A DNA stretch of 64,000 nt. Origin: Parvularcula sp. BBD 1991-13 (GTDB taxonomy: Bacteria; Pseudomonadota; Alphaproteobacteria; Caulobacterales; Parvularculaceae). Shown here piece by piece: positions 1-64,000 of this stretch (positions are counted from its first letter, which is position 1; each line of letters begins with the position of its first letter). The DNA lies in assembly GCA_001657385.1 (NCBI GenBank), contig LYSZ01000011.1, positions 1 through 64,000 on the forward strand, read 5' to 3'. The position numbers were made by a program, and so were the translations under genes. Below the pieces are notes generated by a model. The model was given only the letters and a program-made list of their open reading frames with translations, was not told the origin of the DNA and ran no database searches.

Positions 1-1
1 T

Positions 2-78
<77 letters not shown>

Positions 79-148
79 TTTCAACTCTCCCCGCATGCCT
101 ACCCGCATGCCCGCAGCGTTATGTTCGCAGCTAGATGGCCGGGCCGCT

Positions 149-189
149 ATGGCCGCCGCGCGGGTGCGCGACGCCTGTCTTGTCGGCGC
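149..189 (+). repeat. Inverted 41-bp copy of part of the adjacent hydrolase gene
   Basis: These 41 bases are an exact reverse complement of positions 819-859, which encode the nucleophile-elbow approach of the neighbouring alpha/beta hydrolase. Read on the plus strand the copy encodes MAAARVRDACLVGA, the same peptide and frame as the gene, then runs into a TGA at about 199. The flanks do not match beyond a few bases. It is most simply a dead fragment of the hydrolase gene or of a paralogue, or one arm of an inverted repeat. No function is claimed. Confidence 0.85.
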
Positions 190-310
190 TGTGGGTGCAT
201 GAGCGCCTGGTCGAAGCGCCGCCCGGCGAACAGGCGCAGTATCCGGCGGAATCATTCTTCTGCGCGCTGCCGGTCCTGCGGTTGCGATCCTCCTGACGGC
301 GGCGGCCCCG

Positions 311-1234
311 TCACCCCGCGCGCTGCAGGAACGCCAGCACGGCGCCGCGAAACGCCGCGGGCTGATCAAGATTGGCGAAGTGGCCGGCCCGCGCGAGATC
401 CTGCGTTTCCACATGCGCTGCGTCGCCGAGACGCCGCAATGTCGCGCCCAGATGCCGGTTGATGTCCCTGTCCTCCTCGCCGCGCAGGATAAGGATCGGC
501 CGGGCGAACGCGCGCGCCGCCTCGCGGTAGTCGTATTTGCGGATATTCTGTGTGATGAGGAAACTGAGTTCCGGCGCGTAATCGGCGTACATGCGCCGGA
601 CGATCTCGCGGGCCCGGGGCTCGGCGCTGGCGTGCGCCGCGATGCTCTCCACGAAGCGGCGGTGGCCGACGACGCCGTAGGCAAGACGGTGCATCGCCGG
701 GAAGCCCGCCGGATAATTCAGCGAATAGGTGGCGCCGAAGGTGACGAGGGCGGCAATCCGCGCCGCCGCCGGGCCGCCGCGCGCGACCAGCGCGAGGGCG
801 GCGAGCCCGCCCATGGAGGCGCCGACAAGACAGGCGTCGCGCACCCGCGCGGCGGCCATGGCCCGCTCGATGTCCGTCGCCATCTTGTCCGGGGTCAGCG
901 CCGCCCTGGCGAAGGGGCTCGGCCGCGTCGACGCCCCGTGGCCGCGCAGATCTAGGGTGAGCGTCGCGAAGCCGCCGGCGGCGAACCACGCCGCGTCCTG
1001 CTCGAACTGGGTCTGGTTCGCGCCGAGGCCGTGAATCAGCACCAGGGTCGGACGGTTCGCGGCGGGCCGGCCCCAGAGGCGCCAGGCGATCTCCACGCCG
1101 TCCTCGCTTTCAACGCCGCCCGCCGTCACGCGCCGGAAGCCGGGATCGGCCTCGATCCGACGCTGCGGGCGCGGGGCCGGCGACAGTTTTCTGATCAGGG
1201 CGCGCCTGGCGTCCGGAAAAATGCGGTTCAGCAT
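311..1234 (-). CDS. Alpha/beta-fold hydrolase
   Basis: A 307-residue alpha/beta hydrolase of the serine type. The oxyanion-hole motif HGLG is at 68-71. The nucleophile elbow GASMGG puts the catalytic Ser at 140, the acid is probably Asp255 or Asp257 in the segment GEEDRDI, and the His is His285 in AGHFANLD. There is no signal peptide, so it should be cytoplasmic. The length suits small ester or lactone hydrolases and the 3-oxoadipate enol-lactonase-like group, but the substrate cannot be read from the sequence. The ATG at 1234 follows a GGGGCGAC ribosome-binding site. It is monocistronic, facing away from the 1531-2028 gene. The segment at 819-859 is duplicated in inverted orientation at 149-189. 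Confidence 0.88.
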   Translation of the reverse strand: MLNRIFPDARRALIRKLSPAPRPQRRIEADPGFRRVTAGGVESEDGVEIAWRLWGRPAANRPTLVLIHGLGANQTQFEQDAAWFAAGGFATLTLDLRGHGASTRPSPFARAALTPDKMATDIERAMAAARVRDACLVGASMGGLAALALVARGGPAAARIAALVTFGATYSLNYPAGFPAMHRLAYGVVGHRRFVESIAAHASAEPRAREIVRRMYADYAPELSFLITQNIRKYDYREAARAFARPILILRGEEDRDINRHLGATLRRLGDAAHVETQDLARAGHFANLDQPAAFRGAVLAFLQRAG

Positions 1235-1530
1235 GGTGTCGTCGCCCCGCCTGTTTCGAGCCGGGCGCCGCCCGCCCTTTCGCCCTGACGCTCCCGGCGC
1301 CGGCCGGGTTTCGAAGGTGGCATAGTCTAACCGCTGCGTCAGTTTCCAAAACGTTCATGGAAATGGCGGTAATTGCTGCACCGCGAAATTTATTGCTGTC
1401 TTTCGCGCGGCCCTGTCCAGGCCCGAAAGCCGGGCTTGGGTCGGGACCCCCCGCCGTCCGGACGACATCGCCGCCAAAGCGTGATATTGGTTAACAGGGA
1501 CGCAAAAGATGCGAGTTCCAGGGGGTAATC

Positions 1531-2028
1531 ATGGATCGCGAGGGCGACATGCGGCGGGAAGGCTTGCTGGAGGGATTGCCGGGGGGCGTGCCGGCCAGCA
1601 ATACGCCGGGCACGCGCTATGCGGCCCCAGCTGGCGGAGCCTTTTCGTCAGGACTGGTCCCGGACAGTTCGACGGGTCCGGTTCCGGACAGTTCCACGGG
1701 TCCGGTCCCGGACATGGCGACGCCGCAATTCGCAAGGGCCGCGCCGGCGACGTCTTCCGCGTCTGAGACGTCTTTTCCCTCTTCCTTGCATCAGGGGAAT
1801 GTCCGGACGTCTCCCGCGCCGCGATTGAGCGCCGCGGCCGCCGCCGACCGGCGCGGCGCGTCGCCGCCATCCGGGGGGCGCGGGGTCGGGCGTCGCGCCA
1901 TCGCCGTTGTTTTCGCCGCCGCCGCCTTGGCGGTCGCCGCCGCCGCAGTGATCGCCGCGCTGCCGGCGCGCGCGCCGCTTTGCGCCGATCAGCCCGAGTG
2001 GAACCAGTATAACTGCCGCCAGCGCTGA
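1531..2028 (+). CDS. Hypothetical single-pass membrane protein with short repeats
   Basis: A 165-residue protein that I do not recognise. It is low-complexity (Ala, Gly, Pro, Ser, Arg). Residues 43-60 hold the eight-residue unit VPDSSTGP twice, followed by a partial third copy; the DNA repeat spans about 1657-1714. One hydrophobic helix lies at about 123-144, followed by a short tail with two Cys (151, 162). A disordered N-terminal part anchored by one C-terminal helix is the likely topology. The ATG at 1531 follows AGGGGGT at good spacing. Coding status rests on the intact frame, the ribosome-binding site and the membrane helix; no known family was seen. Confidence 0.5.
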   Translation: MDREGDMRREGLLEGLPGGVPASNTPGTRYAAPAGGAFSSGLVPDSSTGPVPDSSTGPVPDMATPQFARAAPATSSASETSFPSSLHQGNVRTSPAPRLSAAAAADRRGASPPSGGRGVGRRAIAVVFAAAALAVAAAAVIAALPARAPLCADQPEWNQYNCRQR

Positions 2029-2129
2029 ACGCACGGCGCGGGCGTTCGCCCGTCAAGACCCGCGGATCAACCCTGGCGTGAACGAAGACCCGGCCTCATG
2101 GGCGGACCGTCCGCGCAAAGCGTCTAGGA

Positions 2130-2342
2130 TTAGGTCGGTCCCGAGGGCGGATCGGCGTTCATCCAGGTGATCAGGTGTTTGGCCGGAAAGGCCCAGGCGA
2201 TCCCGGCGAGCAGGAAGTACAACGCCTTCAGGAGCTGGATGTCGGGCACGCGCTCGCCCAGCGCCGCCGCGGCGAAGAAATAAAGGGTCAGCGCCGGCAG
2301 GAAGGCGGCGAATCCGATCAGTTTTTTGACGCGCGCCGGCAT
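2130..2342 (-). CDS. DUF2842 small membrane protein
   Basis: A 70-residue protein with two hydrophobic helices (about 8-28 and 38-53) and the C-terminal signature FPAKHLITWMNADPP, which is typical of the DUF2842 family. This family is largely alphaproteobacterial and its function is unknown. It starts at ATG 2342 behind a strong GGGAGGA ribosome-binding site. It is divergent from ctaA, the haem A synthase gene, 120 bases away, so a link to respiratory-chain assembly is possible but only inferred from position. Confidence 0.85.
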   Translation of the reverse strand: MPARVKKLIGFAAFLPALTLYFFAAAALGERVPDIQLLKALYFLLAGIAWAFPAKHLITWMNADPPSGPT

Positions 2343-2462
2343 GGCGTAAGATCCTCCCGAGAGTTATAGACAATACTCATCCCGCCCGCTTATGGACGCC
2401 CCGAGAAGGCGCGACGCGGGGTCGCGCGGCGCGTCCGGAACGGACGGTTTAGATAAAGCGTC

Positions 2463-3623
2463 ATGAGCATTACCAGCATGTCCGAGGAGGCGCAAAACGC
2501 ACCCCGCACGGCGAAGGCCCAGACCCCGCCCAGCACCCCGGCCGCGCCCAGCGCCCTGACCGCGTCCGGCGCCGCCTCGCACCGGGCCGCCCGGCGCATG
2601 GCGCTCTGGCTGTTCTTCATGTGCGCCCTGGTGGCCGCGATGGTGATCGTCGGCGGCGCGACGCGCCTTACCGATTCCGGCCTTTCCATCACCGAATGGC
2701 GCCCGGTCACGGGGGTCGTTCCGCCGCTGACGGAGGCGGGCTGGCTGGAAGAGCTTGAGAAATATCGTCAGATTCCGGAATATCGAGAAGTAAATTACGG
2801 CATGAGCCTTGCCGACTTCAAATTCATTTACTGGTGGGAATGGGGCCATCGGCTGCTGGGGCGGGCGATCGGCCTCGCCTTTTTCATCCCCATGGCGTTT
2901 TTTATTGCGACCGGCCAGGCGCGCCGCCCGCTGTCCTGGAAACTGGCGGGGCTGTTCCTCCTCGGCGGGCTTCAGGGCGCGCTGGGCTGGTACATGGTCC
3001 AGTCCGGCCTTTCCGAGCGCGTCGACGTCAGCCAGTACCGTCTGGCGGCGCATCTGTCGCTGGCGGTGCTGCTCTTTGCACTGATGTTCTGGCTGGCGCT
3101 GGATTTATGGCCGGCGCGGCGCATCGGCCGCGACGCCGCGCCGAAGGGACTCCGGATCGGCGCCGCGCTGCTCGCGGCGGGCGTGTTCGCACAGATGACG
3201 CTCGGCGCGTTCGTCGCCGGCCTGCGCGCCGGGCGGACCTTCAACACCTGGCCGCTGATGGACGGAAAGTTCTTTCCGGACGGTTACTTCGCCGGAACGC
3301 CGGGGCTTAACGATCTGTTCGAAACCGCCGCGGCGGTGCAGTTCAACCATCGCATCGGCGCTTATCTGCTCGCGGCGGGAGCGGTCTGGTTCGCCATCGC
3401 CGCCCGCCGGACCGGCGCCGTTTCGCGCGCGCGCTGGGTCCTTGCCGCGGTTGTCGGACAAATGCTGCTCGGCGTCTGGACTGTCCTGGCGGCGACGCCG
3501 ATTGCGCTTGGTCTGGCGCACCAGGGCGGGGCGCTGATCGTTCTCGCGACCGCCCTTTACGCCGCACACGGATTGACGTCGGCGCGCGCGTCTACCGCCG
3601 CGGGGCGGGCGGCGCATCGATGA
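2463..3623 (+). CDS. ctaA: Haem A synthase (COX15/CtaA)
   Basis: A 386-residue polytopic membrane enzyme that converts haem O to haem A for aa3-type cytochrome oxidases. Family landmarks are GGATRLTDSGLSITEW just after the first helix, WEWGHRLLGR with one haem-ligand His, YRLAAHLSL, and NHRIGAY and LAHQGGA in the second half, giving the expected internal repeat of four-helix units and about eight membrane helices. The first 45 residues are a Pro/Ala/Thr-rich cytoplasmic tail; starts at 2463 or 2478 are both possible and neither has a strong ribosome-binding site. The 3' end overlaps the convergent lipoprotein gene by 32 bases. Confidence 0.96.
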   Translation: MSITSMSEEAQNAPRTAKAQTPPSTPAAPSALTASGAASHRAARRMALWLFFMCALVAAMVIVGGATRLTDSGLSITEWRPVTGVVPPLTEAGWLEELEKYRQIPEYREVNYGMSLADFKFIYWWEWGHRLLGRAIGLAFFIPMAFFIATGQARRPLSWKLAGLFLLGGLQGALGWYMVQSGLSERVDVSQYRLAAHLSLAVLLFALMFWLALDLWPARRIGRDAAPKGLRIGAALLAAGVFAQMTLGAFVAGLRAGRTFNTWPLMDGKFFPDGYFAGTPGLNDLFETAAAVQFNHRIGAYLLAAGAVWFAIAARRTGAVSRARWVLAAVVGQMLLGVWTVLAATPIALGLAHQGGALIVLATALYAAHGLTSARASTAAGRAAHR

Positions 3624-4704
3624 TCAACGCATTTTCCGGCGCCGCCGTCGCTTCCCCGCGCGGGGACAGGGCCCGCCCCGCCGGCAGGGACAGCGCGTTC
3701 AGCACCGCGCCATAGGGCGCAAGGCGCAGGGCCGGTCCGTCCTCCGCCGTCACCGCGAACGCCGCGACGCCGTTGCGGTAGAGCGCGCCGAAATTGGCCC
3801 CGGAAAGGCCCATGGCCCTCGCCGCGGTCACGCCCGGCAGCTGGTCCGTCGCCTCGACCGTCACGACGCCGAGAGCGCTCCCGTCGGTCCGATCGGCGAG
3901 GTGCAGGGCGCCGTCGGCCTCGTCCAGGAGGGCGATCTGCCCACGGATGGCGGGGCCGTCCGCGGCGGGCTCGACGGCGACAATCGCGATATCGCCGGCC
4001 TTTTCCACATCCATCCTTGCGAACGGCGCCGCGAAGCTCTCCGCTCCGTCGACGCGATAGACCGCGCCGTCCTCGGCGGCGGCCACGAGGACGCCGTCGA
4101 TGTCCACCGCGCAGGAGACGAGCGCGACCGGCGCGTCGATCGCGCCCTCGCCGGACACCGTAACGCCGTCCTGCGTCGCGTCGAGGTTGAAAATCCGGAC
4201 CCGTCCGTCCTGTAACGCGAACAGGGCTGGCGCCGGCGTTTCGCGCCCGCGCCCGAGGCAAAAGCCGCGCAGCTGGCCGTCAATCGCCGGTCCGCCCGCA
4301 AGCGGCAGGAACCGGCGCGTCGCGTTGTCCACGCCGTAGAACGAAAAGCGGTTTTCCGCCGCCTCGAACAGGGCCAGCACCCCCGCCGCGTTGGCGCCGT
4401 AGCCGAAATAGCTGAGGGCCGCGCCGTCGGCGGCGATGTCGTCCAGGCGCGCGGCCTCAACCCCGTCCTCGATATTGTAGGCCGCTGCGCCGTCCGCCCC
4501 GGCGACGATCAGCATCGAGTTGAAGGCGAGCGTCGGATGCTCCCAGAAAGCGACGCCCGTCGCTGCGGCCGAAAGCCCCGGCAATTCGTCGCTCACCGGG
4601 ATGGCGGCGCGCGGCGTTTCGGGCGGCGCGGGCGCGTCCTCACTTCCCCGTTCACAGGCGGCGAGGGCGAGAAGGGCGATGGCCGGAAGGGCGGCGAGGC
4701 GCAT
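3592..4704 (-). CDS. Phytase-like beta-propeller lipoprotein
   Basis: A 370-residue exported lipoprotein. The N-terminus is a lipoprotein signal ending in LLALAAC, with Cys17 as the lipidated residue. The mature part is repeat-rich beta sheet, and its start (FWEHPTLAFNSMLIVAG, then a YNIEDG turn) resembles the opening of beta-propeller phytases, where a HPT/NS segment precedes a short repeated blade. A role as a periplasmic 3-phytase-like phosphatase is therefore possible, but I did not see the full set of calcium and phosphate ligands, so a non-enzymatic propeller is equally open. The start at 4704 follows AAAGGGA. It is convergent with ctaA. Confidence 0.75.
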   Translation of the reverse strand: MRLAALPAIALLALAACERGSEDAPAPPETPRAAIPVSDELPGLSAAATGVAFWEHPTLAFNSMLIVAGADGAAAYNIEDGVEAARLDDIAADGAALSYFGYGANAAGVLALFEAAENRFSFYGVDNATRRFLPLAGGPAIDGQLRGFCLGRGRETPAPALFALQDGRVRIFNLDATQDGVTVSGEGAIDAPVALVSCAVDIDGVLVAAAEDGAVYRVDGAESFAAPFARMDVEKAGDIAIVAVEPAADGPAIRGQIALLDEADGALHLADRTDGSALGVVTVEATDQLPGVTAARAMGLSGANFGALYRNGVAAFAVTAEDGPALRLAPYGAVLNALSLPAGRALSPRGEATAAPENALIIDAPPAPRR

Positions 4705-4850
4705 GAGAGATCCCTTTGTCTGCTGGGGTTATCTCGCCTCAACGCCGCGATGCGTCAACCGTTGGGACTGGACGCTCCGGGGAAGGCTTCGGCCGGGGCT
4801 TTGGAGCGGGGCTTAGGGGAGGGCTTTGGAGCGGGGCGGCCGACAGCGAG

Positions 4851-4884
4851 AAGCTGGCCCGGGGGGGGGGGACCGGGCCAGCTT
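4851..4884. repeat. Perfect 12-bp hairpin with G-tract loop
   Basis: The arms AAGCTGGCCCGG (4851-4862) and CCGGGCCAGCTT (4873-4884) are exact inverted complements enclosing a G-rich loop, so the plus strand holds eleven consecutive G (4861-4871). It lies 82 bases beyond the subtilase stop codon and could end that transcript, but neither strand has a T-run after the stem. The preceding 4795-4840 contains short GGAGCGGGG direct repeats. Confidence 0.6.
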
Positions 4885-4965
4885 CCTTGAGGGGCGGGAG
4901 GGGCTCCCCGCCCTTGGGTCTTGGGCGCTTCCTTGCCGAAGCCTTGAGGTGGGCGGCAGCAGCGG

Positions 4966-6456
4966 CTACGGGCTTGCGATCACCGAGTTGTAAGCGCCCA
5001 AGAGATCGATCCGCGGTTTGACGAGGCCGTTGCCGGGATCGAAAATCGGCGCGCCGGTCGACGCCAGAACGTTCGTGATCTGATCGACGGTCAGGCTCGG
5101 CTGCACCTCGCGCAGGACGGCGTAGGCGCCGGCGACATGCGGCGTCGCCATCGACGTGCCGGACTTGTTGCCGATCAAGTTGTTCGGGATCGGGGCGGTA
5201 ATCACCTGTCCCGGCGCGAGCAGGTCGAGGAACGACGCGCTGTTGGTGAAGGACGACACCTGGTCGGTGGTGGAGGTCGTCGAGCCGACGCTGATGGCGT
5301 TGGGAATGCAGGCCGGCGCGCCGATGGAATCGACGTAGCCGTTATTGCCGGAAGCCGCGATCACGGCGACGCCGGCGGCTTTCAGGTTGTTGATGGACGT
5401 TTCCTGCGGCTGGCCGGAGCAGGGCGAGAAGTAGCGCCCGCCGCCGAGGCTCATGTTCACCGAGGCGACGTTGAGCGATCCGGTCAGCGACAAGACGTAG
5501 TCGAGCCCGGCGATCTGGTCGCTCTGGAACGAGAGGATGCAGGGCGTGGACGAGCCGCAGACGGACGGATTGTTGAACCGCGTGAACACCTGCACCGCGA
5601 TGATCGACGCGCCCTTGGCGACGCCGTCGGCGGCGGAGAACGGATCGTCGGCGGCGGCGATGCCGGCGACGTGGGTGCCGTGGTCGCAGCCCGGGATCGA
5701 CAGGCTGCAATGGTCGCCGGCGCCCGCTCCGATCTGGGTTTGCAGCCCGTTCGGGCACACGGTGGTTGCGGAGTAGAACGAGCTGTTGGTCGAGAAGCAC
5801 GCTTCCGCCACGACGCGGCCGCCGAAATGCGAGTGCGAGGCGTCGACACCGGTGTCGAGGATCGCGACCGCCTGGCCGGAGCCGTCAAAGCCCGCCGCCC
5901 AGACCGAGGGCGCGTTGATCCTGTTGGTGCTGGTCGCCAGGGCCAGCGGAACGGGTTTGTCCTCGAAAATGCGGGACACGTTGGCGCTGCGTGCGAAGGC
6001 CTCGATTTCCGAGCGGCTGCCCTCGTAGGCGATCATCGGCGTATAGTCGTAGGTGCGCTTGACGCCGTCGCGCAGCCCGTCCGACAGGGTGGCGAGCGCC
6101 GGCGACTGCAACAGCGCCTCGCGGCCGGCGGCGACGGCGTTGCGCTGATCGATCCGCCTGACCGAACCGAAGACGTTGCTGTCCCCGACGCCCGGGCGAG
6201 CGGTCGAGGGCATGGCGAATTCAATGATGACGCGGGCTTCCTCGTCGGCCGTCATGCCCGTGAGCTTGGAGGCGAGGTCGGCCTCCAGCTTGCCGGCCGG
6301 AAGCAGCGGGATCGGCGCCGGCTGGAGCGAAGCCGCCGCGGTCCCGTCCGAAGCGGTTCTGTCCGAAGCGGTCTGGGCCGCCGCGGTGTCGGGCAGGGCG
6401 GCATGGGCCAGGCCGACGGCCGCCGCCAGAATGGAAACGACAAATGGATTCTTCAT
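4966..6456 (-). CDS. Secreted S8 subtilisin-family serine protease
   Basis: A 496-residue subtilase. The signal peptide covers about residues 1-28 (MKNPFVVSILAAAVGLAHA, then an Ala-rich cut region). An inhibitor-I9-like prodomain follows to about residue 170. The catalytic domain has Asp201 in AILDTGVD, His259 in CDHGTHVAG, the oxyanion Asn371 in AASGNNG and Ser435 in GTSMATPHVAG, all intact. Eight cysteines lie in the catalytic domain (220-382), suggesting disulphides and export. There is no autotransporter or C-terminal secretion domain, so it should be periplasmic or released. ATG 6456 follows a clear AGGAG site. The upstream 100 bases are AT-rich and hold the promoter. Confidence 0.96.
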   Translation of the reverse strand: MKNPFVVSILAAAVGLAHAALPDTAAAQTASDRTASDGTAAASLQPAPIPLLPAGKLEADLASKLTGMTADEEARVIIEFAMPSTARPGVGDSNVFGSVRRIDQRNAVAAGREALLQSPALATLSDGLRDGVKRTYDYTPMIAYEGSRSEIEAFARSANVSRIFEDKPVPLALATSTNRINAPSVWAAGFDGSGQAVAILDTGVDASHSHFGGRVVAEACFSTNSSFYSATTVCPNGLQTQIGAGAGDHCSLSIPGCDHGTHVAGIAAADDPFSAADGVAKGASIIAVQVFTRFNNPSVCGSSTPCILSFQSDQIAGLDYVLSLTGSLNVASVNMSLGGGRYFSPCSGQPQETSINNLKAAGVAVIAASGNNGYVDSIGAPACIPNAISVGSTTSTTDQVSSFTNSASFLDLLAPGQVITAPIPNNLIGNKSGTSMATPHVAGAYAVLREVQPSLTVDQITNVLASTGAPIFDPGNGLVKPRIDLLGAYNSVIASP

Positions 6457-6848
6457 ACAATCTCCTGTTTAAAAAAAATTCATAAAAGTAAGTGTACAAA
6501 GTAATTTCATTTTACAGGCATATTGCCTCAATGTCATAGTATTCTTGTAAATATATTGCTTTGACGGATTGTCATGCGACGGTATTCTGCAAGATCTTTG
6601 CTTGCGATTCCGCGTCCGTGCGCCCGTCTTCCTTTTCTGCGCCGCCTGTCTCTGTCCCTGTCCGCGGCCGCCCGCCTTGCCCGCGGTCCCTACGCGATGC
6701 GCCGCGGCCAGTTTTTTCCCGTGCGGGAGCAGAAATGATCGCCCGGCGCGCCGAAAATCGCCACAATCTTGCATGTCCTGTGGACCGGGCGCCAAATCGC
6801 GGGCAGGATCGATCCCGGGTTTTTCGAACCTTCGTCAGGGTACTTCAC
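6457..6848. other. Intergenic region with AT-rich subtilase promoter and a small palindrome
   Basis: This 390-base stretch holds no convincing gene. The part next to the subtilase (6460-6560) is strikingly AT-rich for this genome, including an eight-base run of one nucleotide by the ribosome-binding site. At 6516-6528 it carries AGGCATATTGCCT, whose arms AGGCA and TGCCT are perfect inverted complements, a possible operator for the subtilase. The rest returns to high GC, with short frames that have no family likeness. Confidence 0.5.
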
Positions 6849-7082
6849 ATGCGGGTTTCATTTTTCGCCGGTCTTGCGTTCTTCGCCGCCGCCGCCGTTG
6901 CGCCGGTTTCGGCGTCGTCCGCTGCAGCGTCATCCCCTTCGGCCTCTCCGGCGTCCGCCGCCTGCGCGGGCGTCGCCCGCTCGTTCAGGGTCGATAAGGC
7001 GGACAAGGCGACCATCCTGCCCATCCTGCGCGAGAACCTCGATAAAGAGGCTCGGGTTGTCACCGACGAGGCATCGATATAA
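6849..7082 (+). CDS. Small exported protein, probably truncated at an island boundary
   Basis: The frame starting at ATG 6849 encodes 77 residues. It has a convincing signal peptide (MRVSFFAGLAFFAAAAVAPVSA), then a Ser/Ala/Pro-rich stretch and a short polar domain with one Cys. The last in-frame codons reach 7082, exactly where base composition changes from GC-rich to AT-rich, so the original gene may have been longer and cut by the insertion of the 7.08-8.5 kb segment. A weak AGGG ribosome-binding site precedes it. No family recognised. Confidence 0.45.
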   Translation: MRVSFFAGLAFFAAAAVAPVSASSAAASSPSASPASAACAGVARSFRVDKADKATILPILRENLDKEARVVTDEASI

Positions 7083-7188
7083 AGATACAAAAGACGAGTT
7101 CGATCAAAGGGTTGATAATAAATTGATTCAATTGAACTTTTTTGACTTGTTGGGTTGAAGAGCCGAATCAAATATGCCATATAAACGT

Positions 7189-7320
7189 CGGCGAGATACG
7201 CCGGATAAAACTCCTAGCTTGGTGCCATTAGGTGCCTCGCAGTTTGTGAGACGGTAGCCCTGCGGATGGCTACCTATCCGCTTACAGATGAAACGGGAGC
7301 CGGGGCTCGCCGCCTTTTTT
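7189..7320 (+). ncRNA. Candidate structured RNA with alternative helices and a T-run end
   Basis: Several nested complementarities occur here. CGGCGAG (7189-7195) pairs with CTCGCCG (7306-7312) to close the element. Inside, CTCGCA/TGTGAG (7236-7250) forms a three-base-loop hairpin and GGTAGCC/GGCTACC (7253-7259 with 7268-7274) forms a second hairpin. The loop bases GCGGAT (7262-7267) can instead pair with ATCCGC (7276-7281). These last two helices cannot coexist sterically because only one base would bridge them, so they look like switch alternatives. GGTGCC occurs twice ten bases apart. The element ends in CCTTTTTT (7313-7320), like an intrinsic terminator. It matches no riboswitch or RNA family that I can name. 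It converges on the DUF3800 gene. Confidence 0.4.
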
Positions 7321-8170
7321 ATAATCTGTACCCATAGTACTGAAATATTTTCTTTTGATCATCGGAAAGATAGTGCCGGGCAATATGGGGCATTGGTTGC
7401 AGTACGATTCCTTCGTCCGCGTACGTTTTTTTACCCCAAAGCCTATCCTTCAATAATTCAGCATATGTTGTATCCCACTTGTTTGGACCTAAGGTGTTTG
7501 CCGCTCTATAAAAGGAACTGGCAACAACGTCCGCGAGTTGAAGGCCTGCAATACTTCGCGATGGGTGATCTTCGACAAGATCCCAATCGATACATTGAGG
7601 TGCGACATTACGATGGGTCAATACGGTCGTGCCAGACCATACTTGATTTTGATAATACTTAAGGTAAGCCCGCATTTGCGAATACCGAAGGCCACCACGT
7701 TGCGACATCATTATTTTGACCTTAGGATTCCTACCGTCCTTGATTGATCGGTGCGCGCAGAAATCTGTTACACGTTCCAGTAAAATGCGGGTCATCCAGC
7801 AATAAAACCATTCCTGTGACGGGATTTTCTCGGCATTTGGATTGCGATGGCCTCGCATATTTTTCTTATTCGAAGCGACGCAAAAGCAGCGCAAATCACG
7901 TTTTATAAGTGATTTTACGATTGCCTTAGATTTAGATGGTCCCTGCTTTCTGAAATGCAGCTCAGGCCCCTGAATTGCGCTAGCGTCTTCTCGAATTTGC
8001 CGCGTCCATTCAACTACGTTCTTTTCATTTTCAGCGGATACAACAACACAGCCAAGCGTAAACCATTCCGTTCCACCGACTTTATCAATCGGGCGCACGC
8101 GCCTTAAGCCGGGGTCCCCTGCTTCATCGATATATGCTACGAAGCCATATTCTGAAGGTTTGTCCGGCAT
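7319..8170 (-). CDS. DUF3800 domain protein
   Basis: A 283-residue protein with both DUF3800 hallmarks: an N-terminal YIDEAGDPG block with acidic residues Asp15, Glu16 and Asp19, and a C-terminal GLQLADVVASSFYRA helix. The fold is thought to be RNase H-like with a metal-binding acidic centre, but no activity is established for the family. Members are scattered in mobile and defence-type islands. Codon and base composition are clearly AT-richer than the neighbours, in keeping with acquisition by transfer. The ATG at 8170 overlaps the start of the divergent small gene. No transposase or integrase is present nearby. Confidence 0.9.
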   Translation of the reverse strand: MPDKPSEYGFVAYIDEAGDPGLRRVRPIDKVGGTEWFTLGCVVVSAENEKNVVEWTRQIREDASAIQGPELHFRKQGPSKSKAIVKSLIKRDLRCFCVASNKKNMRGHRNPNAEKIPSQEWFYCWMTRILLERVTDFCAHRSIKDGRNPKVKIMMSQRGGLRYSQMRAYLKYYQNQVWSGTTVLTHRNVAPQCIDWDLVEDHPSRSIAGLQLADVVASSFYRAANTLGPNKWDTTYAELLKDRLWGKKTYADEGIVLQPMPHIARHYLSDDQKKIFQYYGYRL

Positions 8171-8378
8171 AACAGCCGGTCAAAATAAAACAGTATTACG
8201 AGTTAGGAAAGTAAAAGAAGAAATAAAGGAAAAGCCAAAGAGCCAGAAACAGCGGTTCATCGAAACCGCAAAGGACCTCGAATGCGATGAGTCCGAAGAG
8301 GCTTTCGAAGATTCCTTCTCGCACGTCGTCCCTCCTAAGAGCGGGACCAAAGGCGACGGCGAAGACGAGAAGGCATAA
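8160..8378 (+). CDS. Small acidic protein paired with DUF3800 gene
   Basis: A frame of up to 72 residues. Its conserved-looking core, QRFIETAKDLECDESEEAF followed by a short FSHVVPPK segment, resembles small proteins often seen beside DUF3800 genes (recalled, not searched). The longest frame begins at TTG 8160, inside the first codons of the divergent DUF3800 gene; the true start is uncertain because no ATG or clear ribosome-binding site precedes the core. The lysine-rich N-terminal third could be partly untranslated. The arrangement suggests a two-gene unit, perhaps an effector with its small partner, but that is inference. Confidence 0.55.
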   Translation: MSGITAGQNKTVLRVRKVKEEIKEKPKSQKQRFIETAKDLECDESEEAFEDSFSHVVPPKSGTKGDGEDEKA

Positions 8379-8517
8379 GCCTTAACCGACCGCCCAAAAT
8401 GAGGCGGGAAATCAACATATTGGGTTGGGTACGTGAACTATAATATCGCCCCTCGAAAAGCGGTAACGGGATACCGCATTTATAACTATCTGTTTTAAAA
8501 CAGTTTATCGAAACCTG

Positions 8518-8546
8518 TTGACGGCGGAGAGTCATTCCGCTATTTG
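8518..8546 (+). promoter_or_regulatory. Likely rplM-rpsI promoter
   Basis: TTGACG (8518-8523) is followed after 17 bases by TATTTG (8541-8546), a good alphaproteobacterial sigma-70-type pair. It gives a leader of about 64 nt before the rplM start at 8617. A TATAAT at 8439-8444 lies farther upstream but lacks a matching -35. Confidence 0.5.
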
Positions 8547-8616
8547 CGCGGTTCAATCGCCGGCGCCGGGCTTGAAACCATGCCCCGCGTCGGCTTCTCA
8601 ATTCGGGATTTGCGCC

Positions 8617-9084
8617 ATGAAAACCTACGCCATGAAACCGGCGGACGTGGATAAGAAATGGGTCCTGATCGACGCGGAGGGCCTCGTGGTGGGCCGCGTT
8701 GCGTCGATCATCGCCACCCGCCTGCGCGGCAAGCACCTCGCCGGCTACACGCCCCATGTCGACTGCGGCGACAACGTCGTCGTCATCAACGCCGAGAAGG
8801 TCGTCTTCACCGGCAGGAAGCTGACCGACAAGAAATTCTACTGGCACACCGGCCATCCGGGCGGCATCAAGGAGCGCACCATGGAAAAGCTCCTCGGCGG
8901 CGCCCATCCGGAGCGCGTGCTGACGAAGGCCGTCGAGCGCATGATGCCCAAGGACTCGCCGCTGGCGCGCAAGCAGATGACCAACCTCAAAGTCTACGCC
9001 GGCGCGGAACATCCGCACGAAGCGCAGCAGCCGACGCCCCTCGACGTCGCCGCCATGAACCCCAAGAACAAAAGGGACGCCTAA
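8617..9084 (+). CDS. rplM: 50S ribosomal protein L13
   Basis: A 155-residue uL13. Recognisable segments are [47 protein letters not shown] and [20 protein letters not shown], covering the whole family length. The frame is open to 8518, but L13 proteins begin at [11 protein letters not shown], so ATG 8617 is chosen. It forms an operon with rpsI, three bases downstream, the near-universal bacterial arrangement. Confidence 0.98.
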
Positions 9085-9087
9085 CCG

Positions 9088-9582
9088 ATGAGCACGACTT
9101 CTCTTGAAGACCTGAAAGACGTCGCCGCGGAAGCCGGCGTCATCGACGCGCCGGTCGAGGAAGAGGCCGCCCTGCCCGAGCCGAAAATCGACGAGCACGG
9201 ACGGTCCTACGCCACCGGCAAGCGCAAGACCGCCGTCGCGCGCGTGTGGATCAAGCCGGGCGCCGGCAAGATCATCGTCAATAAAAAGGACCATGCGGAC
9301 TATTTCGGCCGCGCGGTCCTGCAGATGATCATCAAACAGCCGCTGGTCGCCGCCGAGCGCAACGACCAGTACGACGTTTACTGCACGGTGACGGGCTCCG
9401 GCCCCTCGGGGCAGGCCGGCGCGGTGCGCCACGGCATCGCCAAGGCGCTCACCCATTACGAGCCCTCCCTGCGCGGCGTTCTGAAAAAAGGCGGCTTCCT
9501 GACCCGCGACAGCCGGGTCGTCGAGCGCAAGAAATACGGCCGCGCCAAGGCCCGCCGGAGCTTCCAGTTCTCCAAACGCTAA
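9088..9582 (+). CDS. rpsI: 30S ribosomal protein S9
   Basis: A 164-residue uS9 with an acidic alphaproteobacterial N-terminal extension (about residues 1-38). It is followed by the conserved [19 protein letters not shown] core, the [19 protein letters not shown] segment and the invariant basic C-terminus [18 protein letters not shown], whose terminal Arg reaches the ribosomal P site. It is translationally coupled to rplM and followed by an intrinsic terminator at 9633. Confidence 0.98.
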
Positions 9583-9632
9583 CCGCCCCGCCGCACCGGG
9601 CGCGGCTCGCTCAAGCCGCCGGTTCTCGAAAT

Positions 9633-9662
9633 CGCCGCCTCCGCCACGGGGCGGCGTTTTTT
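9633..9662 (+). terminator. Intrinsic terminator of rplM-rpsI
   Basis: CGCCGCC (9633-9639) pairs with GGCGGCG (9650-9656), followed directly by TTTTTT (9657-9662). It lies 50 bases past the rpsI stop codon on the same strand. Confidence 0.85.
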
Positions 9663-9872
9663 CATGGCGCCCAGCATCCGTTCCGCGAACACAAGAAGGG
9701 AGCGCCCCGCCGCAGAATTGCGCCAAACGGCGGACGGCCGGGGCGATGGCGAATGTCCCCCCGTATCTGTCGGCAGCATCTGTCGGCAGCATTTGTCGTC
9801 AGCGCCGTTGGCCGGCGTGTTTCATCAGCATCTCAATCTATTCGATCCTGGCGAAACGCCACCATCCTGCGG

Positions 9873-11549
9873 TCATCTGGGCAGCGCCCGCTCGATCACC
9901 GCGCGCGCGTCGACCGCCGCCGCAGCGGCGCCGTAGACATAGGCGCGGCGCGTCTCGTCGAGGCGGGCGTTGCAAAAGCCGTCGAACACCGCCTCCGGCG
10001 CGCTCGCGCGCAGCGCGGCGGCCTCCAGCGCCAGCGCCATGTCCTCGGCGAAGGCGCGCGCCGTTTGTTCGTTCAGCGCGCCCGGTCTGAACCAGCCGTC
10101 GAGTTTCCCGATATGCCGGTCAAGATGGGCGTTGCCGCCTTTCGCGCCGGCGATTTCCATACGGACGGCTTCCAGGCTGTCCGGCTCGCGCGCCAGGGCG
10201 CGCAGGATGTCGAGGGCGATGACGTTGCCCGAGCCTTCCCAGATGGCGTTCAGGGGCGATTGACGGAAGAGGCGCGGCATCGGCCCTTCCTCCACGAAGC
10301 CGGCGCCGCCATGGCATTCCAGCGCCTCGTAGACGACCCCCGGCTGGCGCTTGCACACCCAGTATTTGGCGATCGGCGTCGCCAGCCGCACGAACGCGGC
10401 CTCGCGTTCGTCCGACGCGGCGCGGTCGAACCCGCCGGCGATGCGCATGGCGAGGGCGGTCGCCGCCTCGACTTCGAGCGCGAGGTCGGCGAGCACCGCG
10501 GCCATGGCCGGCTGGTCGATAAGCTTTTTCTGAAAAGCGGTGCGATGCGCCGTATGCCACAGGGCCTGGGCGAGGGCGGCGCGCATGCCCCCCGCCGAGC
10601 CGGCGACGCAGTCGAGGCGCGTGTGCTGGACCATGTCGATGATGGTGCGCACGCCGCGGCCTTCCTCGCCGACGCGGCGCGCATAGGTCCGGTGATACTC
10701 GATTTCCGAGGAGGCGTTGGCGCGGTCGCCCATCTTGTCTTTCAGGCGCATGATGTGAAACGGGTTGCGCGTTCCGTCCGGGCGCCAGCGCGGCGCGAGG
10801 AAACAGGTCACGCCCGCCCCGTCCCCGGTCTGCGCCAGCGTCAGGAAAGCGTCGCACATGGGCGCGGAACAGAACCATTTGTGCCCGGTGAGTTCATACT
10901 CGTCCGCGCCGATATGGACGGCCTGCGTCGCGTTGGCGCGAATGTCGGAGCCGCCCTGTTTTTCCGTCATGGCCATGCCCATGGTCGCGGCTTTTTTGTC
11001 CGCAGACGGAAGGAAACGGCCGTCATAGGCGCCGGCGGTGATGCGCGGCGTCCATTCCCGCGCGATCTCGGGCGCGTGGCGCAGGGCGGGCGCGGCGGCG
11101 TATGTCATCGTCATGGGGCAGCCGACGCCGGGCTCCAGTCCCGCCTGGAGATAGACCATGGCCGCATGGGCGACATGGCCGCCGTCTTCGCCGGTCCAGG
11201 CGAGCGAGGCGTAGCCGGAGGACAGGCCCAGATCCATAAGGGCGTGGTAGGCCGGATGAAACTCCACCTCGTCAAGGCGCTGGCCGTATCGGTCGAAGCT
11301 TTTCAGTTGCGGCGGGTGCGCGTTGGCCTGCCGCGCCCACTCCAGCGCCTCGGCGCCGCCGCAGCGGGCGCCGAAACGCGACAGCCGGTCCCGGTGCGCG
11401 CCGCCTTCGCGATGCGCGCCGCCGCCATGGGCCGCCGCCGCGTCTTTGAGGCCGGCGTCCCCCTCGAACAGGTTGACGTCTTCGAGGGGCGGCGGCTGGT
11501 TGGTGACGGCGTGGGTGGCGAGGTCGGCGCGGGGTCGAAAATAGGCCAT
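9873..11549 (-). CDS. AidB-like acyl-CoA dehydrogenase
   Basis: A 558-residue flavoprotein of the acyl-CoA dehydrogenase superfamily, AidB/DNA-alkylation-response branch. It opens with THAVTNQPPPLEDVNLFEGD, aligned with E. coli AidB, and contains MTEKQGGSDIRANAT, the flavin-contact motif GHKWFCSAPMCDAF and the IWEGSGNVIALDILRAL segment at the AidB catalytic-domain end. The family binds FAD; E. coli AidB is linked to protection from alkylating agents and has weak isovaleryl-CoA dehydrogenase activity. ATG 11549 is chosen over a longer frame because it follows AAAGGAG and matches the family start. It is monocistronic and convergent with rpsI. Confidence 0.93.
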   Translation of the reverse strand: MAYFRPRADLATHAVTNQPPPLEDVNLFEGDAGLKDAAAAHGGGAHREGGAHRDRLSRFGARCGGAEALEWARQANAHPPQLKSFDRYGQRLDEVEFHPAYHALMDLGLSSGYASLAWTGEDGGHVAHAAMVYLQAGLEPGVGCPMTMTYAAAPALRHAPEIAREWTPRITAGAYDGRFLPSADKKAATMGMAMTEKQGGSDIRANATQAVHIGADEYELTGHKWFCSAPMCDAFLTLAQTGDGAGVTCFLAPRWRPDGTRNPFHIMRLKDKMGDRANASSEIEYHRTYARRVGEEGRGVRTIIDMVQHTRLDCVAGSAGGMRAALAQALWHTAHRTAFQKKLIDQPAMAAVLADLALEVEAATALAMRIAGGFDRAASDEREAAFVRLATPIAKYWVCKRQPGVVYEALECHGGAGFVEEGPMPRLFRQSPLNAIWEGSGNVIALDILRALAREPDSLEAVRMEIAGAKGGNAHLDRHIGKLDGWFRPGALNEQTARAFAEDMALALEAAALRASAPEAVFDGFCNARLDETRRAYVYGAAAAAVDARAVIERALPR

Positions 11550-11703
11550 AAAAACGCTCCTTTCCGGCTTCAGACTATACGCCAGCGCGACGGCGTGCGT
11601 TAGGATGCGTTGCAGTTGGGAAAAGACGGCGCCGGCGTCAAAGGCGTCCGCCATGGGCGGCGGCGGACGTCATGCTTGAACGCCGCCGTGATCGAAGGGC
11701 GTT

Positions 11704-12870
11704 ATGGCTGACAGGGATCTTGACCTTTTCGTGCGCGAGGCGCTGGCCGCGGGACAGCCGCGCGGAGCAATCGCGGCCGCGTTGCGCGACGCCGGCTGGG
11801 CGGCTGACCGGATCGACGACGCCCTCGCGGCCTATGCGGAGAGCGATTTTCCCGTGCCGGTGCCGCGCCCGCGGCGATACGGCTCGGCCCGCGAGGCGTT
11901 CTTGTACATCGTCTACTTTGCGCTCCTGGGCGTGGTCGCCGGCTATGCGGGCGCGCTGGCCTTCGCCTTCATCGAAGCGCTGTTCGCGGACGAACTGGCG
12001 CGGGCCGGCTGGCGCGGGGCGCCGTCCGGCCTGCGATGGGGCGTCGCCGCGCTGATCGTCGGTTATCCGGTCTTTCTTTATCTTGGCGCCCGGCTCGGCG
12101 CGGCGCGGCGAGCGAACCCGCAACGGCGCGCCTCGCGGGTGCGCGCCTGGCTGACCTACGTCACCCTGATTTTCGCCGCGCTGGCGCTCATCGGCGATCT
12201 CATCTCCGTCGTCTATCATTTCCTTTCCGGCGAACTGGGCGCGCGGTTCCTGTCCAAGGCGGCGGTCGTGGGCGTCATCTCCGGCGCGATCCTGTGGCAT
12301 TACGGTCGCGACGCTGATGGCGATGCGGAAAACCGCAAGGCTGGCGCCGACTGGCCCGGCCGCGTTCTCGCCGCCGTGACGACGGTCGTGGTCGCCGCGC
12401 TGATCGTCTGGGCGTTCACGATCATCCGTGCGCCCCAGACCGCACGCGCGAGCCTCGCCGACGAACAGCGCCTGCGCGATCTCGGCGTCATTGTCCGCCT
12501 CGTCGATTGCCACCGCACCTATGAGGGTGCGACGCCGGCGGATCTTGCCGCGCTGGACGAAGCGCTGTCGGCGCGCGCCGGCGGCGCGCCCGTGGCTCCC
12601 GGCTGCGGCGCGCGGGTCCCGGGCGATCCTGTCGGCGCCGCGGCGTACGACTATGCGCCGTTGGCGGGGGACGCGTATCGCGTGTGCATGACGTTTCAAC
12701 GCGGCTGGCCGGAGACGCGCGAACCCGCGGACAGGCGCCGCCGCCTCGACGGTTCTTACGACGGAACCGCGGGCGCGCGCTACGTCGACGCGCCGCAGGG
12801 GCCGGGAGCGCATTGTTTCGAATTCACCGCGATTGATTTCGAGGCGGCGCAACCTGCGGACCGGCCCTGA
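11704..12870 (+). CDS. DUF5671-type membrane protein
   Basis: A 388-residue membrane protein. Residues 6-45 form a small helical motif (VREALAAGQ...IAAALRDAGW...IDDALAAY) common at the N-terminus of DUF5671 proteins. Membrane segments lie at about 66-92, 111-130, 152-172, 180-198 and 218-240, with the characteristic YIVYFALLGVVAGYAGALAF stretch in the first. The last 130 residues are a soluble, probably periplasmic, domain with four Cys that may form disulphides. Function unknown. The nearest neighbours are unrelated. Confidence 0.8.
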   Translation: MADRDLDLFVREALAAGQPRGAIAAALRDAGWAADRIDDALAAYAESDFPVPVPRPRRYGSAREAFLYIVYFALLGVVAGYAGALAFAFIEALFADELARAGWRGAPSGLRWGVAALIVGYPVFLYLGARLGAARRANPQRRASRVRAWLTYVTLIFAALALIGDLISVVYHFLSGELGARFLSKAAVVGVISGAILWHYGRDADGDAENRKAGADWPGRVLAAVTTVVVAALIVWAFTIIRAPQTARASLADEQRLRDLGVIVRLVDCHRTYEGATPADLAALDEALSARAGGAPVAPGCGARVPGDPVGAAAYDYAPLAGDAYRVCMTFQRGWPETREPADRRRRLDGSYDGTAGARYVDAPQGPGAHCFEFTAIDFEAAQPADRP

Positions 12871-12898
12871 AGCGCAATCCGGCGACGGCGGCGCGTTT

Positions 12899-13591
12899 TC
12901 AGCGCAGGGAGAGTTCGAGCAGGGCGCCGAGCGCGTCGATGGCCGGCGTCACGTCGCCAAGCGGAACCTTGATCGTCGTCATGCCCATGGCCCGGGCGGG
13001 TTTCAGGTTGATGCCGAGATCGTCGAGGAACACGCAGGCTTCCGGCTGGGCGCCGAGCGCCTCGCACATCATTTCGTAAATGCGCGGCTCCGGCTTTCTG
13101 ACGCCCGCTTTCGAGGACTCGATCACATGGTCGAAGCGATCGAGGATCGCGGCGACCGCCGCGCCGGCCCTGTCACGCCGTTCCGCCCCGTCCGCATTCT
13201 CGGCATCGTCCGCTGCGGCGACCATGGCCGCGCTGTCGAACTGCGGCAGGTTGTTGGTGATGCAGCCGGTTTTCAGTCCGGCGGCTTTGACGCGCCGCAG
13301 CGCTTCGGCCATCTCCGGGTAGAGATCGAGCGCCAGCAGGGAGATGAGCGTGCGGCCGGGGATCTCGAACCCGGCCGCTCTGGTTTCAGAGGCGAACGCC
13401 CTGTCGAAGGCGTCGAGGGAAATCTCCGCCCGCTCGAACCGCGCCCAGGCGTTCGCGTGATGGTTGGTCTTGATGACGCCGCCGATGAACTTTTCCGGCA
13501 GGCCGTTTTCGCGCTCGTACCGGGTGAAATTCTCCACCGGCGAAGAGGTGAAGACCCCGCCGAAATCGAAGATGACCGCTTCGATCGCCAC
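12899..13591 (-). CDS. HAD-superfamily hydrolase
   Basis: A 230-residue HAD phosphatase-like protein of the group that includes the N-terminal domain of soluble epoxide hydrolase and ACAD10. Motif I is FDFGGVF with the nucleophile Asp9, motif II is the Thr/Asn of CITNN, motif III is Lys in SSKAGVRKPEPRIYE, and motif IV is FLDDLGINLKPA. All core residues are present. The C1 cap is helical. A 25-residue acidic, Ala-rich insertion (MVAAADDAENADGAERRDRA) is unusual. It starts at GTG 13591, four bases after the upstream SDR stop, so the two form one operon. The substrate is unknown. Confidence 0.88.
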   Translation of the reverse strand: MAIEAVIFDFGGVFTSSPVENFTRYERENGLPEKFIGGVIKTNHHANAWARFERAEISLDAFDRAFASETRAAGFEIPGRTLISLLALDLYPEMAEALRRVKAAGLKTGCITNNLPQFDSAAMVAAADDAENADGAERRDRAGAAVAAILDRFDHVIESSKAGVRKPEPRIYEMMCEALGAQPEACVFLDDLGINLKPARAMGMTTIKVPLGDVTPAIDALGALLELSLR

Positions 13592-13595
13592 GATC

Positions 13596-14462
13596 TTAGC
13601 GCGCTTTTTCGGGGAAGCCGAAACGCCTGGCGATGACCCTGTCGAGCATGCGCTTGGGCATCAGCCGCGGCAGCGTCCACATCATGAACTTGTTGCGCAG
13701 GACGGCGTAGCGGGTTCCGGTCTTCCGGCCCGTCAGGATGTCGCGGGCCAAGGCGCCGATGTCCTCCGGGGGCAGACCCTCCTGGCCGACGGTCTTGTAT
13801 TTTTCCCGCATGCCGATCAGGACGTCGTAATATTCCGTATCCTTATATTTCTCGGCGTCGATATCGTCGGCCTTGTCCCAGATCGGGGTTTTCACCGCGC
13901 CCGGCCCGATGACGACGACGTCGATGCCGTGCATCATCAGTTCCCGCCGCAGGCTGTCGGACAGGGCCTCCAGGGCGTGTTTCGACATGGAGTAGGGGCC
14001 CATGATCGGCGAGGCGATCTTGCCCGCGACGGAACTCATGTTGATGATGCGTCCGGGCGCGCCCCGATAGGTCTTGTCGGCGCCGAGCATGGGCAGGAAC
14101 GCCTGCGTCACGCGCATCACGCCGAACAGATTGACGTTGAGCTGGCGCTCCAGCTCCTCAAGGGGGATATGGCGCAGCGGCCCGGCGACGGCGATCCCGG
14201 CGTTGTTGACAAGACCGTTCAGCGTACGACCGTTCAGCGCCTCGCGCACAATGTCCGCGCCGCGCCGTATGGCGTCATTGTCGGTGACGTCGAATATCAG
14301 CGGCGTGAAACGCTCGCCCAGCTCGCTTTGCAGGCTGGCCGCGTCCGCTTCCTTCCGCACGCTGCCGAATACGCGCCAGCCCGCCTCTGTCAGGCTTTTG
14401 GCGATGGCGCGTCCGATCCCGGTGGAGGCCCCGGTGACGACAGCGGTTCGTTGGTCCGTCAT
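13596..14462 (-). CDS. Short-chain dehydrogenase/reductase
   Basis: A 288-residue classical SDR. It has the NAD(P) glycine motif TGASTGIG (10-17), NNAG, the catalytic Ser in INMSSVAG and YSMSK with catalytic Tyr and Lys. The C-terminal 40 residues (WTLPRLMPKRMLDRVIARRFG) form a basic amphipathic helix typical of membrane-associated SDRs acting on lipids, sterols or retinoids. ATG 14462 follows AAGGGAAGA. It is co-transcribed with the HAD hydrolase. Confidence 0.9.
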   Translation of the reverse strand: MTDQRTAVVTGASTGIGRAIAKSLTEAGWRVFGSVRKEADAASLQSELGERFTPLIFDVTDNDAIRRGADIVREALNGRTLNGLVNNAGIAVAGPLRHIPLEELERQLNVNLFGVMRVTQAFLPMLGADKTYRGAPGRIINMSSVAGKIASPIMGPYSMSKHALEALSDSLRRELMMHGIDVVVIGPGAVKTPIWDKADDIDAEKYKDTEYYDVLIGMREKYKTVGQEGLPPEDIGALARDILTGRKTGTRYAVLRNKFMMWTLPRLMPKRMLDRVIARRFGFPEKAR

Positions 14463-14523
14463 TGATCTTCCCTTTTTGAGTCTTGCGTCGTTTACGCAAC
14501 GGGGCGCGCTGCGGATCGTTTAT

Positions 14524-14551
14524 CCCGCCCGCCGCCGGGCGGGGCGTTTTT
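14524..14551. terminator. Hairpin terminator between rlmB and the SDR gene
   Basis: CCCGCCCG (14524-14531) pairs perfectly with CGGGCGGG (14536-14543) around a four-base loop, followed on the plus strand by GCGTTTTT. It lies just past the rlmB stop codon. The T-run is on the plus side, although the gene it would serve is on the minus strand, so its strength for rlmB is uncertain. Confidence 0.5.
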
Positions 14552-14557
14552 GTGCAG

Positions 14558-15484
14558 TCACCGCCGCGTGATCTCGTAAAGCGCGACCGCCGCCGCCGTC
14601 GACACGTTGAGGCTCTCCATGGCCGGCGCAATGGGGATGCGCGCGAGCCGGGCGCAGCTCGACGCCACGAGCGGGCGCAGTCCCGCGCCTTCCGCGCCCA
14701 TGACGAGGGCCACGGGCCTGTCCTTCGGCGCCGCCGCAATGGTCTCGTCGGCCTCGCCGGCCAGCCCCGCCGTTTCGTAGCCGAGACCGGCGAGGGCCTC
14801 CAGCGCCCGGGCGATGTTGACGACCTTGACGCAGGGCGTGGTTTCGATCGCCCCCGCCGCGGCCTTGGCGAGCGCGCCGGCGAGCGGCGGCGTGCGGCGT
14901 TCCTGCACGATGACGGCGCGGGCGCCGAAGGCGGCGGCGACGCGGAAGAGGGCGCCGATGTTCTGCGGGTCGGTGATCTGGTCGAGCACCAGCACCGGGC
15001 GCGCCGTCTCCGCGGGGGCGCAGGCGTCTTTCAGCCGCGCCCTTGGCAGGTCGAAAACCTCCGCCGCGAGACCCTGATGCACGGCGCCGGCGGGGAGGAG
15101 GCGGTCGATCTCGTCGGGCCGGGCGTCCTCGATCCTCGTCAACGCCGCTTCGACGACGCCCGCTTTCCTGAGCCAGTCAGCGGCGTTTCTGGTGGCGAGG
15201 ACGCGGCGCACGCGCCGTTCCGGGTTGGCGAGGGCCGCCGCCGCCGCATGGCGTCCGTAGAGCCAGAGCCGCGCGGGGCCCGGTTTTGAGGCTGTTTTCG
15301 ATACTGTTTTCGGCGCGGGTTTTTGCGCCGGTTTCGCGACGGGCTTTTTGTCTTTTTTGCCGATCGCGGCGGCTGTTGAAGGCGGCGTATTGCCGGTCGC
15401 GCCGTCCTTGGGCGCGCCGCGCGGTTTTCTCCGGGGCGCGGCGCGCGGCGCCTTTGCGGCGGTTTTTTTTGTTTTCGCGGCCAT
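14558..15484 (-). CDS. rlmB: 23S rRNA 2'-O-methyltransferase RlmB (SPOUT family)
   Basis: A 308-residue SPOUT methyltransferase, probably the enzyme that 2'-O-methylates G2251 in the 23S peptidyl-transferase loop. The L30e-like substrate domain starts at LWLYGRHAAAAALANPERR. The catalytic domain has the three knot motifs DQITDPQNIGALFR, VMGAEGAGL and IPIAPAMESLNVSTAAAV. The first 65 residues are a Lys/Ala/Pro-rich basic tail with repeated PKT/PAQKPAPK-like units, absent from E. coli RlmB. ATG 15484 is taken because the longer frame to 15628 has no family support. Confidence 0.93.
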   Translation of the reverse strand: MAAKTKKTAAKAPRAAPRRKPRGAPKDGATGNTPPSTAAAIGKKDKKPVAKPAQKPAPKTVSKTASKPGPARLWLYGRHAAAAALANPERRVRRVLATRNAADWLRKAGVVEAALTRIEDARPDEIDRLLPAGAVHQGLAAEVFDLPRARLKDACAPAETARPVLVLDQITDPQNIGALFRVAAAFGARAVIVQERRTPPLAGALAKAAAGAIETTPCVKVVNIARALEALAGLGYETAGLAGEADETIAAAPKDRPVALVMGAEGAGLRPLVASSCARLARIPIAPAMESLNVSTAAAVALYEITRR

Positions 15485-15702
15485 GGCTCCGGCCTTAGCC
15501 TTATTGGCCCGCCGGCGAAAGGCAAATATCCCCCGGATCAACGCTTGCGAAGCGCCGCGCCGGCGGTTATAGACGCCGTTCTCCCGGCGATCCGGTCGCG
15601 GCGTGCGCCGCTTCCGGTCTGTCGCCATAGGCCGTGGCCATGACGATCCCGCCCCCGCCGCGCGCTGCGGCGGACCGGTTCGGAAAGGCGGCGGTCTCCC
15701 GT

Positions 15703-15788
15703 GGAGGGGTGGGAGAGTGGTTAAATCCAGCAGACTGTAAATCTGCCCGCTTCGGCGTACGCTGGTTCGAATCCAGCCCCCTCCACCA
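15703..15788 (+). tRNA. tRNA-Tyr (GTA anticodon)
   Basis: This is an 86-nt class II tRNA. The acceptor stem GGAGGGG pairs with CCCCTCC, the anticodon arm CAGACTGTAAATCTG carries GTA, a long variable arm is present (CCGCTTCGGCG region), the T arm has GGTTCGAATCC, and CCA is encoded. The AT-richer glutamate-mutase segment begins about 290 bases downstream, so this gene may have been an integration target, but I found no second copy of its 3' end. Confidence 0.97.
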
Positions 15789-16077
15789 CTTTACATATTT
15801 CACGACAACTCGCTTTGCTCGTGTCTCCGATGGGGCGGGCTGACCGCCCGGCGGCCAGTCGGCCGCTTGGGGCGTGGTTCGATGAAGCTTCGGTTTGCTT
15901 CACCGCCTTTGATGCCGGGTCGCTCAAAAGCGCTAAAAGCCTTACAGGCTCTGCGATTGCGGCGGTTCGATATGTGTCTTCGAAGGTCTTTGCCGGAAGG
16001 TCTGTCTGGAGGAAGCCGTTCAACGCAGGCTGTGAGACGGGCGCCGCCTTGTCGGGTGTTTCTTCCGCAAATCAGAA

Positions 16078-18000
16078 TCAGCCGTCCAGAGGCCAGGCGG
16101 AAAAATTACCATGCGGAATAAAAGTCAAATCGCGTTCAATTTTTTTAATGATTGCCGCATCATGGCATGGCGCTTTTTGAATGCTCAATGAATTTTTATG
16201 AAACTGACAAATCTCTTTATTGAACGGTAAGTTACCGGTGTCGAGAAAGCGTATCGCTCCGTTTTTGTCTCGCGCGGTTATGACAAGGCCTGCATTCTCA
16301 ATATGAGGGCTGAAAGGGACATCCAAATAGCCCAGCCTGATTGCGTCAACGATCGCCCCGCCAAGATCCGTATGCCCCTCGCTTAGCGATAAAACGCGAC
16401 CGACAATGGAATGCGCTTCCTTGTCGATAAGGCTGCGCTCCAGAGCAATCTGAGTTTCATCGACGGTGATGCGTTTGCTTTTGTCGTTTAAGGCGTCTTT
16501 GATTATATGCAACGCCTCGATATTTTCATTCACTGTCGGCACTTCGGTCGCTTCGACCAATGTCTTTGTCATAAGGCGCGTTGCGCCGGACAGTTGGGAA
16601 GAAATTGCAGAGCCTTGAAGCAGGGATTTGGCTTTTTTGAGGTCGGTTGGAAACCCGGCCATGTATTGATGAAAGACAGTGCTAACATGGTAATCGGAAT
16701 AATTCAGTAGACGAAGGTAATGCTCCGCAAGGGCTTTCATCGATTGTATCGCCGCGATGTCTTGCGACCTGTTGCCCTGTTCGGCATATCCAAGCGAAAA
16801 GTGACGACACCCTTGTTCAGCAGCTAACAAGGTCTCGAGGATGCAAACCGATATGGCAATTGACGGCTCGACAAGCGTTCCGGTTAGAGTGCCGAAAAAT
16901 TCTCGATCAATTGGAAATCCGCTTTTCTCATACAAGCCGCACAGCTTATCGACATATCGCCAATTCTTGATCGATGTGACAAGTGACTGCGATTTGAAAT
17001 AAGGTAAGCAGTAGCTGAGCGCGCCGCCTTCAAAAGACGTGCATCCGGAGGCCAGGGACATTTCTGCGAGCAGTCGCGGATCTCTTGTGCTGTGCCTTAC
17101 CTGAAAGGGAACCGTGTCGAAACTCTTGATTATCGAGTTTGTGACCGTCACGCCGTGATTGATCAGGGGAAACCCGTTTAGTTTGGCTTTTTCCACATAA
17201 TTGTTCGTTCGTATCTCCCTCTCTATCGCGCCGTATTCATTGGACCGGGTTAAGCTGTCGATCTGAAATGAAAACACTTCGACATCGGCGCTAAACAGGC
17301 CCTTGAATATCGATAGTTGTTCGTCGACGTCCGCCACGCCGCAACGCGGGTGGAGAATAGGGGCGGCTTTTCTCCTTTGGCTTTTTAGTACGTCGACAAA
17401 CCGTATGTTCAGATTTGATTGGGTTTCAAACGCCTTTTGAAGGCTGGAAGCCTGACGGCCTGTCGGCCAACTTGTTAAAACATTCTCTCTATCCTGATAG
17501 AAAACCTCGTCCGAGAGAAAAGCCAGTCTGGCTGGCGTGCTTTCTATTCGGCGATAGGCGCTTTTGTAATTTGGAAGGGTGTTATGCGTATCTGCCTTTA
17601 TGTATTTTCCGATTGTTTTTCTGACGGTATTCAAGTCGACATAATGAGGGAAGACTTCATCAAAACCGAGCGATTGAATTTCAGATATGATTTCGGCCGG
17701 GTTATCTCTTATTCCCAGATTTCCTCCGATCAGCCAGTATTGGTTATCCGATTTATACTCATGAACGCCTTGTGGAAATTGATTCAGGTAGATTTTTGCA
17801 TGTCCGTCTAGTGAAGACAGCATTATCACCCGACTTAAAGCTGAATAGGTCTTAATGTCGCTGGCGTTTGTTTGGATTCCAAGATATTTGAGTTTGTACC
17901 CCCATGCCGCGATCGCCCGGCGTAAAAGTTGTAAGCCTACGGAATGAGAATCCGAGCCAATTCCAGCTAACAATATATCGTATACAGGACTAACCGGCAT
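16078..18000 (-). CDS. Fused B12-dependent glutamate (methylaspartate) mutase
   Basis: A 640-residue single-chain fusion of the two subunits of coenzyme B12-dependent glutamate mutase, which interconverts L-glutamate and (2S,3S)-3-methylaspartate. Residues 1 to about 140 are the cobalamin-binding small subunit. It has the base-off motif DSHSVG (17-22), with His19 as the cobalt ligand, then LSSLDGH and LIGGNLG. From about 155 onward is the large catalytic (E) subunit: VRHSTRDPRLLAEMSLASGC, TSFEGGALSY, GTLTGTLVEPS and GYAEQGNRSQDIAAIQSM, all GlmE-like. In clostridia these are separate genes. No methylaspartate ammonia-lyase or GlmL-type reactivase is nearby. The gene is AT-richer than its surroundings and sits between tRNA-Tyr and hypC, suggesting transfer. 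ATG 18000 has no strong ribosome-binding site. Confidence 0.9.
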   Translation of the reverse strand: MPVSPVYDILLAGIGSDSHSVGLQLLRRAIAAWGYKLKYLGIQTNASDIKTYSALSRVIMLSSLDGHAKIYLNQFPQGVHEYKSDNQYWLIGGNLGIRDNPAEIISEIQSLGFDEVFPHYVDLNTVRKTIGKYIKADTHNTLPNYKSAYRRIESTPARLAFLSDEVFYQDRENVLTSWPTGRQASSLQKAFETQSNLNIRFVDVLKSQRRKAAPILHPRCGVADVDEQLSIFKGLFSADVEVFSFQIDSLTRSNEYGAIEREIRTNNYVEKAKLNGFPLINHGVTVTNSIIKSFDTVPFQVRHSTRDPRLLAEMSLASGCTSFEGGALSYCLPYFKSQSLVTSIKNWRYVDKLCGLYEKSGFPIDREFFGTLTGTLVEPSIAISVCILETLLAAEQGCRHFSLGYAEQGNRSQDIAAIQSMKALAEHYLRLLNYSDYHVSTVFHQYMAGFPTDLKKAKSLLQGSAISSQLSGATRLMTKTLVEATEVPTVNENIEALHIIKDALNDKSKRITVDETQIALERSLIDKEAHSIVGRVLSLSEGHTDLGGAIVDAIRLGYLDVPFSPHIENAGLVITARDKNGAIRFLDTGNLPFNKEICQFHKNSLSIQKAPCHDAAIIKKIERDLTFIPHGNFSAWPLDG

Positions 18001-18401
18001 GAGCTGTCGCGTGCTGCAAGATCAAGACACGGTCTAAGATTTGACCGAGTTCCCGGATTGCTGGGGAATCACCTGTTTCTGAATGTCGGCAATTGATTTT
18101 TTAGACCTGGGCGGCCTTGAATTGTCTGCTTCGCGGCCGCATTCGGATATTCGTCTCTGGATTGTCTTTTGCGGCTGCGATGTATGCTGAATTTCCCTAG
18201 TATTGTCGGGGCGATATTGTTGCCTGGGCAATAGTATTGTCTGCGAAATGGCGTCGTTTAAAAAAGTATGAGCCGTCAACGCTCTCGAGGTTGATGGTTG
18301 TCTTATCAAACGTCAATAACATCTTTTTATAGGATTTAAAAGGCGAGCATGTTCGATTCAGCAAATCGAGCGCCTCGTCCATGCGGGGCGTGTCGACCGT
18401 T
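18001..18401. other. AT-rich intergenic stretch between hypC and the mutase gene
   Basis: The stretch changes from the high GC of the hydrogenase operon to low GC at about 18355. It holds no clearly supported gene. A Gln/Ser/Arg-rich minus-strand frame (18034-18309, TTG start) and a 61-residue frame (18197-18382) are open but resemble nothing known. The mutase promoter probably lies here. Confidence 0.4.
18197..18382 (-). pseudogene. Possible gene stump at the island junction
   Basis: A 61-residue frame starts at ATG 18382, 19 bases past the hypC stop codon. Its first ten residues (MDEALDLLNR) come from GC-rich DNA of the hydrogenase operon and the rest from AT-rich DNA. This pattern is what one expects if an eighth operon gene was cut by insertion of the mutase segment. 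There is no ribosome-binding site and no family match; coding status is doubtful. Confidence 0.2.
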
Positions 18402-18632
18402 TCATCCGCATGCCTCGTCTACGCCAAGCGCGGCAAGTCGAACTCGCGCCTCCCGCGCGTCGATGACTGTAATCGCGAAGCCGGCATGCGCAATCACGTA
18501 ATCGCCCGGTTCGGCGTCGGGCGTACAGGCGAGACAGATGCGTTGGACGACGCCGGCGAAGGAAACGCGGCCCGCGGGCAGGGCGTCTTCGTTCAGGATT
18601 TCGATAATCTCGCCGGGAACCGCCAGGCACAT
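18402..18632 (-). CDS. hypC: Hydrogenase maturation chaperone HypC
   Basis: A 76-residue HypC/HupF protein beginning MCLAVPGEIIEI, where the N-terminal Cys (Cys2 before Met removal) carries the Fe(CN)2CO precursor and docks with the large-subunit precursor. The conserved central VQRICLACTPDAEPGDYVIAH segment follows. The frame is open to 18665, but the invariant MCLAVPG start fixes ATG 18632. It is the last gene of the hydrogenase operon. Genes hypA, B, D, E and F are not in the window and must be elsewhere. Confidence 0.95.
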   Translation of the reverse strand: MCLAVPGEIIEILNEDALPAGRVSFAGVVQRICLACTPDAEPGDYVIAHAGFAITVIDAREARVRLAALGVDEACG

Positions 18633-18694
18633 GGCGTCTTCTCCTCCTGTTTCAACGCCGCCCACCGCCTGCGGCGCTGTTCGCGCGCAAGGCT

Positions 18695-19183
18695 TCAGGC
18701 GCTTCTTTCCTTAATCTCCTGACGTTCCGCCGCCGCGGCCGCCATGGCTTGCGCGCGCACCCGCGCGACAAGTGCGGGCAGCCTGGCGTGCACGGCCGCC
18801 GACAAACCGTCGCCATGGCCGAAATCCTCCCCTTCCATGGCGTAGACGATCACGTTTTGCGGCGCGGCCGCGAGCGCCCGGGCAAGGGCGAGCGCCTCGG
18901 CGAGACCGAAGCCGTGAGTCGAGGCTGCGGCCCGCGGCGCCGGCGCGGTCTCGTTCATATCGATACGGACGATGCGGCCGGGATTGCCGGCGGGCGCGGC
19001 GGCGTCGATTATCACGGCGGCGGCCGCGCCGCGCCATGCCGCGATGAGGTCCGCCGGGTCGCACCGGCGGGTCTCGGCGCGGATATGCGCGGGCAAAACG
19101 CCGCGCAGCAGATCGACAGCGGCGGGGCCGATGCCGTCATCGCGCCGGAAGCGGTTGCCGACGCCGATCACTTTGACGGTCAT
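18695..19183 (-). CDS. [NiFe]-hydrogenase maturation protease
   Basis: A 162-residue endopeptidase of the HyaD/HybD/HycI family, which clips the C-terminal tail of the large subunit once nickel is in place. It has [14 protein letters not shown] with the nickel-sensing Asp of the DDG motif, the second metal-ligand region around IIDAAAP, and [11 protein letters not shown] with the family His. ATG 19183 overlaps the large-subunit stop (ATGA). It sits directly behind its presumed substrate, whose tail after the C-terminal His is 12 residues. Confidence 0.93.
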
Positions 19184-20478
19184 CGGTCGGTCTCCCGGAT
19201 CACGTCGAGTTTCAGAAAGTGCGCGGCGCAGGAGATGCACGGATCATAGTTGCGGATCGTCTGTTCGCAGCGCCATTGCAGGTCTTCGTCCGGCAGATCG
19301 ATGAAGCGCTGGGCGACGGTCTTCAGATCGTCTTCGATGGTCTTCTGGTTTTGAGACGTAGGCGGAACAATGCGGGCAGAGGCGATGCGCCCGTCGCCGC
19401 CGAGGGCGTAACGGTGATAAAGCAGGCCCCGCGGCGCTTCCGTCGCGGCGCACCCAACCGCTGCGCGAGGCTCGACAGCGAGGTGCGGCGGGTCGGGCTC
19501 CTCATAGGCGTCGATCAGGCGAAGCGCTTCCTCCAGAGCGAACAGGACTTCGACGCCGCGCACGAGAATGCTTTTGAAGGGATTCCTGCACGGAACGTCG
19601 AGCCCCGCGGCGTCCGCCGCCTCCAGCGCGCCCGGCGTCAGCCGGTGGCGGTTCAGGTTAAAACGCGCCATGGGGCCGACGACATAGCCGCCCCTGCCCC
19701 TGATCGCCGAATGCAGCGCCGTGGAGTGCGGTTCGTGCGTTTCCTCGAAATGCGCGTCGTATTCGTCCGCATCGATATCGAGACCGCGGCTGGAGACGAT
19801 GCGGCCCTCATTCATCGGATACTCGCGCTCGTGCCGGAGAGCGACGAATTCGTGGTCGATCTCCACATCCGGAAAGGGAAGGCGAGCCGCCCAGTCGATC
19901 ATCGCGCGCATGTCGTCGCGGGCGCGCTCCAGAGGCGCGCGCAGCGTTTCGAGCGTCGCCTTGCGGGGGACGCTGTAGAAACCGCCGAGGCGGACATTGA
20001 CCGGATGGATCTCACGCCCGCCGACGAGCGAGACGATGTCGTTGCCGGCCTTTTTGATCGCCAGTCCCGTCTCGACGACGCCCCGGTGCTCGCGGGCCAT
20101 GCTCACCGCGTCCTCGAAACCGAGGAAGTCGGGAGCGTGCAGCATGAAGATATGCAGCGCGTGGCTCTCGATCCACTCGCCGCAGTAAAGCAGACGGCGC
20201 AAGGCGCGCAGCGGTCCGTCAACCCGGACGCCCGCGGCGCGCTCCATCGCATGCACGGCGCTCATCTGATAGGCGACGGGGCAGATGCCGCATATCCGCG
20301 CGGTGATGTCGGACGCTTCGGCCCAGTCCCGGCCGACAAGGAGCTGTTCGAAAAAGCGCGGCGGCTCGAAAATCTTCAGCCTGGCGCCGGTCACGGCGCC
20401 GTCGCGGATCGTCAGCGACAACGCGCTCTCGCCTTCGACGCGGGCGAGATAGTCGACCTTGATCGTTCTAGTCGGCAT
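19180..20478 (-). CDS. hydA: [NiFe]-hydrogenase large (alpha) subunit, group 3b type
   Basis: A 432-residue catalytic subunit. The N-terminal nickel ligands are Cys63 and Cys66 in [14 protein letters not shown]. The C-terminal ligands are Cys414 and Cys417 in DPCISCAAH, with the cleavage point after His420, leaving [12 protein letters not shown] to be removed by the neighbouring protease. All four ligands are present, so the enzyme should be active. The short length, the partner genes and the [12 protein letters not shown] opening place it with NAD(P)-linked cytoplasmic group 3b enzymes (sulfhydrogenase type). The start at ATG 20478 overlaps the small-subunit stop by 11 bases. Confidence 0.95.
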
Positions 20479-21247
20479 GGGCGTCGGCCTCCGCCTTGAA
20501 CGCGGGCGCGGCGGCGTTGAAAGACCGGAAAGCGTCATGGATGCGCCGCCGGCTGACGCCAAGATCCGCCCACTGACGGGCGAGCGCCGCCGTGTTCGGC
20601 TGCTCCATCGGTCCGTAGCAGCCATAGCAGCCGCGCCTGTATGCCGGGCAGATCGCGCCGCAGCCGGCTTGCGTGACCGGTCCCATGCACGGCTCGCTCC
20701 CGGCGGCCATGACGCAGACGACCCCGCGCGCCTTGCATTCGAGGCAGACGCTGTGGGTCGGGATCGCGGGGCGCCGCTCGACGAGAAAGGCGGAAATCAC
20801 CTCCAGCAATTGCCGCTTGTTGATCGGACAGCCGCGCAGTTCGAAATCGACGTCGATGTGATCGGCGATGGGCGTCGAGGCCGCGAGCGCGTCGATATAT
20901 TGCGGCTGCGCATAGACCGCGGCGGCGAAGGCGGCGACGTCCCGCCCGTTCCGGAGCGCCTGGATTCCCCCCGCCGCGGCGCAGGCGCCGATCGTGACGA
21001 CGCGCTTCGACTGTTTTCGAACCTCAAGAATGCGCGCCCTGTCCGCCTCGGTCGCGATCGAGCCCTCGACAAGGGAAAGGTCATAGGGCCCAGGCGCGGA
21101 GGCGCGGGTCGCTTCGGGGAAATGCGCGATCTCCACGGCGTCGGCGACGGCGAGGAATTCGTCCTCGCAGTCGAGCAGGCTGAGCTGGCACCCGTCGCAG
21201 GATGCGAATTTCCAGACGGCGAGTTTGGCTTTTCCGGTTTCTTCCAT
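20468..21247 (-). CDS. hydD: [NiFe]-hydrogenase small (delta) subunit
   Basis: A 259-residue electron-transfer subunit without a Tat signal, hence cytoplasmic. The proximal 4Fe-4S cluster ligands begin with Cys17 and Cys20 (ASCDGCQ), continue with [15 protein letters not shown] and RGCPINK, and further clusters are bound by [31 protein letters not shown]. It passes electrons between the NiFe site of HydA and the gamma/beta module. It is one base from the gamma gene and overlaps hydA. Confidence 0.95.
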
Positions 21248-21248
21248 G

Positions 21249-22085
21249 TCAGATCTCCCGCACGAAAAGCCTCGGGCGAATGGCGTCGAAACGAAACACC
21301 GGGCCGGTCTTGCAGACGAAATCCGCGCCGAACTGGCAATGCCCGCAATGGCCGGTGGCGCATTTCATGTTGCGCTCCAGGGAAAGCCAGATGCGGCTGG
21401 CGGGCAGGCCCAGATCGACAAGCGCGTCGGCGGAAAACCGCATCATGACCTCCGGTCCGCAGATGAACGCGACGGCGTTCCCCGGGTCGAAGGATGCGCG
21501 CGGCGCGAGGGCCGTTACCAGCCCCACGTCGCCGGTCCAGGACGGCGCGGCGGCGTCCACCGTGGTCAGCACCTGCACGCCCCGGTCCGCCCATTCGGCG
21601 ATCTCGTCGCGGTAGAGAATGAGATCGGGGCTTCTTGCGCCGTAGATGAGGAAGATCCGCTTGACGGCGCGGGGCGGGCGCATCGCCGCGAGGATCGCCG
21701 GGCGCAGCGGCGCAAGGCCGAGCCCGCCCGCCATGATCACCAGGTCGCGCCCGTGGGCTTCTTCCATCGGCCATCCGCGTCCGAACGGTCCGCGCAGGCC
21801 GAGGGCGCCGCCCGGACCGAGCGAGGCGAGCGCGGCCGACGTCGCGCCGGCCGCGCGTATCGTATGGGTGATGCGATCAGAACACTGAGGGTCGCCGGAA
21901 AAGCTGATCGCCGCCTCGCCGACGCCGAATGCGTAGAGCATGGCGAACTGGCCGGGCTCGAAGGAAAGGCGTGCGGCCTCCTTTTCAAGTGCGAGGTCCA
22001 GGCTGACGACGTCCGCCATTTCCTTGCGCGCATGCATGACGCGGGCGACAAGGGGGACCCGGGGATCGTCGCCGGCCGCCGTCAC
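21249..22085 (-). CDS. hydG: Hydrogenase gamma subunit, FAD/NAD(P)-binding
   Basis: A 278-residue ferredoxin-reductase-like subunit that exchanges electrons between NAD(P)H and the hydrogenase. An FAD domain covers about residues 1-100 and the NAD-binding half starts at [13 protein letters not shown] with the pyridine-nucleotide loop. A C-terminal 2Fe-2S site is formed by [19 protein letters not shown]. The start is taken as GTG 22085, which overlaps the upstream stop as GTGA; the longer ATG frame (22127) would intrude into the cNMP gene. Confidence 0.93.
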
Positions 22086-22543
22086 GCCGGTTTGCCGTAA
22101 AGGTCGAGGGCCTGAAGGCGGGCGCATTTCATCCGTTCAATGAGCGCGGGCGTGAAGCGTTGCAACAGCGCGTAACCGAGCGCCGGATCGGCGTCGCATT
22201 TCGCGCGCAGGCAACGGGCGTCGAAGGCGATGGTTTTCACGTCCGTGACCGCGAGCGCGTCGAAACTGGAGCGGTAGGGCGGCGCGAGCCACGACACGCC
22301 GACGAAATCGCGCCGGTGCAGGGTCTGGAACGTCGCCGGTCCGCGGTCGGGCGCGGCGGTCTGGAGAGCCACGGCGCCGTCGCGGATGAGATAAAAATAC
22401 CGCTGATCGTCGCCCTCGCCATAGATCTTCGCGCCGGCGTCGAACGCCGCTTCCCTGCCGCATTCCGCGATCGTTCGAAGGTGTTCCTCGGCGAGGCCGG
22501 CGAGGATCGGATGATCGCGGATGAGATCGACGACGGCGCTCAT
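22082..22543 (-). CDS. Cyclic-nucleotide-binding domain protein inside the hydrogenase operon
   Basis: A 153-residue protein that is almost entirely one CRP-like cNMP-binding domain: HPILAGLAEEHLRTIAECG, then AKIYGEGDDQRYFYLIRDGAVAL and a roll ending in DVKTIAFDARCL. There is no C-terminal helix-turn-helix, so it is not a DNA-binding CRP/FNR. It overlaps both neighbours by ATGA/GTGA, so it is translated in step with the structural subunits and probably binds them or senses a nucleotide for them. Similar stand-alone cNMP proteins occur beside some group 3b operons (recalled). Ligand unknown. Confidence 0.88.
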   Translation of the reverse strand: MSAVVDLIRDHPILAGLAEEHLRTIAECGREAAFDAGAKIYGEGDDQRYFYLIRDGAVALQTAAPDRGPATFQTLHRRDFVGVSWLAPPYRSSFDALAVTDVKTIAFDARCLRAKCDADPALGYALLQRFTPALIERMKCARLQALDLYGKPA

Positions 22544-23676
22544 GTCCGGTCCTCCGGGGGCGCGCCAACCGCTGCGGCTTCCTCGGTGATGTCGATGCCG
22601 ACCGGGCACCAGGCGATGCAGCGGCCGCATCCGACGCACCCGGACGTTCCGAACTGGTCATGCCAGCTTGAGAGCTTGTGCGTCATCCACTGGCGATAGC
22701 GCGCGGCCGTCGTCTCGCGCACCTGTCCGCCGCCAAGCTCGGAGAAGCGGCCGGTAAAGCACGAATCCCAGACCTCGACGCGCTCGGCTTCGTTGCCGGA
22801 AAGGCTCGTGTGATCCTCGACGGTGGCGCAGAAACAGGTCGGACAGACCTGCGTGCAGGCGCCGCAGGCGAGGCAGCGCTCGGCGATGCGGTCCCAGCCG
22901 CGATCCTGCGGGCGGTCGGCGAGGCGCTGCTTCAGGCCGTCCGTGTCCAGCGTTCGGCCCATCCGCTCCCGGGCGCCGTCGATGACGGCGGACGCCGCCG
23001 CCAGATCGGCTTGCCGCGCCTTTCGCGTCGGCAGCGCGGCGAGCACGCCGACCCCGGCGTCCGAACCCGCCTCGACCATGAAGCGATGACCGTTCGCGTC
23101 GATGATTTCCGTCAACGCCAGGTCGAAGCCGGCCTGCGCTTTCGGTCCGGTTTTCATGGAGACGCAAAAACACCCGCCCGCGGGCGATCCGCAATTGACG
23201 GCGACAAGGAGCGCGTTCGCCCGCCGCGCGGCGTAGGCCTTGTCCGGATGCGGCCCCGCGAGCAGCGCGTCGTCCAGCGCGGCGACGGCGGCAAGCTCGC
23301 AGGCGCGCACGCCGAGAAAGGCGAGCTTCGCCGCGTCGGCGTCGTCCCGCACGATCTCGAACGATCCGTTCGTGCGTTTCGCGCGCCACAACGTGCGGCG
23401 CGGCGGGCGCAGCCAGCGTTTCCACGAGTCAGGGCCGACCGCATAGCCGAAAAGAGCCTTGTCCGCGCGCGGCCTCAGCCTGTAACGGCCCGCCGCCTGT
23501 TCGTCGCCCCAACCGGCGGGGAGGTCTTTTTCCCCGGCGATCTCGGCATAGACGATCGCGCCGTCGCGGCGGGTCGGGCCGATCACGCGCCGCCCGTCGG
23601 CGGCGAGCCGGTCGATCAGCGCGCCGAAGGCGTCGCGCTCCAGCACGCGCGGGGCGATTCTGGTCTGGCGCAGCAT
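22540..23676 (-). CDS. hydB: Hydrogenase beta subunit, 4Fe-4S dicluster protein
   Basis: A 378-residue iron-sulphur subunit related to anaerobic sulphite reductase subunit A. The C-terminal third carries two 4Fe-4S motifs, CLACGACTQVCPTCFC and CVGCGRCIAWCPVG. The middle has VRACELAA and NCGSPAGGCFC, family features near the flavin-subunit interface. It is first in the operon (beta, cNMP, gamma, delta, alpha, protease, hypC). ATG 23676 lacks a strong ribosome-binding site. An FNR/FixK-like box is centred 40 bases upstream. Confidence 0.94.
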   Translation of the reverse strand: MLRQTRIAPRVLERDAFGALIDRLAADGRRVIGPTRRDGAIVYAEIAGEKDLPAGWGDEQAAGRYRLRPRADKALFGYAVGPDSWKRWLRPPRRTLWRAKRTNGSFEIVRDDADAAKLAFLGVRACELAAVAALDDALLAGPHPDKAYAARRANALLVAVNCGSPAGGCFCVSMKTGPKAQAGFDLALTEIIDANGHRFMVEAGSDAGVGVLAALPTRKARQADLAAASAVIDGARERMGRTLDTDGLKQRLADRPQDRGWDRIAERCLACGACTQVCPTCFCATVEDHTSLSGNEAERVEVWDSCFTGRFSELGGGQVRETTAARYRQWMTHKLSSWHDQFGTSGCVGCGRCIAWCPVGIDITEEAAAVGAPPEDRT

Positions 23677-23709
23677 GGCGCCATTCTAGCCCGTCTTCGC
23701 CGGTTTTGA

Positions 23710-23723
23710 TTGATCTATGTCAT
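23710..23723. promoter_or_regulatory. FNR/FixK-like box upstream of the hydrogenase operon
   Basis: TTGATCTATGTCAT on the plus strand reads ATGACATAGATCAA on the operon strand. Compared with the TTGA(T/C)-N4-(A/G)TCAA consensus it matches nine of ten defined positions. Its centre is about 40 bases before the hydB start codon. Oxygen-responsive activation of a hydrogenase would make physiological sense; the short distance to the ATG implies a very short leader or a different start. Confidence 0.5.
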
Positions 23724-23842
23724 GGCCCGTCCGGCGCATGGCCCTGCGGGCGGGAGGGTCCGGACGCGCGCGCGCCTTTGGTCCCGGAGATAAAGCGCGA
23801 TAGTGTGATCGACGCCAGCGAAGCAATCAAGGATGGCGCGAT

Positions 23843-24445
23843 ATGGGCAGGTTTTTCAAGGAGTTTCGCGAAAGACTCGATCTCTTCGAGGATGATTTCG
23901 CCGGCGCCGTCGAGCGCCGCCGCGTTATGCTGCGCTACCGGCTGGAGCGGGGGCGCGCATTCTTTGAAGACGCGACGGTGAAGGCGCAGCGGCAAGCGAG
24001 AAAATCGACCGTCGCCTCGCTGGGCCAGACCTATCTAAGAAACCTGGTCGCGGCGCCGTTTATCTACGGGCTCATCTTCCCGCTTGCGGCGCTCGATCTT
24101 TTTGCGACGGTTTACCAGGCCGTCGCGTTCCGGCTATGGGACATTCCCCGCGTTTCAAGGCGCGATTACGTCATTCTCGACCGCCATCGGCTCGCCTATC
24201 TGAACTGGGTCCGAAAGCTGAACTGCCTCTACTGCGGCTATGCGAACGGCGTCCTCGCCTATGTGACGCAGATCGCAAGGCGTACGGAACAATACTGGTG
24301 TCCCATCAAACACGCCGTGCGCATCCGCAATGTCGACAGACGATATCTCGACTTCGCCGATTACGGCGACGCCGACAATATCGAAGAAGAGTTCCGGCGT
24401 CAGCGCGCCGCGCTGCGCAAGAACGACGAGGCGAGTCGCCGCTGA
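23843..24445 (+). CDS. Conserved hypothetical membrane-associated protein
   Basis: A 200-residue protein with one or two hydrophobic segments at about 66-95 (YLRNLVAAPFIYGLIFPLAALDLFATVYQAV), split here into two helices. A central conserved block, DYVILDRHRLAYLNW then KLNCLYCGYANGVL, ends with RTEQYWCPIKHA. The CxxC plus a later Cys and His suggest a metal or Fe-S site. The segment is familiar from uncharacterised proteobacterial proteins, but I know no function. ATG 23843 follows AAGGA. Confidence 0.72.
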   Translation: MGRFFKEFRERLDLFEDDFAGAVERRRVMLRYRLERGRAFFEDATVKAQRQARKSTVASLGQTYLRNLVAAPFIYGLIFPLAALDLFATVYQAVAFRLWDIPRVSRRDYVILDRHRLAYLNWVRKLNCLYCGYANGVLAYVTQIARRTEQYWCPIKHAVRIRNVDRRYLDFADYGDADNIEEEFRRQRAALRKNDEASRR

Positions 24446-24497
24446 GGGGGATCGCCGGTTGACGGTTTCCGCCTGTCAGCCGGGGCCGCAACGCGCA

Positions 24498-25337
24498 TCA
24501 ACCGATGCGGCCGGTTTCCTGCGGTTTCGGCTCCCTCGGCCCCGGCGAGAATTCCACCGTGCGCTGAAGACGGTTTGGCTGAGGGTACATCGTCATGAGA
24601 TCGAGGACCGCTTCGGGCATGGCGGTGGAGACGGGAATCCCGATGGCCTTCGCGTCTTCGGCCAGGATCGGGTAATCGTGGGTCCACTTCCCCGATGTCA
24701 GCGCGTCGATAAGGCGGCGCCGGTCCGCGTCCGGCATGGCTTCGGGCAGGATCCGCTCGACCGTTTCGCGCAGTTGCGCCACGGCCTTGCGCGCGACGTC
24801 GGCCCGGATCAGCGTCTTGTCGTCGACCTCGGCGATGGGTTTGTCCTCGACGGCCTTGATGATGGAGACCGCCGGGTCCTGATTGATCTGCGGATCGACG
24901 GGCCCAAGCACCGAGTGTTCGCACATTACGACTTCGTCTGCGGCGAGCGCGATCAGCGTGCCGCCCGACATGGCCATGTGCGGCACGAACACCGTGACTT
25001 TCGCGGGGTGCGCCCGGATGGCGCGGGCGATCTGCACCGACGCCAGCACAAGACCGCCGGGGGTGTGCAGGACGATGTCGAGCGGCACGTTGTCGTCGGT
25101 CATGTGGATGGCGCGCAGGACCTGTTCGGAATCCTGCATGTCGATGTAGCGCATCAGCGGAAAGCCGAGGAGGCTCATGGTTTCCTGGCGATGGATCAGC
25201 ACGATGACGCGCGATTCGCGCCGGCGTTCGATTTGCGCGATCCTGTTCTGGCGCATCAGTTCGAGCGCCCGGCGCGCGACCACCGGTTGCAGCGCCATGA
25301 TGATGAACAAAACCCAGATGAATTCGAAACCGGACAT
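24498..25337 (-). CDS. Membrane-anchored SppA/ClpP-like serine protease (SDH family)
   Basis: A 279-residue protein of the serine dehydrogenase proteinase family, in the ClpP/SppA crotonase fold. One N-terminal membrane helix (FEFIWVLFIIMALQPVV) is followed by the protease core: LHTPGG as oxyanion-hole region, and HMAMSGGTLIALAADEVVM with the nucleophilic Ser in MSGG. A Lys-containing helix after GPVDPQ completes the likely Ser-Lys dyad. ATG 25337 is preferred because the longer frame (to 25493) has no family support. It is probably a membrane-protein or signal-peptide protease. Confidence 0.87.
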   Translation of the reverse strand: MSGFEFIWVLFIIMALQPVVARRALELMRQNRIAQIERRRESRVIVLIHRQETMSLLGFPLMRYIDMQDSEQVLRAIHMTDDNVPLDIVLHTPGGLVLASVQIARAIRAHPAKVTVFVPHMAMSGGTLIALAADEVVMCEHSVLGPVDPQINQDPAVSIIKAVEDKPIAEVDDKTLIRADVARKAVAQLRETVERILPEAMPDADRRRLIDALTSGKWTHDYPILAEDAKAIGIPVSTAMPEAVLDLMTMYPQPNRLQRTVEFSPGPREPKPQETGRIG

Positions 25338-25600
25338 ATGGAAAACGCGCCCCGATGCGGATGATCTGTCCAGTAGCACAGACCGACCGCGCGGCGAAGG
25401 GTGGGGGGCTGGCGCGCCGTTCGGGCGGCCGCATGCTCGCCGGCGGATCGCGCCATGGCGAGCGCTCCTGAACGAAAGCGGGCGGTTCGTCATTGACCTG
25501 GCTCAATGATGTCGGCCCGGCGCGGACGCCATAAAGCCCGGACGGCCTAAAGCCTGCACGGCGCGCGCCCCGATACTTGCTCACGGAACGGTTTAAACGG

Positions 25601-26320
25601 ATGCCTGAGATGGATTTTTCTCGCGATCGACAGCGAATGGTGGCGACGCAATTGCGCGCGCGGGGCGTTCGGGACGAAAAGGTGCTCGCCGCCATGGGGG
25701 AGGTTCCGCGGGAACAATTCGTGCCCGTCGAGCGCCGGCCAATGGCCTATGACGACGCCCCGCTGCCGATCGGCGAAGGCCAGACGATTTCCCAGCCCTA
25801 CATCGTCGCCTTCATGATCGAGGCCCTGGCGTTGAAGGGCGGCGAAAAGGCGCTGGAGATCGGCGCCGGCTCCGGCTACGCGGCCGCCGTCCTCGGGCGG
25901 ATCTGCGGCGACGTCTACGCCGTTGAGCGCATCGAACGGCTCGCCGCCGCCGCGGCGAAAACCCTGCGCGAGACCGGCGTTGAGAACGTCCATGTCCGCT
26001 TTGCCGACGGCAGCGGCGGATGGCCCGACCACGCGCCTTACGACGCGATCCTCGTTTCCGCCGGCGCGCCGTCGATCTCCGAAGCGTTGCAGCGTCAACT
26101 GGCGGTGGGCGGGCGCATGGTCGTTCCCGTCGGCGACCATCCGCGGGCGCAGGAACTTGTCCGCGTAACCCGCGCGTCGGAAAACGAGTTCGTGCGCGAA
26201 CGCATCGCGGACGTTCGTTTCGTGCCGCTGATCGGCGAGGCGGGCTGGGCGCGGGACGCGCCCGATATTGCGCAAACGGCCGGCGGCGGCCGGACGCTGT
26301 TCCTGAAAAGCCGTCTGTAA
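25601..26320 (+). CDS. pcm: Protein-L-isoaspartate O-methyltransferase
   Basis: A 239-residue SAM-dependent enzyme that methylates isoaspartyl residues so that they can revert to aspartate. Motifs are the substrate loop GEGQTISQPYIVAFM, the SAM glycine motif LEIGAGSGYAAAVL, the acidic end of beta-2 in YAVERI and FADGSGGWPDHAPYDAI. The start could be ATG 25601 (after GGAACGG) or TTG 25577. It is convergent with the exporter gene of the next cluster. Confidence 0.95.
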   Translation: MPEMDFSRDRQRMVATQLRARGVRDEKVLAAMGEVPREQFVPVERRPMAYDDAPLPIGEGQTISQPYIVAFMIEALALKGGEKALEIGAGSGYAAAVLGRICGDVYAVERIERLAAAAAKTLRETGVENVHVRFADGSGGWPDHAPYDAILVSAGAPSISEALQRQLAVGGRMVVPVGDHPRAQELVRVTRASENEFVRERIADVRFVPLIGEAGWARDAPDIAQTAGGGRTLFLKSRL

Positions 26321-26404
26321 ACGAACGAAAGCCGTCCGGCGTTCGCCGATCCGGTGCGTGCCCCCCCGGCTTCCCCGATGCTGCGGCGGCGAGCCGTTCG
26401 CCTG

Positions 26405-27577
26405 TCAGGCGTCCTTTAGCAGGAGACGGGCCGCGGGCAGGGCGAGCGCGGCGAGAAACGCGCCCAGTAGCGGCAGGGTCGCATAGGACCCGGTCAGATC
26501 GAGCCAGAGGCCGCCGAGGGCGGCGCCGACGCCAATGCCGATGTTGAACGCGCCCTGGTTCATGATCGAAGCGACGCTTTCCAGCGGTCCCGCCATTTTC
26601 ATCACGAGCAACTGGCACACCGGCACGGCGGCGAAAGAAACCGCGCCCCATGCCAGGATGACCAGGCCTGTCCATATCGGTTGGGAAGCGGAGAAATAGA
26701 AAACGACGAGGATCGCCAGTTGGGCGATCAGCAGGCCGAGGATCGCCGTTTTGAGGTTTCCCTTGCCGATGAACCCGCTCGCCAGGCCGCCGATGGTGCT
26801 GCCGACGCCGGAAATGAGCAGGTAAACCGGGATCGCGCCGCCTGGCGCATTCGTCACCAGCGTCAGAATGAAGGCGAGATAAGTGAATACGGAGAATACG
26901 CATATGGACGAAATGACGCTGACCAGGAGCCCCTTTACGGCCGGGTTATTGATGATCGAGCATATTTCGCTGAACGTGCGGGCGGTCGCGTCCCGCCCGA
27001 CGGCGTTCGGCAGAAACAGAATGTTCAGCGCCAGCGCCGCGCCGCCAAGGCCCGCGACGAACACGAAAGCGGACCGCCAGCCCAGGGCCTGACCGATCGC
27101 CGTTCCGGCGGGAACGCCGATGACATTCGCTGCGGTGATGCAGGTGAACAACAAGGCCACCATTTGCGAGCGGCGCCGGGGCGGGGCGATGACGCCGATG
27201 ATGACCGCGGCGACGCCGAAATAGCCGGGATGGCTGACCGCCGTGACGATGCGTGCAATGAGCAGCGCTTCGAATGAGCCGGCCACGGCGCAGAAGACGT
27301 TGCCGGCGACGAAGAGAATCAGAAACGCGAACAGCATCCGTTTCAGTCCCCGCCCCGCCACGAGAACCGCGCTGAGCGGAGCGGCGGCGACGACGCCGAA
27401 GGCGTAGCCGGAGACCAGCAGTCCGGACCGGTCGTTTGCCGCGTTCAGGTCTTGCGCGATGTCGGCGAGCAGCCCGACGATCAGGAATTCCGTACAGCCG
27501 ATCGCGAAAGCGCCAACCAGGAGGCCGAGACCTTGCAGCCAGAATGCGGCGGACGGCGCTTTCGCGACTTCCGACAT
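26405..27577 (-). CDS. MFS exporter, AraJ/NepI (DHA1) type
   Basis: A 390-residue, 12-helix major facilitator. The first helix has the AraJ-family signature AIGCTEFLIVGLLADIA, and the loop between helices 2 and 3 carries GRGLKRM in place of the usual basic motif. The closest functional relatives include sugar exporters and purine-nucleoside/base efflux proteins (NepI, PbuE), so export of a small sugar-like or nucleoside product fits. It is the last gene of the twelve-gene operon, 19 bases after the degenerate SDR. Confidence 0.9.
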   Translation of the reverse strand: MSEVAKAPSAAFWLQGLGLLVGAFAIGCTEFLIVGLLADIAQDLNAANDRSGLLVSGYAFGVVAAAPLSAVLVAGRGLKRMLFAFLILFVAGNVFCAVAGSFEALLIARIVTAVSHPGYFGVAAVIIGVIAPPRRRSQMVALLFTCITAANVIGVPAGTAIGQALGWRSAFVFVAGLGGAALALNILFLPNAVGRDATARTFSEICSIINNPAVKGLLVSVISSICVFSVFTYLAFILTLVTNAPGGAIPVYLLISGVGSTIGGLASGFIGKGNLKTAILGLLIAQLAILVVFYFSASQPIWTGLVILAWGAVSFAAVPVCQLLVMKMAGPLESVASIMNQGAFNIGIGVGAALGGLWLDLTGSYATLPLLGAFLAALALPAARLLLKDA

Positions 27578-27596
27578 GGCTCAGCAATCCCGACGG

Positions 27597-28376
27597 TTAT
27601 ACAAGCGCTTCGCCTCCGTCGGCGGTTAAGACGGACCCGGTCATGAACGGGTTGACCATGGCCGAAATGATCAGGGAGGAAATCGACTGCGGCGCGCCGA
27701 TCGCCTTCGCCGGGATCTTTTCGGCGTGCCGCCTGAAAAACGCCGCGCGCTCGTTCTTTTCCATCTGCGTCCAGAGGGCGGTGTCGATGACGCCGGGCGC
27801 GACGATGTTGAACCGGACCGGCGCGTGCTCCACCGCCAGGGCTCTGAAAAGACCCTCGATGGCTTGCTGCGACGCCGTCAGCATGGATTTTCCCGCTACG
27901 GGGCGCAGACGCAGGCTTCCCGTCACGGCCGTCACGGAGCCGGTCGCGCCGATCCCGGGCAATGCAAGCTGCACCGCCTCGACGAGCGCCCAGAACAGTT
28001 TGTCCCAATCGGTTTTCAACGCCGACAGGTCATCGTCCGCGATCCTTCGGTGATCGGTTTTTGCGGCGACGCTCCAGCATAGATGATCGACAGGTCCGGT
28101 GAATTCAAAGAAACGCCGTAATGAAGCGGCGTCGGCGACATCGACAGATTGACCGTTTATGTTTTGGCCGATTTCCGATATCGCGCAATCAATTTTTTTT
28201 GCGGATCGCGCGCCGATGAAAACCCGGGCGCCCAGGCGCGCCGCCTGTTCCGCGACGCAGCGGCCAATGCCGCTGGAGCCGCCGAGCACCGCCACGCTGG
28301 CGCCGTGCAGCGAAAACGGATGATCGTCCGTCGGCGGCGATTTGCGCTCCCCGGCTGTCACCGGCCGTCGCGCCAT
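27597..28376 (-). CDS. SDR-fold protein with lost catalytic Tyr and Lys
   Basis: A 259-residue Rossmann protein. The nucleotide motif GGSSGIG (32-38) and the overall SDR order are kept, including the C-terminal NPFMTGSVLTADGG that closes the active site. However, the YxxxK catalytic pair is replaced: the segment SMLTASQQAIEG has Leu166 where Tyr should be and Gln170 in place of Lys. NNAG is also changed. Normal hydride-transfer chemistry is unlikely; it may be a structural partner or use a different mechanism. ATG 28376 overlaps the epimerase gene by 19 bases. Confidence 0.85.
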   Translation of the reverse strand: MARRPVTAGERKSPPTDDHPFSLHGASVAVLGGSSGIGRCVAEQAARLGARVFIGARSAKKIDCAISEIGQNINGQSVDVADAASLRRFFEFTGPVDHLCWSVAAKTDHRRIADDDLSALKTDWDKLFWALVEAVQLALPGIGATGSVTAVTGSLRLRPVAGKSMLTASQQAIEGLFRALAVEHAPVRFNIVAPGVIDTALWTQMEKNERAAFFRRHAEKIPAKAIGAPQSISSLIISAMVNPFMTGSVLTADGGEALV

Positions 28377-29200
28377 GAATGCTTCGGCTCGAAGCCGATG
28401 AGCTCGTTCGCCTGCCTGTTGGAAATGAAGGCGCCTGTCTCGGCAAGGCCGGGCGGCGGCGTGCGGCCGGGAAACCGCAAACGGAACAAGTCGGCGATAT
28501 CGCAGTCCATGACCGTGTCGGGCGCGGAGATGAACATGTTCGTCACGCCGGGCGGGCGCCGCTCGACCGCCAGCCGGCAGGCGCGCGCCACATCGCGCGC
28601 GTCGATATAGGACCACATGTGCCACCGGCGAATATCCGGGTCGTGATGATAGCGCGAATAGGCGGCGTAGTCCTTGGGGTCCTCGATCAGGGGCGCCCTC
28701 AGGCCGACGACGCAGCCGCCGCTTGTCGCGACATGGCCGGCAAGATACTCGGTGACCGCCTTGGACAAAGCATAGGCCGACGCCGGCTGGACGAGGGTTT
28801 CCCGGCCGAGGGGAACCGGAATGTCGGCGTCGTCGCCGAAAAACTGTTCCGCGACCGCGGCGCTCGACAGCCAGACCACGGTGTCGACGCCGAGGATGCC
28901 GGCGGCGCGGAAGACATTGTAGTTGATCGACACGTTCTCGATGAAGGTGTCGGTCGGCGGTCTCAATCCGGGCAACGCGACATTGGCGAGGTGCACGACG
29001 GCGCTTGCGCCTTCGAACGCCTCGATGGTTTCGCCCAGAGAGGTCAGGTCGGCGCGAACGCCCCTGATGTCGCCGGCGGCGCTGGACCTGATGTCTTCAT
29101 TCCGGTCGACGCCGTAAACCTCGTAACCGTGATTGCCGAATTCTTCGATGACGAACGGGCCGGTCTTTCCAGCGCTTCCTGTAACGACGATCTTGTCCAT
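28358..29200 (-). CDS. NAD-dependent epimerase/dehydratase (extended SDR)
   Basis: A 280-residue extended SDR. The NAD motif is TGSAGKTG (7-14), Ser is in VVWLSSAAV and YALSK supplies the catalytic Tyr and Lys, so it should be active. The C-terminal substrate domain (MWSYIDARDVARACRLAVE, then NMFISAPDTVMD) is typical of NAD-sugar epimerases and reductases. It probably oxidises or epimerises a sugar or cyclitol hydroxyl in this pathway. It follows the phosphatase by 22 bases. Confidence 0.9.
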   Translation of the reverse strand: MDKIVVTGSAGKTGPFVIEEFGNHGYEVYGVDRNEDIRSSAAGDIRGVRADLTSLGETIEAFEGASAVVHLANVALPGLRPPTDTFIENVSINYNVFRAAGILGVDTVVWLSSAAVAEQFFGDDADIPVPLGRETLVQPASAYALSKAVTEYLAGHVATSGGCVVGLRAPLIEDPKDYAAYSRYHHDPDIRRWHMWSYIDARDVARACRLAVERRPPGVTNMFISAPDTVMDCDIADLFRLRFPGRTPPPGLAETGAFISNRQANELIGFEPKHSWRDGR

Positions 29201-29222
29201 ATGTTTCCTCTTGTTTGTGCGT

Positions 29223-29858
29223 CTAGAAGTTAAGGACTTCCGTATCGAGATATTCCTGCGGGATGTGGGCGGTGTCGCCGAGCGTCGCCCCGGTCATGCG
29301 GTTGTTCTCGAAAGTAAAGGTTGTGATCGACCCGGTCGGGATGCCGGAAACTTCCCTGTACTGCTCCAGCGGCAAGGCCGTATAGAAACAATACAAAAGA
29401 CGGATGACGCCCTTGTGGGTGAACAGCAGGATATGGTCGTGCTTGCGGAAATACTCGCCCACGGCCTCGGCCGCCCGCTCCAGCGCGTTCTGCGCCGTTT
29501 CCCCGCCCGGCGGCGCATGCCGGGACGGGTCTTTAAGCCAACGCTCGTAAGCCTTGGTGTTTTTCAGGCTCGAAGGCGGCTGTCCCTCCCAGTCTCCGTA
29601 CGAGATTTCCCTGAGCCTGGCGTCGGTGACAACGGGCAGGCGCAAGCGACCGGAAACGGCCATGGCCGTTTGCAGGGCCCGTTTCAGGGGGCTTGAGACG
29701 ATGACGTCGGCGCTGTCTATGCCGGCGGCGTTCCCGACCGAGCGGGCGATTTCCATGCCTGCGGATGTCAGCGCCGGGTTCGACGAGCCGCAGTAAAGGC
29801 TGTCGCGGGTATAGGAGGTCGGGCCGTGGCGGACGATCGTCAGGGTTGTGAATGTCAT
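29223..29858 (-). CDS. Histidine phosphatase (phosphoglycerate-mutase fold)
   Basis: A 211-residue branch-1 histidine phosphatase. The phospho-accepting His11 lies in VRHGPTS, the second arginine in SSPLKRA, the acidic residue in LREISYGDWEG and the second His in FTHKGVIRLL. The usual THGG reads THKG here. The family hydrolyses phosphate monoesters; in this operon removal of phosphate from the product before export is likely (inferred). Confidence 0.92.
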   Translation of the reverse strand: MTFTTLTIVRHGPTSYTRDSLYCGSSNPALTSAGMEIARSVGNAAGIDSADVIVSSPLKRALQTAMAVSGRLRLPVVTDARLREISYGDWEGQPPSSLKNTKAYERWLKDPSRHAPPGGETAQNALERAAEAVGEYFRKHDHILLFTHKGVIRLLYCFYTALPLEQYREVSGIPTGSITTFTFENNRMTGATLGDTAHIPQEYLDTEVLNF

Positions 29859-29870
29859 CAGTTCACCAAT

Positions 29871-31367
29871 CTATCCGGGGGCGCACGGGTTTCGCTGGCC
29901 GCGCCAGTCGCCGGGAAACGCTTCCAGTATTTTTCGGCGGCAGTCGCTGTCGTCGTATACCTCGCCATAGACCCGCGTTCCGCCTTCCGTCGTGGACGCC
30001 CTGACCAGGAGCCACTGCCCGTCGGGATACTCCAGCCTCAATCCGTCCGTACGATCGGCCGCCGCCGATGTCGGGTCCATCCCGAGACGCCGCGCTGCGC
30101 CCGCCAGGAAAGCATCGTAGTCGGACGGCGCGAGGGGTTTCCTGACATGGTGCTCGATCCAGTTGAGCCGGTCGGTTCCGAAATGGCGCCGCAGCCGGTC
30201 CATTTGTATCGAGAGCGGTTCGCTTGACTGGCTGAAAACGGCCCCGAAAGCGGCGATGACGAGAAACGGGTCGCGGTCGCAACTGAAATCGCCGAGCGCC
30301 ATGTCGCCCACGCCGCCCGCGGCCACGGCGTGATCTTCGCTGAGCAGGTGATCGGCGATGTTCTTGAAGCCGATGGGCGTGTAGGTCATGGGCCGGTCGA
30401 GGGCGCGGGCGAGTTTTTTAAGCAGCGCGCCGGTGGCGACGGTGGCGAACAGCCTGCCCCGGACGTTTGCCGCCAGGTCCCCTGTCGCATGCCATATGAT
30501 GTAGGCGGCGAGTTCATGGGGGTGAACCAGCCGGCCGAGATCGTCGATGACGTAGATGCGGTCCCCGTCCCCGTCGAGAACGACGCCGAAGGACGCCTTG
30601 CGCCGCCTGACCGTGTCCATGGCGCGGATGCGTCTTTCGGGAACCGACGGGTCCGGACCGATTGTATGGAGATCGATCTGCCGGTCGTCGCCCACCGGCA
30701 GCGGGGTCCAGCCGAAACGCGCGCAAAGCGTCTGCATCGGCCCGCCGGCCACGCCGCCGAGGCCGTCCACGGCCACGGTCAGTCCCTGTTTTATGCAGTG
30801 TCCGAATTGCCGGCCGATGGCGTCGATCCTGTTTTCCATGATCGATTGCGACAGGGCCTTGTCGAAGGCGTCCGCCGGCGCGTCCGCGTGATGCCGAGAA
30901 GCGGCAAGATGAGGGCTGCCGGTTTTCAGGATTGCCTTCGCGCGCTCATGGACCGCGGCTTCGACGGCGCTGGCGGGCGGCCGTCCGGGGGGAACTTTCA
31001 GTTTCAGCCCGTTCCAGCTCCAGGGATTGTGGCTGGCCGTGACCAGGATCGCCAGGTCGAAACGCCCGACGCTGACGGCCGCGCTGGCGAAGGGCGTGGG
31101 AAGATTCGGCGCTACGCCTATTGTTTCGAGCGCCAGGGAGGACGCCGCCGCCTGAACGGCGCGGAGGAAGGCCGGGCTCGACGGGCGGTTGTCGCAACAC
31201 AGGAGCAGCCGTTTACGCCCGCCGGCGGCGGCGACCGTCTCCTCGCAGGCGGCGACCGCCAGGGCCGCGAGGGTTCGCTCGTCGATCGAGGCGCCGACGA
31301 CGCCGCGCCAGCCGTCCGCGGTGCGCGGAGGGAGCGCCTCTACCGGGTGTTGGTTCTGATCGTCCAT
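29871..31367 (-). CDS. Phosphohexomutase-family protein (PGM/PMM-like)
   Basis: A 498-residue alpha-D-phosphohexomutase. The phosphoserine loop TASHNPWSW puts Ser at 112, the magnesium loop DGDGDR is at 265-270, and the C-terminal phosphate-binding loop is RASTTEGGTRVYGEV. The sugar-binding loop, usually GGExSGH, is changed to AGGVGDMALGD, so the substrate is probably not glucose or mannose phosphate. A role in shifting phosphate between positions of a sugar or cyclitol is inferred. ATG 31367 is preferred to a TTG at 31403. Confidence 0.88.
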   Translation of the reverse strand: MDDQNQHPVEALPPRTADGWRGVVGASIDERTLAALAVAACEETVAAAGGRKRLLLCCDNRPSSPAFLRAVQAAASSLALETIGVAPNLPTPFASAAVSVGRFDLAILVTASHNPWSWNGLKLKVPPGRPPASAVEAAVHERAKAILKTGSPHLAASRHHADAPADAFDKALSQSIMENRIDAIGRQFGHCIKQGLTVAVDGLGGVAGGPMQTLCARFGWTPLPVGDDRQIDLHTIGPDPSVPERRIRAMDTVRRRKASFGVVLDGDGDRIYVIDDLGRLVHPHELAAYIIWHATGDLAANVRGRLFATVATGALLKKLARALDRPMTYTPIGFKNIADHLLSEDHAVAAGGVGDMALGDFSCDRDPFLVIAAFGAVFSQSSEPLSIQMDRLRRHFGTDRLNWIEHHVRKPLAPSDYDAFLAGAARRLGMDPTSAAADRTDGLRLEYPDGQWLLVRASTTEGGTRVYGEVYDDSDCRRKILEAFPGDWRGQRNPCAPG

Positions 31368-31412
31368 GGCGTTGATCCGGGCGTCACGACAAAAAGGGTG
31401 CAATAAACAACG

Positions 31413-32402
31413 TTAACGGAGGAAAACGGCGTCCATGTTCAGGAATTCGTCGATGTTTTTGAGGCGGGTGCGCGCGCCTTCGGTCTGAACTGCGAAGGCG
31501 CCGCTTCGATTGCCGACCACCAGGGCCGTTTCGACCGACAGGCCGGCCTGGAGCCCCAGGACGAAGCCCGCCATGAACGCGTCGCCGGCGCCGACACAGT
31601 CGACGACGGGCGCGCTGAACGCGGGCGCTTCGAACCAGTCGCCCTCATACCGCGCCGCCGATCCCGCCTCGCCTTTCGTCACGGCGAGGTTCAGCCCCCT
31701 GATCGATTCCGATTGCCGGCCGAGAATGTTGTTGATCATGTCGTGTTCGCCGGAGTTGACGATGAGCCAGTCGATATGGGGCAGGAGGGCGTTCAGCGTT
31801 TCCCGGTCCATGTTGACCGATGCGGGGGACCAGACCGTCATCGGACGATGCGCCTGAGCGGACCGGATGTCTGCTATGAACCGGTCAATGACATGCCGGC
31901 TGGGGTCGAAGACGATCAGCGCATCGGCGTTGACCGACGCAGCCTGGTCGAGGACGGCGCCGCGGTGGCCGTTATTCGCCCCCCTGTGGAGGAGCAGCCT
32001 GTGTTCCTTGCCGCAGACGGGAATGTAGACCGTTCCGGTATTTTCGCCTTCCATCCGCGCGATGAAATCCGTTTTTACACCCCTGTTTTCAAGATGCGAC
32101 ACGGCCATCCGTCCGTAGTCGTCCGTTCCAACGGCGCCGGACACGTAACAGGGCGTCTCCAGGCCGGCGAAGGCTTCGGCGCAATTGCCGGCATGTCCTC
32201 CCATCGCGATCCGCGCGCCGCTGACGGTGGCGGCGGTGTCCTGCGCCGGCCATTCGTCCAGGTAAAGCATGATGTCGACATTGATCGACCCCGCCACGAA
32301 AACGCGGACTTCCCGGCGGCGGCGGCGCAGCCGCTCCTTCTCGGCGTCGTCAAGCGGCCAGCCGCCGGGCGACGTCCGGGCGTGACGGGCGCGGCGGGTC
32401 AC
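31413..32402 (-). CDS. PfkB-family (ribokinase-like) carbohydrate kinase
   Basis: A 329-residue kinase. The N-terminal substrate motif is GSINVDIMLYLDEWP with GGHAGNCAEAFAGL, and the ATP/anion-hole signature is DCVGAGDAFMAGF with catalytic Asp274. The family phosphorylates sugars, nucleosides and inositol-type substrates. The first 32 residues are basic and probably disordered. It starts at ATG 32402, overlapping the Rid stop by ATGA. Confidence 0.92.
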   Translation of the reverse strand: MTRRARHARTSPGGWPLDDAEKERLRRRRREVRVFVAGSINVDIMLYLDEWPAQDTAATVSGARIAMGGHAGNCAEAFAGLETPCYVSGAVGTDDYGRMAVSHLENRGVKTDFIARMEGENTGTVYIPVCGKEHRLLLHRGANNGHRGAVLDQAASVNADALIVFDPSRHVIDRFIADIRSAQAHRPMTVWSPASVNMDRETLNALLPHIDWLIVNSGEHDMINNILGRQSESIRGLNLAVTKGEAGSAARYEGDWFEAPAFSAPVVDCVGAGDAFMAGFVLGLQAGLSVETALVVGNRSGAFAVQTEGARTRLKNIDEFLNMDAVFLR

Positions 32403-32809
32403 GACGGACGGTTTCCGATAACCGCGACGCCGTTGATTTCAACCATGCAGCCGTCTTCCATCAGCTTGGAGACGACCATCGTGCTCGCCGGGTTGACGTC
32501 CGACAGCCATCGGTTGCGGACATTCGATACGTCCCTGAAATAATGCTGCTGGGTGACGAATATGTTCAGACAGGTCAGATCGCTTATCCCGCCGCCCGCC
32601 TCGGCCAGGATGGCGTTCAGCCGCTGGAAGATGACTTCCGCCTGTCCCGCCGGGTCGTTGGGACACAGAACGCCGCCGTGGGTGTCCGTCGCCACCTGTC
32701 CGGTCAGGAACAGCAGCGTGTCGCCGGGCTCAAGCGACACCGCCACGCCCGGGGAATAGCAACCGATCGGTTTGGAATGACTTTTCGGTGTAATGTTTGT
32801 CCGTTTCAT
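32399..32809 (-). CDS. RidA/YjgF-family protein lacking the key Arg
   Basis: A 136-residue Rid protein with the family trimer fold signature LFLTGQVATD, AGGGISDLTCLNIFVT and VEINGVAV. In deaminating RidA the motif PARS contains the Arg that binds the imine carboxylate; here it reads NPASTMV, with Ser109 in its place. So enamine/imine deamination of amino-acid-derived intermediates is unlikely. Other Rid subfamilies without Arg occur in biosynthetic clusters, where they act on other substrates. It is ATGA-coupled on both sides. Confidence 0.88.
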   Translation of the reverse strand: MKRTNITPKSHSKPIGCYSPGVAVSLEPGDTLLFLTGQVATDTHGGVLCPNDPAGQAEVIFQRLNAILAEAGGGISDLTCLNIFVTQQHYFRDVSNVRNRWLSDVNPASTMVVSKLMEDGCMVEINGVAVIGNRPS

Positions 32810-33564
32810 GTCGAGCCGCCTTCATGTTTTTCCGGGTATGGACCATAAGAGCCTGTCAGCGCCGCAACCTGGATTTCGCGAAGTTCCACCATATCGTCCT
32901 GAGACAGAATGAACGAAACAAGCCTTGCAATGTGTTCCGGTTTCAGCGCTTGGGGTCTCGTTCCGGGGCTTGCCTTTTCGTAGCTTCCCTTGAACGACGT
33001 ATCGACGGCGCCGGGATAAAGCATCGAAACCTTGAGGCCCTTGCCGCGATACTCCTTGCGCAACACATCGAAGAGCGCGCGCATGCCTGTTTTTGACGCG
33101 GCGTAGGACGCCCGGCCGGTGAACGGATAAAGGCTGGCGTCGGAACCGACGCCGATGAGCGACTTTTTCCCGCCGAGCAGGAGATAGCCCAGGGTGGCGG
33201 AGACGCAGTTGAAGGCGCCGTCGAGGTTCGTCCGCAACTCGTCCCGCCAGTCTTCCAGGGCGATGTCTTCAAAACGTCGCCAGCGCCCGAAGCCCGCATT
33301 GACGATGACGGCGTCAATGGCGCTGCGTTCTTTCATCAGCGCGTTCAGGGCCGAATCAACCGCCTGTCTGTCGCCGACATCGACTTTCTGGACCACGTGC
33401 GGGATTCTCCGGCTTTGAAAATACCCGCTCAGGCTTTCAAGGTCGGCAGGGGTCCTCGACCAGCAGGCAAGCTCATAACCGTCGCGGGCGAGTTGCTCCG
33501 CGATCGCCCGGCCGATGCCTTTGCCGGCCCCGGTGACAAGTGCGAGCGGCGCATCCCCGGTCAT
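32806..33564 (-). CDS. Short-chain dehydrogenase/reductase
   Basis: A 252-residue classical SDR with an intact active site. TGAGKGIG binds the cofactor, followed by VNAGFG, Ser in GVGSDASLY and YAASK. The acceptor Arg in CWSRTP after beta-2 favours NADP(H). It belongs to the operon by ATGA overlaps with the DJ-1 and Rid genes and likely reduces or oxidises a ring or side-chain hydroxyl. Confidence 0.92.
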   Translation of the reverse strand: MTGDAPLALVTGAGKGIGRAIAEQLARDGYELACWSRTPADLESLSGYFQSRRIPHVVQKVDVGDRQAVDSALNALMKERSAIDAVIVNAGFGRWRRFEDIALEDWRDELRTNLDGAFNCVSATLGYLLLGGKKSLIGVGSDASLYPFTGRASYAASKTGMRALFDVLRKEYRGKGLKVSMLYPGAVDTSFKGSYEKASPGTRPQALKPEHIARLVSFILSQDDMVELREIQVAALTGSYGPYPEKHEGGST

Positions 33565-34178
33565 GGCGAAAACGCCATCGCCCCGGCCATGTCGACAAGG
33601 GCGCGGTCCGGACTGATTTCAGTGCGCTTGCTTACGGCGTCGAATTGCTCGGGAAAGAAGTCCCGGATCACCTGGAATGCAATGTCCACGGACTTTACCG
33701 ACGCCGACGGCGCCCCGCCGATCGACGTGAGCCAGTCATGGCGCACCAGGCCCTGCTGGATATTGGCGGCGTAATGGCCGGGAAACAGGCGCCTCTTGTT
33801 CGCGTGACACGAAAACCGGATATCGTTCAGCAGGCCGGTGTTCTTCAAAAGGAAGACACCGGAACACACCGTGTAAATCCTGGCGCCGAAAGCGACCTGC
33901 GCCTTGATAAAGTCGTCATAGGCGCCCGTGTCCGCAAGGTCGGTCGCGGCCCTGCCGCCGGGAATGATGACGGCGTCGTACGCGCCCTCGGGTTTTTCCA
34001 GGAGGGCGGGGTTGACTGCAAACCCCGCCGCCGTTTCCACGCTGTCGCTGTGGCTTATGCAGGACAGTGTATACGGAAGGCTTTGCCCGTGGCCGGCGTC
34101 GAGCTTGGAAAGGATTCCATGGACGCCGAAAAAGTCGAGTTCGTCGACGCCGGGAAAAGTAACAATGCCGATCCTCAT
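33561..34178 (-). CDS. DJ-1/PfpI-family protein (isonitrile-hydratase-like)
   Basis: A 205-residue glutamine-amidotransferase-like protein. It has the nucleophile elbow VCSGVFLL with Cys105 and the conserved acidic residue in the N-terminal PGVDELDFFGVHGIL helix. The IIPGGRAATD block and SIGGAPSASVKSVDIAF complete the subgroup that contains isonitrile hydratase and the N-domain of some AraC regulators. There is no DNA-binding domain. The reaction in this operon is unknown; hydrolysis or hydration of a C-N bond is possible. Confidence 0.85.
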   Translation of the reverse strand: MRIGIVTFPGVDELDFFGVHGILSKLDAGHGQSLPYTLSCISHSDSVETAAGFAVNPALLEKPEGAYDAVIIPGGRAATDLADTGAYDDFIKAQVAFGARIYTVCSGVFLLKNTGLLNDIRFSCHANKRRLFPGHYAANIQQGLVRHDWLTSIGGAPSASVKSVDIAFQVIRDFFPEQFDAVSKRTEISPDRALVDMAGAMAFSP

Positions 34179-34208
34179 GGACCGCCTCCGGGAGTGAAGG
34201 AATGGGTT

Positions 34209-35231
34209 CTAGCGAAGGTCGGCGAAGCTCGCGTCGATGTCCGCGTCGGCGTAGAGCGGGTGTCCGCCGGGGGGCGACTTCAACAGCCGGGCCGCGGCCG
34301 GAATAAATCCGTGCATGGCCTTTCGCCGCGCCGCCGCGCCGATGCGGATCAGGTCGATGATGACCCCGGCTGCGTTGCTGGAATCCTGCACTTTCAGTTT
34401 GAGATCGATCGAGATGGGCGTTCCGGCCCAGCCGCTGCCCTCGATATTGAGGTAGGCGACCTTGTTGTCGCGAAGATGCGGTATGAAGCCCGCGGAAGGG
34501 ATCACCTCGACATTCGAAACGTCAACGCCCTCCTGGGCGAGTGCGTTCATTTTCGATTGCTGCTTGGTTCCGCCGTGTTCTCTCAGGTTCATGAAATCGG
34601 CATTGCCGCCGAGATTGAGCTGATAGGAGCTGTCCAGCGTAATGCCCCGTTCATTCAGCAGGCCGAGGAGTTCCCGGTGAATGATCGACGTGCCGATATG
34701 ACTGGCGAGATCGTCGCCGATCAGCGGCGTTTCCTGCGCAACGAACTGTTGCATGATTTCATCGGAACGCGCGACGATCTCCGGCGTGCAGTTGACGAAA
34801 GCAACGCCGGCCCGGCAGGCGGCGAGGGCGTAAGCGGTTGCGGCCTCCTGAAGGCCGGTCGGCAGCGAATACAAAAGGACTTCCGCGCTGGAAGACTTCA
34901 GGATATCCGCGACCCTGTTGATCTCTCCCTCCTGGTCGCCACCGGGCGCGATCCCGGCGCTCACCTCCAAGGCGAACTCGCTCAAATCCTGTTGCAGGTC
35001 GGGATAGTTGTTTTTACCGGCGAAGATGGCGCGCTTCAGCGGCTGGCCGATCTTTTCCGCATCAATATCAAATGCCGCGACAACCTCCACGTGATGCGGG
35101 GTCATGCCGCCGATATCGGCCCGCTTGATGCCGACATTCCGGCCGTCGGTTTCATAAAATTTAATGCCTTGACACAGGGCGAGAATATTGTTGCCGACCC
35201 CGGCAACCGCCAGTTTAAGCTTGTTGGACAC
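34209..35231 (-). CDS. Inositol-3-phosphate synthase family protein (archaeal/actinobacterial type)
   Basis: A 340-residue NAD-dependent cyclase. The NAD motif AGVGNNILALCQGI (10-23), VVAAFDIDAEKIG, LNLGGNADFMNL (206-216), SKMNAL (226-231) and VQDSSNAAGVIIDLIR match short prokaryotic inositol-phosphate synthases, which cyclise glucose-6-phosphate. In aristeromycin biosynthesis the orthologue Ari2 makes a five-membered cyclitol phosphate from fructose-6-phosphate. The rest of this operon suggests a similarly specialised role. The GTG start at 35231 has a textbook AGGAGG nine bases upstream, suggesting high expression. Confidence 0.92.
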   Translation of the reverse strand: MSNKLKLAVAGVGNNILALCQGIKFYETDGRNVGIKRADIGGMTPHHVEVVAAFDIDAEKIGQPLKRAIFAGKNNYPDLQQDLSEFALEVSAGIAPGGDQEGEINRVADILKSSSAEVLLYSLPTGLQEAATAYALAACRAGVAFVNCTPEIVARSDEIMQQFVAQETPLIGDDLASHIGTSIIHRELLGLLNERGITLDSSYQLNLGGNADFMNLREHGGTKQQSKMNALAQEGVDVSNVEVIPSAGFIPHLRDNKVAYLNIEGSGWAGTPISIDLKLKVQDSSNAAGVIIDLIRIGAAARRKAMHGFIPAAARLLKSPPGGHPLYADADIDASFADLR

Positions 35232-35264
35232 GGTGAAATTCCTCCTAGATAATATAATCGAGGC

Positions 35265-36302
35265 TTATGAATTCCGGAAAAGCGATTTTGCCTCTTCGAT
35301 CAGTTTTTGAACTTTGTAAGCGTCTTCCAGAGTCGCATGCGCGGAAGGCTCGTCGATCGACGGGCCGCGCGCCGGTAAAATGAATTGATATGGATTAATT
35401 GAAACGTCAGTATAAAGATCCTTGACCGGACGACCTCCCTGAATATCTAGGGAAAACTTGGCCGCGGCGTTGTCGGGATTGATGTCGATCAGGATTTTCC
35501 GATTTTCTCCCGATATCGCGATGGTGATGGCGGGGTGGTTGTCCGAGGCCCTGTTGCAGCCGATCCGGGCCTTGAGGGGGCGCGCGGCTGTCTCCAGGTC
35601 GATGTCGCAACGGTCGTCCGACGTGCACGGCGCGTCGGCGCCTCGAATGTTGCGTGTTTCATGCACGATGCAAAAGGAGGCTGACGTCACCCGCCAGTCC
35701 AGCGGAAATAGAAAGCGCAGCAGGTCGAGCATGTGCGACCCGAGATCCGACAGCGCGCCCTCGCCGGGACCGCCCGTATGCCGCCAGGCCCAGTTGCTGT
35801 CGTTGTCGGTCAGGAAATTATGCTTGAATGAAATCGAGATGTCCGACCATTCCGCGGCGTCGCTGTCGCGGATCAGGGACCTCGCCCTGATCAATGCGGG
35901 ATGGAGCCGCCACTGGAAAGTGACGTGGACCTGCGCCTGGCGTTCCGTATACAGTTTGAACAGGTTTTCCGCCGATGCGGCGCTGTCGGTCAGCGGCTTT
36001 TCGCACATGACGGTGACGCCGGCCTTCATGGCTTCCGACAAAAAGGCTTCATGCGTCGCCGGCGGGGAGACGATGCTGACGACGTCGTACCGCCCGGTCC
36101 CGATTAGCGCCAGCGGCGCGTCAGTGACGTCGCAATGCTCATGCTCGCGCGCGAGTTCTTCCGCCGCTTTTTTGTTGGCGTGGTAGCCGACGGTCTTCAG
36201 GCGGAGACCGTCGGTTTCGCGTATCCAGTTCGCATGCTGACGGCCAAATCCGGCGCCAATCAGCAAGACCTCAAGGGGATCGGAACCAACCGCGTCATGC
36301 AT
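35265..36302 (-). CDS. Gfo/Idh/MocA-family oxidoreductase
   Basis: A 345-residue NAD(P)-dependent dehydrogenase. The Rossmann motif is IGAGFGRQHANWI, followed by VSPPATHEAF and CEKPLT with the family Lys. The second domain has GALSDLGSHMLDLLRF, where His is the usual catalytic or metal residue. The family acts on sugars and cyclitols such as inositol (IdhA), which agrees with the adjacent cyclase. ATG 36302 follows GGAGGC and overlaps the phosphorylase gene by eight bases. Confidence 0.92.
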   Translation of the reverse strand: MHDAVGSDPLEVLLIGAGFGRQHANWIRETDGLRLKTVGYHANKKAAEELAREHEHCDVTDAPLALIGTGRYDVVSIVSPPATHEAFLSEAMKAGVTVMCEKPLTDSAASAENLFKLYTERQAQVHVTFQWRLHPALIRARSLIRDSDAAEWSDISISFKHNFLTDNDSNWAWRHTGGPGEGALSDLGSHMLDLLRFLFPLDWRVTSASFCIVHETRNIRGADAPCTSDDRCDIDLETAARPLKARIGCNRASDNHPAITIAISGENRKILIDINPDNAAAKFSLDIQGGRPVKDLYTDVSINPYQFILPARGPSIDEPSAHATLEDAYKVQKLIEEAKSLFRNS

Positions 36303-37110
36303 GGGAAGCCTCCGCCATCATCACGTTTTCGGCGATCTGATCCATCATCACCGCCGCCGGACGCATGCCCTCCAGAACGAGTTCATGGTCCACCGGGGCG
36401 GCGCCTTCTGTTCCCTCCGCCCAGTTGCAGTTGGCGCATATAAGCGCGTACGGAATTTGCAGTTGCTGCGCGAGCGAGGCCTCGGCGCCCGCGGTCATGC
36501 CCACGACCCTGTTGCGGTAATCCGCATAAAGAAGCTTGTATGCCGAAATCTCCGCCGCCGTTTCGAAGCAGTCGCCGACCGACTGTATATAAAGACCGTG
36601 GTCAATGGTTTTCGCCGATGCGCGCGCCGCCGCGTCGATGAGAACAGCGCGTTCCCTCTTTCCGAACGGTTTGTGCATGGAAGGATGGACCTTTTTCGCC
36701 TGCTTGCCGAGGCTGTGGGGAAAGGATGAAAAGCCTCGCGCGATCTGGTCGGGGACGAGAAAAGTCAGCTCGCTGGCGAGGGGGACGGTGCGGTCGATGG
36801 CGCCGACCGAATTGAATGCGTAAATGGCGCTGACGCCCATGTGATGCATATGCAGCAGGTGCGCTTCATGGCCTTTCTGGATGATCAGTTCAGCCGGGCC
36901 GCGATCGGGCACGTCCCTTGTCGGCCCGTGGCGCGGGATGACCACAATTTCGAGATTGTTGAGCCTGCCGACTGTAAAATACAGTATGGGAACGACCTGA
37001 TCGCCGACCAGTATTTTCGTGTTTGCGTAGGATTTCGCGTCGTCAAGCGAATCGGTCAACCTGTCGGCCAGTCCGGTTCCGGCGATAATGCCTATTGCCC
37101 TGCTGGTCAC
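36295..37110 (-). CDS. Purine nucleoside/MTA phosphorylase-like protein
   Basis: A 271-residue member of the trimeric PNP/MTAP family. It contains the phosphate loop at IIAGTG, VIPRHGP with phosphate-binding Arg and His, FNSVGAI and SVGDCFETAAEI (usual GPRFETPAEI, so the GPR is lost). The base-site segment is GMTAGAEASLAQQL, then NWAEG. Phosphorylases split or form the bond between a purine and a ribose-type 1-phosphate. The changed phosphate or sugar loop hints at an unusual sugar partner. It is the first gene of the operon, with ATG 37110 behind GGGAGGA. Confidence 0.85.
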   Translation of the reverse strand: MTSRAIGIIAGTGLADRLTDSLDDAKSYANTKILVGDQVVPILYFTVGRLNNLEIVVIPRHGPTRDVPDRGPAELIIQKGHEAHLLHMHHMGVSAIYAFNSVGAIDRTVPLASELTFLVPDQIARGFSSFPHSLGKQAKKVHPSMHKPFGKRERAVLIDAAARASAKTIDHGLYIQSVGDCFETAAEISAYKLLYADYRNRVVGMTAGAEASLAQQLQIPYALICANCNWAEGTEGAAPVDHELVLEGMRPAAVMMDQIAENVMMAEASHA

Positions 37111-37467
37111 AATCGTCCTCCCGTTGGCGGGCCGGTAATGCTCGTTTTTTCTGAGCGCCCGATGGTTCTTGATTGTTCGTTCAGATGAAATGTGTGGAGT
37201 TTTCGGTCCGTTGGCGCCGCAAGTGTTCCCGGCAAGACGCCCGATCTATTTTGTCGCAATACGTCCGGCAGTCAATAAATAAAATAAAAATGCAGTAAAA
37301 AATAGAAAATGACTGTATAAATTTTGTTTTTATCAAGTATTGATTTTGCATCGAATGCGCCGGCGGATCGGCCCCGGATTCAGGCCCGCCCATGCGGGCG
37401 CGCGCCGGGCCGGAACGTCCCGCGGCGCGGCCGCCCTCGCAATCCGCGTCAGGTTTCGCTGCAAGAA
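37111..37467. other. AT-rich control region of the twelve-gene operon
   Basis: This 357-base gap contains an AT-rich core (37270-37345), unusual in this genome, which makes it the obvious place for promoter and regulatory sites of the minus-strand operon. The half near the MarR gene is GC-rich and holds no gene. No repeat or RNA structure stood out. Confidence 0.5.
37247..37275 (-). promoter_or_regulatory. Possible promoter of the twelve-gene operon
   Basis: On the minus strand TTGACT (37270-37275) is followed after 17 bases by AAAATA (37247-37252). The -35 is good and the -10 is weak. It would give a leader of about 130 nt before the phosphorylase gene. A second TTGATA lies about 65 bases upstream at roughly 37332-37337. 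Confidence 0.3.
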
Positions 37468-37944
37468 TTACGGTGATTTTTTTTCGAGCGCGCCGTCGCG
37501 CACATGGTCGTTGAGGCGCCTGAGAAGGTCGCTTAGGACGGACCAGTCCTCATCGGTCAGGCACGCGCGAAGGCGCTTTTCAACGCCGCGAACCTCGCCC
37601 GCCATCGCTGCGTATCGGCGCATGCCTTTCGCCGTCAGATAAAGGTGGCCGACGCGACCGTCCTCCTGGGAGGCTTTGCGGCTTAACAGCTTCATGTCGA
37701 TCAGGCTTTTCACCGCGCGGCTGACAATGCCCTTGTCCATGGGCGTGACGGCGACGACATCGTTGGCCGTGCGCCCCGGCGCTTCGCCGACCGCGGCGAG
37801 CACTCTCCAGTGGGAGAGGTTGAGGCCGTCATGGTCCCTGGCGATGGCCGCGGTGCGCCGGGCGATCCGGTCGGCGAGCAGGGAAATCTGATAGGGCGGA
37901 AAGGTTTCCAGCCGAATGACGTCGATTTCCGGTTTGACATTCAT
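37468..37944 (-). CDS. MarR-family transcriptional regulator
   Basis: A 158-residue winged-helix repressor. The recognition region is NDVVAVTPMDKGIVSRAVKSL, followed by the wing SRKASQEDGRVGHLYLTAKG and dimerisation helices at both ends. ATG 37944 is preferred to the longer frame. It is divergent from the 4-hydroxyphenylpyruvate dioxygenase gene with palindromes between them, so it probably controls tyrosine degradation, perhaps by sensing an aromatic acid. It could also act on the operon at 37110 downstream of it. Confidence 0.92.
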   Translation of the reverse strand: MNVKPEIDVIRLETFPPYQISLLADRIARRTAAIARDHDGLNLSHWRVLAAVGEAPGRTANDVVAVTPMDKGIVSRAVKSLIDMKLLSRKASQEDGRVGHLYLTAKGMRRYAAMAGEVRGVEKRLRACLTDEDWSVLSDLLRRLNDHVRDGALEKKSP

Positions 37945-37960
37945 GATCCACGCCCATAAA

Positions 37961-37981
37961 GTTGTAATTGCAACAAGTTGC
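37961..37981. promoter_or_regulatory. Overlapping inverted repeats, likely MarR operator
   Basis: Two overlapping inverted repeats lie in the gap between the divergent MarR and HPPD genes. GTTG-TAATTG-CAAC (37961-37974) and GCAAC-AA-GTTGC (37970-37981) share the half-site CAAC. They are 17 bases upstream of the marR start codon, a position suited to autorepression. Confidence 0.5.
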
Positions 37982-38177
37982 GTTAAAGACAAGATTGGCG
38001 CGAACCGCGCCGCCGATCAAGTCCCGGTCCGGACTCTGGTCGAACCTCCGGCCCCGCTAGCGGGCGACGCGGTTGGGGGGCTGCTGCGGCGGCGAGATGA
38101 AAAGACGCGCTGATAAAGACGCAGCGAAACAGACGGCAAAAGACACGACGCAGCGCGGCAGCGCAAAGGAGGCGAGG

Positions 38178-39266
38178 ATGGCTGACTTGTTTGACAACCC
38201 GATGGGACTGGACGGCTTCGAGTTCGTGGAGTTCGCCGCGCCGGAACGCGGCATGCTGGAAAGCGTGTTTGAGAAAATCGGATTCGCCCATGTCGCCCGC
38301 CATCGCTCCAAGGATGTCGATCTGTGGCGCCAGGGGGACGTCAATTTCATCATCAATTACGAGCCCAAGTCACATGCTTTCTATTATGCGCAGGAGCACG
38401 GACCGTCCGCCTGCGGCATGGCGTTTCGCGTGCGCGACGCCAAAAAGGCCTACGCCATGGCGATCGAGAACGGCGCGCAGCCGATGGAGACGCCGACCGG
38501 CCCGATGGAGCTGCGCCTGCCCGCGATCAAAGGCATTGGCGGCGCCCTGTTGTACCTCATCGACCGTTATGAAGAAGGCGCGTCGATCTACGACATCGAT
38601 TTTGAGTATCTGGAAGGCGTCGACCGCCATCCGGAGGGGTGCGGTTTCAAGGTAATCGACCACCTCACGCACAATGTGTACCGCGGCCGGATGGATTACT
38701 GGGCCGACTATTACGAGCGTCTCTTCAACTTCCGCGAAATCCGGTATTTCGATATCAAGGGCGAGTACACCGGGCTGTTGTCCCGCGCGATGACGGCGCC
38801 TGACGGAAAGATCCGCATCCCCCTTAACGAGGAGGGCGCCGGCGGCAAGGGCCAGATCGAGGAATTCCTGATGCAGTATAACGGCGAGGGCATTCAGCAC
38901 ATCGCCTTTTCCTGCGACGACCTCATCGCCTGCTGGGACCGGCTGAAGGAGCGCGGCGTTCCTTTCATGACGGCGCCGCCGGACACCTATTACGCGATGC
39001 TCGAAGAACGCCTGCCGGGCCATGGCGAGCCTGTCGCGGAGCTGCAACAGCGCGGCATTCTCCTGGACGGTTCGACGGAAGACGGCGATCCGCGGCTGTT
39101 GCTGCAGATTTTTTCCGAAACCCTGGTGGGGCCGATCTTTTTCGAGTTTATCCAGCGCAAGAAAGACGACGGCTTCGGCGAGGGCAACTTCAAGGCGCTG
39201 TTCGAATCGATCGAACGCGATCAGCTCGCCCGCGGCGTTTTCAGCGAAGACGCGGCGAAAGCGTAA
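38178..39266 (+). CDS. hppD: 4-hydroxyphenylpyruvate dioxygenase
   Basis: A 362-residue Fe(II) dioxygenase that turns 4-hydroxyphenylpyruvate into homogentisate in tyrosine breakdown. The metal ligands are His162 (IDHLTH), His241 (GIQHIAF) and Glu323 (FFEFIQRK), within one residue of the positions in the Pseudomonas enzyme. Two VOC domains cover the protein. ATG 38178 follows AAGGAGGCGAGG; the frame extends upstream but has no family support there. It is followed by a VOC gene in the same operon; homogentisate dioxygenase is not in the window. Confidence 0.97.
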
Positions 39267-39280
39267 GGGAGGCCGGGCCG

Positions 39281-39814
39281 ATGACGGTCAAGATAAAGCG
39301 CATCCACCACGTCGCCTATCGCTGCAAGGACGCCAAGGAGACGGTCGAGTTCTACCAGCGCGTTCTCAACATGGATTTTCAGCTTGCGATCGCTGAAAAC
39401 GAAGTGCCGTCGACGAAAGACCCCGATCCTTACATGCATGTCTTTCTCGACGCCGGCATGGGCAACGTGCTGGCGTTCTTCGAATTGCCGACGCGCGAGC
39501 CCATGGATCGCGACCGCAACACGCCGGAATGGGTTCAGCACATCGCCTTTGAGGTGGAGGATGTCGACGCGCTGACGGCGGCCAAGCAACGGGTGGAGGC
39601 CGAGGGGCTCGACGTTGTCGGGCCGACCAATCACGGCATCTTCAAGTCGATCTATTTTTTCGATCCGAACGGCCACCGCATCGAACTCGCTGCCAATACG
39701 GGCGCCCCGGAACAGTTAGAACGGCTTCGCGAAGCGGCTCCGGCCATGCTCGAAGAGTGGTCGCGCACAAGGCGCGCGCCGCGCCATGCGGCGTGGCTGC
39801 ACGAGGACGCCTGA
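39281..39814 (+). CDS. VOC-family (glyoxalase/dioxygenase fold) protein
   Basis: A 177-residue single-chain protein with two VOC beta-alpha repeats: IHHVAYRCKDAKETVEFYQ, and EWVQHIAFEVEDVDALTAAKQ with FFDPNGHRIELA. Probable metal ligands are His in IHHVAY, Glu in FFELP, His in QHIAF and Glu in RIELA. It lies 14 bases after hppD, so it likely acts in the same aromatic pathway, for example as a maleylpyruvate- or glyoxalase-type enzyme. The exact substrate is unknown. Confidence 0.85.
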   Translation: MTVKIKRIHHVAYRCKDAKETVEFYQRVLNMDFQLAIAENEVPSTKDPDPYMHVFLDAGMGNVLAFFELPTREPMDRDRNTPEWVQHIAFEVEDVDALTAAKQRVEAEGLDVVGPTNHGIFKSIYFFDPNGHRIELAANTGAPEQLERLREAAPAMLEEWSRTRRAPRHAAWLHEDA

Positions 39815-39856
39815 GATCCGCGCGCGGGCGCCGTCGGCTGAACGTCAGACCGCGGG

Positions 39857-40684
39857 TCAGGCAAGCCGGTCGAGGGCGTCGAGGAGCGCCCCCGCGACCC
39901 GCGCCGGCGCCTCCAGTTGCGGCAGGTGCCCCAGCCCGTCCAGCGTAACGAAATCATCCGTTCCGATCCGGTCCTTCAGGGCCAGGCCGCGCTCGAGCGG
40001 AATCCACGGATCGCACTCTCCCCAGAGGATCGCTGCGGGACAGCGGATGTCGCCGAGCATAGGTTCGACTTCAGCCGTATACCGCTCATCGGCCTGCGCG
40101 AACTGGCGGTAGAAACTGACGCGGCCCGCATCGGAAAGCCAGGGGTCGACAAGCGCTTCCAGGTCGTCTTCGGGCAGCTCATTAACGAGGGCGCCGCGGA
40201 TATAGGCGCGCACGACCGCCTCGTGAATATGCGGCGGCAGGCCGGCGAAGGCGTCCACATGCCGTCCCACATGGTCGAAGAAGTCCGATCCCCACGGGCG
40301 CAGGGCGACGACGTTCATCAGCACGTACCGGGAGAAGTCGAGGCCGCCGAGCAGATGCGCGCGCAGGGTCGCCGCGCCGCCGAAATCATGCGCGACGACG
40401 GCCGGCCGGTCGAGGCCCCAATGGGCCGCCATTTCCAGGAACACCTCCCCTTGCACGTCGAGCGACGTCGCCTGCGCCGGGTCCATGGACGAGCGGCCGT
40501 AGCCGGGCATGTCGTACCAGTGGACCGTGTAGCGTTTGGCAAGCTCGGGGACGACGCGCCGCCAGGCGTAGGATGACCAGGGCCAGCCATGCGCGAGCAC
40601 GAGGTCGGGGCCGCGTCCGACCGACCCGGCGGCGACGCGCCCGGCCGATGTCTCCGCCATCGATGTCAACGCCCATGATGTCAT
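39857..40684 (-). CDS. Alpha/beta hydrolase with Asp nucleophile (dehalogenase/epoxide hydrolase-like)
   Basis: A 275-residue alpha/beta hydrolase. The oxyanion motif is HGWPWSSYAWRRV and the nucleophile elbow is VAHDFGG with Asp100 instead of Ser, as in haloalkane or haloacetate dehalogenases and epoxide hydrolases. The acid is near WGECDPWIP and the His is in LGHLPQLEAP. A cap domain covers about residues 125-205. ATG 40684 follows GGGAGGCGAA. It is convergent with the VOC gene. Confidence 0.9.
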   Translation of the reverse strand: MTSWALTSMAETSAGRVAAGSVGRGPDLVLAHGWPWSSYAWRRVVPELAKRYTVHWYDMPGYGRSSMDPAQATSLDVQGEVFLEMAAHWGLDRPAVVAHDFGGAATLRAHLLGGLDFSRYVLMNVVALRPWGSDFFDHVGRHVDAFAGLPPHIHEAVVRAYIRGALVNELPEDDLEALVDPWLSDAGRVSFYRQFAQADERYTAEVEPMLGDIRCPAAILWGECDPWIPLERGLALKDRIGTDDFVTLDGLGHLPQLEAPARVAGALLDALDRLA

Positions 40685-40804
40685 CCGTTCGCCTCCCATG
40701 GTTCCTGCGCCATTGTCGTTTCACCATCGATCCGCCGCGCCCGGTTGCGGTTCCGCCCAGCCTGACGCGTCTTGCGCGCCTGCCGGTCTTTTGCCGCCGG
40801 CGCG

Positions 40805-41287
40805 TCAGTCCGTCAGCCGGCCGATCGCGCCCACATCCAGCACCGGCGCGGCGTCCAGCGCCTCGGCGTCGAGCAGGGCCGCAGTGCGCTCCAGCGCCGC
40901 CACGAGAAACGACTGCTCCCAGCTTTCGAGCTTGCCGAAGCCGTTTTCGAAGCGCGCCTGCAGGCTGTCCGGCGCATCGCGCAGGGTCGCCGCGCCGTCT
41001 CCCGTCAGTTCGACGCAGACCCGGCGCTTGTCGGTCTCGTCGCGGCGGCGGCGGGCAAGGCCGCGCTGTTCGAGCTTGTCGATCAGGGCGGTAACCGTCG
41101 CCTGGCTCAGCGAGACTTCTTTCGCCAGAAAGCTCGGCGTGGCGCCCGGAACATTGGTGATGATCTGCATCAGGATCAGCTGCGACGGCGTCAGGCCGCA
41201 CTGTTTCGCGAGGGCGCGCGAGCTTAGCTCCGTTGCGCGGAGGATTTGCCGCAGCGCGATCAGCGCAGGTTCCAGGCGTTCGGTCAT
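40805..41287 (-). CDS. MarR-family transcriptional regulator
   Basis: A 160-residue winged-helix regulator. The HTH is FLAKEVSLSQATVTALIDKLEQRGL and the wing is RRRRDETDKRRVCVELTGDG; the N-terminal helix pair contains LTPSQLILMQII. The ATG is at 41287. It lies 50 bases after the BCCT transporter stop on the same strand, in keeping with osmolyte or choline-linked regulation, as seen for BetI/OpcR-type arrangements, although the family here is MarR. Confidence 0.93.
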   Translation of the reverse strand: MTERLEPALIALRQILRATELSSRALAKQCGLTPSQLILMQIITNVPGATPSFLAKEVSLSQATVTALIDKLEQRGLARRRRDETDKRRVCVELTGDGAATLRDAPDSLQARFENGFGKLESWEQSFLVAALERTAALLDAEALDAAPVLDVGAIGRLTD

Positions 41288-41337
41288 GTCACGGCCAGCC
41301 CGAGGTTGTGAGAGCCATAGCGGTTGAACGGGGTCCG

Positions 41338-42944
<1,607 letters not shown>

Positions 42945-42948
<4 letters not shown>

Positions 42949-45071
42949 GCGCGGTGCTCCGTAAGCGTCGGGCCAAGGGCGGCTTTCAGCGGGTCGAGAT
43001 AAGGCTCGAAAGGCCGCCACTGATCGACGCCGGCTCTGTTGATGGGTTTGCGGACCTGTTCCGAACTGGCGGTGCGCACGGAGCGGTCGGTCTTGTGGAA
43101 TTCCAGGCAGGCGCGCTCGAAGGGCAGGCCGCAGAAATCGAGGATGCGGCGCACCTGGGTTTCCAGGTCGTCGAGAACGTCTTCATGCTGAACGCGCAGG
43201 ATCTGTCCCGGCAGCGCTGCGTCCCAGTGGCGCATCAGCGCAACGTAATCGCGATAGTACTGGCCGATTTCCTTCAGGCCGTAGGTGAACTCCTGGCCCT
43301 CGGCGAACAACTGCTTGAAGCCGGAAAAACAGCACGCCATGGGCTCGCGCCGCGCGTCGATGATCTTGGCGTTGGGCAGGATGAGCCGGATCAGCGCGAT
43401 ATGCCGGAAATTGTTGGGCATCTTGTCGGTGAAGAAAGGCGCGCCGGCGCGATGAATGCGCGTCTCGGCGATATACTGTTCGCCCATTGCCCGCAGCGTG
43501 TCCGCCCCGAGGTCTTTCAGCGTCGCGGGATATTGCGATTTCCCGGCGCGCCGGTCGCGCCCGCGCAGGCGCTGGGACAGGCTCAGGATATTCGGCAGTT
43601 CGAGCGTTCCGTCGACCTGGGAGTGAGAGGCGAGGATCTGCTCAAGCAGGGTCGAGCCCGCGCGCGGCAGGCCGACGATGAAGATCGGATCCGGCGCGTC
43701 ATGACCCGCGCCCTTGCGCGCCTCGAACAGATCCGGTCCGCAATGGGCGATCTGCGCCGCCAGCTCGGCGGTCATCTGGTCGGCGTCGTACCGGCTCTGG
43801 GCGCGTTTCAGCGCGTTGCCGCGGTCGTAATAGGCGAAGGCGCGCTCGAACGCGCCGTGGTCTTCGTGCGCCTTGCCCAGCGCGAAGCAAAGCTGCACCC
43901 GGTCCGCGTTGGCGATGTCGCGCCTGGCTTCGGCGGCGGTCATGGCCTCGATTTCATCATCCCCAAAACGATAGGTCTTGAGATTGGCGAGGGAAAAATA
44001 GGCGTCGCCGTGCCCCGGCCTGGCCTTGCAGGCGCGGCGGTAGGATGCGACGGCGTCCTCGGTCCTGCCATAGGTTTTCAGCGCGTGACCGCGCGAGGTC
44101 AGCGTCGCCGGATCGTCCGGAAGGGTTTCGAGGATGCGGTCGAACAGGCTGAGCGCTCCTTCGAAATCGCCGGTTTGCAGCCGCTCGATCGCGTAGCATG
44201 ACTGGAAAACGGGATTGTCCGGGTCCGTATCGTAAAGTATTTTCGCTTGCGCCAGGGCGGCCGCGAATTTTTGCCGCTTGCGCAGCGTCTGGACATAGTC
44301 CAGGCGCGCCTGGATGTTGTCGGGCTCGAATTCCAGCGCGCTTTCAAGCAGGAAATCGGCGTCTTCAAGAACGCCGAGCCGCACGCCGATATCGGCCAGC
44401 AGCCGCATCGCTTCGACATGGTGCGGCGTGTTCTGCAGAAACGCCCGGCACAGCGCTTCCGCCTTGAGCAGCTTGCCCTCATGGATGAAGTTCGACACCG
44501 TCAGCAGCTCTTTCGGCAGGGCCGCGAGGCGGTCCGCCTGCGCCGCCGCGCGCCGCGCTTCCGCGCGGCGTCCCGCCCGGGACAGTAGATCCGCTTGCGC
44601 CCGCCAGCTTGCGATCAGCGCGGGGTTGGCGCGGCAGGCGAGGTCGTAGGCGCGCAGCGCCGCCTGCGCCTCGCCGCGCGCCTTGAAAAGATGTCCCTGC
44701 TCCTGATAGGCGCGGCCGAATTCCGGCGCCGCGCCGAGCAGTATGCTGAGCGTTTGCGCCGCATCATCATAACGCTTCAGGTAGCGCAGGCAGACCGCCC
44801 TGACATAGAGCGCGTCGATATTGTCCGGATTGTCTGCGAGCGGCCCGGCGACGGCGTCGAGGGCGTCTTCAAAGCGGTTCCGGTACATCAGGGCCTGCGC
44901 CGTTTTCAGCGCCTCGTCGATGCCCCCGTCTTTTGTGCGCCCATCTTTTGCGCGCCCGTCTTTTGGATCGCTGTCCGACGCGGGCGCGTCGTTCGCCGGC
45001 GGACTGTCCGCGGGTCTTCCGTGCGCCGGTGGGCGATCATCCTGTTTTCCGTCCGCCGTCATTGCAGGCAT
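42945..45071 (-). CDS. TPR-repeat sulfotransferase
   Basis: A 709-residue two-part protein. After a polar N-terminal tail with a repeated KDGR unit, about ten TPR repeats fill residues 50-420. The C-terminal sulfotransferase domain begins at IFIVGLPRAGSTLLEQIL, the 5'-phosphosulphate loop (PRAGST at 469-474) that binds PAPS. The 3'-phosphate region is DARREPMACCFSGF. The acceptor is unknown; tyrosine-protein or polysaccharide sulphation are the usual proposals. ATG 45071 follows AGGA. It sits between a TonB receptor and BCCT, a pairing common in alphaproteobacteria. Confidence 0.92.
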
Positions 45072-45162
45072 CACGATCCTGTGACTTGCTTCCCGAAGTC
45101 CGAAAAGGCGCCCCCTGGCCGGGGACGCCTTTTCAACGCCTTGAATGGTGTCGTCGGTGCGG

Positions 45163-47828
45163 TTAATACCGCACGCTGACGCGCACTCCAACCGTCCGTG
45201 GTCGGATCACCAGGACGCGCTCGCGGTCGAACACGAAGTTGTTCGCAAGCTCGCCATAGGTGTTGTTGAGGTTCTCGCCGAAAATTTCCGCCGACCAGCG
45301 GTCGGTGGCGACGCCGGCGGTGAGGCCGACCGTCGTGTAACTGTCCACCGGCGCGGCGTTGATTTCGATGATGTCGCTGCGGCTCGACCCGGAATACACC
45401 ACCTGCGGCATGACATGCGCCGTCATTTCGGTGTTCAGGCTCCACTCGTACCGGGCCCGGAGATTGCCCTGGAAATTCGGCGCGAACGCCAGTTCCGATC
45501 CCGAGACCACGTCGCCGGTTGGCGTCAGCACGTCCGTGATTTCCGTTTCCAGGACCGAGAACGCGCCGGCCACGGTCAGGCCGGGGACAGCCGACGGCGC
45601 GAGGATGAAATCGCCTTCAACGCCGTAGATTTCCGCGTTCGCCGCGTTGTCGGAGAAGAAAAGGTTGGTGATCGACGGATCGAAGATCGTCGTCTGCAGT
45701 CGGTCAACCTCGACGAAGAAAGCATTGCCGTTAAACTGAAGCTGGTTGTCGAAAAGGTTCGTTTTCCAGCCGATCTCGTAATTCGTCACTTCGTCCGTAT
45801 CGATCGCGAAAGGCACGGTGAAGCCGTCCGGACCCTGCGCGCCGCCGGGGCGGTTGAGAAGGCCGGGGCGGAATCCTTCCGAATAGGTGGCGTATAGCAG
45901 GACGCCGTCCGTCGGCGTCCAGCTCACATTGCCCTTGAAAATAAATCCGTCCGTAGACGCAGTATCCGGCGCGCTCAGGGCGTTGAAGATCTGCGCCGCC
46001 TGCGCGTCGGTCAGGTCCGGATCGATCGCCTGGATGTCGGCGATGCTCTGTCCCTGGGTGTAGGTGATCTGGCGGCTGAGGTCGCAGGTGCCGCGGAAGG
46101 TGAATTCTCCATCGCCGTTGTAGAGATCGCTGATGTCCGTGCCGAAGGCGTTTTCGTCGACCCCGGAGCTGTTGCAGAACGAGGAGTTGGCGCCGCCCTC
46201 GAAATCGACCTCGATATCGTAATAGCGCGTGCCGAAGGTCAGCGTCAGCGTATCCGGGATGAGGTCGAAGTTCACTTCGCCGAAAAAGCCGAGTTGCTCG
46301 TCGGTGCGCTTGATGTCGTTGCGGAAGATCACGCCCGGCGGGAACGGTCCCGGATCGGAAGCGAAACCGGTGGTGAAGGGGAAGTTCGGCGGAAAGCCTT
46401 GCTGCCCGAACAGGTCGATCTGGTCGAAACCGGTAGTGTAAGTAAAGTCGTTGCGTTCGGTCAGCTCCATGTCGCTGTAGAACGCGCCGAAGGTGGCGCG
46501 CAGGCGATATTCCGACGGCGTGTTGAAACGCAGCTCGTGCGTGAAGATCTGGGTTTCGGTCGTCGAGCGAACGAAGCCGTCCGGGGCCTGACAGGTTCCG
46601 CTCGGCGCGTCGGCGCCGGGATAGGTGACGGACCCGTCGCAGATATAATAGGGCAGGTACTGACCGATGAACAGGTAGTCCGCGTAATCGACTGTCTGAT
46701 CGGTGTCGCGGTCAGTATAGGCGCCGGTGTAGACCGCTTCCAGGGCGCCGAGGCGGCCTTCCAGCGTCCAGCTCGTGTTATTGAAGTCGTCTTCCAGCTC
46801 GTCGCCGGCGAAGCGCTGGATCTCGTATTCGTCAAGCTCCGGGTCGGCGAAGAACACGCCTTCCGTTTCAAGGCTCTGGCGCGCATGGGCGACCGTCAGC
46901 GTCCAGTCGTCGTTGATGGCGTAAAGGGCGCTGATGCGGAACCGGCATAGCTTGCGTCGTTGAAATCGTCTTCGACCAGGGCGCCGTTGTTCGCCTGGAG
47001 GAAATTGACCCCCGACAGATCGGCGAGGTCGGGGTTGGCCCCCGGGTCCGCCGCGAGATTGTCGGCGACCTGGCTCTCGGACTGGAAGCCGTCCCGCGCG
47101 CGCGAGACCGGCACGCCGTTGCGGCGAACGGTTCCCGCGCTGCGGAAGCGCGCGCTTTCAGACGCATCGCGCGTTCCCGGCACGTTGTCGATGTATCCTC
47201 CGCGCTCGTCGGTATAGGCGACGCCGCGCAGCGCGAGGTTTTCCGTAACCGGAATGTTGATGATGCCTTCGACCTTGTTGCTCATCTCCCCGCCCTCGGT
47301 GAAGGAGACGCCGGCGTTGGCGATGGCCTCGAACTCGCCGAGCTTCGGCTTGTTCGTGATCAGGCGGATCGTGCCGGCCTGGGAGCTTGCGCCGAACAGC
47401 GTGCCCTGCGGGCCGGGCAGGACTTCCACCCGCTCGAGGTCGACGGCGTAGACGTCGAGGTTGCGGCCCGGCTGGGCGAGCGGCTGCTCGTCAAGATAGA
47501 GCGCCACGTTCGGCGCTAGGCCTGCGACGCCCGCCACGGTCAGGTTCGGCGTCGTCGAGGCGAGACCGCGGATATAGATCGTGTTCTGTCCCGGTCCGCC
47601 GCCGCCTGCGGTCACGCCCGGCAACTGGACCAGATAATCGGTGAAGTTGTCGACGTTCAGTTCGTCAAGCTGCTGACCGCCAAGCGCCTGGACCGCCACT
47701 GGAATGTCCTGGGCGTTCTCCGCGCGCTTGGTGGCGGTGACGACGATCTGGTCCACTTCCGCGAGAGCGGTCGAAAACAGCGCTGTTGTAACGGCGATCG
47801 CAGATGCGCCGATCATATGCTTTTTCAC
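45163..47828 (-). pseudogene. TonB-dependent receptor broken by a one-base frameshift
   Basis: Together the two reading frames make one outer-membrane receptor of about 885 residues. The start is GTG 47828, with signal peptide MKKHMIGASAIAVTTALFSTALA, the TonB box DQIVVTATK, and a plug domain with YIRGLAST, LYLDEQPL and VEVLPGPQGTLFG. The frame then slips at 46936-46943, inside GGAACC on the plus strand. One missing base turns NDASYAG-F-RISALYAINDDW into a short nonsense end at about 46896. The second frame continues to the normal TonB-receptor C-terminus (VGVRVSVRY, with terminal aromatic residue). It could be a true loss of function, a phase-variable site, or a sequencing error. Confidence 0.88.
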
Positions 47829-48308
47829 AGGTTTTGCCCCTCGTTCTGTATTGCCTGCGTCCGCTCAAGCCTGTTGCGGGTCGAGAATGCGTTTTGCGGA
47901 CGTCGCGCTGCGGCGCGGCATGCCTCGACCGGCTATGGGTAATGGCTGGCTTATAGCAAATAATTAGAAAAACGAAATAGTACCCGCAGAAAATCTGTCA
48001 GATGCGCCCTCGCATTCGCGTGAAAATTAAATAAACAAATAAAATCAATCTGTTGCCCGAAAATCGACGGCGCCGTTTGATTCGAAAATCAAATCATTGA
48101 GCGCCCCCGCTTCGTTGGGTCGCACGCCTCTGCCGGCCTTGCTCGCCCCAACACGCCTACCGCCGTGTGCGCCTGTCGCCGCCTCGCATGGGAAACCCGG
48201 TCATGGTTGCGCCCCGGCAAACCGCAACGCCGCCCGGAACAGGGCGGCGCGCGGCGTTCTTTCTCGTATGGGCTCGTATGGGGCGTTGGCGCGGGCTCGC
48301 GGCGCGGC
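47829..48308. other. Gap with AT-rich receptor promoter region and a perfect inverted repeat
   Basis: There is no gene in these 480 bases. The part at 47940-48100 is AT-rich and must hold the receptor promoter. TTTGATT (48076-48082) and AATCAAA (48087-48093) form a 7-bp inverted repeat with a four-base spacer, a likely operator. CGCCGCCC/GGGCGGCG (48228-48249) is a strong hairpin 60 bases past the phoX stop codon and may end that transcript, although no T-run follows on the minus strand. Confidence 0.5.
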
Positions 48309-50282
48309 TCAGCCGGTAAGCGGTCCGCCGATGGGCCCGCCGTCCTTGCGCCGGACGGCGACGACCGCCGGGCGGGGCGGGGCGGCGTCGTCGAAATCCG
48401 GCCAGCGCGTCGTCGGGGCCTCGAACGTCGCGCCGCGCCCGTCCCCCGGATGCTGCACGGACAAGAACAGGGTCGCGCCGTCGGCGGCGAAGCGCGGGCC
48501 GCAGACTTCCGCGCCGATCGGCGCCCGAAAGAAAGCGCGCCCCGCGCCGCGCCGCGCGCCATCCGTTTCGATCGCCCAGAGCCCGTCCGCCGCGCCGGTG
48601 CTCCGGTTGCCGTCGGTCGCCACCCACAGCCGGCCGAACGGGTCGACCGCGCAATTGTCCGGCGCGCCGAACCATCCGTTCTCGGAGGTCAGCGGATTCC
48701 ACATCGCGCCGAATTCCGGTTTGTCCGGGTCTCCGCATTTTATCAGGATTTCCCAGCGCGAGCGGGTCGCGGCGAAATCGCCGTCCGGCTCGGTTATCTC
48801 GATAATGTGGCCGAAGAGGTTCTCCGCCCGCGGATTGGCGGCGTCGGTCTGATCGGCCGTGCGCTGACTGTTATTGGTGAGCATGACCCATACGCGCCCG
48901 CCCTTGGGGTCGGCTTCCACATCTTCCGGCCGGTCCATCGGCGTCGCGCCCAGAAGGTCGGCCGCGCGCCGCGTCTCGATCAGGACCTCGCCCTGTGACG
49001 CGAAGCCGTTTTCCGGCGTCAACGGACCTTTCCCGAAAACCAGCGGCATCCACTCAAGCGTTCCGTCGTCCTCAAATCGCGCGACGTAAAGGGTTCCCTC
49101 GTCGAGCAGGGAGAGGTTAGCCTCGCGGTCCCCCTCGTCATAGGCCCGCGCCGAGACGAATTTGTAGACATAGTCGAAGCGTTGATCGTCGCCCATATAG
49201 ATGACGACGCGGCCGTCGGGCGCGAGGACGGTTTCCGCGCCTTCATGTTTGAACCGGCCGAGGGCCGTACGCTTTTTCGGCGTCGAGGCGGGATTGAGAA
49301 TATCCACCTCCACCACCCATCCGAAGCGGTTGGGTTCGTTCGGCTCCGCCGCGACGTTGAACCGGTCGACGTGGCGGCCCCATTGATACCCCCCGCCCGG
49401 CAGGCCGTAGCGCCCGTAATTCTCTGCTTCCGGATGGTCTTCCGGCAGCGCGCCGAGGAAATAGGCGTTGAAGTTCTCTTCCGCCATCAGATAGGAGCCC
49501 CAGGGCGTGACCCCGCCGGCGCAGTTATTGACGGTGCCGGTCACGGCGCGCCCGGTCGGGTCCGCGCCGGTGCGCAGGCGCGGATGTCCCGCCGCGGGGC
49601 CGGTGATTTCCATTGCCGTGTCTCCGGCGGTGATGCGTCGATTATAGGTCGAGTCCAGCACCGGCGCCCACTTGCCGTTCCGTTGCGCGATTTCGACGAC
49701 CGTTCCTCCGTGCGCGGCCATTTCCGTTTCGCAGCGCTCGCGCGTCATGCTCTCCGGATAGTCGGCGGCGAGCCCCGGCTGCATCAGCAAGGTCGAAACA
49801 TATTCATGGTTGACGCAGAGAATGCCCCGCGCTTCCTCGCCGTCGCGCGGCGCCAGGGGCCAGAATCCGATGAAATCGTTGTTGTAGCCGAATTGGCGGC
49901 GCTGGGCGTCGGCGCTTTGCGCCTGCGGGTCAAAGGCGGGCGAATCCGGAAAGAGGGCGTCGCCCCAGCGCAGGAGAATGTCGGCGTCGTAGTCGGCGGG
50001 GAGGTGGTGGGTCTCGTCAAGGCCGCGCGCAATCTCCTTGAAGTCGAAGGCCGGCGCCTCCATTGCGGCGCCCCCGTTGTCTCCGGCGGCGTTGCCGGCC
50101 GCGTTTCCGCCTAACCCGTCAGCGGCCCCGTCGCGGCCGCACGCCGCCAGGGCAAGCCCGGAGGCCGCCGCCATGCCGCTGACGAAACCGCGCCGTGTCA
50201 GGCGCGAAGCAATGATGTCGCCGATCGTCCGGGCGCCCGCCAATGCTCTCGGGTTGCTGGGCGTGTTGTCGTCGTCTTGCAT
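48309..50282 (-). CDS. phoX: PhoX-family Tat-exported phosphatase (DUF839)
   Basis: A 657-residue PhoX alkaline-phosphatase-like protein. The Tat signal is SRLTRRGFVSGMAAASG with a following hydrophobic stretch and an AAC that could be a lipobox. The mature part has family landmarks ILCVNHEY, NNCAGGVTPWGSYLMAEENF, FGWVVEVD, RFKHEGAE, YMGDDQRFDYVYKF, PEDVEADP and APDNCAVDPFGRLW. These acidic and aromatic clusters bind the Ca/Fe cofactor of PhoX. ATG 50282 is chosen. No convincing full PhoB box was seen upstream. Confidence 0.93.
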   Translation of the reverse strand: MQDDDNTPSNPRALAGARTIGDIIASRLTRRGFVSGMAAASGLALAACGRDGAADGLGGNAAGNAAGDNGGAAMEAPAFDFKEIARGLDETHHLPADYDADILLRWGDALFPDSPAFDPQAQSADAQRRQFGYNNDFIGFWPLAPRDGEEARGILCVNHEYVSTLLMQPGLAADYPESMTRERCETEMAAHGGTVVEIAQRNGKWAPVLDSTYNRRITAGDTAMEITGPAAGHPRLRTGADPTGRAVTGTVNNCAGGVTPWGSYLMAEENFNAYFLGALPEDHPEAENYGRYGLPGGGYQWGRHVDRFNVAAEPNEPNRFGWVVEVDILNPASTPKKRTALGRFKHEGAETVLAPDGRVVIYMGDDQRFDYVYKFVSARAYDEGDREANLSLLDEGTLYVARFEDDGTLEWMPLVFGKGPLTPENGFASQGEVLIETRRAADLLGATPMDRPEDVEADPKGGRVWVMLTNNSQRTADQTDAANPRAENLFGHIIEITEPDGDFAATRSRWEILIKCGDPDKPEFGAMWNPLTSENGWFGAPDNCAVDPFGRLWVATDGNRSTGAADGLWAIETDGARRGAGRAFFRAPIGAEVCGPRFAADGATLFLSVQHPGDGRGATFEAPTTRWPDFDDAAPPRPAVVAVRRKDGGPIGGPLTG

Positions 50283-50628
50283 GCTCTTCGGCCTCTCTGT
50301 TCGCAATTCTGCTGGGTTCGTCTTCGTGCAGGGTTCGGAATTGTGCTGGCAATCTTTACGCTACGCTGTCGAAGTGGCGCGCCTGTGACAGCAATCGCAA
50401 AGGTTTTTCAAGGGCGCGCATTTGCCTGGAATCGGTCCTGTCTCTCTTTTATTAGGCGGCTGGCTTTTTCAGCGCGGCAAAGAAAAGCGCGGCGGTGGAT
50501 TTTTCAGGTCTGTTATAATATAACGCCTTTCCTGACAATATGAATCGGTTTCGCTTCGGCGAGGGTAAAGCCAGTTTAGGAAGCGACCTGCGGTCATAGG
50601 CCGCGGCGTCAAGGCAGGGTGCGTTTGC
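50283..50628. other. Divergent intergenic region between phoX and the M3 peptidase gene
   Basis: There is no gene in this 346-base divergent gap. It is AT-richer near 50450-50530. CTGTCAC, a single half-site resembling a Pho box, occurs on the phoX strand near 50385, but a second half-site at the required spacing is absent. A promoter candidate for the peptidase is listed separately. Confidence 0.5.
50511..50524 (+). promoter_or_regulatory. Extended -10 promoter inside a palindrome
   Basis: TGTTATAAT (50511-50519) is a perfect extended -10 (TGnTATAAT). It sits within the 13-base palindrome GTTATAATATAAC (50512-50524). There is no good -35, as expected of extended -10 promoters. Transcription would start near 50526, about 100 bases before the peptidase ATG. 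A repressor binding the palindrome would block the promoter. Confidence 0.45.
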
Positions 50629-52869
50629 ATGGGGTTTCAAAATAAAGTGGCGTTGATGAATGGGCGCGCGGCGCGTCTCGCCGCGGTGAGCGCGTTTGCA
50701 TTGCTCGCCGCCTGCGGCGGACAGGGCGAAACGGAACGCGGCGAGATGGGGCAAGGCGAGATGGTGCAAGGCGCGGCGGGCGAGGCCGTGTCCGAGGCCG
50801 AGGCGTCGAACCCGCTGCTCGCCCCATGGACGGCCCCTTTTGGCGCGCCCCCCTTCGACGATATCGACAGCGGCCACTTCACGCCGGCGTTCGAGGCGGC
50901 CATGCGGGTCCATCGCGACGAAATCGCCGTCATCGCCGCCAATCCCCATGAGCCGACCTTCGACAACACCATCGCCGCGCTGGAGCGGTCCGGCGGCGCC
51001 CTGGCGCGGGTGCAGCGCACTTTCTCCGCATACGCCTCATCCGCGACGAATGATGACATCCGCGCCATCCAGCGTGAGATGGCGCCGCGACTCGCCGCGC
51101 ACCGCAGCGCGATTTTTCTGAACGAAGCCCTGTTCGACCGCATTGACGCGGTCTACCGCAATCTGGAGACCCTGAACCTCGCCGCGGAACAGGCGCGGGT
51201 CGTCGAGCGCACGCACACCGCCTTTGTCCGCGCGGGCGCGGAGCTTGACGGCGACGGGCGCGCGCGGCTGGCGGCGATCATCGAGGAACTGGCCGGGCTC
51301 TATACGGCCTTCAGCCAGAACGTTCAGAAAGACGCCGAAAGTTTCATGCTGGTCCTCGAAACCGACGCGGACACGGCCGGCCTGCCGGACGTCGCCCTCG
51401 GCGCCGCCGCGCAGGCCGCCGCCGAACGCGGCCTTGCGGGCAAGCATGTCGTCACCCTGGCGCGGTCGTCGTTCGAGCCGTTCATGACATTCTCCGAGCG
51501 CCGCGACTTGCGCGAGAAACTGTTCCGCGCCTGGACCAATCGCGGCGACAACGGCAACGCTTTCGACAACAAGGAGTCCATCCGCCGGATCCTGGACCTG
51601 CGTCTGGAGCGCGCGCGGCTTCTGGGCTACGACAATTTCGCGCAGTACCGCACGGCGAACACCATGGCGGCCACGCCGCAGAACGCCAGGGACCTGCTCG
51701 ACGAGGTCTGGGCCGGCGCCCTCGCCAAGGCCGAGGCGGAGGCTGAAGAGATCCGCGCGGCGATGGCCGCGGACGGCGCCGAGCATCCGCTGGAGCCCTG
51801 GGACTGGTGGCGGTATGCGGAAAAATCCCGCGCCGCCCGCTATGATTTCAACGAGGATGAAGTCAAGGCCTACCTTTCCCTCGACAATGTGCTGAAGGCC
51901 CAGTTCGCCGTCGCCAACAGGCTGTTCGGCGTCACTTTCGAGGAGCGCTTCGACATCCCCGTCTATCACCACGATGTTCGGGTGTGGGAAATGAAAGACG
52001 CCGGCGGAGCGCATATCGGTCTTTTCTACGGCGATTATTTCGCCCGCCAGGGAAAGCGTTCCGGCGCCTGGATGAGCGCGCTGCGCGTGCAGCACCGGCT
52101 CGACGGCGAGGTAACGCCGCTGATCATGAACAACTGCAACTATAACAAGCCCGCGCCCGGCGAGCCGGCGCTGATTACCCTGCGCGAAGCCGAAGTGGTT
52201 TTCCATGAGTTCGGTCACGCCCTGCACGGACTGATGTCGGACGTTACCTATCCGTCGATCGCCGGAACGTCGGTCGACTACGATTTCGTGGAATTCCCGG
52301 CTCAGATCTACGAACACTGGATGCGGGCGCCCCAGGTGATCGAGGAATTCGCGCTGCATCACGAAACCGGCGAGCCGATGCCGGCGGCGTTGTTGGAAAA
52401 AGTCCGCGCGGCGGCGAACGCCAAGTCCGGTTTCGACAATGTTGAGTTCATCGCTTCGGCTTTCGTCGATCTTGCATTGCACCGGATCGAGGATCGGCGC
52501 GTCATCGCCGCGCTCGACATCAATCAGTTCGAGGACGACATCCTTGACGCCGCAGGCAAGCCGGACGCCATCGCCATGCGCCATCGCTCGCCGCATTTTC
52601 TCCACGCCTTCGCCGGAGAACTCTATGCGGGCGGCTATTACACCTATATGTGGGCCGGCGTGCTCGATAATGACGGCTTCGCCGCGTTTGAAGAGGCGGG
52701 CGACATTTTCGATCCCGCTCTCGCCGCTAAGCTTCGCGATTACGTCTACGCCGCCGGCAATTCGCGTCCGGCCATGGACGCGTATATCGGCTTTCGCGGC
52801 CGCGCGCCGGAAACCGGGCCGCTGTTGCGCAATCGCGGCCTCGACCGCGGCGAAAAGCCGGAGAGCTGA
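50629..52869 (+). CDS. M3-family zinc oligopeptidase, lipoprotein (Dcp-like)
   Basis: A 746-residue thimet-type metallopeptidase. The zinc site is HEFGH (526-530) with the third ligand Glu in the following helix; family blocks DNKESIRRILDLRLERARLLGY and GYYTYMWAGVL are present. The N-terminus is a lipoprotein signal with AFALLAAC, Cys29, so the enzyme is exported and anchored, unlike the cytosolic Dcp/PrlC of enterics. It probably trims peptides in the periplasm. ATG 50629 has AAGGCAGGG upstream; ATG 50656 would shorten the signal peptide and is also possible. Confidence 0.94.
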   Translation: MGFQNKVALMNGRAARLAAVSAFALLAACGGQGETERGEMGQGEMVQGAAGEAVSEAEASNPLLAPWTAPFGAPPFDDIDSGHFTPAFEAAMRVHRDEIAVIAANPHEPTFDNTIAALERSGGALARVQRTFSAYASSATNDDIRAIQREMAPRLAAHRSAIFLNEALFDRIDAVYRNLETLNLAAEQARVVERTHTAFVRAGAELDGDGRARLAAIIEELAGLYTAFSQNVQKDAESFMLVLETDADTAGLPDVALGAAAQAAAERGLAGKHVVTLARSSFEPFMTFSERRDLREKLFRAWTNRGDNGNAFDNKESIRRILDLRLERARLLGYDNFAQYRTANTMAATPQNARDLLDEVWAGALAKAEAEAEEIRAAMAADGAEHPLEPWDWWRYAEKSRAARYDFNEDEVKAYLSLDNVLKAQFAVANRLFGVTFEERFDIPVYHHDVRVWEMKDAGGAHIGLFYGDYFARQGKRSGAWMSALRVQHRLDGEVTPLIMNNCNYNKPAPGEPALITLREAEVVFHEFGHALHGLMSDVTYPSIAGTSVDYDFVEFPAQIYEHWMRAPQVIEEFALHHETGEPMPAALLEKVRAAANAKSGFDNVEFIASAFVDLALHRIEDRRVIAALDINQFEDDILDAAGKPDAIAMRHRSPHFLHAFAGELYAGGYYTYMWAGVLDNDGFAAFEEAGDIFDPALAAKLRDYVYAAGNSRPAMDAYIGFRGRAPETGPLLRNRGLDRGEKPES

Positions 52870-53086
52870 TTTCTCGCCGCGTGTCTACGTCCGGTCTTGA
52901 TCCGCCCTTGATCCGTTTTTGTTAGGCCGCGCCCTGAAACAGTCGCAACACTAAACAGTCGCAACGAAGCGCGCAGGACCGCCGGCCCGCTCGCTTTTTT
53001 ATTGATACCCGCTGCGGCGCCCATGGGGCCTGTGCGCATCGTCCTGCGGGCTGAGGATCGAGGGGAGCTGCATCCCGCTTCGCATT

Positions 53087-53112
53087 CGCCGCCTTTTTGC
53101 GGGCGGCGGGTT
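53087..53112 (+). terminator. Possible intrinsic terminator after the M3 peptidase gene
   Basis: CGCCGCC (53087-53093) pairs with GGCGGCG (53102-53108), followed by GGTTTT. It is about 220 bases past the peptidase stop codon. The rest of the 52870-53293 gap holds no gene that I can support. Confidence 0.4.
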
Positions 53113-53130
53113 TTCCGCCGCGTCCTGCAT

Positions 53131-53159
53131 TAAAAGCTTGCGTAAACATACTAACATGA
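53131..53159 (+). promoter_or_regulatory. 29-bp box shared with the carotenoid oxygenase promoter
   Basis: This stretch contains AGCTTGCGTAA then CATACTAACA and differs at three positions only from 61675-61703, upstream of the carotenoid oxygenase gene. It lies about 135 bases before the probable thiolase start and just beyond the preceding terminator hairpin, the place for a promoter or operator of the acyl-CoA cluster. Confidence 0.6.
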
Positions 53160-53293
53160 TACTCCTAAGACGTCTCCCGCGAATGGCGGCGATCGTGGAG
53201 CGCGGCATCCGGGCGATGCGGTCGAGACTGAAGCTGATGTTGGGGCGGCGCACAACCACAAGACCAGAGGGCAAAAGGCAGAGGGCAGGATCG

Positions 53294-54445
53294 TTGACGG
53301 CATTTCTCTACGACGCGGTGCGCACGCCGCGCGGCAAAGGAAAAACAGAAGGCGGGCTTGCATCGATGAAGCCGGAGGAGCTGGTCGCGGCGCTTGTCAA
53401 CGCGGTCAGGCTGCGCACGGACCGGCGCATGAACCCGGATGCGCTGATCCTCGGCTGCGTCGGGCAGGTCGGCGCGCAGGGCGGCAATATCGCCCTTGTC
53501 TCCAAGCTCAAGGCCGGCCTGGCCGACGCCGCCGCCGCCTTTACAATCAACAATTACTGCGTCTCAGGCCTGACGGCGGTGGGCCAGGCGGCCGCCATGA
53601 CGGCGGCGGGCCAGGCCGAGCGCGTGCTGGCCGGCGGGGTGGAGATGATGTCCCGCGTTCCGTTCATGGGCGACGCCGCGAGCTATTACGAGGACGACGC
53701 CCTGCCGACACGCAGCCGGTATCTGCCGGTGGCGCTCGCCGCCGACCGGCTGGCCGAGGACATGGAGATTTCCCGCCGCGAGATGGACGAGGCGGCGCTC
53801 CTGTCGCAGGAGCGCGCCGCCGCCGCCGAGGATACGGCGCTTGTCGCCTCGCGCATCGCCGTCAACGGGCTCGACCGCGAGGAATGCGTGCGCCTGACCA
53901 CGCAGGAAACGCTGAGCGGGCTGGAGCCGGCATTCGCGCCGCTTGCCGCTCAGTATAAGGACATACTCGGCCGGGACATCGATCATCGCCACACCATCGC
54001 CCATGCGCCGCCGGTCTGCGACGGCGCCGCGCTCGCGCTCGTGGGGGCGGAAGGGGCGGTGGACGCCCCGCCCCGCGCGCGCATTGTCGCCTGGGCCGAG
54101 GCGGGCGGCGATCCGGCGGCGTCCCTGACCGCGGGCTTCGCCGCCATGGAACGCGCGCTCGCGCGCGCCGGTCTTTCCTTGAGCGACATGGACCGTATTG
54201 AATTCATGGAGGCCTTCGCCGTCACCATGGCGGCGTTCATCCGCGACTGGAGCCCGGACATGGACAAGGTCAATGTCGGCGGCGGCCACATGGCCAAGGG
54301 GCATCCGCTCGGCGCTTCGGGCGGCATCCTTCTGTCGTCTTTGATGGACGCTCTCGACCTGGCGCAAGGGCGGTACGGGCTGGTGGTCGCCGCCGGCGCT
54401 TCCGGCATCGGCAGCGCCATGATCGTCGAGCGAATGGGAGGATAA
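53294..54445 (+). CDS. Thiolase-family protein with altered active site
   Basis: A 383-residue thiolase-fold protein if started at TTG 53294 (after GGCAGGA), where the family opening TAFLYDAVRTPRG begins; ATG codons farther upstream are in frame but precede no family sequence. The acylated Cys is Cys89 in NNYCVSGL, and His337 lies in GGGHMAKGHPLGASGG. The other two motifs are changed: NEAF reads MEAF (Met305) and the second Cys of CxG is gone (VVAAGASGIG, about 368). It may still condense or cleave acyl-CoA poorly, or have a different reaction. It is the first gene of the catabolic cluster. Confidence 0.85.
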   Translation: MTAFLYDAVRTPRGKGKTEGGLASMKPEELVAALVNAVRLRTDRRMNPDALILGCVGQVGAQGGNIALVSKLKAGLADAAAAFTINNYCVSGLTAVGQAAAMTAAGQAERVLAGGVEMMSRVPFMGDAASYYEDDALPTRSRYLPVALAADRLAEDMEISRREMDEAALLSQERAAAAEDTALVASRIAVNGLDREECVRLTTQETLSGLEPAFAPLAAQYKDILGRDIDHRHTIAHAPPVCDGAALALVGAEGAVDAPPRARIVAWAEAGGDPAASLTAGFAAMERALARAGLSLSDMDRIEFMEAFAVTMAAFIRDWSPDMDKVNVGGGHMAKGHPLGASGGILLSSLMDALDLAQGRYGLVVAAGASGIGSAMIVERMGG

Positions 54446-54448
54446 GTT

Positions 54449-56155
54449 ATGTCCGAAAGCGAAAGGCGCGCAGCGCTCATCGAAGAACATGCGCCGCTCC
54501 TGGAGCGGGCGATCGAGGCTGTCAGGACACGCGAGAGCTGGAGTCCGTTCAAGGATTCTCCGTCCACGAAAATTCATGGAGCCGAGAAACCCAAAGCCGG
54601 CAGGGCGGCGTTCGAGGCGCGCCTGGGCGGGCGGTTCGAGATCGATCAGCCCGGCATTGTCGGCTGGACCGGCGAAGAGGTCTCGCCATTTACCCAGGAG
54701 CCCCTCGGGATTGACTATCCGCTCTGCGACCCGCAGGCCCTGATTGGCGCGGCGAAATCGGCCATGGCGGGGTGGGCGAAGGCCGAGCCGGCGTTGCGCA
54801 CGGCGCTTTGCGTTGAAATGGCCGAGCGCCTATACGACCGTAATTTCGAAATGGCGAACGCGGTCATGCACGTGGCCGGACAAAGCTACACCCAGGCCTA
54901 TAGCGGTTCCGGTCCCAATGCGCTCGACCGCGGCCTGGAGGCGCTCGCCTATGCGTCGATCGCCATGGACGCGGTTGCCCCGGCGGGGACTTATCATCGC
55001 CATTTCGCAGGCGAACGGGTGGCGCTTGAGAAATCCTATGCGATGGTGCCGCGCGGGCTCGGCCTGGTGATCTGCTGCGCGTCGTTTCCAACGTGGAATG
55101 CATATCCCGCGATGTTCGCAAGCCTCGCCACGGGCAATCCCGTGATCGTGAAACCGCATCCGATCGCCGTCCTTCCGATGGCGATCGTCGTTGAGACCTG
55201 CCGCGAGGTCCTGTCCGACTACGGATTTGATCCCAACCTTGTGACCCTCGCCGTCGACTCCCTCGCCGACCCTGTTGCGGGGGTTTACGTCGACCATCCG
55301 GCGGTGCAGATCATCGATTTCACCGGCAGCCCCCGTTACGGCGGACGCCTGGAGCGCACGGTGACTGGAAAACTTCTCTATACGGAAACTGCCGGCGTCA
55401 ACAGCGTCGTCATGGAGTCCGTCGGCGATCTGCGGGAGGCGGCCCGCGCGGTCGCCCGCGCCACATGCCTTTTCTCGGCGCAAATGTGCACCAGCCCGCA
55501 AGTCGTTTACGTTCCGCGGTCCGGCGTACAGACAGCCGACGGTCATGTCGGCTTCGATGCGGTCGCCGAGGCGATCGTGGCCGAAATCGACGCCATCGCC
55601 GGCAACCCGAAAATGGCGGCCGGGATCATGGGCGCGGTTCAGGGGGCGGTCAGCCTCGACGTCGTCGCCGAGGCTGAAGCGATGGCGGCCCGCGAGCGGC
55701 TTTCGATCCTGCGCCATGCGACGCCCTACGATCATCCCGACTATCCCGATGCGCGCACCCTGACGCCGCTGGTGATCTCGGCGACGCCTGAGGAAAAGGA
55801 GATGTATGCGGAGGAACGTTTCGGCCCGGTCCTGTTTATCGTCGCCGCCGAAGACGGCGACGCCGCCGCAGGCGAGGCGGTGGAGCTTGCCCGCACGCGG
55901 GGAACGATCGCCTGCTACATGTATTCGACCGACGACGATTTTATCGATCGCTGGGTCGACGCCTATGCCGAAGCGGGCGCCAACCTGACCATCAACCTTA
56001 CCGGCGCCATGTGGATCAACTTCGCCGCCGCATACAGCGATTATCACGTGACCGGCCTGAATCCCGCGGGCAACGCCTGCCTGACCGACCTTTCCTTCGT
56101 CGCGTCGCGCTTTCGCATCGCGCAGCGCCGTCGGCCCATTCCCGACGCCGCATGA
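54449..56155 (+). CDS. paaN: PaaN-type aldehyde dehydrogenase
   Basis: A 568-residue member of the aldehyde dehydrogenase superfamily, PaaN branch. Family segments are SWSPFKDSPS near the start, FPTWNAYPAMFASLATGN then PVIVKPHP, LLYTETAGVNSV and SAQMCTSPQ with catalytic Cys347. The C-terminal NLTGAMWINFAAAYSDYH follows. PaaN has been linked to phenylacetate degradation as an alternative to PaaZ, but no paaABCDE epoxidase genes are here, so it may serve another CoA-thioester aldehyde. Genes on both sides are within four bases or overlap. Confidence 0.92.
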   Translation: MSESERRAALIEEHAPLLERAIEAVRTRESWSPFKDSPSTKIHGAEKPKAGRAAFEARLGGRFEIDQPGIVGWTGEEVSPFTQEPLGIDYPLCDPQALIGAAKSAMAGWAKAEPALRTALCVEMAERLYDRNFEMANAVMHVAGQSYTQAYSGSGPNALDRGLEALAYASIAMDAVAPAGTYHRHFAGERVALEKSYAMVPRGLGLVICCASFPTWNAYPAMFASLATGNPVIVKPHPIAVLPMAIVVETCREVLSDYGFDPNLVTLAVDSLADPVAGVYVDHPAVQIIDFTGSPRYGGRLERTVTGKLLYTETAGVNSVVMESVGDLREAARAVARATCLFSAQMCTSPQVVYVPRSGVQTADGHVGFDAVAEAIVAEIDAIAGNPKMAAGIMGAVQGAVSLDVVAEAEAMAARERLSILRHATPYDHPDYPDARTLTPLVISATPEEKEMYAEERFGPVLFIVAAEDGDAAAGEAVELARTRGTIACYMYSTDDDFIDRWVDAYAEAGANLTINLTGAMWINFAAAYSDYHVTGLNPAGNACLTDLSFVASRFRIAQRRRPIPDAA

Positions 56156-57387
56156 GCGCAGCGGTGTACATTGTCGGCGCGTCCATGACCGCCTTCGGCA
56201 AGCGGCCGGACGAAACCGTCAAGTCGCTGACCGCGAGCGCCGTCGATGCGGCGTTGAGGGATGCAGGGCTCGAACGGGGCGACATCGAGGCGGCGTGGTT
56301 TTCCAATACGCGCCAGCCGATGCTGGAGGGACAGAACACGATCCGTGGGCAGATTGCCCTGCGGGCGGCGGGCGTTTCCGGCATCCCCATCGTTAACGTG
56401 GAGAACGCCTGTGCGTCCGGGTCCACGGCCCTGTGGCAGGCCATGGCGGCGATCCGCGCCGGCATGGCGGAGATCGCGCTGGTCGTCGGCGCTGAGAAGA
56501 TGGCGTATCCGGACCGGCCCGAAAAAGTCGCGGCGGCGTTCGCCGGCGGAGTCGACGTTCACGATCGGCAGTCCGTCCTCGATTACATCGTTTCCATCGG
56601 CGGAGAGGAGCCCGGACCGGACCGCAGCCTGTTCATGGACCTTTATGCGGCGCAGGCGCGGGTGCACATGGACCGCTTCGGCACGACGCAGGAAGACTTC
56701 GCCCGCGTCGCCGCGAACACCCATCGCCATGGGCAGCATAATCCGAATGCGCAGTATCGCACGCCGTTCACGGTGGACGAGGTGCTGGCCGACAAGCCCG
56801 TCGTGTTTCCCTTTACCCGCGCGATGTGCGCGCCGATCAGCGACGGCGCGGCGGCGGCGGTTGTGTGTTCGCAAGGCGCGCTGAAGCGGATCGGCGCGAC
56901 GCGGGCCGTGCGGGTTCGCGCCTGCGCGCTTGTGAGCACGATTGAGCGGTCCAGGGACGATTACCGGAACCATATCGGTCGGCGCGGCGCCGACGCCGCC
57001 TATGCCCAGGCGGGCGTCGCGCCGGATGACGTCGACGTCGTCGAGGTGCACGACGCGACGGCGTTCGCGAGCATTCAGCAGATCGAAAATCTCCGGCTCG
57101 CCGGACCGGGCGAGACGGGCGCCCGTCTGCGGGCGGGCGACTTCGCGCTCGGCGGGCGCGCGCCGGTGAACCCGTCCGGCGGTTTGCTCGCCAGGGGGCA
57201 TCCGGTGGGCGCTACCGGCGTTGCGCAGCTTTATGAACTGACGACGCAGCTTCGCGGCGAGGCCGGCGCGCGGCAGGTCGAGGGCGCGCGCATCGCCATC
57301 GCGGAAAACGGCGGCGGATTTCTCGGCGTCGAGGAGGGCGTCACCGCGGTCACGATCCTGGAGCGCGCCGGCGGCGGCGCCGCATGA
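56152..57387 (+). CDS. SCP2-type thiolase / acetyl-CoA acetyltransferase
   Basis: A 411-residue thiolase of the lipid-transfer (SCP-x) kind. Cys87 is in NVENACASGSTAL, the HDATAFASI segment replaces NEAF, His lies in ARGHPVGATG, and the C-terminal end is IAENGGGFLG rather than CxG. This pattern is normal for SCP2 thiolases acting on branched or cyclic acyl-CoA such as steroid side chains. The start ATG 56152 overlaps the paaN stop as ATGA. Confidence 0.92.
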   Translation: MSAAVYIVGASMTAFGKRPDETVKSLTASAVDAALRDAGLERGDIEAAWFSNTRQPMLEGQNTIRGQIALRAAGVSGIPIVNVENACASGSTALWQAMAAIRAGMAEIALVVGAEKMAYPDRPEKVAAAFAGGVDVHDRQSVLDYIVSIGGEEPGPDRSLFMDLYAAQARVHMDRFGTTQEDFARVAANTHRHGQHNPNAQYRTPFTVDEVLADKPVVFPFTRAMCAPISDGAAAAVVCSQGALKRIGATRAVRVRACALVSTIERSRDDYRNHIGRRGADAAYAQAGVAPDDVDVVEVHDATAFASIQQIENLRLAGPGETGARLRAGDFALGGRAPVNPSGGLLARGHPVGATGVAQLYELTTQLRGEAGARQVEGARIAIAENGGGFLGVEEGVTAVTILERAGGGAA

Positions 57388-57457
57388 TCGCCATGCGGAA
57401 CCGTCGGCCGGGCGCGGCAACGCCATAACAGACGCCGCATCAACGGGAGGAAACACC

Positions 57458-59164
57458 ATGATTGTCGTTCCAGCGGACCGCATCGCAGCGTACAAGGAAC
57501 AAAACTGGTGGGGCGACGTCAGGCTCGACGATCTGTTCCGGACCCATTTGCGCGCCAAGCCGGATGCGCAGGCCTGTGTCGATCCGCTGAATTGCGAGGC
57601 CATCGTCGGCAGGGCGCCGCTGCGCCTGACCTGGCGCGAACTGGACGATCTCGTCGCCCGCTACGCGGCCTTGCTGGTCGGCAAAGGCGTCGGCAAGGAC
57701 GATGCGGTCGTCGTTCAGCTTCCGAACATTATTGAGTTGGGAGCGGTTTATCTCGCCTGCGCGCGTCTCGGCGTGATCGTCAGTCCGGCGCCGGTGCAAT
57801 ATCGGGAAAACGAACTCGCCTATATCGCCGAGCGCGTCAATGCGCGCGCGATCATAACCGCAACGCGGATCGGCAAGCACGATCACGCCGCAATGGCGAT
57901 GCGCGTCAAGGAGGCGCAGCCCGGCGTCGACTTCGTGCTGACGGTCGGCGCCGAGACGCAGGGCGCGCTCCAGGCCGATGCGGCGCTGGCCGCGCTTCAG
58001 CCCGCCGATCTCGTTGCGGCGCAGGCGGCGGCGCAGGCGGCGGACGTTACCGCGGACGACATCTTCACGATCTGCTGGACGTCCGGCACCGAGTCCGCCC
58101 CCAAGGGCGTGCCGCGAAGCCATAATGAATGGATCATCATGGGGCAGGGGATCGTCGACGCCGGCGATATCGAGCCGGGCGATCATCTGCTGAACCCGTT
58201 TCCCATGGTGAATATGGCCGGCATTTCAACGTCGTTCGTCAGTTGGCTGCTGGTCGGCGGTCTGCTGATCCAGCATCATCCTTTCGATCTTCCGGTTTTC
58301 CTTCAGCAGATCCGGGAGGAGAAGGTCGATTATACGGTCGCGCCGCCCGCGGTCCTCAACCTGCTGTTGCAGAACGAAGCGCTTCTGGAGGGGATCGATT
58401 TCAGCCGCCTGCAGAATATCGGGTCCGGCTCCGCGCCGCTCTCGGCGTGGATGGTGGGGACGTTCCACGAAAAATATGGCGTGCGGATCACCAATTTCTT
58501 CGGCTCCAACGAAGGCGCCTGTTTCACCAGCACATACAAGGACGTGCCGAACGCCGCGGATCGCGCGTCGTATTTTCCCCGCTTCGCCGACGGGTTTGAA
58601 TGGAACGCGGTCCTGCATGACCGGATTCGGACACGGCTGGTCGATCCCGACACGGAAGAAGAGATCAGCGAGGCCGGGCGTGTCGGCGAGATGCGCATCA
58701 AGGGGCCGACGATATTCTCCGGCTATTGGAAGGCGCCCGAGATCACCGACCGCGCCTTCGACCGGGACGGCTGGTTCCGCACCGGCGATCTGTTCAGGAT
58801 CGCGGGCGACGGCCTTCAATTCTATGAATTTGTCGGCCGTCTGAAAGACATTATCATTCGCGGCGGGATGAATATTTCCTCCGAGGAAATCGAGGGATAT
58901 CTTCAGGGTCATCCGGCGATCGCCGACGTGGCGCTGGTCGGCGCGCCCGATCCGAATCTGGGCGAACGTCTGTGCGCTTTCGTCGTGTTCAAGTCGGATC
59001 ACACGGCGGACCTCGAAGCGATCAACCGTTACCTCACGGAAGAAAAGAAAGTCGCCGTGTTCAAACAGATCGAGCGGCTGGAGGCGGTGGACGCGCTTCC
59101 GCGCAACCCCGTGGGCAAAATTCTGAAACGCGATTTGAGAAAGCGGTTAAACGATGCATCATGA
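57458..59164 (+). CDS. Acyl-CoA ligase (AMP-forming)
   Basis: A 568-residue ANL-superfamily ligase that activates a carboxylic acid through an acyl-adenylate to its CoA ester. Motifs: the P-loop SGTESAPKGVPRSH, FGSNEGA, the hinge RTGDLFRIAGDGLQFYEFVG with GRLKDIIIRGGMNIS, and the catalytic Lys in NPVGKILKRDLRKR. It resembles cyclohexanecarboxylate/benzoate-type or medium-chain ligases. The start follows GGGAGGAAACACC, an excellent site. It overlaps the next gene by 11 bases, so both belong to one operon. Confidence 0.95.
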   Translation: MIVVPADRIAAYKEQNWWGDVRLDDLFRTHLRAKPDAQACVDPLNCEAIVGRAPLRLTWRELDDLVARYAALLVGKGVGKDDAVVVQLPNIIELGAVYLACARLGVIVSPAPVQYRENELAYIAERVNARAIITATRIGKHDHAAMAMRVKEAQPGVDFVLTVGAETQGALQADAALAALQPADLVAAQAAAQAADVTADDIFTICWTSGTESAPKGVPRSHNEWIIMGQGIVDAGDIEPGDHLLNPFPMVNMAGISTSFVSWLLVGGLLIQHHPFDLPVFLQQIREEKVDYTVAPPAVLNLLLQNEALLEGIDFSRLQNIGSGSAPLSAWMVGTFHEKYGVRITNFFGSNEGACFTSTYKDVPNAADRASYFPRFADGFEWNAVLHDRIRTRLVDPDTEEEISEAGRVGEMRIKGPTIFSGYWKAPEITDRAFDRDGWFRTGDLFRIAGDGLQFYEFVGRLKDIIIRGGMNISSEEIEGYLQGHPAIADVALVGAPDPNLGERLCAFVVFKSDHTADLEAINRYLTEEKKVAVFKQIERLEAVDALPRNPVGKILKRDLRKRLNDAS

Positions 59165-60086
59165 AGGACTGAAGGGCCTGCGGCTGCCGGTTTTCTGCGC
59201 GCCTATGTTTCTCGTGTCGGGGCCTGATCTTGTGGTCGCCGCCTGCAAGGCGGGGGTTCCCGGGGCGTTCCCGTCCACCAATACGCGCTCCATCGAAGAA
59301 CTTGATCAGTGGATGGACGAAATCGTCGATCGGCTCTCGCCGGGGGACGCGCCGTGGATCATGAACCTTATCACCCATTCCACCTATACGCGGCTTGAGG
59401 AGGAGTTGCGGCTTGTCGCGGCGTACAAGCCGGCAGTGGTGATCACGGCCCTTGGCTCGCCGAAGCCGGTGATGGACACCGTCAAGTCCTATGGCGGGCT
59501 GGTCTTCGCCGACGTGGTCAATCTCAAACTGGCGAGGAAGGCGGTGGAGGCCGGGGTGGACGGCCTCGCCTGCATCAGCGCCGGCGCCGGCGGGCACACG
59601 GGGCACCTCTCGCCGTTTGCTTTCATTTCGGCCATACGCGAATTTTTCGACGGTTTCATCGCCGTCGGCGGCGGCGTTTCAGACGGCGCCGGCGTCGCCG
59701 GCGCCATCGCCGCCGGGGCCGACTATGTCTACATGGGAACGCGCTTCCTGCCGACCTTTGAGAGCATGGCGCAGGATGAATACAAGGATATGGTGATTGC
59801 GGCGGGAGCGGACGACCTTGTCGTCTCGTCGGCGGTGACGGGCACGCCCGCTTCGTGGCTGAAACCGAGCCTTGCCGCCGCCGGCATCGATCCGGACAAT
59901 CCGGGAGACGCCGCTGCGCGGGACTATTCGGGCGGCGCGGCGAAACGCTGGCGCGATATCTGGGCCGCCGGGCAGGGCGTCGGGCGCAGCCGCTCAAGGG
60001 AGGCCGTCGCCGACGTGGTCGAGGCGCTTGAGCGGGAATTCATGGCGGCAGTCGAGCGTTTCGACCGCATCATCGCGCAATGCTAG
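59154..60086 (+). CDS. Nitronate monooxygenase-family FMN protein
   Basis: A 310-residue TIM-barrel flavoprotein of the 2-nitropropane dioxygenase/NMO family. The barrel start VFCAPMFLVSGPDLVVAACK carries the FMN contact, ISAGAGGHTGH contains the catalytic His, and GGGVSDGAGVAGAIAAGADYVYMGTRFL is the phosphate-binding strand. In catabolic clusters these enzymes may oxidise nitronates or reduce enoyl-type double bonds; the family annotation often outruns evidence. It is coupled to the CoA ligase by overlap. Confidence 0.92.
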   Translation: MHHEGLKGLRLPVFCAPMFLVSGPDLVVAACKAGVPGAFPSTNTRSIEELDQWMDEIVDRLSPGDAPWIMNLITHSTYTRLEEELRLVAAYKPAVVITALGSPKPVMDTVKSYGGLVFADVVNLKLARKAVEAGVDGLACISAGAGGHTGHLSPFAFISAIREFFDGFIAVGGGVSDGAGVAGAIAAGADYVYMGTRFLPTFESMAQDEYKDMVIAAGADDLVVSSAVTGTPASWLKPSLAAAGIDPDNPGDAAARDYSGGAAKRWRDIWAAGQGVGRSRSREAVADVVEALEREFMAAVERFDRIIAQC

Positions 60087-60138
60087 CGTCCGCCGCCGTG
60101 AGGCTTTTCCGATCAACGTTCAGGGAGCGGCGCAAGTC

Positions 60139-61323
60139 ATGAGCACGCTTCTGAGGGGCGTTCGCGTACTCGATTTCGGCCGTTATATCGCCGGTCCGTT
60201 CTGCGCGACGCTGCTCGCCGATCTGGGCGCTGACGTGATCCGCATCGAAAAACCCGCGGGCGGTGAAGACCGGTACACGGTCCCGGTCAGCGCCGACGGC
60301 GAAGGCGCGTATCACATCCAGATCGGGCGCAACAAGCGCGGCATGACGCTGGACCCGCGCGCGCCGGAAGGCCGCGAGATCGTCCGCCGTCTCGTCAAGA
60401 CCGCCGATGTGGTGGTCGCCAACCTTCCGTACCCGGCGCTGGAGAAACTGAGCCTTGATTACGACGCGCTCTGCGCGGTCAGGCCGGACATCATCCTGAC
60501 CACCGGATCGGCTTTCGGGTCGACCGGTCCTTACGCAACGCGTGGCGGTTTCGACACGGTGGCGCAGGCCATGTCGGGCGCAATGCATCTCAGCGGGGTC
60601 CCTGGCGCCCCGGCGAAATCCTTCGCGCCTTATTGCGATTTCGGCGCCGCCGCCCTCAGCGCGTTCGGCACGCTGGCCGCATTGATGCACAGGCGCGAAA
60701 CCGGCGAGGGGCAGGTGGTCGAGGGAACGCTGCTCGGTGCGGCGCTCGCCTTCAACAACGCCGCCCTCATGGAAGAAGCGGTGCTGGCGCTCGGGCGCGA
60801 AGGGTCGGGAACGCGCGGCCAGTACAACGCGCCGACGGATTCCTTTCGGACCAGGGACGGCTGGGTGACGGTCCAGATCGTCGGCGACGGCCTGTTCAGG
60901 CGCTGGGCGACCCTGGTCGGCGAGGAGGCGTGGCTCGACGATCCGCGCTTTTCGACCGATCAGGCGCGCGGCGATCATGGCGAGGCGATCAGTGATCGCA
61001 TGGCGGCGTGGTGCGCCGGCCGCACCAACGCCGAGGCCGTTTCCGCGCTTGTCGAGGCGGGCGTTCCCTGCGGCGAATTGCTGACCCCGCGTCAGTTGCT
61101 TGAAAACGACCATGTGCGCGCCGCCGGTATGTTTCAGTACACGGCTTATCCCGGCGTGAAGAAGTCCGCGCCGGTCGCGGAGCATCCGGTGCGGTATTCG
61201 AAAACACCCGTCGGCGCATTTTCACGGGCGCCGACGCTGGGCGAACACACCCAAGAGATCCTCCGCGAAATCGGCCTCGGCGACGAAGACTATCGGCGTC
61301 TGCGCGCCAAGGGAGTCGTTTAG
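60139..61323 (+). CDS. CaiB/BaiF family CoA-transferase
   Basis: A 394-residue type III CoA-transferase. The opening GVRVLDFGRYIAGPFCATLLADLGADVIRIEKP (split by the family into two blocks) is standard, and Asp139 in RGGFDTVAQAMSGAM is the catalytic carboxylate that forms the enzyme-CoA anhydride. The enzyme moves CoA between acids, for example from succinyl-CoA or between the activated substrate and product of this cluster. ATG 60139 is the family start; the longer frame has none. Last gene of the plus-strand cluster. Confidence 0.94.
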   Translation: MSTLLRGVRVLDFGRYIAGPFCATLLADLGADVIRIEKPAGGEDRYTVPVSADGEGAYHIQIGRNKRGMTLDPRAPEGREIVRRLVKTADVVVANLPYPALEKLSLDYDALCAVRPDIILTTGSAFGSTGPYATRGGFDTVAQAMSGAMHLSGVPGAPAKSFAPYCDFGAAALSAFGTLAALMHRRETGEGQVVEGTLLGAALAFNNAALMEEAVLALGREGSGTRGQYNAPTDSFRTRDGWVTVQIVGDGLFRRWATLVGEEAWLDDPRFSTDQARGDHGEAISDRMAAWCAGRTNAEAVSALVEAGVPCGELLTPRQLLENDHVRAAGMFQYTAYPGVKKSAPVAEHPVRYSKTPVGAFSRAPTLGEHTQEILREIGLGDEDYRRLRAKGVV

Positions 61324-61723
61324 GAAGCGGGCCGTTTGTTGCGCGCTTCGGATTGACGCGCCGGTGCGGCGAAAGGGTTTGCAAAGAGCCTTGTTCGCAA
61401 GCAGTGTGGGCTCCTTGGCGTTGATTTGGCCGACATGCCCGATCGCCGGGCGCGACATGGCGCGTCGCGCCGAAACGACGCGCGGACCGGGACGACGCCA
61501 GCCTTGATCCGGCCCGCCCGCCTGTCGGCGGATATGATCTATCCAATTGAAAAGATTATATAAAAAAGAAATCTCGACTTTGCTCGAAAGTATATAAGGC
61601 CCGCCTTGCCGGCGCGTCGCCGCATGTTGCCCGCTCTGCATTTGTGAGTTGAATTGCGGGCGGAGTTGCGGTCTAATAGCTTGCGTAAGCATACTAACAC
61701 GAGATTGCCGCGAGGAGGACGCC
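61324..61723. other. Intergenic control region of the carotenoid oxygenase gene
   Basis: This 400-base gap has no gene. GGCGCGA (61449-61455) and TCGCGCC (61465-61471) form a hairpin without a T-run. An AT-rich block covers 61540-61605. The shared 29-bp box (61675-61703) is immediately upstream of the ribosome-binding site of the next gene. Confidence 0.5.
61675..61703 (+). promoter_or_regulatory. 29-bp box shared with the thiolase cluster promoter
   Basis: It contains AGCTTGCGTAAG then CATACTAACA; three of 29 bases differ from 53131-53159. The inner GCTTGCGTAAGC is nearly palindromic. The box ends 20 bases before the oxygenase ATG and overlaps the most likely start of its mRNA, so a repressor bound here would block expression. 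Confidence 0.6.
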
Positions 61724-63178
61724 ATGAGCGCTGTGCTGGAAGACCTGGAAGCCCCGTTCGGACACAATCACGGTCCCATGCTGACGGGAAACTTTGCGCC
61801 GATCACGGACGAAGAGATCCTTGAGGACCTGCCGGTGGAAGGAAAGATCCCGACCGACCTTAACGGCGTCTACCTGCGTAACGGCCCGAATCCGCGTTTC
61901 GAGCCCAAGGGGTTTCATCACTATTTCGACGGCGACGGCATGCTCCATGCGGGACAGTTCCGCAATGGCGCGTTCACCTACCGGAACAAATGGATCCGTA
62001 CGGAAGGTTGGAACAGGAACGACCAAACCGGAGAAGAATCGTTCTGGGGCGTCATGGTGTCGGTAAAGGACAGCAAGGACATGCCGATGAACGACGTCTC
62101 CAACACGGATGTCATCGGCCATGGCGGCAAGGCGGTGACGAGCTGGTATCTCGCGGGCGTTCCTTACATCATCGATCCGATGACGCTGGAAACCGTCAGG
62201 GCCGCGCCGGAATATGTCAGCGGGCCGGGCAAGGGCATGTCGGCGCATTTCAAGGTCGACGAACATACCGGGGAACTTTTGTTTTTCGACTACTTCACCA
62301 AGAAGCCGCATATGAGTTACGGCGTTGTCAGCGCCGACGGGAAGCTGACCCATCATGTGCCCATTGACCTGCCGGGCGACCGGCTTATGCACGATATGGG
62401 CGTTACGGAGCATTATTCCATTCTCCATGACGTGCCCGTGTATCACGACGAGGAGGCGCTAAAGGCCGGGCGCCACAAGATCCGTTTCGACGCCTCGCTG
62501 CCGATCCGGTTCGGCGTGATCCCGCGCTACGGCGCTTCCGACAGCATCCGCTGGTTCGAGTTTTCCTCCTGTTTTCTCTATCATGTCGTCAATTGCTGGG
62601 AAGAAGGCGACGAGGTAGTGATGGTCGCCTGCCGCTACATGCCGGCGAAACATGACGACGGCTCCATCGACGAGGAACGCACGGCGAAAATGATCGGCGG
62701 CCTGGAAATGGATGCGCGCCTGTGGCGGTATCGCATGAACCTGAAGACCGGCGAAGGCAGGGAGGAATGTCTGAACCCGGACTATAACGTCGAGTTTCCC
62801 GGCTATAACAGCGCGCTGACCGGTCGCCATACGAAATGGGCCTACCTGATCGATCACGATCCGAAGATCCTGCGCTGGACCGGCATCCGCAAGTTCAATA
62901 CGGACACGGGCGAAAGCGTGGGCGAATGGTCCGACGATCACGAGCATTGCTGGTACAGCGAGCCCTGGTTCGCGCCGGCGGATAACGCAACCGCGGAAGA
63001 TCATGGCTATGTCGTCGCGTTTTGCTGGAACGACAAGACGCGGGTGCAGGAATTGCAGGTGTTCGACGCCCGGGACATCGGCGCCGGCCCTGTCGCGCGG
63101 ATCAAGTTTCCGCACCGCATCCCGCCCGGATTTCACGCCTGCTGGATGAAGCCAGACCAGATCGATTCCTGGAACTGA
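61724..63178 (+). CDS. Carotenoid/stilbene cleavage oxygenase (RPE65 family)
   Basis: A 484-residue non-haem iron oxygenase. Family landmarks are GVYLRNGPNPRFEP, HHYFDGDGMLHAGQF and the four iron-binding His in GMSAHFKVDEH, MGVTEHYSIL, SSCFLYHVVNCWEEG and PPGFHACW. Such enzymes cleave alkene bonds in carotenoids, apocarotenoids or lignin-derived stilbenes (lignostilbene dioxygenases). It has no signal peptide. The start ATG 61724 has a near-perfect CGAGGAGGACGCC. The box shared with the acyl-CoA cluster suggests the same pathway: cleavage first, then CoA activation and thiolysis of the product. Confidence 0.94.
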   Translation: MSAVLEDLEAPFGHNHGPMLTGNFAPITDEEILEDLPVEGKIPTDLNGVYLRNGPNPRFEPKGFHHYFDGDGMLHAGQFRNGAFTYRNKWIRTEGWNRNDQTGEESFWGVMVSVKDSKDMPMNDVSNTDVIGHGGKAVTSWYLAGVPYIIDPMTLETVRAAPEYVSGPGKGMSAHFKVDEHTGELLFFDYFTKKPHMSYGVVSADGKLTHHVPIDLPGDRLMHDMGVTEHYSILHDVPVYHDEEALKAGRHKIRFDASLPIRFGVIPRYGASDSIRWFEFSSCFLYHVVNCWEEGDEVVMVACRYMPAKHDDGSIDEERTAKMIGGLEMDARLWRYRMNLKTGEGREECLNPDYNVEFPGYNSALTGRHTKWAYLIDHDPKILRWTGIRKFNTDTGESVGEWSDDHEHCWYSEPWFAPADNATAEDHGYVVAFCWNDKTRVQELQVFDARDIGAGPVARIKFPHRIPPGFHACWMKPDQIDSWN

Positions 63179-63193
63179 CCGGAGGTTGCGGGG

Positions 63194-63220
63194 GGCGGGG
63201 CCGTGCTTTCGCGGCCCGCC
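63194..63220. terminator. Bidirectional hairpin between convergent genes
   Basis: GGGCGGGGCCG pairs with CGGCCCGCC (one bulged G) around a short loop, between the oxygenase stop and the convergent regulator stop at 63221. There is no long T-run. Confidence 0.4.
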
Positions 63221-64000
63221 CTAGGCGCGGATTTTCGCGGCCGCGCCCCGGACGCTTTTCGCGGGCAGCAATTCGTAAGTGGTCTCGTGCGGCTCGACCC
63301 GCTCGTCGCACGCCGAACAGGCCATTATCGCCCTTAACCGCTTCCCGCACGGATTATGGGTCAGGAGGAGGGGCGGGCCTTCCGGCGCGGGGCGCCATTT
63401 ATCGCCCCATTCGAGCAGGGTAAGGAGGATCGGGTACACGCTCCGGCCCTTGTCGGTCAGCTTGTAATTCGTGCGCCGCATATCGTTGGGATCTTCGATC
63501 CCGGCGATGATCTCGCGGTCGCAGAGGTCGGCGAGGCGGTCCGCGAGGATATTGGTCGAGATCGCGGTGTCCTCGACGATTTCCTGAAACTGGTTAATCC
63601 CAGTGAAGATCGACCGCAGGATGAGCGTCGCCCAGCGGTCCCCGATAATCCGCACGATCTGGTCGGGAAGCGCGGTCTCGCGCGCCGAGGAGGATGTCTG
63701 ACGCCGCCGCCGGCTGTAGGTCGCCGGCATCAGGCCGACGCCCGGCCCCGGCTTCCAGCTGACGTCCCGCGGATCGATGTCCTCGCCGCAGGCCTTGCAC
63801 ACCGGCCGGGGTTCCGTTGTCCGGCCGCAGGTGGCGTGCGTCAGGCGAATATCGATTTTGCCCGTCCGTACGCCCCATTTACGCTCCCACCACAGCATCG
63901 CGAGAGCGGTCGGAAAAAAATCCAGGAATTGCCGGGTCGCTTTGTACTCGTAGCGTTTCGGGCGTTCGCTGTAAGCGATCTTGACAAGGCAGTCATTGTC
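63221..64000 (-). CDS. Tandem HxlR-type transcriptional regulator (5' end outside the window)
   Basis: The frame is open from the right edge (64000) to its stop at 63221, so the N-terminus is missing; 259 codons are visible. The first 30 residues (IAYSERPKRYEYKATRQFLDFFPTALAMLWW region) are the end of one HxlR winged helix. After a linker with Cys pairs (CGRTTEPRPVCKACG), a second complete HxlR domain runs LPDQIVRIIGDRWATLILR to TDKGRSVYPILLTLLEWGDKW, followed by another CxxC segment (ACSACDERV). Two HxlR domains in one chain can act as a pre-formed dimer. It may regulate the oxygenase and acyl-CoA cluster, since it is convergent with it. Confidence 0.85.
   Translation of the reverse strand, partial: DNDCLVKIAYSERPKRYEYKATRQFLDFFPTALAMLWWERKWGVRTGKIDIRLTHATCGRTTEPRPVCKACGEDIDPRDVSWKPGPGVGLMPATYSRRRRQTSSSARETALPDQIVRIIGDRWATLILRSIFTGINQFQEIVEDTAISTNILADRLADLCDREIIAGIEDPNDMRRTNYKLTDKGRSVYPILLTLLEWGDKWRPAPEGPPLLLTHNPCGKRLRAIMACSACDERVEPHETTYELLPAKSVRGAAAKIRA

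Follow-up and report, generated by a model that had tools for sequence, protein, structure and literature searches.

The window, a 64,000-nucleotide stretch of Parvularcula sp. BBD 1991-13, contains twelve co-directional open reading frames on the minus strand between 26405 and 37110, all of which were recovered from its sequence. Adjacent genes are separated by −19 to +33 bases, in keeping with the preliminary description of the locus, which had counted twelve minus-strand genes with overlaps or gaps of at most 45 bases. Its family calls are also borne out, as Pfam agrees on every one (PNP_UDP_1, Gfo/Idh, Inos-1-P_synth, DJ-1/PfpI, SDR, Rid, PfkB, PGM/PMM, histidine phosphatase, NAD-epimerase, SDR and MFS). 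The genes, and the regulator gene upstream of them, are as follows:

37468..37992, minus strand: MarR regulator, upstream of the operon (part of a MarR-HPPD-glyoxalase block in L082, L083 and L084)
36295..37110, minus strand: MTAP/PNP-superfamily phosphorylase, operon gene 1 (PF01048, 66.8 bits)
35265..36302, minus strand: Gfo/Idh/MocA dehydrogenase (Pfam; EKP motif present)
34209..35231, minus strand: Ari2-type five-membered-cyclitol-phosphate synthase, as assigned from the 6K96 match, trees and diagnostic columns
33561..34178, minus strand: DJ-1/PfpI protein (Pfam; Cys in VCSG)
32806..33564, minus strand: SDR1 dehydrogenase (Pfam; YxxxK present)
32399..32809, minus strand: Rid-family protein (Pfam; Ser in place of the presumed RidA active-site Arg)
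31413..32402, minus strand: PfkB kinase (Pfam; GAGD motif)
29871..31403, minus strand: phosphohexomutase-family protein (Pfam; TASHNP and DGDGDR present)
29223..29858, minus strand: histidine phosphatase (Pfam; RHG motif)
28358..29200, minus strand: NAD-dependent epimerase/dehydratase-like protein (Pfam; YALSK present)
27597..28376, minus strand: SDR2 (Pfam; without the YxxxK dyad; outside the conserved core)
26405..27577, minus strand: MFS transporter (Cmx/AraJ/NepI-like, every model below cut-off)

SDR2 most likely starts at 28376 rather than 28625, and the YxxxK dyad is missing from its usual place in the protein sequence, as the earlier label of a degenerate SDR had it. The MFS transporter is likely to serve product efflux. 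The MarR gene was considered as a regulator of the operon and rejected, since it adjoins HPPD in three congeners; it probably lies outside the operon. A promoter and terminator scan returned seven promoter-like sites where 2.6 were expected, and a promoter-like site with 9/12 matches lies at 37275-37248 on the minus strand, upstream of the phosphorylase gene.

By its sequence, the synthase is an Ari2-type five-membered-cyclitol-phosphate synthase. It is 61% identical to Ari2 (6K96), and among solved structures it matches 6K96 at 414.9 bits, 1gr0 at 184.8 bits and the archaeal Ino1 1u1i at 26.5 bits, so that the term archaeal-type used previously has to be dropped, while the choice of Ari2 as its precedent was sound. 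Ari2-type residues occupy all 16 of the 16 diagnostic columns. In the tree, the synthase falls within a 20-row group together with 6K96 (support 100/100), where its nearest neighbors come from two Streptomyces loci without mutase or phosphorylase (99/83), and the AU test rejects its nesting among 34 bacterial INO1 rows (p-AU 2e-63). Holding it to all 39 INO1-side rows is not rejected (p 0.436), so that it may branch basally to the other Ari2-like sequences rather than among them. Its sole NCBIfam match is the bacterial mycothiol INO1 model, at 194 of 638 bits and thus far under the cut-off; together with the INO1-group test, this led us to reject a myo-inositol-phosphate synthase (INO1). The tree and the control counts omit the partial INO1 matches L005-L009, L039, L080 and L081, as well as L050, a duplicate of L040 (both contigs are 163932 long, with identical tblastn scores), and the 34-row INO1 set omits L033 and four Heimdall rows. 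A scan of viral contigs with the Ari2 alignment gave 49 pattern matches and 0 relatives.

The genes around the synthase are conserved with it. Of the 18 other Ari2-like loci, 12 have the cassette Gfo-Ari2-DJ1-SDR-Rid-PfkB in window order; these 12 span Actinomycetota, Alphaproteobacteria and a Chromobacteriaceae, and include that of Micromonospora haikouensis (L041) and one with two inserted genes (L010). Gene by gene, matches were found to SDR1 in 18 of the 18 loci, PfkB in 17, DJ-1 and Rid in 16 each and Gfo in 14, among which PfkB in L040 and DJ-1 in L045 (each some 10 kb away from the synthase gene), Gfo in L042 (opposite strand) and the SDR in L056 (weak, 42 bits) are doubtful. Gfo lies on the synthase strand, immediately upstream of the synthase, in 13 loci. 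The DJ-1 Cys is kept in 17/17 rows (16 loci and the window) and the Y and K of the SDR1 catalytic motif in 19/19, and the Rid proteins carry P-x-S at the motif in 17/17, with a Ser that we take to correspond to the RidA active-site Arg. For PfkB, the nearest NCBIfam model is ribose-1-phosphate kinase (127.7 of 330 bits). Homologues of the window epimerase, SDR2 and MFS genes are weak or were not found in the 18 loci, with the epimerase giving weak matches of 16-23 bits in 3/18 and 45.8 bits in L044 (tblastn). The neighborhood search proposed earlier therefore upholds a core, mutase and phosphorylase conserved together across phyla, but not SDR2.

INO1 controls do not share this arrangement. 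Within 1.5 kb, Gfo accompanies 13/18 Ari2-like genes versus 0/34 INO1 controls, and DJ-1 14/18 versus 0/34; the controls, among which L033 was retained here, have SDR1-like genes in 2/34, histidine phosphatases in 7/34 and an epimerase in 1/34. This comparison bears on the inner core only, because mutase, phosphatase and phosphorylase are found within that distance of 0/18 Ari2-like genes. It is very improbable that the locus reflects ordinary inositol metabolism, with a myo-inositol-phosphate synthase and unrelated neighbors: such a reading could draw on the Pfam name and on the host genome having no other Inos-1-P_synth match, but is opposed by the diagnostic columns, by the rejected nesting within bacterial INO1 and by neighbors that accompany Ari2-like genes but not INO1. 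Neither of the findings that the preliminary description had named as damaging to its reading, neighbors not conserved together and a synthase among ordinary INO1, was made.

The phosphorylase has Glu/Asn/Ala at the base-binding positions hMTAP 178/220/222, the combination found in 6-oxopurine enzymes. The same residues form the base site of methylthioinosine phosphorylase (MTIP) and of the phosphorylases in L047 and L051, while the 7 mutase-adjacent phosphorylases readable at the base site have Ser/Asp/Asp. P. aeruginosa MTIP releases hypoxanthine (PMC6302742, in excerpt), and an Asn-to-Asp change at the corresponding site shifted a 6-oxopurine PNP towards adenosine (PMC5074518, in excerpt). 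The window enzyme is 49% identical to that of L047 and 25% to that of L041, from which it may have been recruited separately, or it may be doing something else. An assignment as MTAP was rejected, as the protein is under the equivalog cut-off (109.7 of 274.85 bits) and its base site is not Ser/Asp/Asp; a housekeeping MTAP was rejected because the host has an ordinary one elsewhere (L092). In a Foldseek search with the phosphorylase model, the best E-value belongs to 3ozb (MTIP with hypoxanthine), to which the protein is 23-25% identical in structural alignments, whereas TM-scores are higher for MTAP entries (up to 0.76) than for MTIP (0.68-0.69).

These residues bear on whether the operon is a true aristeromycin or neplanocin A cluster, with adenine as its base and a phosphorylase that takes adenine despite them. 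The core genes and their order, as in M. haikouensis, and the TM-score ranking fit such a cluster, but we regard it as improbable given the Glu/Asn/Ala site, the best Foldseek E-value and the lack of SAHH-like genes among the 12 operon genes (Pfam/NCBIfam), with host SAHH being a single gene in the whole genome, on a different contig. The absence of SAHH-like genes is by itself no mark of a 6-oxopurine type, because L049 and L052 have none after the phosphorylase in the stretch examined, yet show Ser/Asp/Asp. Coformycin genes are likewise not apparent among the 12.

A mutase, a histidine phosphatase and a phosphorylase co-occur in the same 10/18 Ari2-like loci (Fisher p 2.3e-5, a statistic that ignores kinship of the loci), with SAHH-like genes following the phosphorylase in 6/10. 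Mutase and phosphorylase are absent from 8/18 in the stretch examined, and the core cassette alone therefore does not imply a nucleoside. Among these mutase-less loci, L010 and L054 carry PRPP-synthetase-like and TrpD-like genes. A B12 radical SAM protein and a carbamoyltransferase are encoded in L055, and relatives of both occur in L045 and L053. Such loci, also without the phosphatase, leave some room for an Ari2-type cyclopentitol pathway with a non-nucleoside end product, in which the phosphorylase would serve only to supply or salvage a purine or ribose 1-phosphate, or to protect the host from its own product. In the accessible text of PMC8694150, the PNP of nucleocidin biosynthesis frees adenine from MTA and adenosine, and the aristeromycin enzymes MacI/MacT, reported as adenosine phosphorylases with a proposed role in neplanocin A and aristeromycin assembly, are alternatively proposed to generate adenine. 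We nevertheless hold this pathway to be unlikely, as the three genes are all found with the core in one and the same set of 10 loci and the host has, outside the operon, an ordinary MTAP and two further PNP-family genes; given that MTAP, the operon phosphorylase is unlikely to be a salvage enzyme.

Three congeners (L082, L083 and L084) have the adjoining MarR-HPPD-glyoxalase block without the operon, and an Ari2-like gene is absent from 397 other sampled genomes of the host order, which together suggest that the operon was acquired. We consider it probable that it is an acquired set of genes for making a carbocyclic purine nucleoside akin to aristeromycin and neplanocin. The product would probably be an uncharacterised relative of aristeromycin with a different purine base, and is predicted to be a carbocyclic 6-oxopurine nucleoside, either inosine- or guanosine-like. 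In the proposed pathway, a five-membered cyclitol phosphate would first be formed from fructose 6-phosphate by the Ari2 homologue, using NAD+ for the cyclisation. Oxidation of this compound, elimination of its ring phosphate and tertiary hydroxyl, and a renewed reduction would be the work of Gfo/Idh, SDR1, DJ-1 and Rid and would give a cyclopentenol 'sugar', whose hydroxymethyl (5′) group would be phosphorylated by PfkB. Like a phosphopentomutase, the mutase would shift the phosphate from 5′ to 1′, and the PNP-like enzyme, working in the synthetic direction, would attach a 6-oxopurine to C1′. In a ring that still holds its double bond, this carbon would be allylic, stabilising the transition state in lieu of the missing ring oxygen. 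Finally, the histidine phosphatase would strip leftover phosphate, with the epimerase-like protein and SDR2 tailoring the product and the MFS transporter exporting it.

A broader proposal is put forward tentatively, as one that may well not hold. Here, carbocyclic nucleosides would have a second line of biosynthesis, represented by the operon: a phosphopentomutase-like enzyme and a 6-oxopurine phosphorylase would turn a cyclopentenyl 1-phosphate directly into inosine/guanosine-type nucleosides, with an alkene replacing the ring oxygen, and the cassette would be a general cyclopentitol supplier with pluggable attachment modules (mutase and phosphorylase, PRPP-synthetase-like and TrpD-like, or B12 radical SAM and carbamoyltransferase). 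With a compact core of nine genes and without SAHH-like genes, an alphaproteobacterial form of the cluster would help to show which genes are enough for making and attaching the cyclopentane 'sugar', could be tested in E. coli and could yield 6-oxopurine carbocyclic nucleosides. Exchangeable modules on a shared cassette would also suggest that Rhizobium, Sphingomonas, Paludibacterium and others make several cyclopentitol products that are as yet uncharacterised.

Judged by gene content, this kind of pathway is already known from aristeromycin/neplanocin-type clusters and is not unprecedented. The earlier term undescribed thus goes too far, since the core is known from M. haikouensis L041; the differing phosphorylase base site and the missing SAHH-like genes could not have been seen from the window alone. 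An aristeromycin/coformycin cluster was reportedly described in M. haikouensis DSM 45626 by Xu et al. in 2018. Eight of the window's genes and a phosphorylase recur in L041: Gfo-Ari2-DJ1-SDR-Rid-PfkB is arranged there as in the operon, strand included, and the mutase, the histidine phosphatase and the phosphorylase come further along. In its core genes and their order, the operon thus agrees with the locus of a species that carries the aristeromycin cluster. Unlike the window, L041 has an SAHH, scoring above cut-off, that separates PfkB from the mutase, and its phosphorylase, MTAP-like with Ser/Asp/Asp, is followed by two SAHH-like genes. The window operon instead places its Glu/Asn/Ala phosphorylase first and includes epimerase-like, SDR2 and MFS genes of its own. 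Compared with an aristeromycin-type cluster, then, it has the core with mutase, phosphorylase and phosphatase, but neither SAHH-like genes beside the phosphorylase nor the adenine-type base site. M. haikouensis is named as a carrier of the aristeromycin/coformycin cluster in the accessible part of PMC8706298, and the carriers named in the literature, to the extent of its accessible text, are actinomycetes.

Other counterparts were compared as well. Sphingomonas sanguinis SB4 (L047) has PNP, Gfo, Ari2, DJ1, SDR1, Rid, PfkB, mutase and phosphatase in order, with Ari2 62% identical to that of the window and Glu/Asn/Ala in both PNPs; unlike the window, a HAD hydrolase gene is inserted between PNP and Gfo, the MFS gene is Bcr/CflA-like and on the opposite strand, and epimerase and SDR2 were not found at E 1e-4. 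A search of the open literature found no paper that has both aristeromycin and Sphingomonas. In Spongiactinospora sp. TRM90649 (L051), GMC oxidoreductase-like and ABC ATPase genes lie downstream, and the PNP, unlike that of the window, is a canonical 6-oxopurine PNP from another branch of the superfamily (300 bits, cut-off 218), but the first nine genes follow the same order, PNP first. At the level of the phosphorylase itself, P. aeruginosa methylthioinosine phosphorylase (3ozb) has the same base-site residues as the window enzyme.

The synthase of the operon matches most strongly, among all PDB sequences searched, the entry 6K96, titled 'Five-membered-cyclitol-phosphate synthase' (414.9 bits, 61% identity), against 184.8 bits for M. 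tuberculosis INO1 (1gr0). From this entry name and the Kudo 2019 structure, we take 6K96 to be Ari2. In a tree of 59 rows (the window, 6K96, 1gr0, 18 Ari2-like loci, 34 INO1 loci and 4 Heimdall rows), a branch with support of 100/100 separates the 20 Ari2-like rows, the window synthase among them, from all others; the phylogenetic check proposed in the preliminary description thus favours Ari2. Placing the window synthase among the 34 bacterial INO1 rows was rejected (p-AU 2e-63). An AU test that let it branch basal to the other Ari2-like rows, and concerned this placement only, gave no rejection (p 0.436), so the window synthase may lie either within the Ari2 group or at its root. Sixteen diagnostic columns divide 19 Ari2-like rows from 34 INO1 rows at 90% or more, and the window synthase carries the Ari2 residue at 16/16. 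Published work describes fructose 6-phosphate as the substrate from which Ari2, with NAD+, makes a phosphorylated cyclopentane (PMC11188666).

All twelve operon ORFs were found at the positions first assigned to them, and Pfam assignments concur with the family calls made from the sequence. The genes are co-directional, with intergenic spacings, in order, of -8, 33, 30, -4, -4, -4, 9, 12, 22, -19 and 19 bases. Five of the proteins look like specialised paralogues, because each scores far under the curated cut-off of its nearest NCBIfam equivalog: the phosphorylase against MTAP (109.7 of 274.85 bits), the synthase against mycothiol INO1 (194.3 of 638), PfkB against ribose-1-phosphate kinase (127.7 of 330), the mutase against archaeal GlmM (173.4 of 439) and the phosphatase against CobC (127.3 of 162.9).

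The neighbours of the synthase are widely kept. Across the 18 other Ari2-like loci, window proteins are matched in 18 for SDR1 (weakly in L056), 17 for PfkB (in L040 about 10 kb away from the synthase), 16 for DJ-1 (in L045 at a similar distance), 16 for Rid, 14 for Gfo (on the opposite strand in L042), and 10 each for the mutase and the phosphatase. The single-strand core order Gfo-Ari2-DJ1-SDR-Rid-PfkB is common to 12/18 of these loci:
L010 (two genes inserted), L041, L043, L044, L046, L047, L048, L049, L051, L052, L055, L057
As a control, flanks of 1.5 kb either side were examined for 34 INO1 genes and, to a roughly equal distance, for the 18 Ari2-like genes. Here, matches around Ari2-like versus INO1 genes were 13/18 versus 0/34 for Gfo, 14/18 versus 0/34 for DJ-1, 15/18 versus 2/34 for SDR1, 5/18 versus 0/34 for Rid and 2/18 versus 0/34 for PfkB, with the reverse direction seen for the phosphatase (0/18 versus 7/34) and epimerase (0/18 versus 1/34). 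Phosphorylase-family genes occur in exactly the 10 loci with mutase and phosphatase (Fisher p 2.3e-5, only indicative, as the loci are related and the stretches are cut at ~10 kb). The DJ-1 Cys is conserved in 17/17 rows (window and 16 loci). In all 17 Rid proteins (window gene 32399-32809, minus strand, and 16 loci), Ser occupies the position of the RidA active-site Arg, making ordinary imine deaminase activity unlikely.

Given the published Ari2 chemistry, and by analogy with the MIPS mechanism, the Ari2-type product would retain the ring phosphate on the former C6 and bear a tertiary hydroxyl on the former C2, both of which would have to be lost to reach a neplanocin-like cyclopentenol. A candidate route would begin with 2' oxidation, beta-elimination of phosphate and tautomerisation to a diketone, after which the tertiary hydroxyl would be eliminated and two ketones reduced. 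Gfo and SDR1 could supply the two dehydrogenases, with DJ-1 (conserved Cys) and Rid (lacking the RidA Arg) as one or two lyase/tautomerase proteins. PfkB, mutase and phosphorylase would then mirror the ribokinase, phosphopentomutase and PNP route in the synthetic direction.

Other settings of Ari2-like genes were also observed. The Ari2-type core of L010:18981-28135 (R. leguminosarum pRL1) and of L054:234-7923 (Acidobacteriaceae MAG) is accompanied, in place of mutase and phosphorylase, by genes for a PRPP-synthetase-like protein, a TrpD-like transferase and a class-V aminotransferase; judged by gene content, this is a PRPP-style variant. At L055:13415-20292, which has relatives in L045 and L053, the core precedes genes for a B12-binding radical SAM protein and a carbamoyltransferase, plus several whose products lack a Pfam match, and L055 also has an inositol-monophosphatase-family gene. 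In L040:8681-17430, from an alphaproteobacterial MAG, Ari2-like, DJ-1 and SDR genes adjoin an FGGY-like kinase (by reading of sequence) and a carbamoyltransferase-like gene, with no Gfo, Rid or mutase match in the stretch examined.

A pattern-based scan of genomes from 84,980 species, whose counts are a lower bound, gave at least 19 loci, 17 Ari2-like (51-62% identical) and 2 Heimdall INO1-family (33-36%); a plasmid search added the pRL1 locus (50%). The Heimdallarchaeota MAGs (L058, L059) each carry a tandem pair of neighbouring INO1-family genes that are strongly divergent. In the host's class, the Alphaproteobacteria, 31/385 sampled genomes, its own included, pass E 1e-30 and, besides the window, one is Ari2-like (G173, 59%; next best 45%). 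In its order, 12/398 sampled genomes, again including its own, pass E 1e-40 with the synthase query, and the other 11 are INO1-like (37-40% identity), none Ari2-like. Congeners show an INO1-family match in 3/27 (38-40% over the longest piece) and an Ari2-like gene in 0/27. Beside the operon, window 38073-39811 holds an HPPD gene together with one of glyoxalase fold. In three congeners the HPPD is 75-82% identical to it and adjoins a MarR gene, against only 54-57% identity in the other congeners listed. MarR, HPPD and the glyoxalase gene are grouped in these three (L082-L084), and none of the twelve operon proteins had a match in the 18-20 kb examined there. The operon's GC (0.626 versus 0.643 for the window) is uninformative. 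Acquisition by transfer is the best-fitting explanation, with loss of the operon in other lineages a less likely alternative.

The type of base handled is addressed by the phosphorylase. Residues 178, 220 and 222 of human MTAP are described as active-site residues, the latter two contacting the purine (PMC5738077). The phosphorylases of the window, L047 (Sphingomonas sanguinis) and L051 (Spongiactinospora) carry Glu/Asn/Ala there, as does P. aeruginosa MTIP, reported to release hypoxanthine (PMC6302742), while those adjoining the mutase in L041, L043, L044, L046, L048, L049 and L052 carry Ser/Asp/Asp; L057, with a broken frame and unreadable positions 220/222, is outside this comparison. In a Kluyveromyces PNP, changing the corresponding Asn to Asp reportedly shifted a 6-oxopurine enzyme towards adenosine (PMC5074518). 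The window phosphorylase model (mean pLDDT 76.9, pTM 0.82) is poor at residues 63-78, 130-141 and 235-237, and block 231-240 beside the base site averages 53. Fold alone cannot decide base specificity, because the best Foldseek E-value belongs to MTIP with hypoxanthine, whereas TM-scores are higher for MTAP entries (up to 0.76) than for MTIP (0.68-0.69); the predicted 6-oxopurine type draws on base-site residues, not on fold. SAHH-like genes follow the phosphorylase in 6/10 mutase-bearing loci (L041, L043, L044, L046, L048, L057). None is among the twelve operon genes, and the host genome has one SAHH, outside the operon. Their absence alone is no mark of base type, since L047, L049, L051 and L052 also lack them there.

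We found no report of a proteobacterial aristeromycin or carbocyclic-nucleoside cluster, including alphaproteobacteria and Sphingomonas, in the open-access literature covered by the search. In the available text of a genome-mining preprint, the aristeromycin cluster family comprises 10 members spread over six genera, the four named all being actinomycetes (PMC11888242), and in that of a sponge-microbiome study the cluster is mentioned only where metagenomic clusters match it with low similarity (PMC12795557). Ari9 has been named as the pathway's adenosine phosphorylase (PMC8599513). MacI and MacT are likewise described as adenosine phosphorylases of aristeromycin biosynthesis, proposed to generate adenine and to act irreversibly toward neplanocin A and aristeromycin (PMC8694150). 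Besides the Ser/Asp/Asp copy, L043:2607-4142 and L046:7284-8123 hold second MTAP-like genes, which lie upstream in opposite orientation and have Gln/Asp/Gly as base-site residues; these could encode the partner phosphorylase of a MacI/MacT-like pair. A review reports that Micromonospora haikouensis DSM 45626 and Streptomyces citricolor carry clusters underlying the proposed aristeromycin and coformycin pathways (PMC8706298). L041 is the M. haikouensis DSM 45626 locus, where the cassette is followed by SAHH (571.5 bits, above cut-off), mutase, MTAP-like phosphorylase, two SAHH-like genes and phosphatase. In the window's operon the phosphorylase is instead the leading gene, and the order PNP-Gfo-Ari2-DJ1-SDR1-Rid-PfkB-mutase-phosphatase is identical in L051 and recurs in L047 with one HAD gene inserted.
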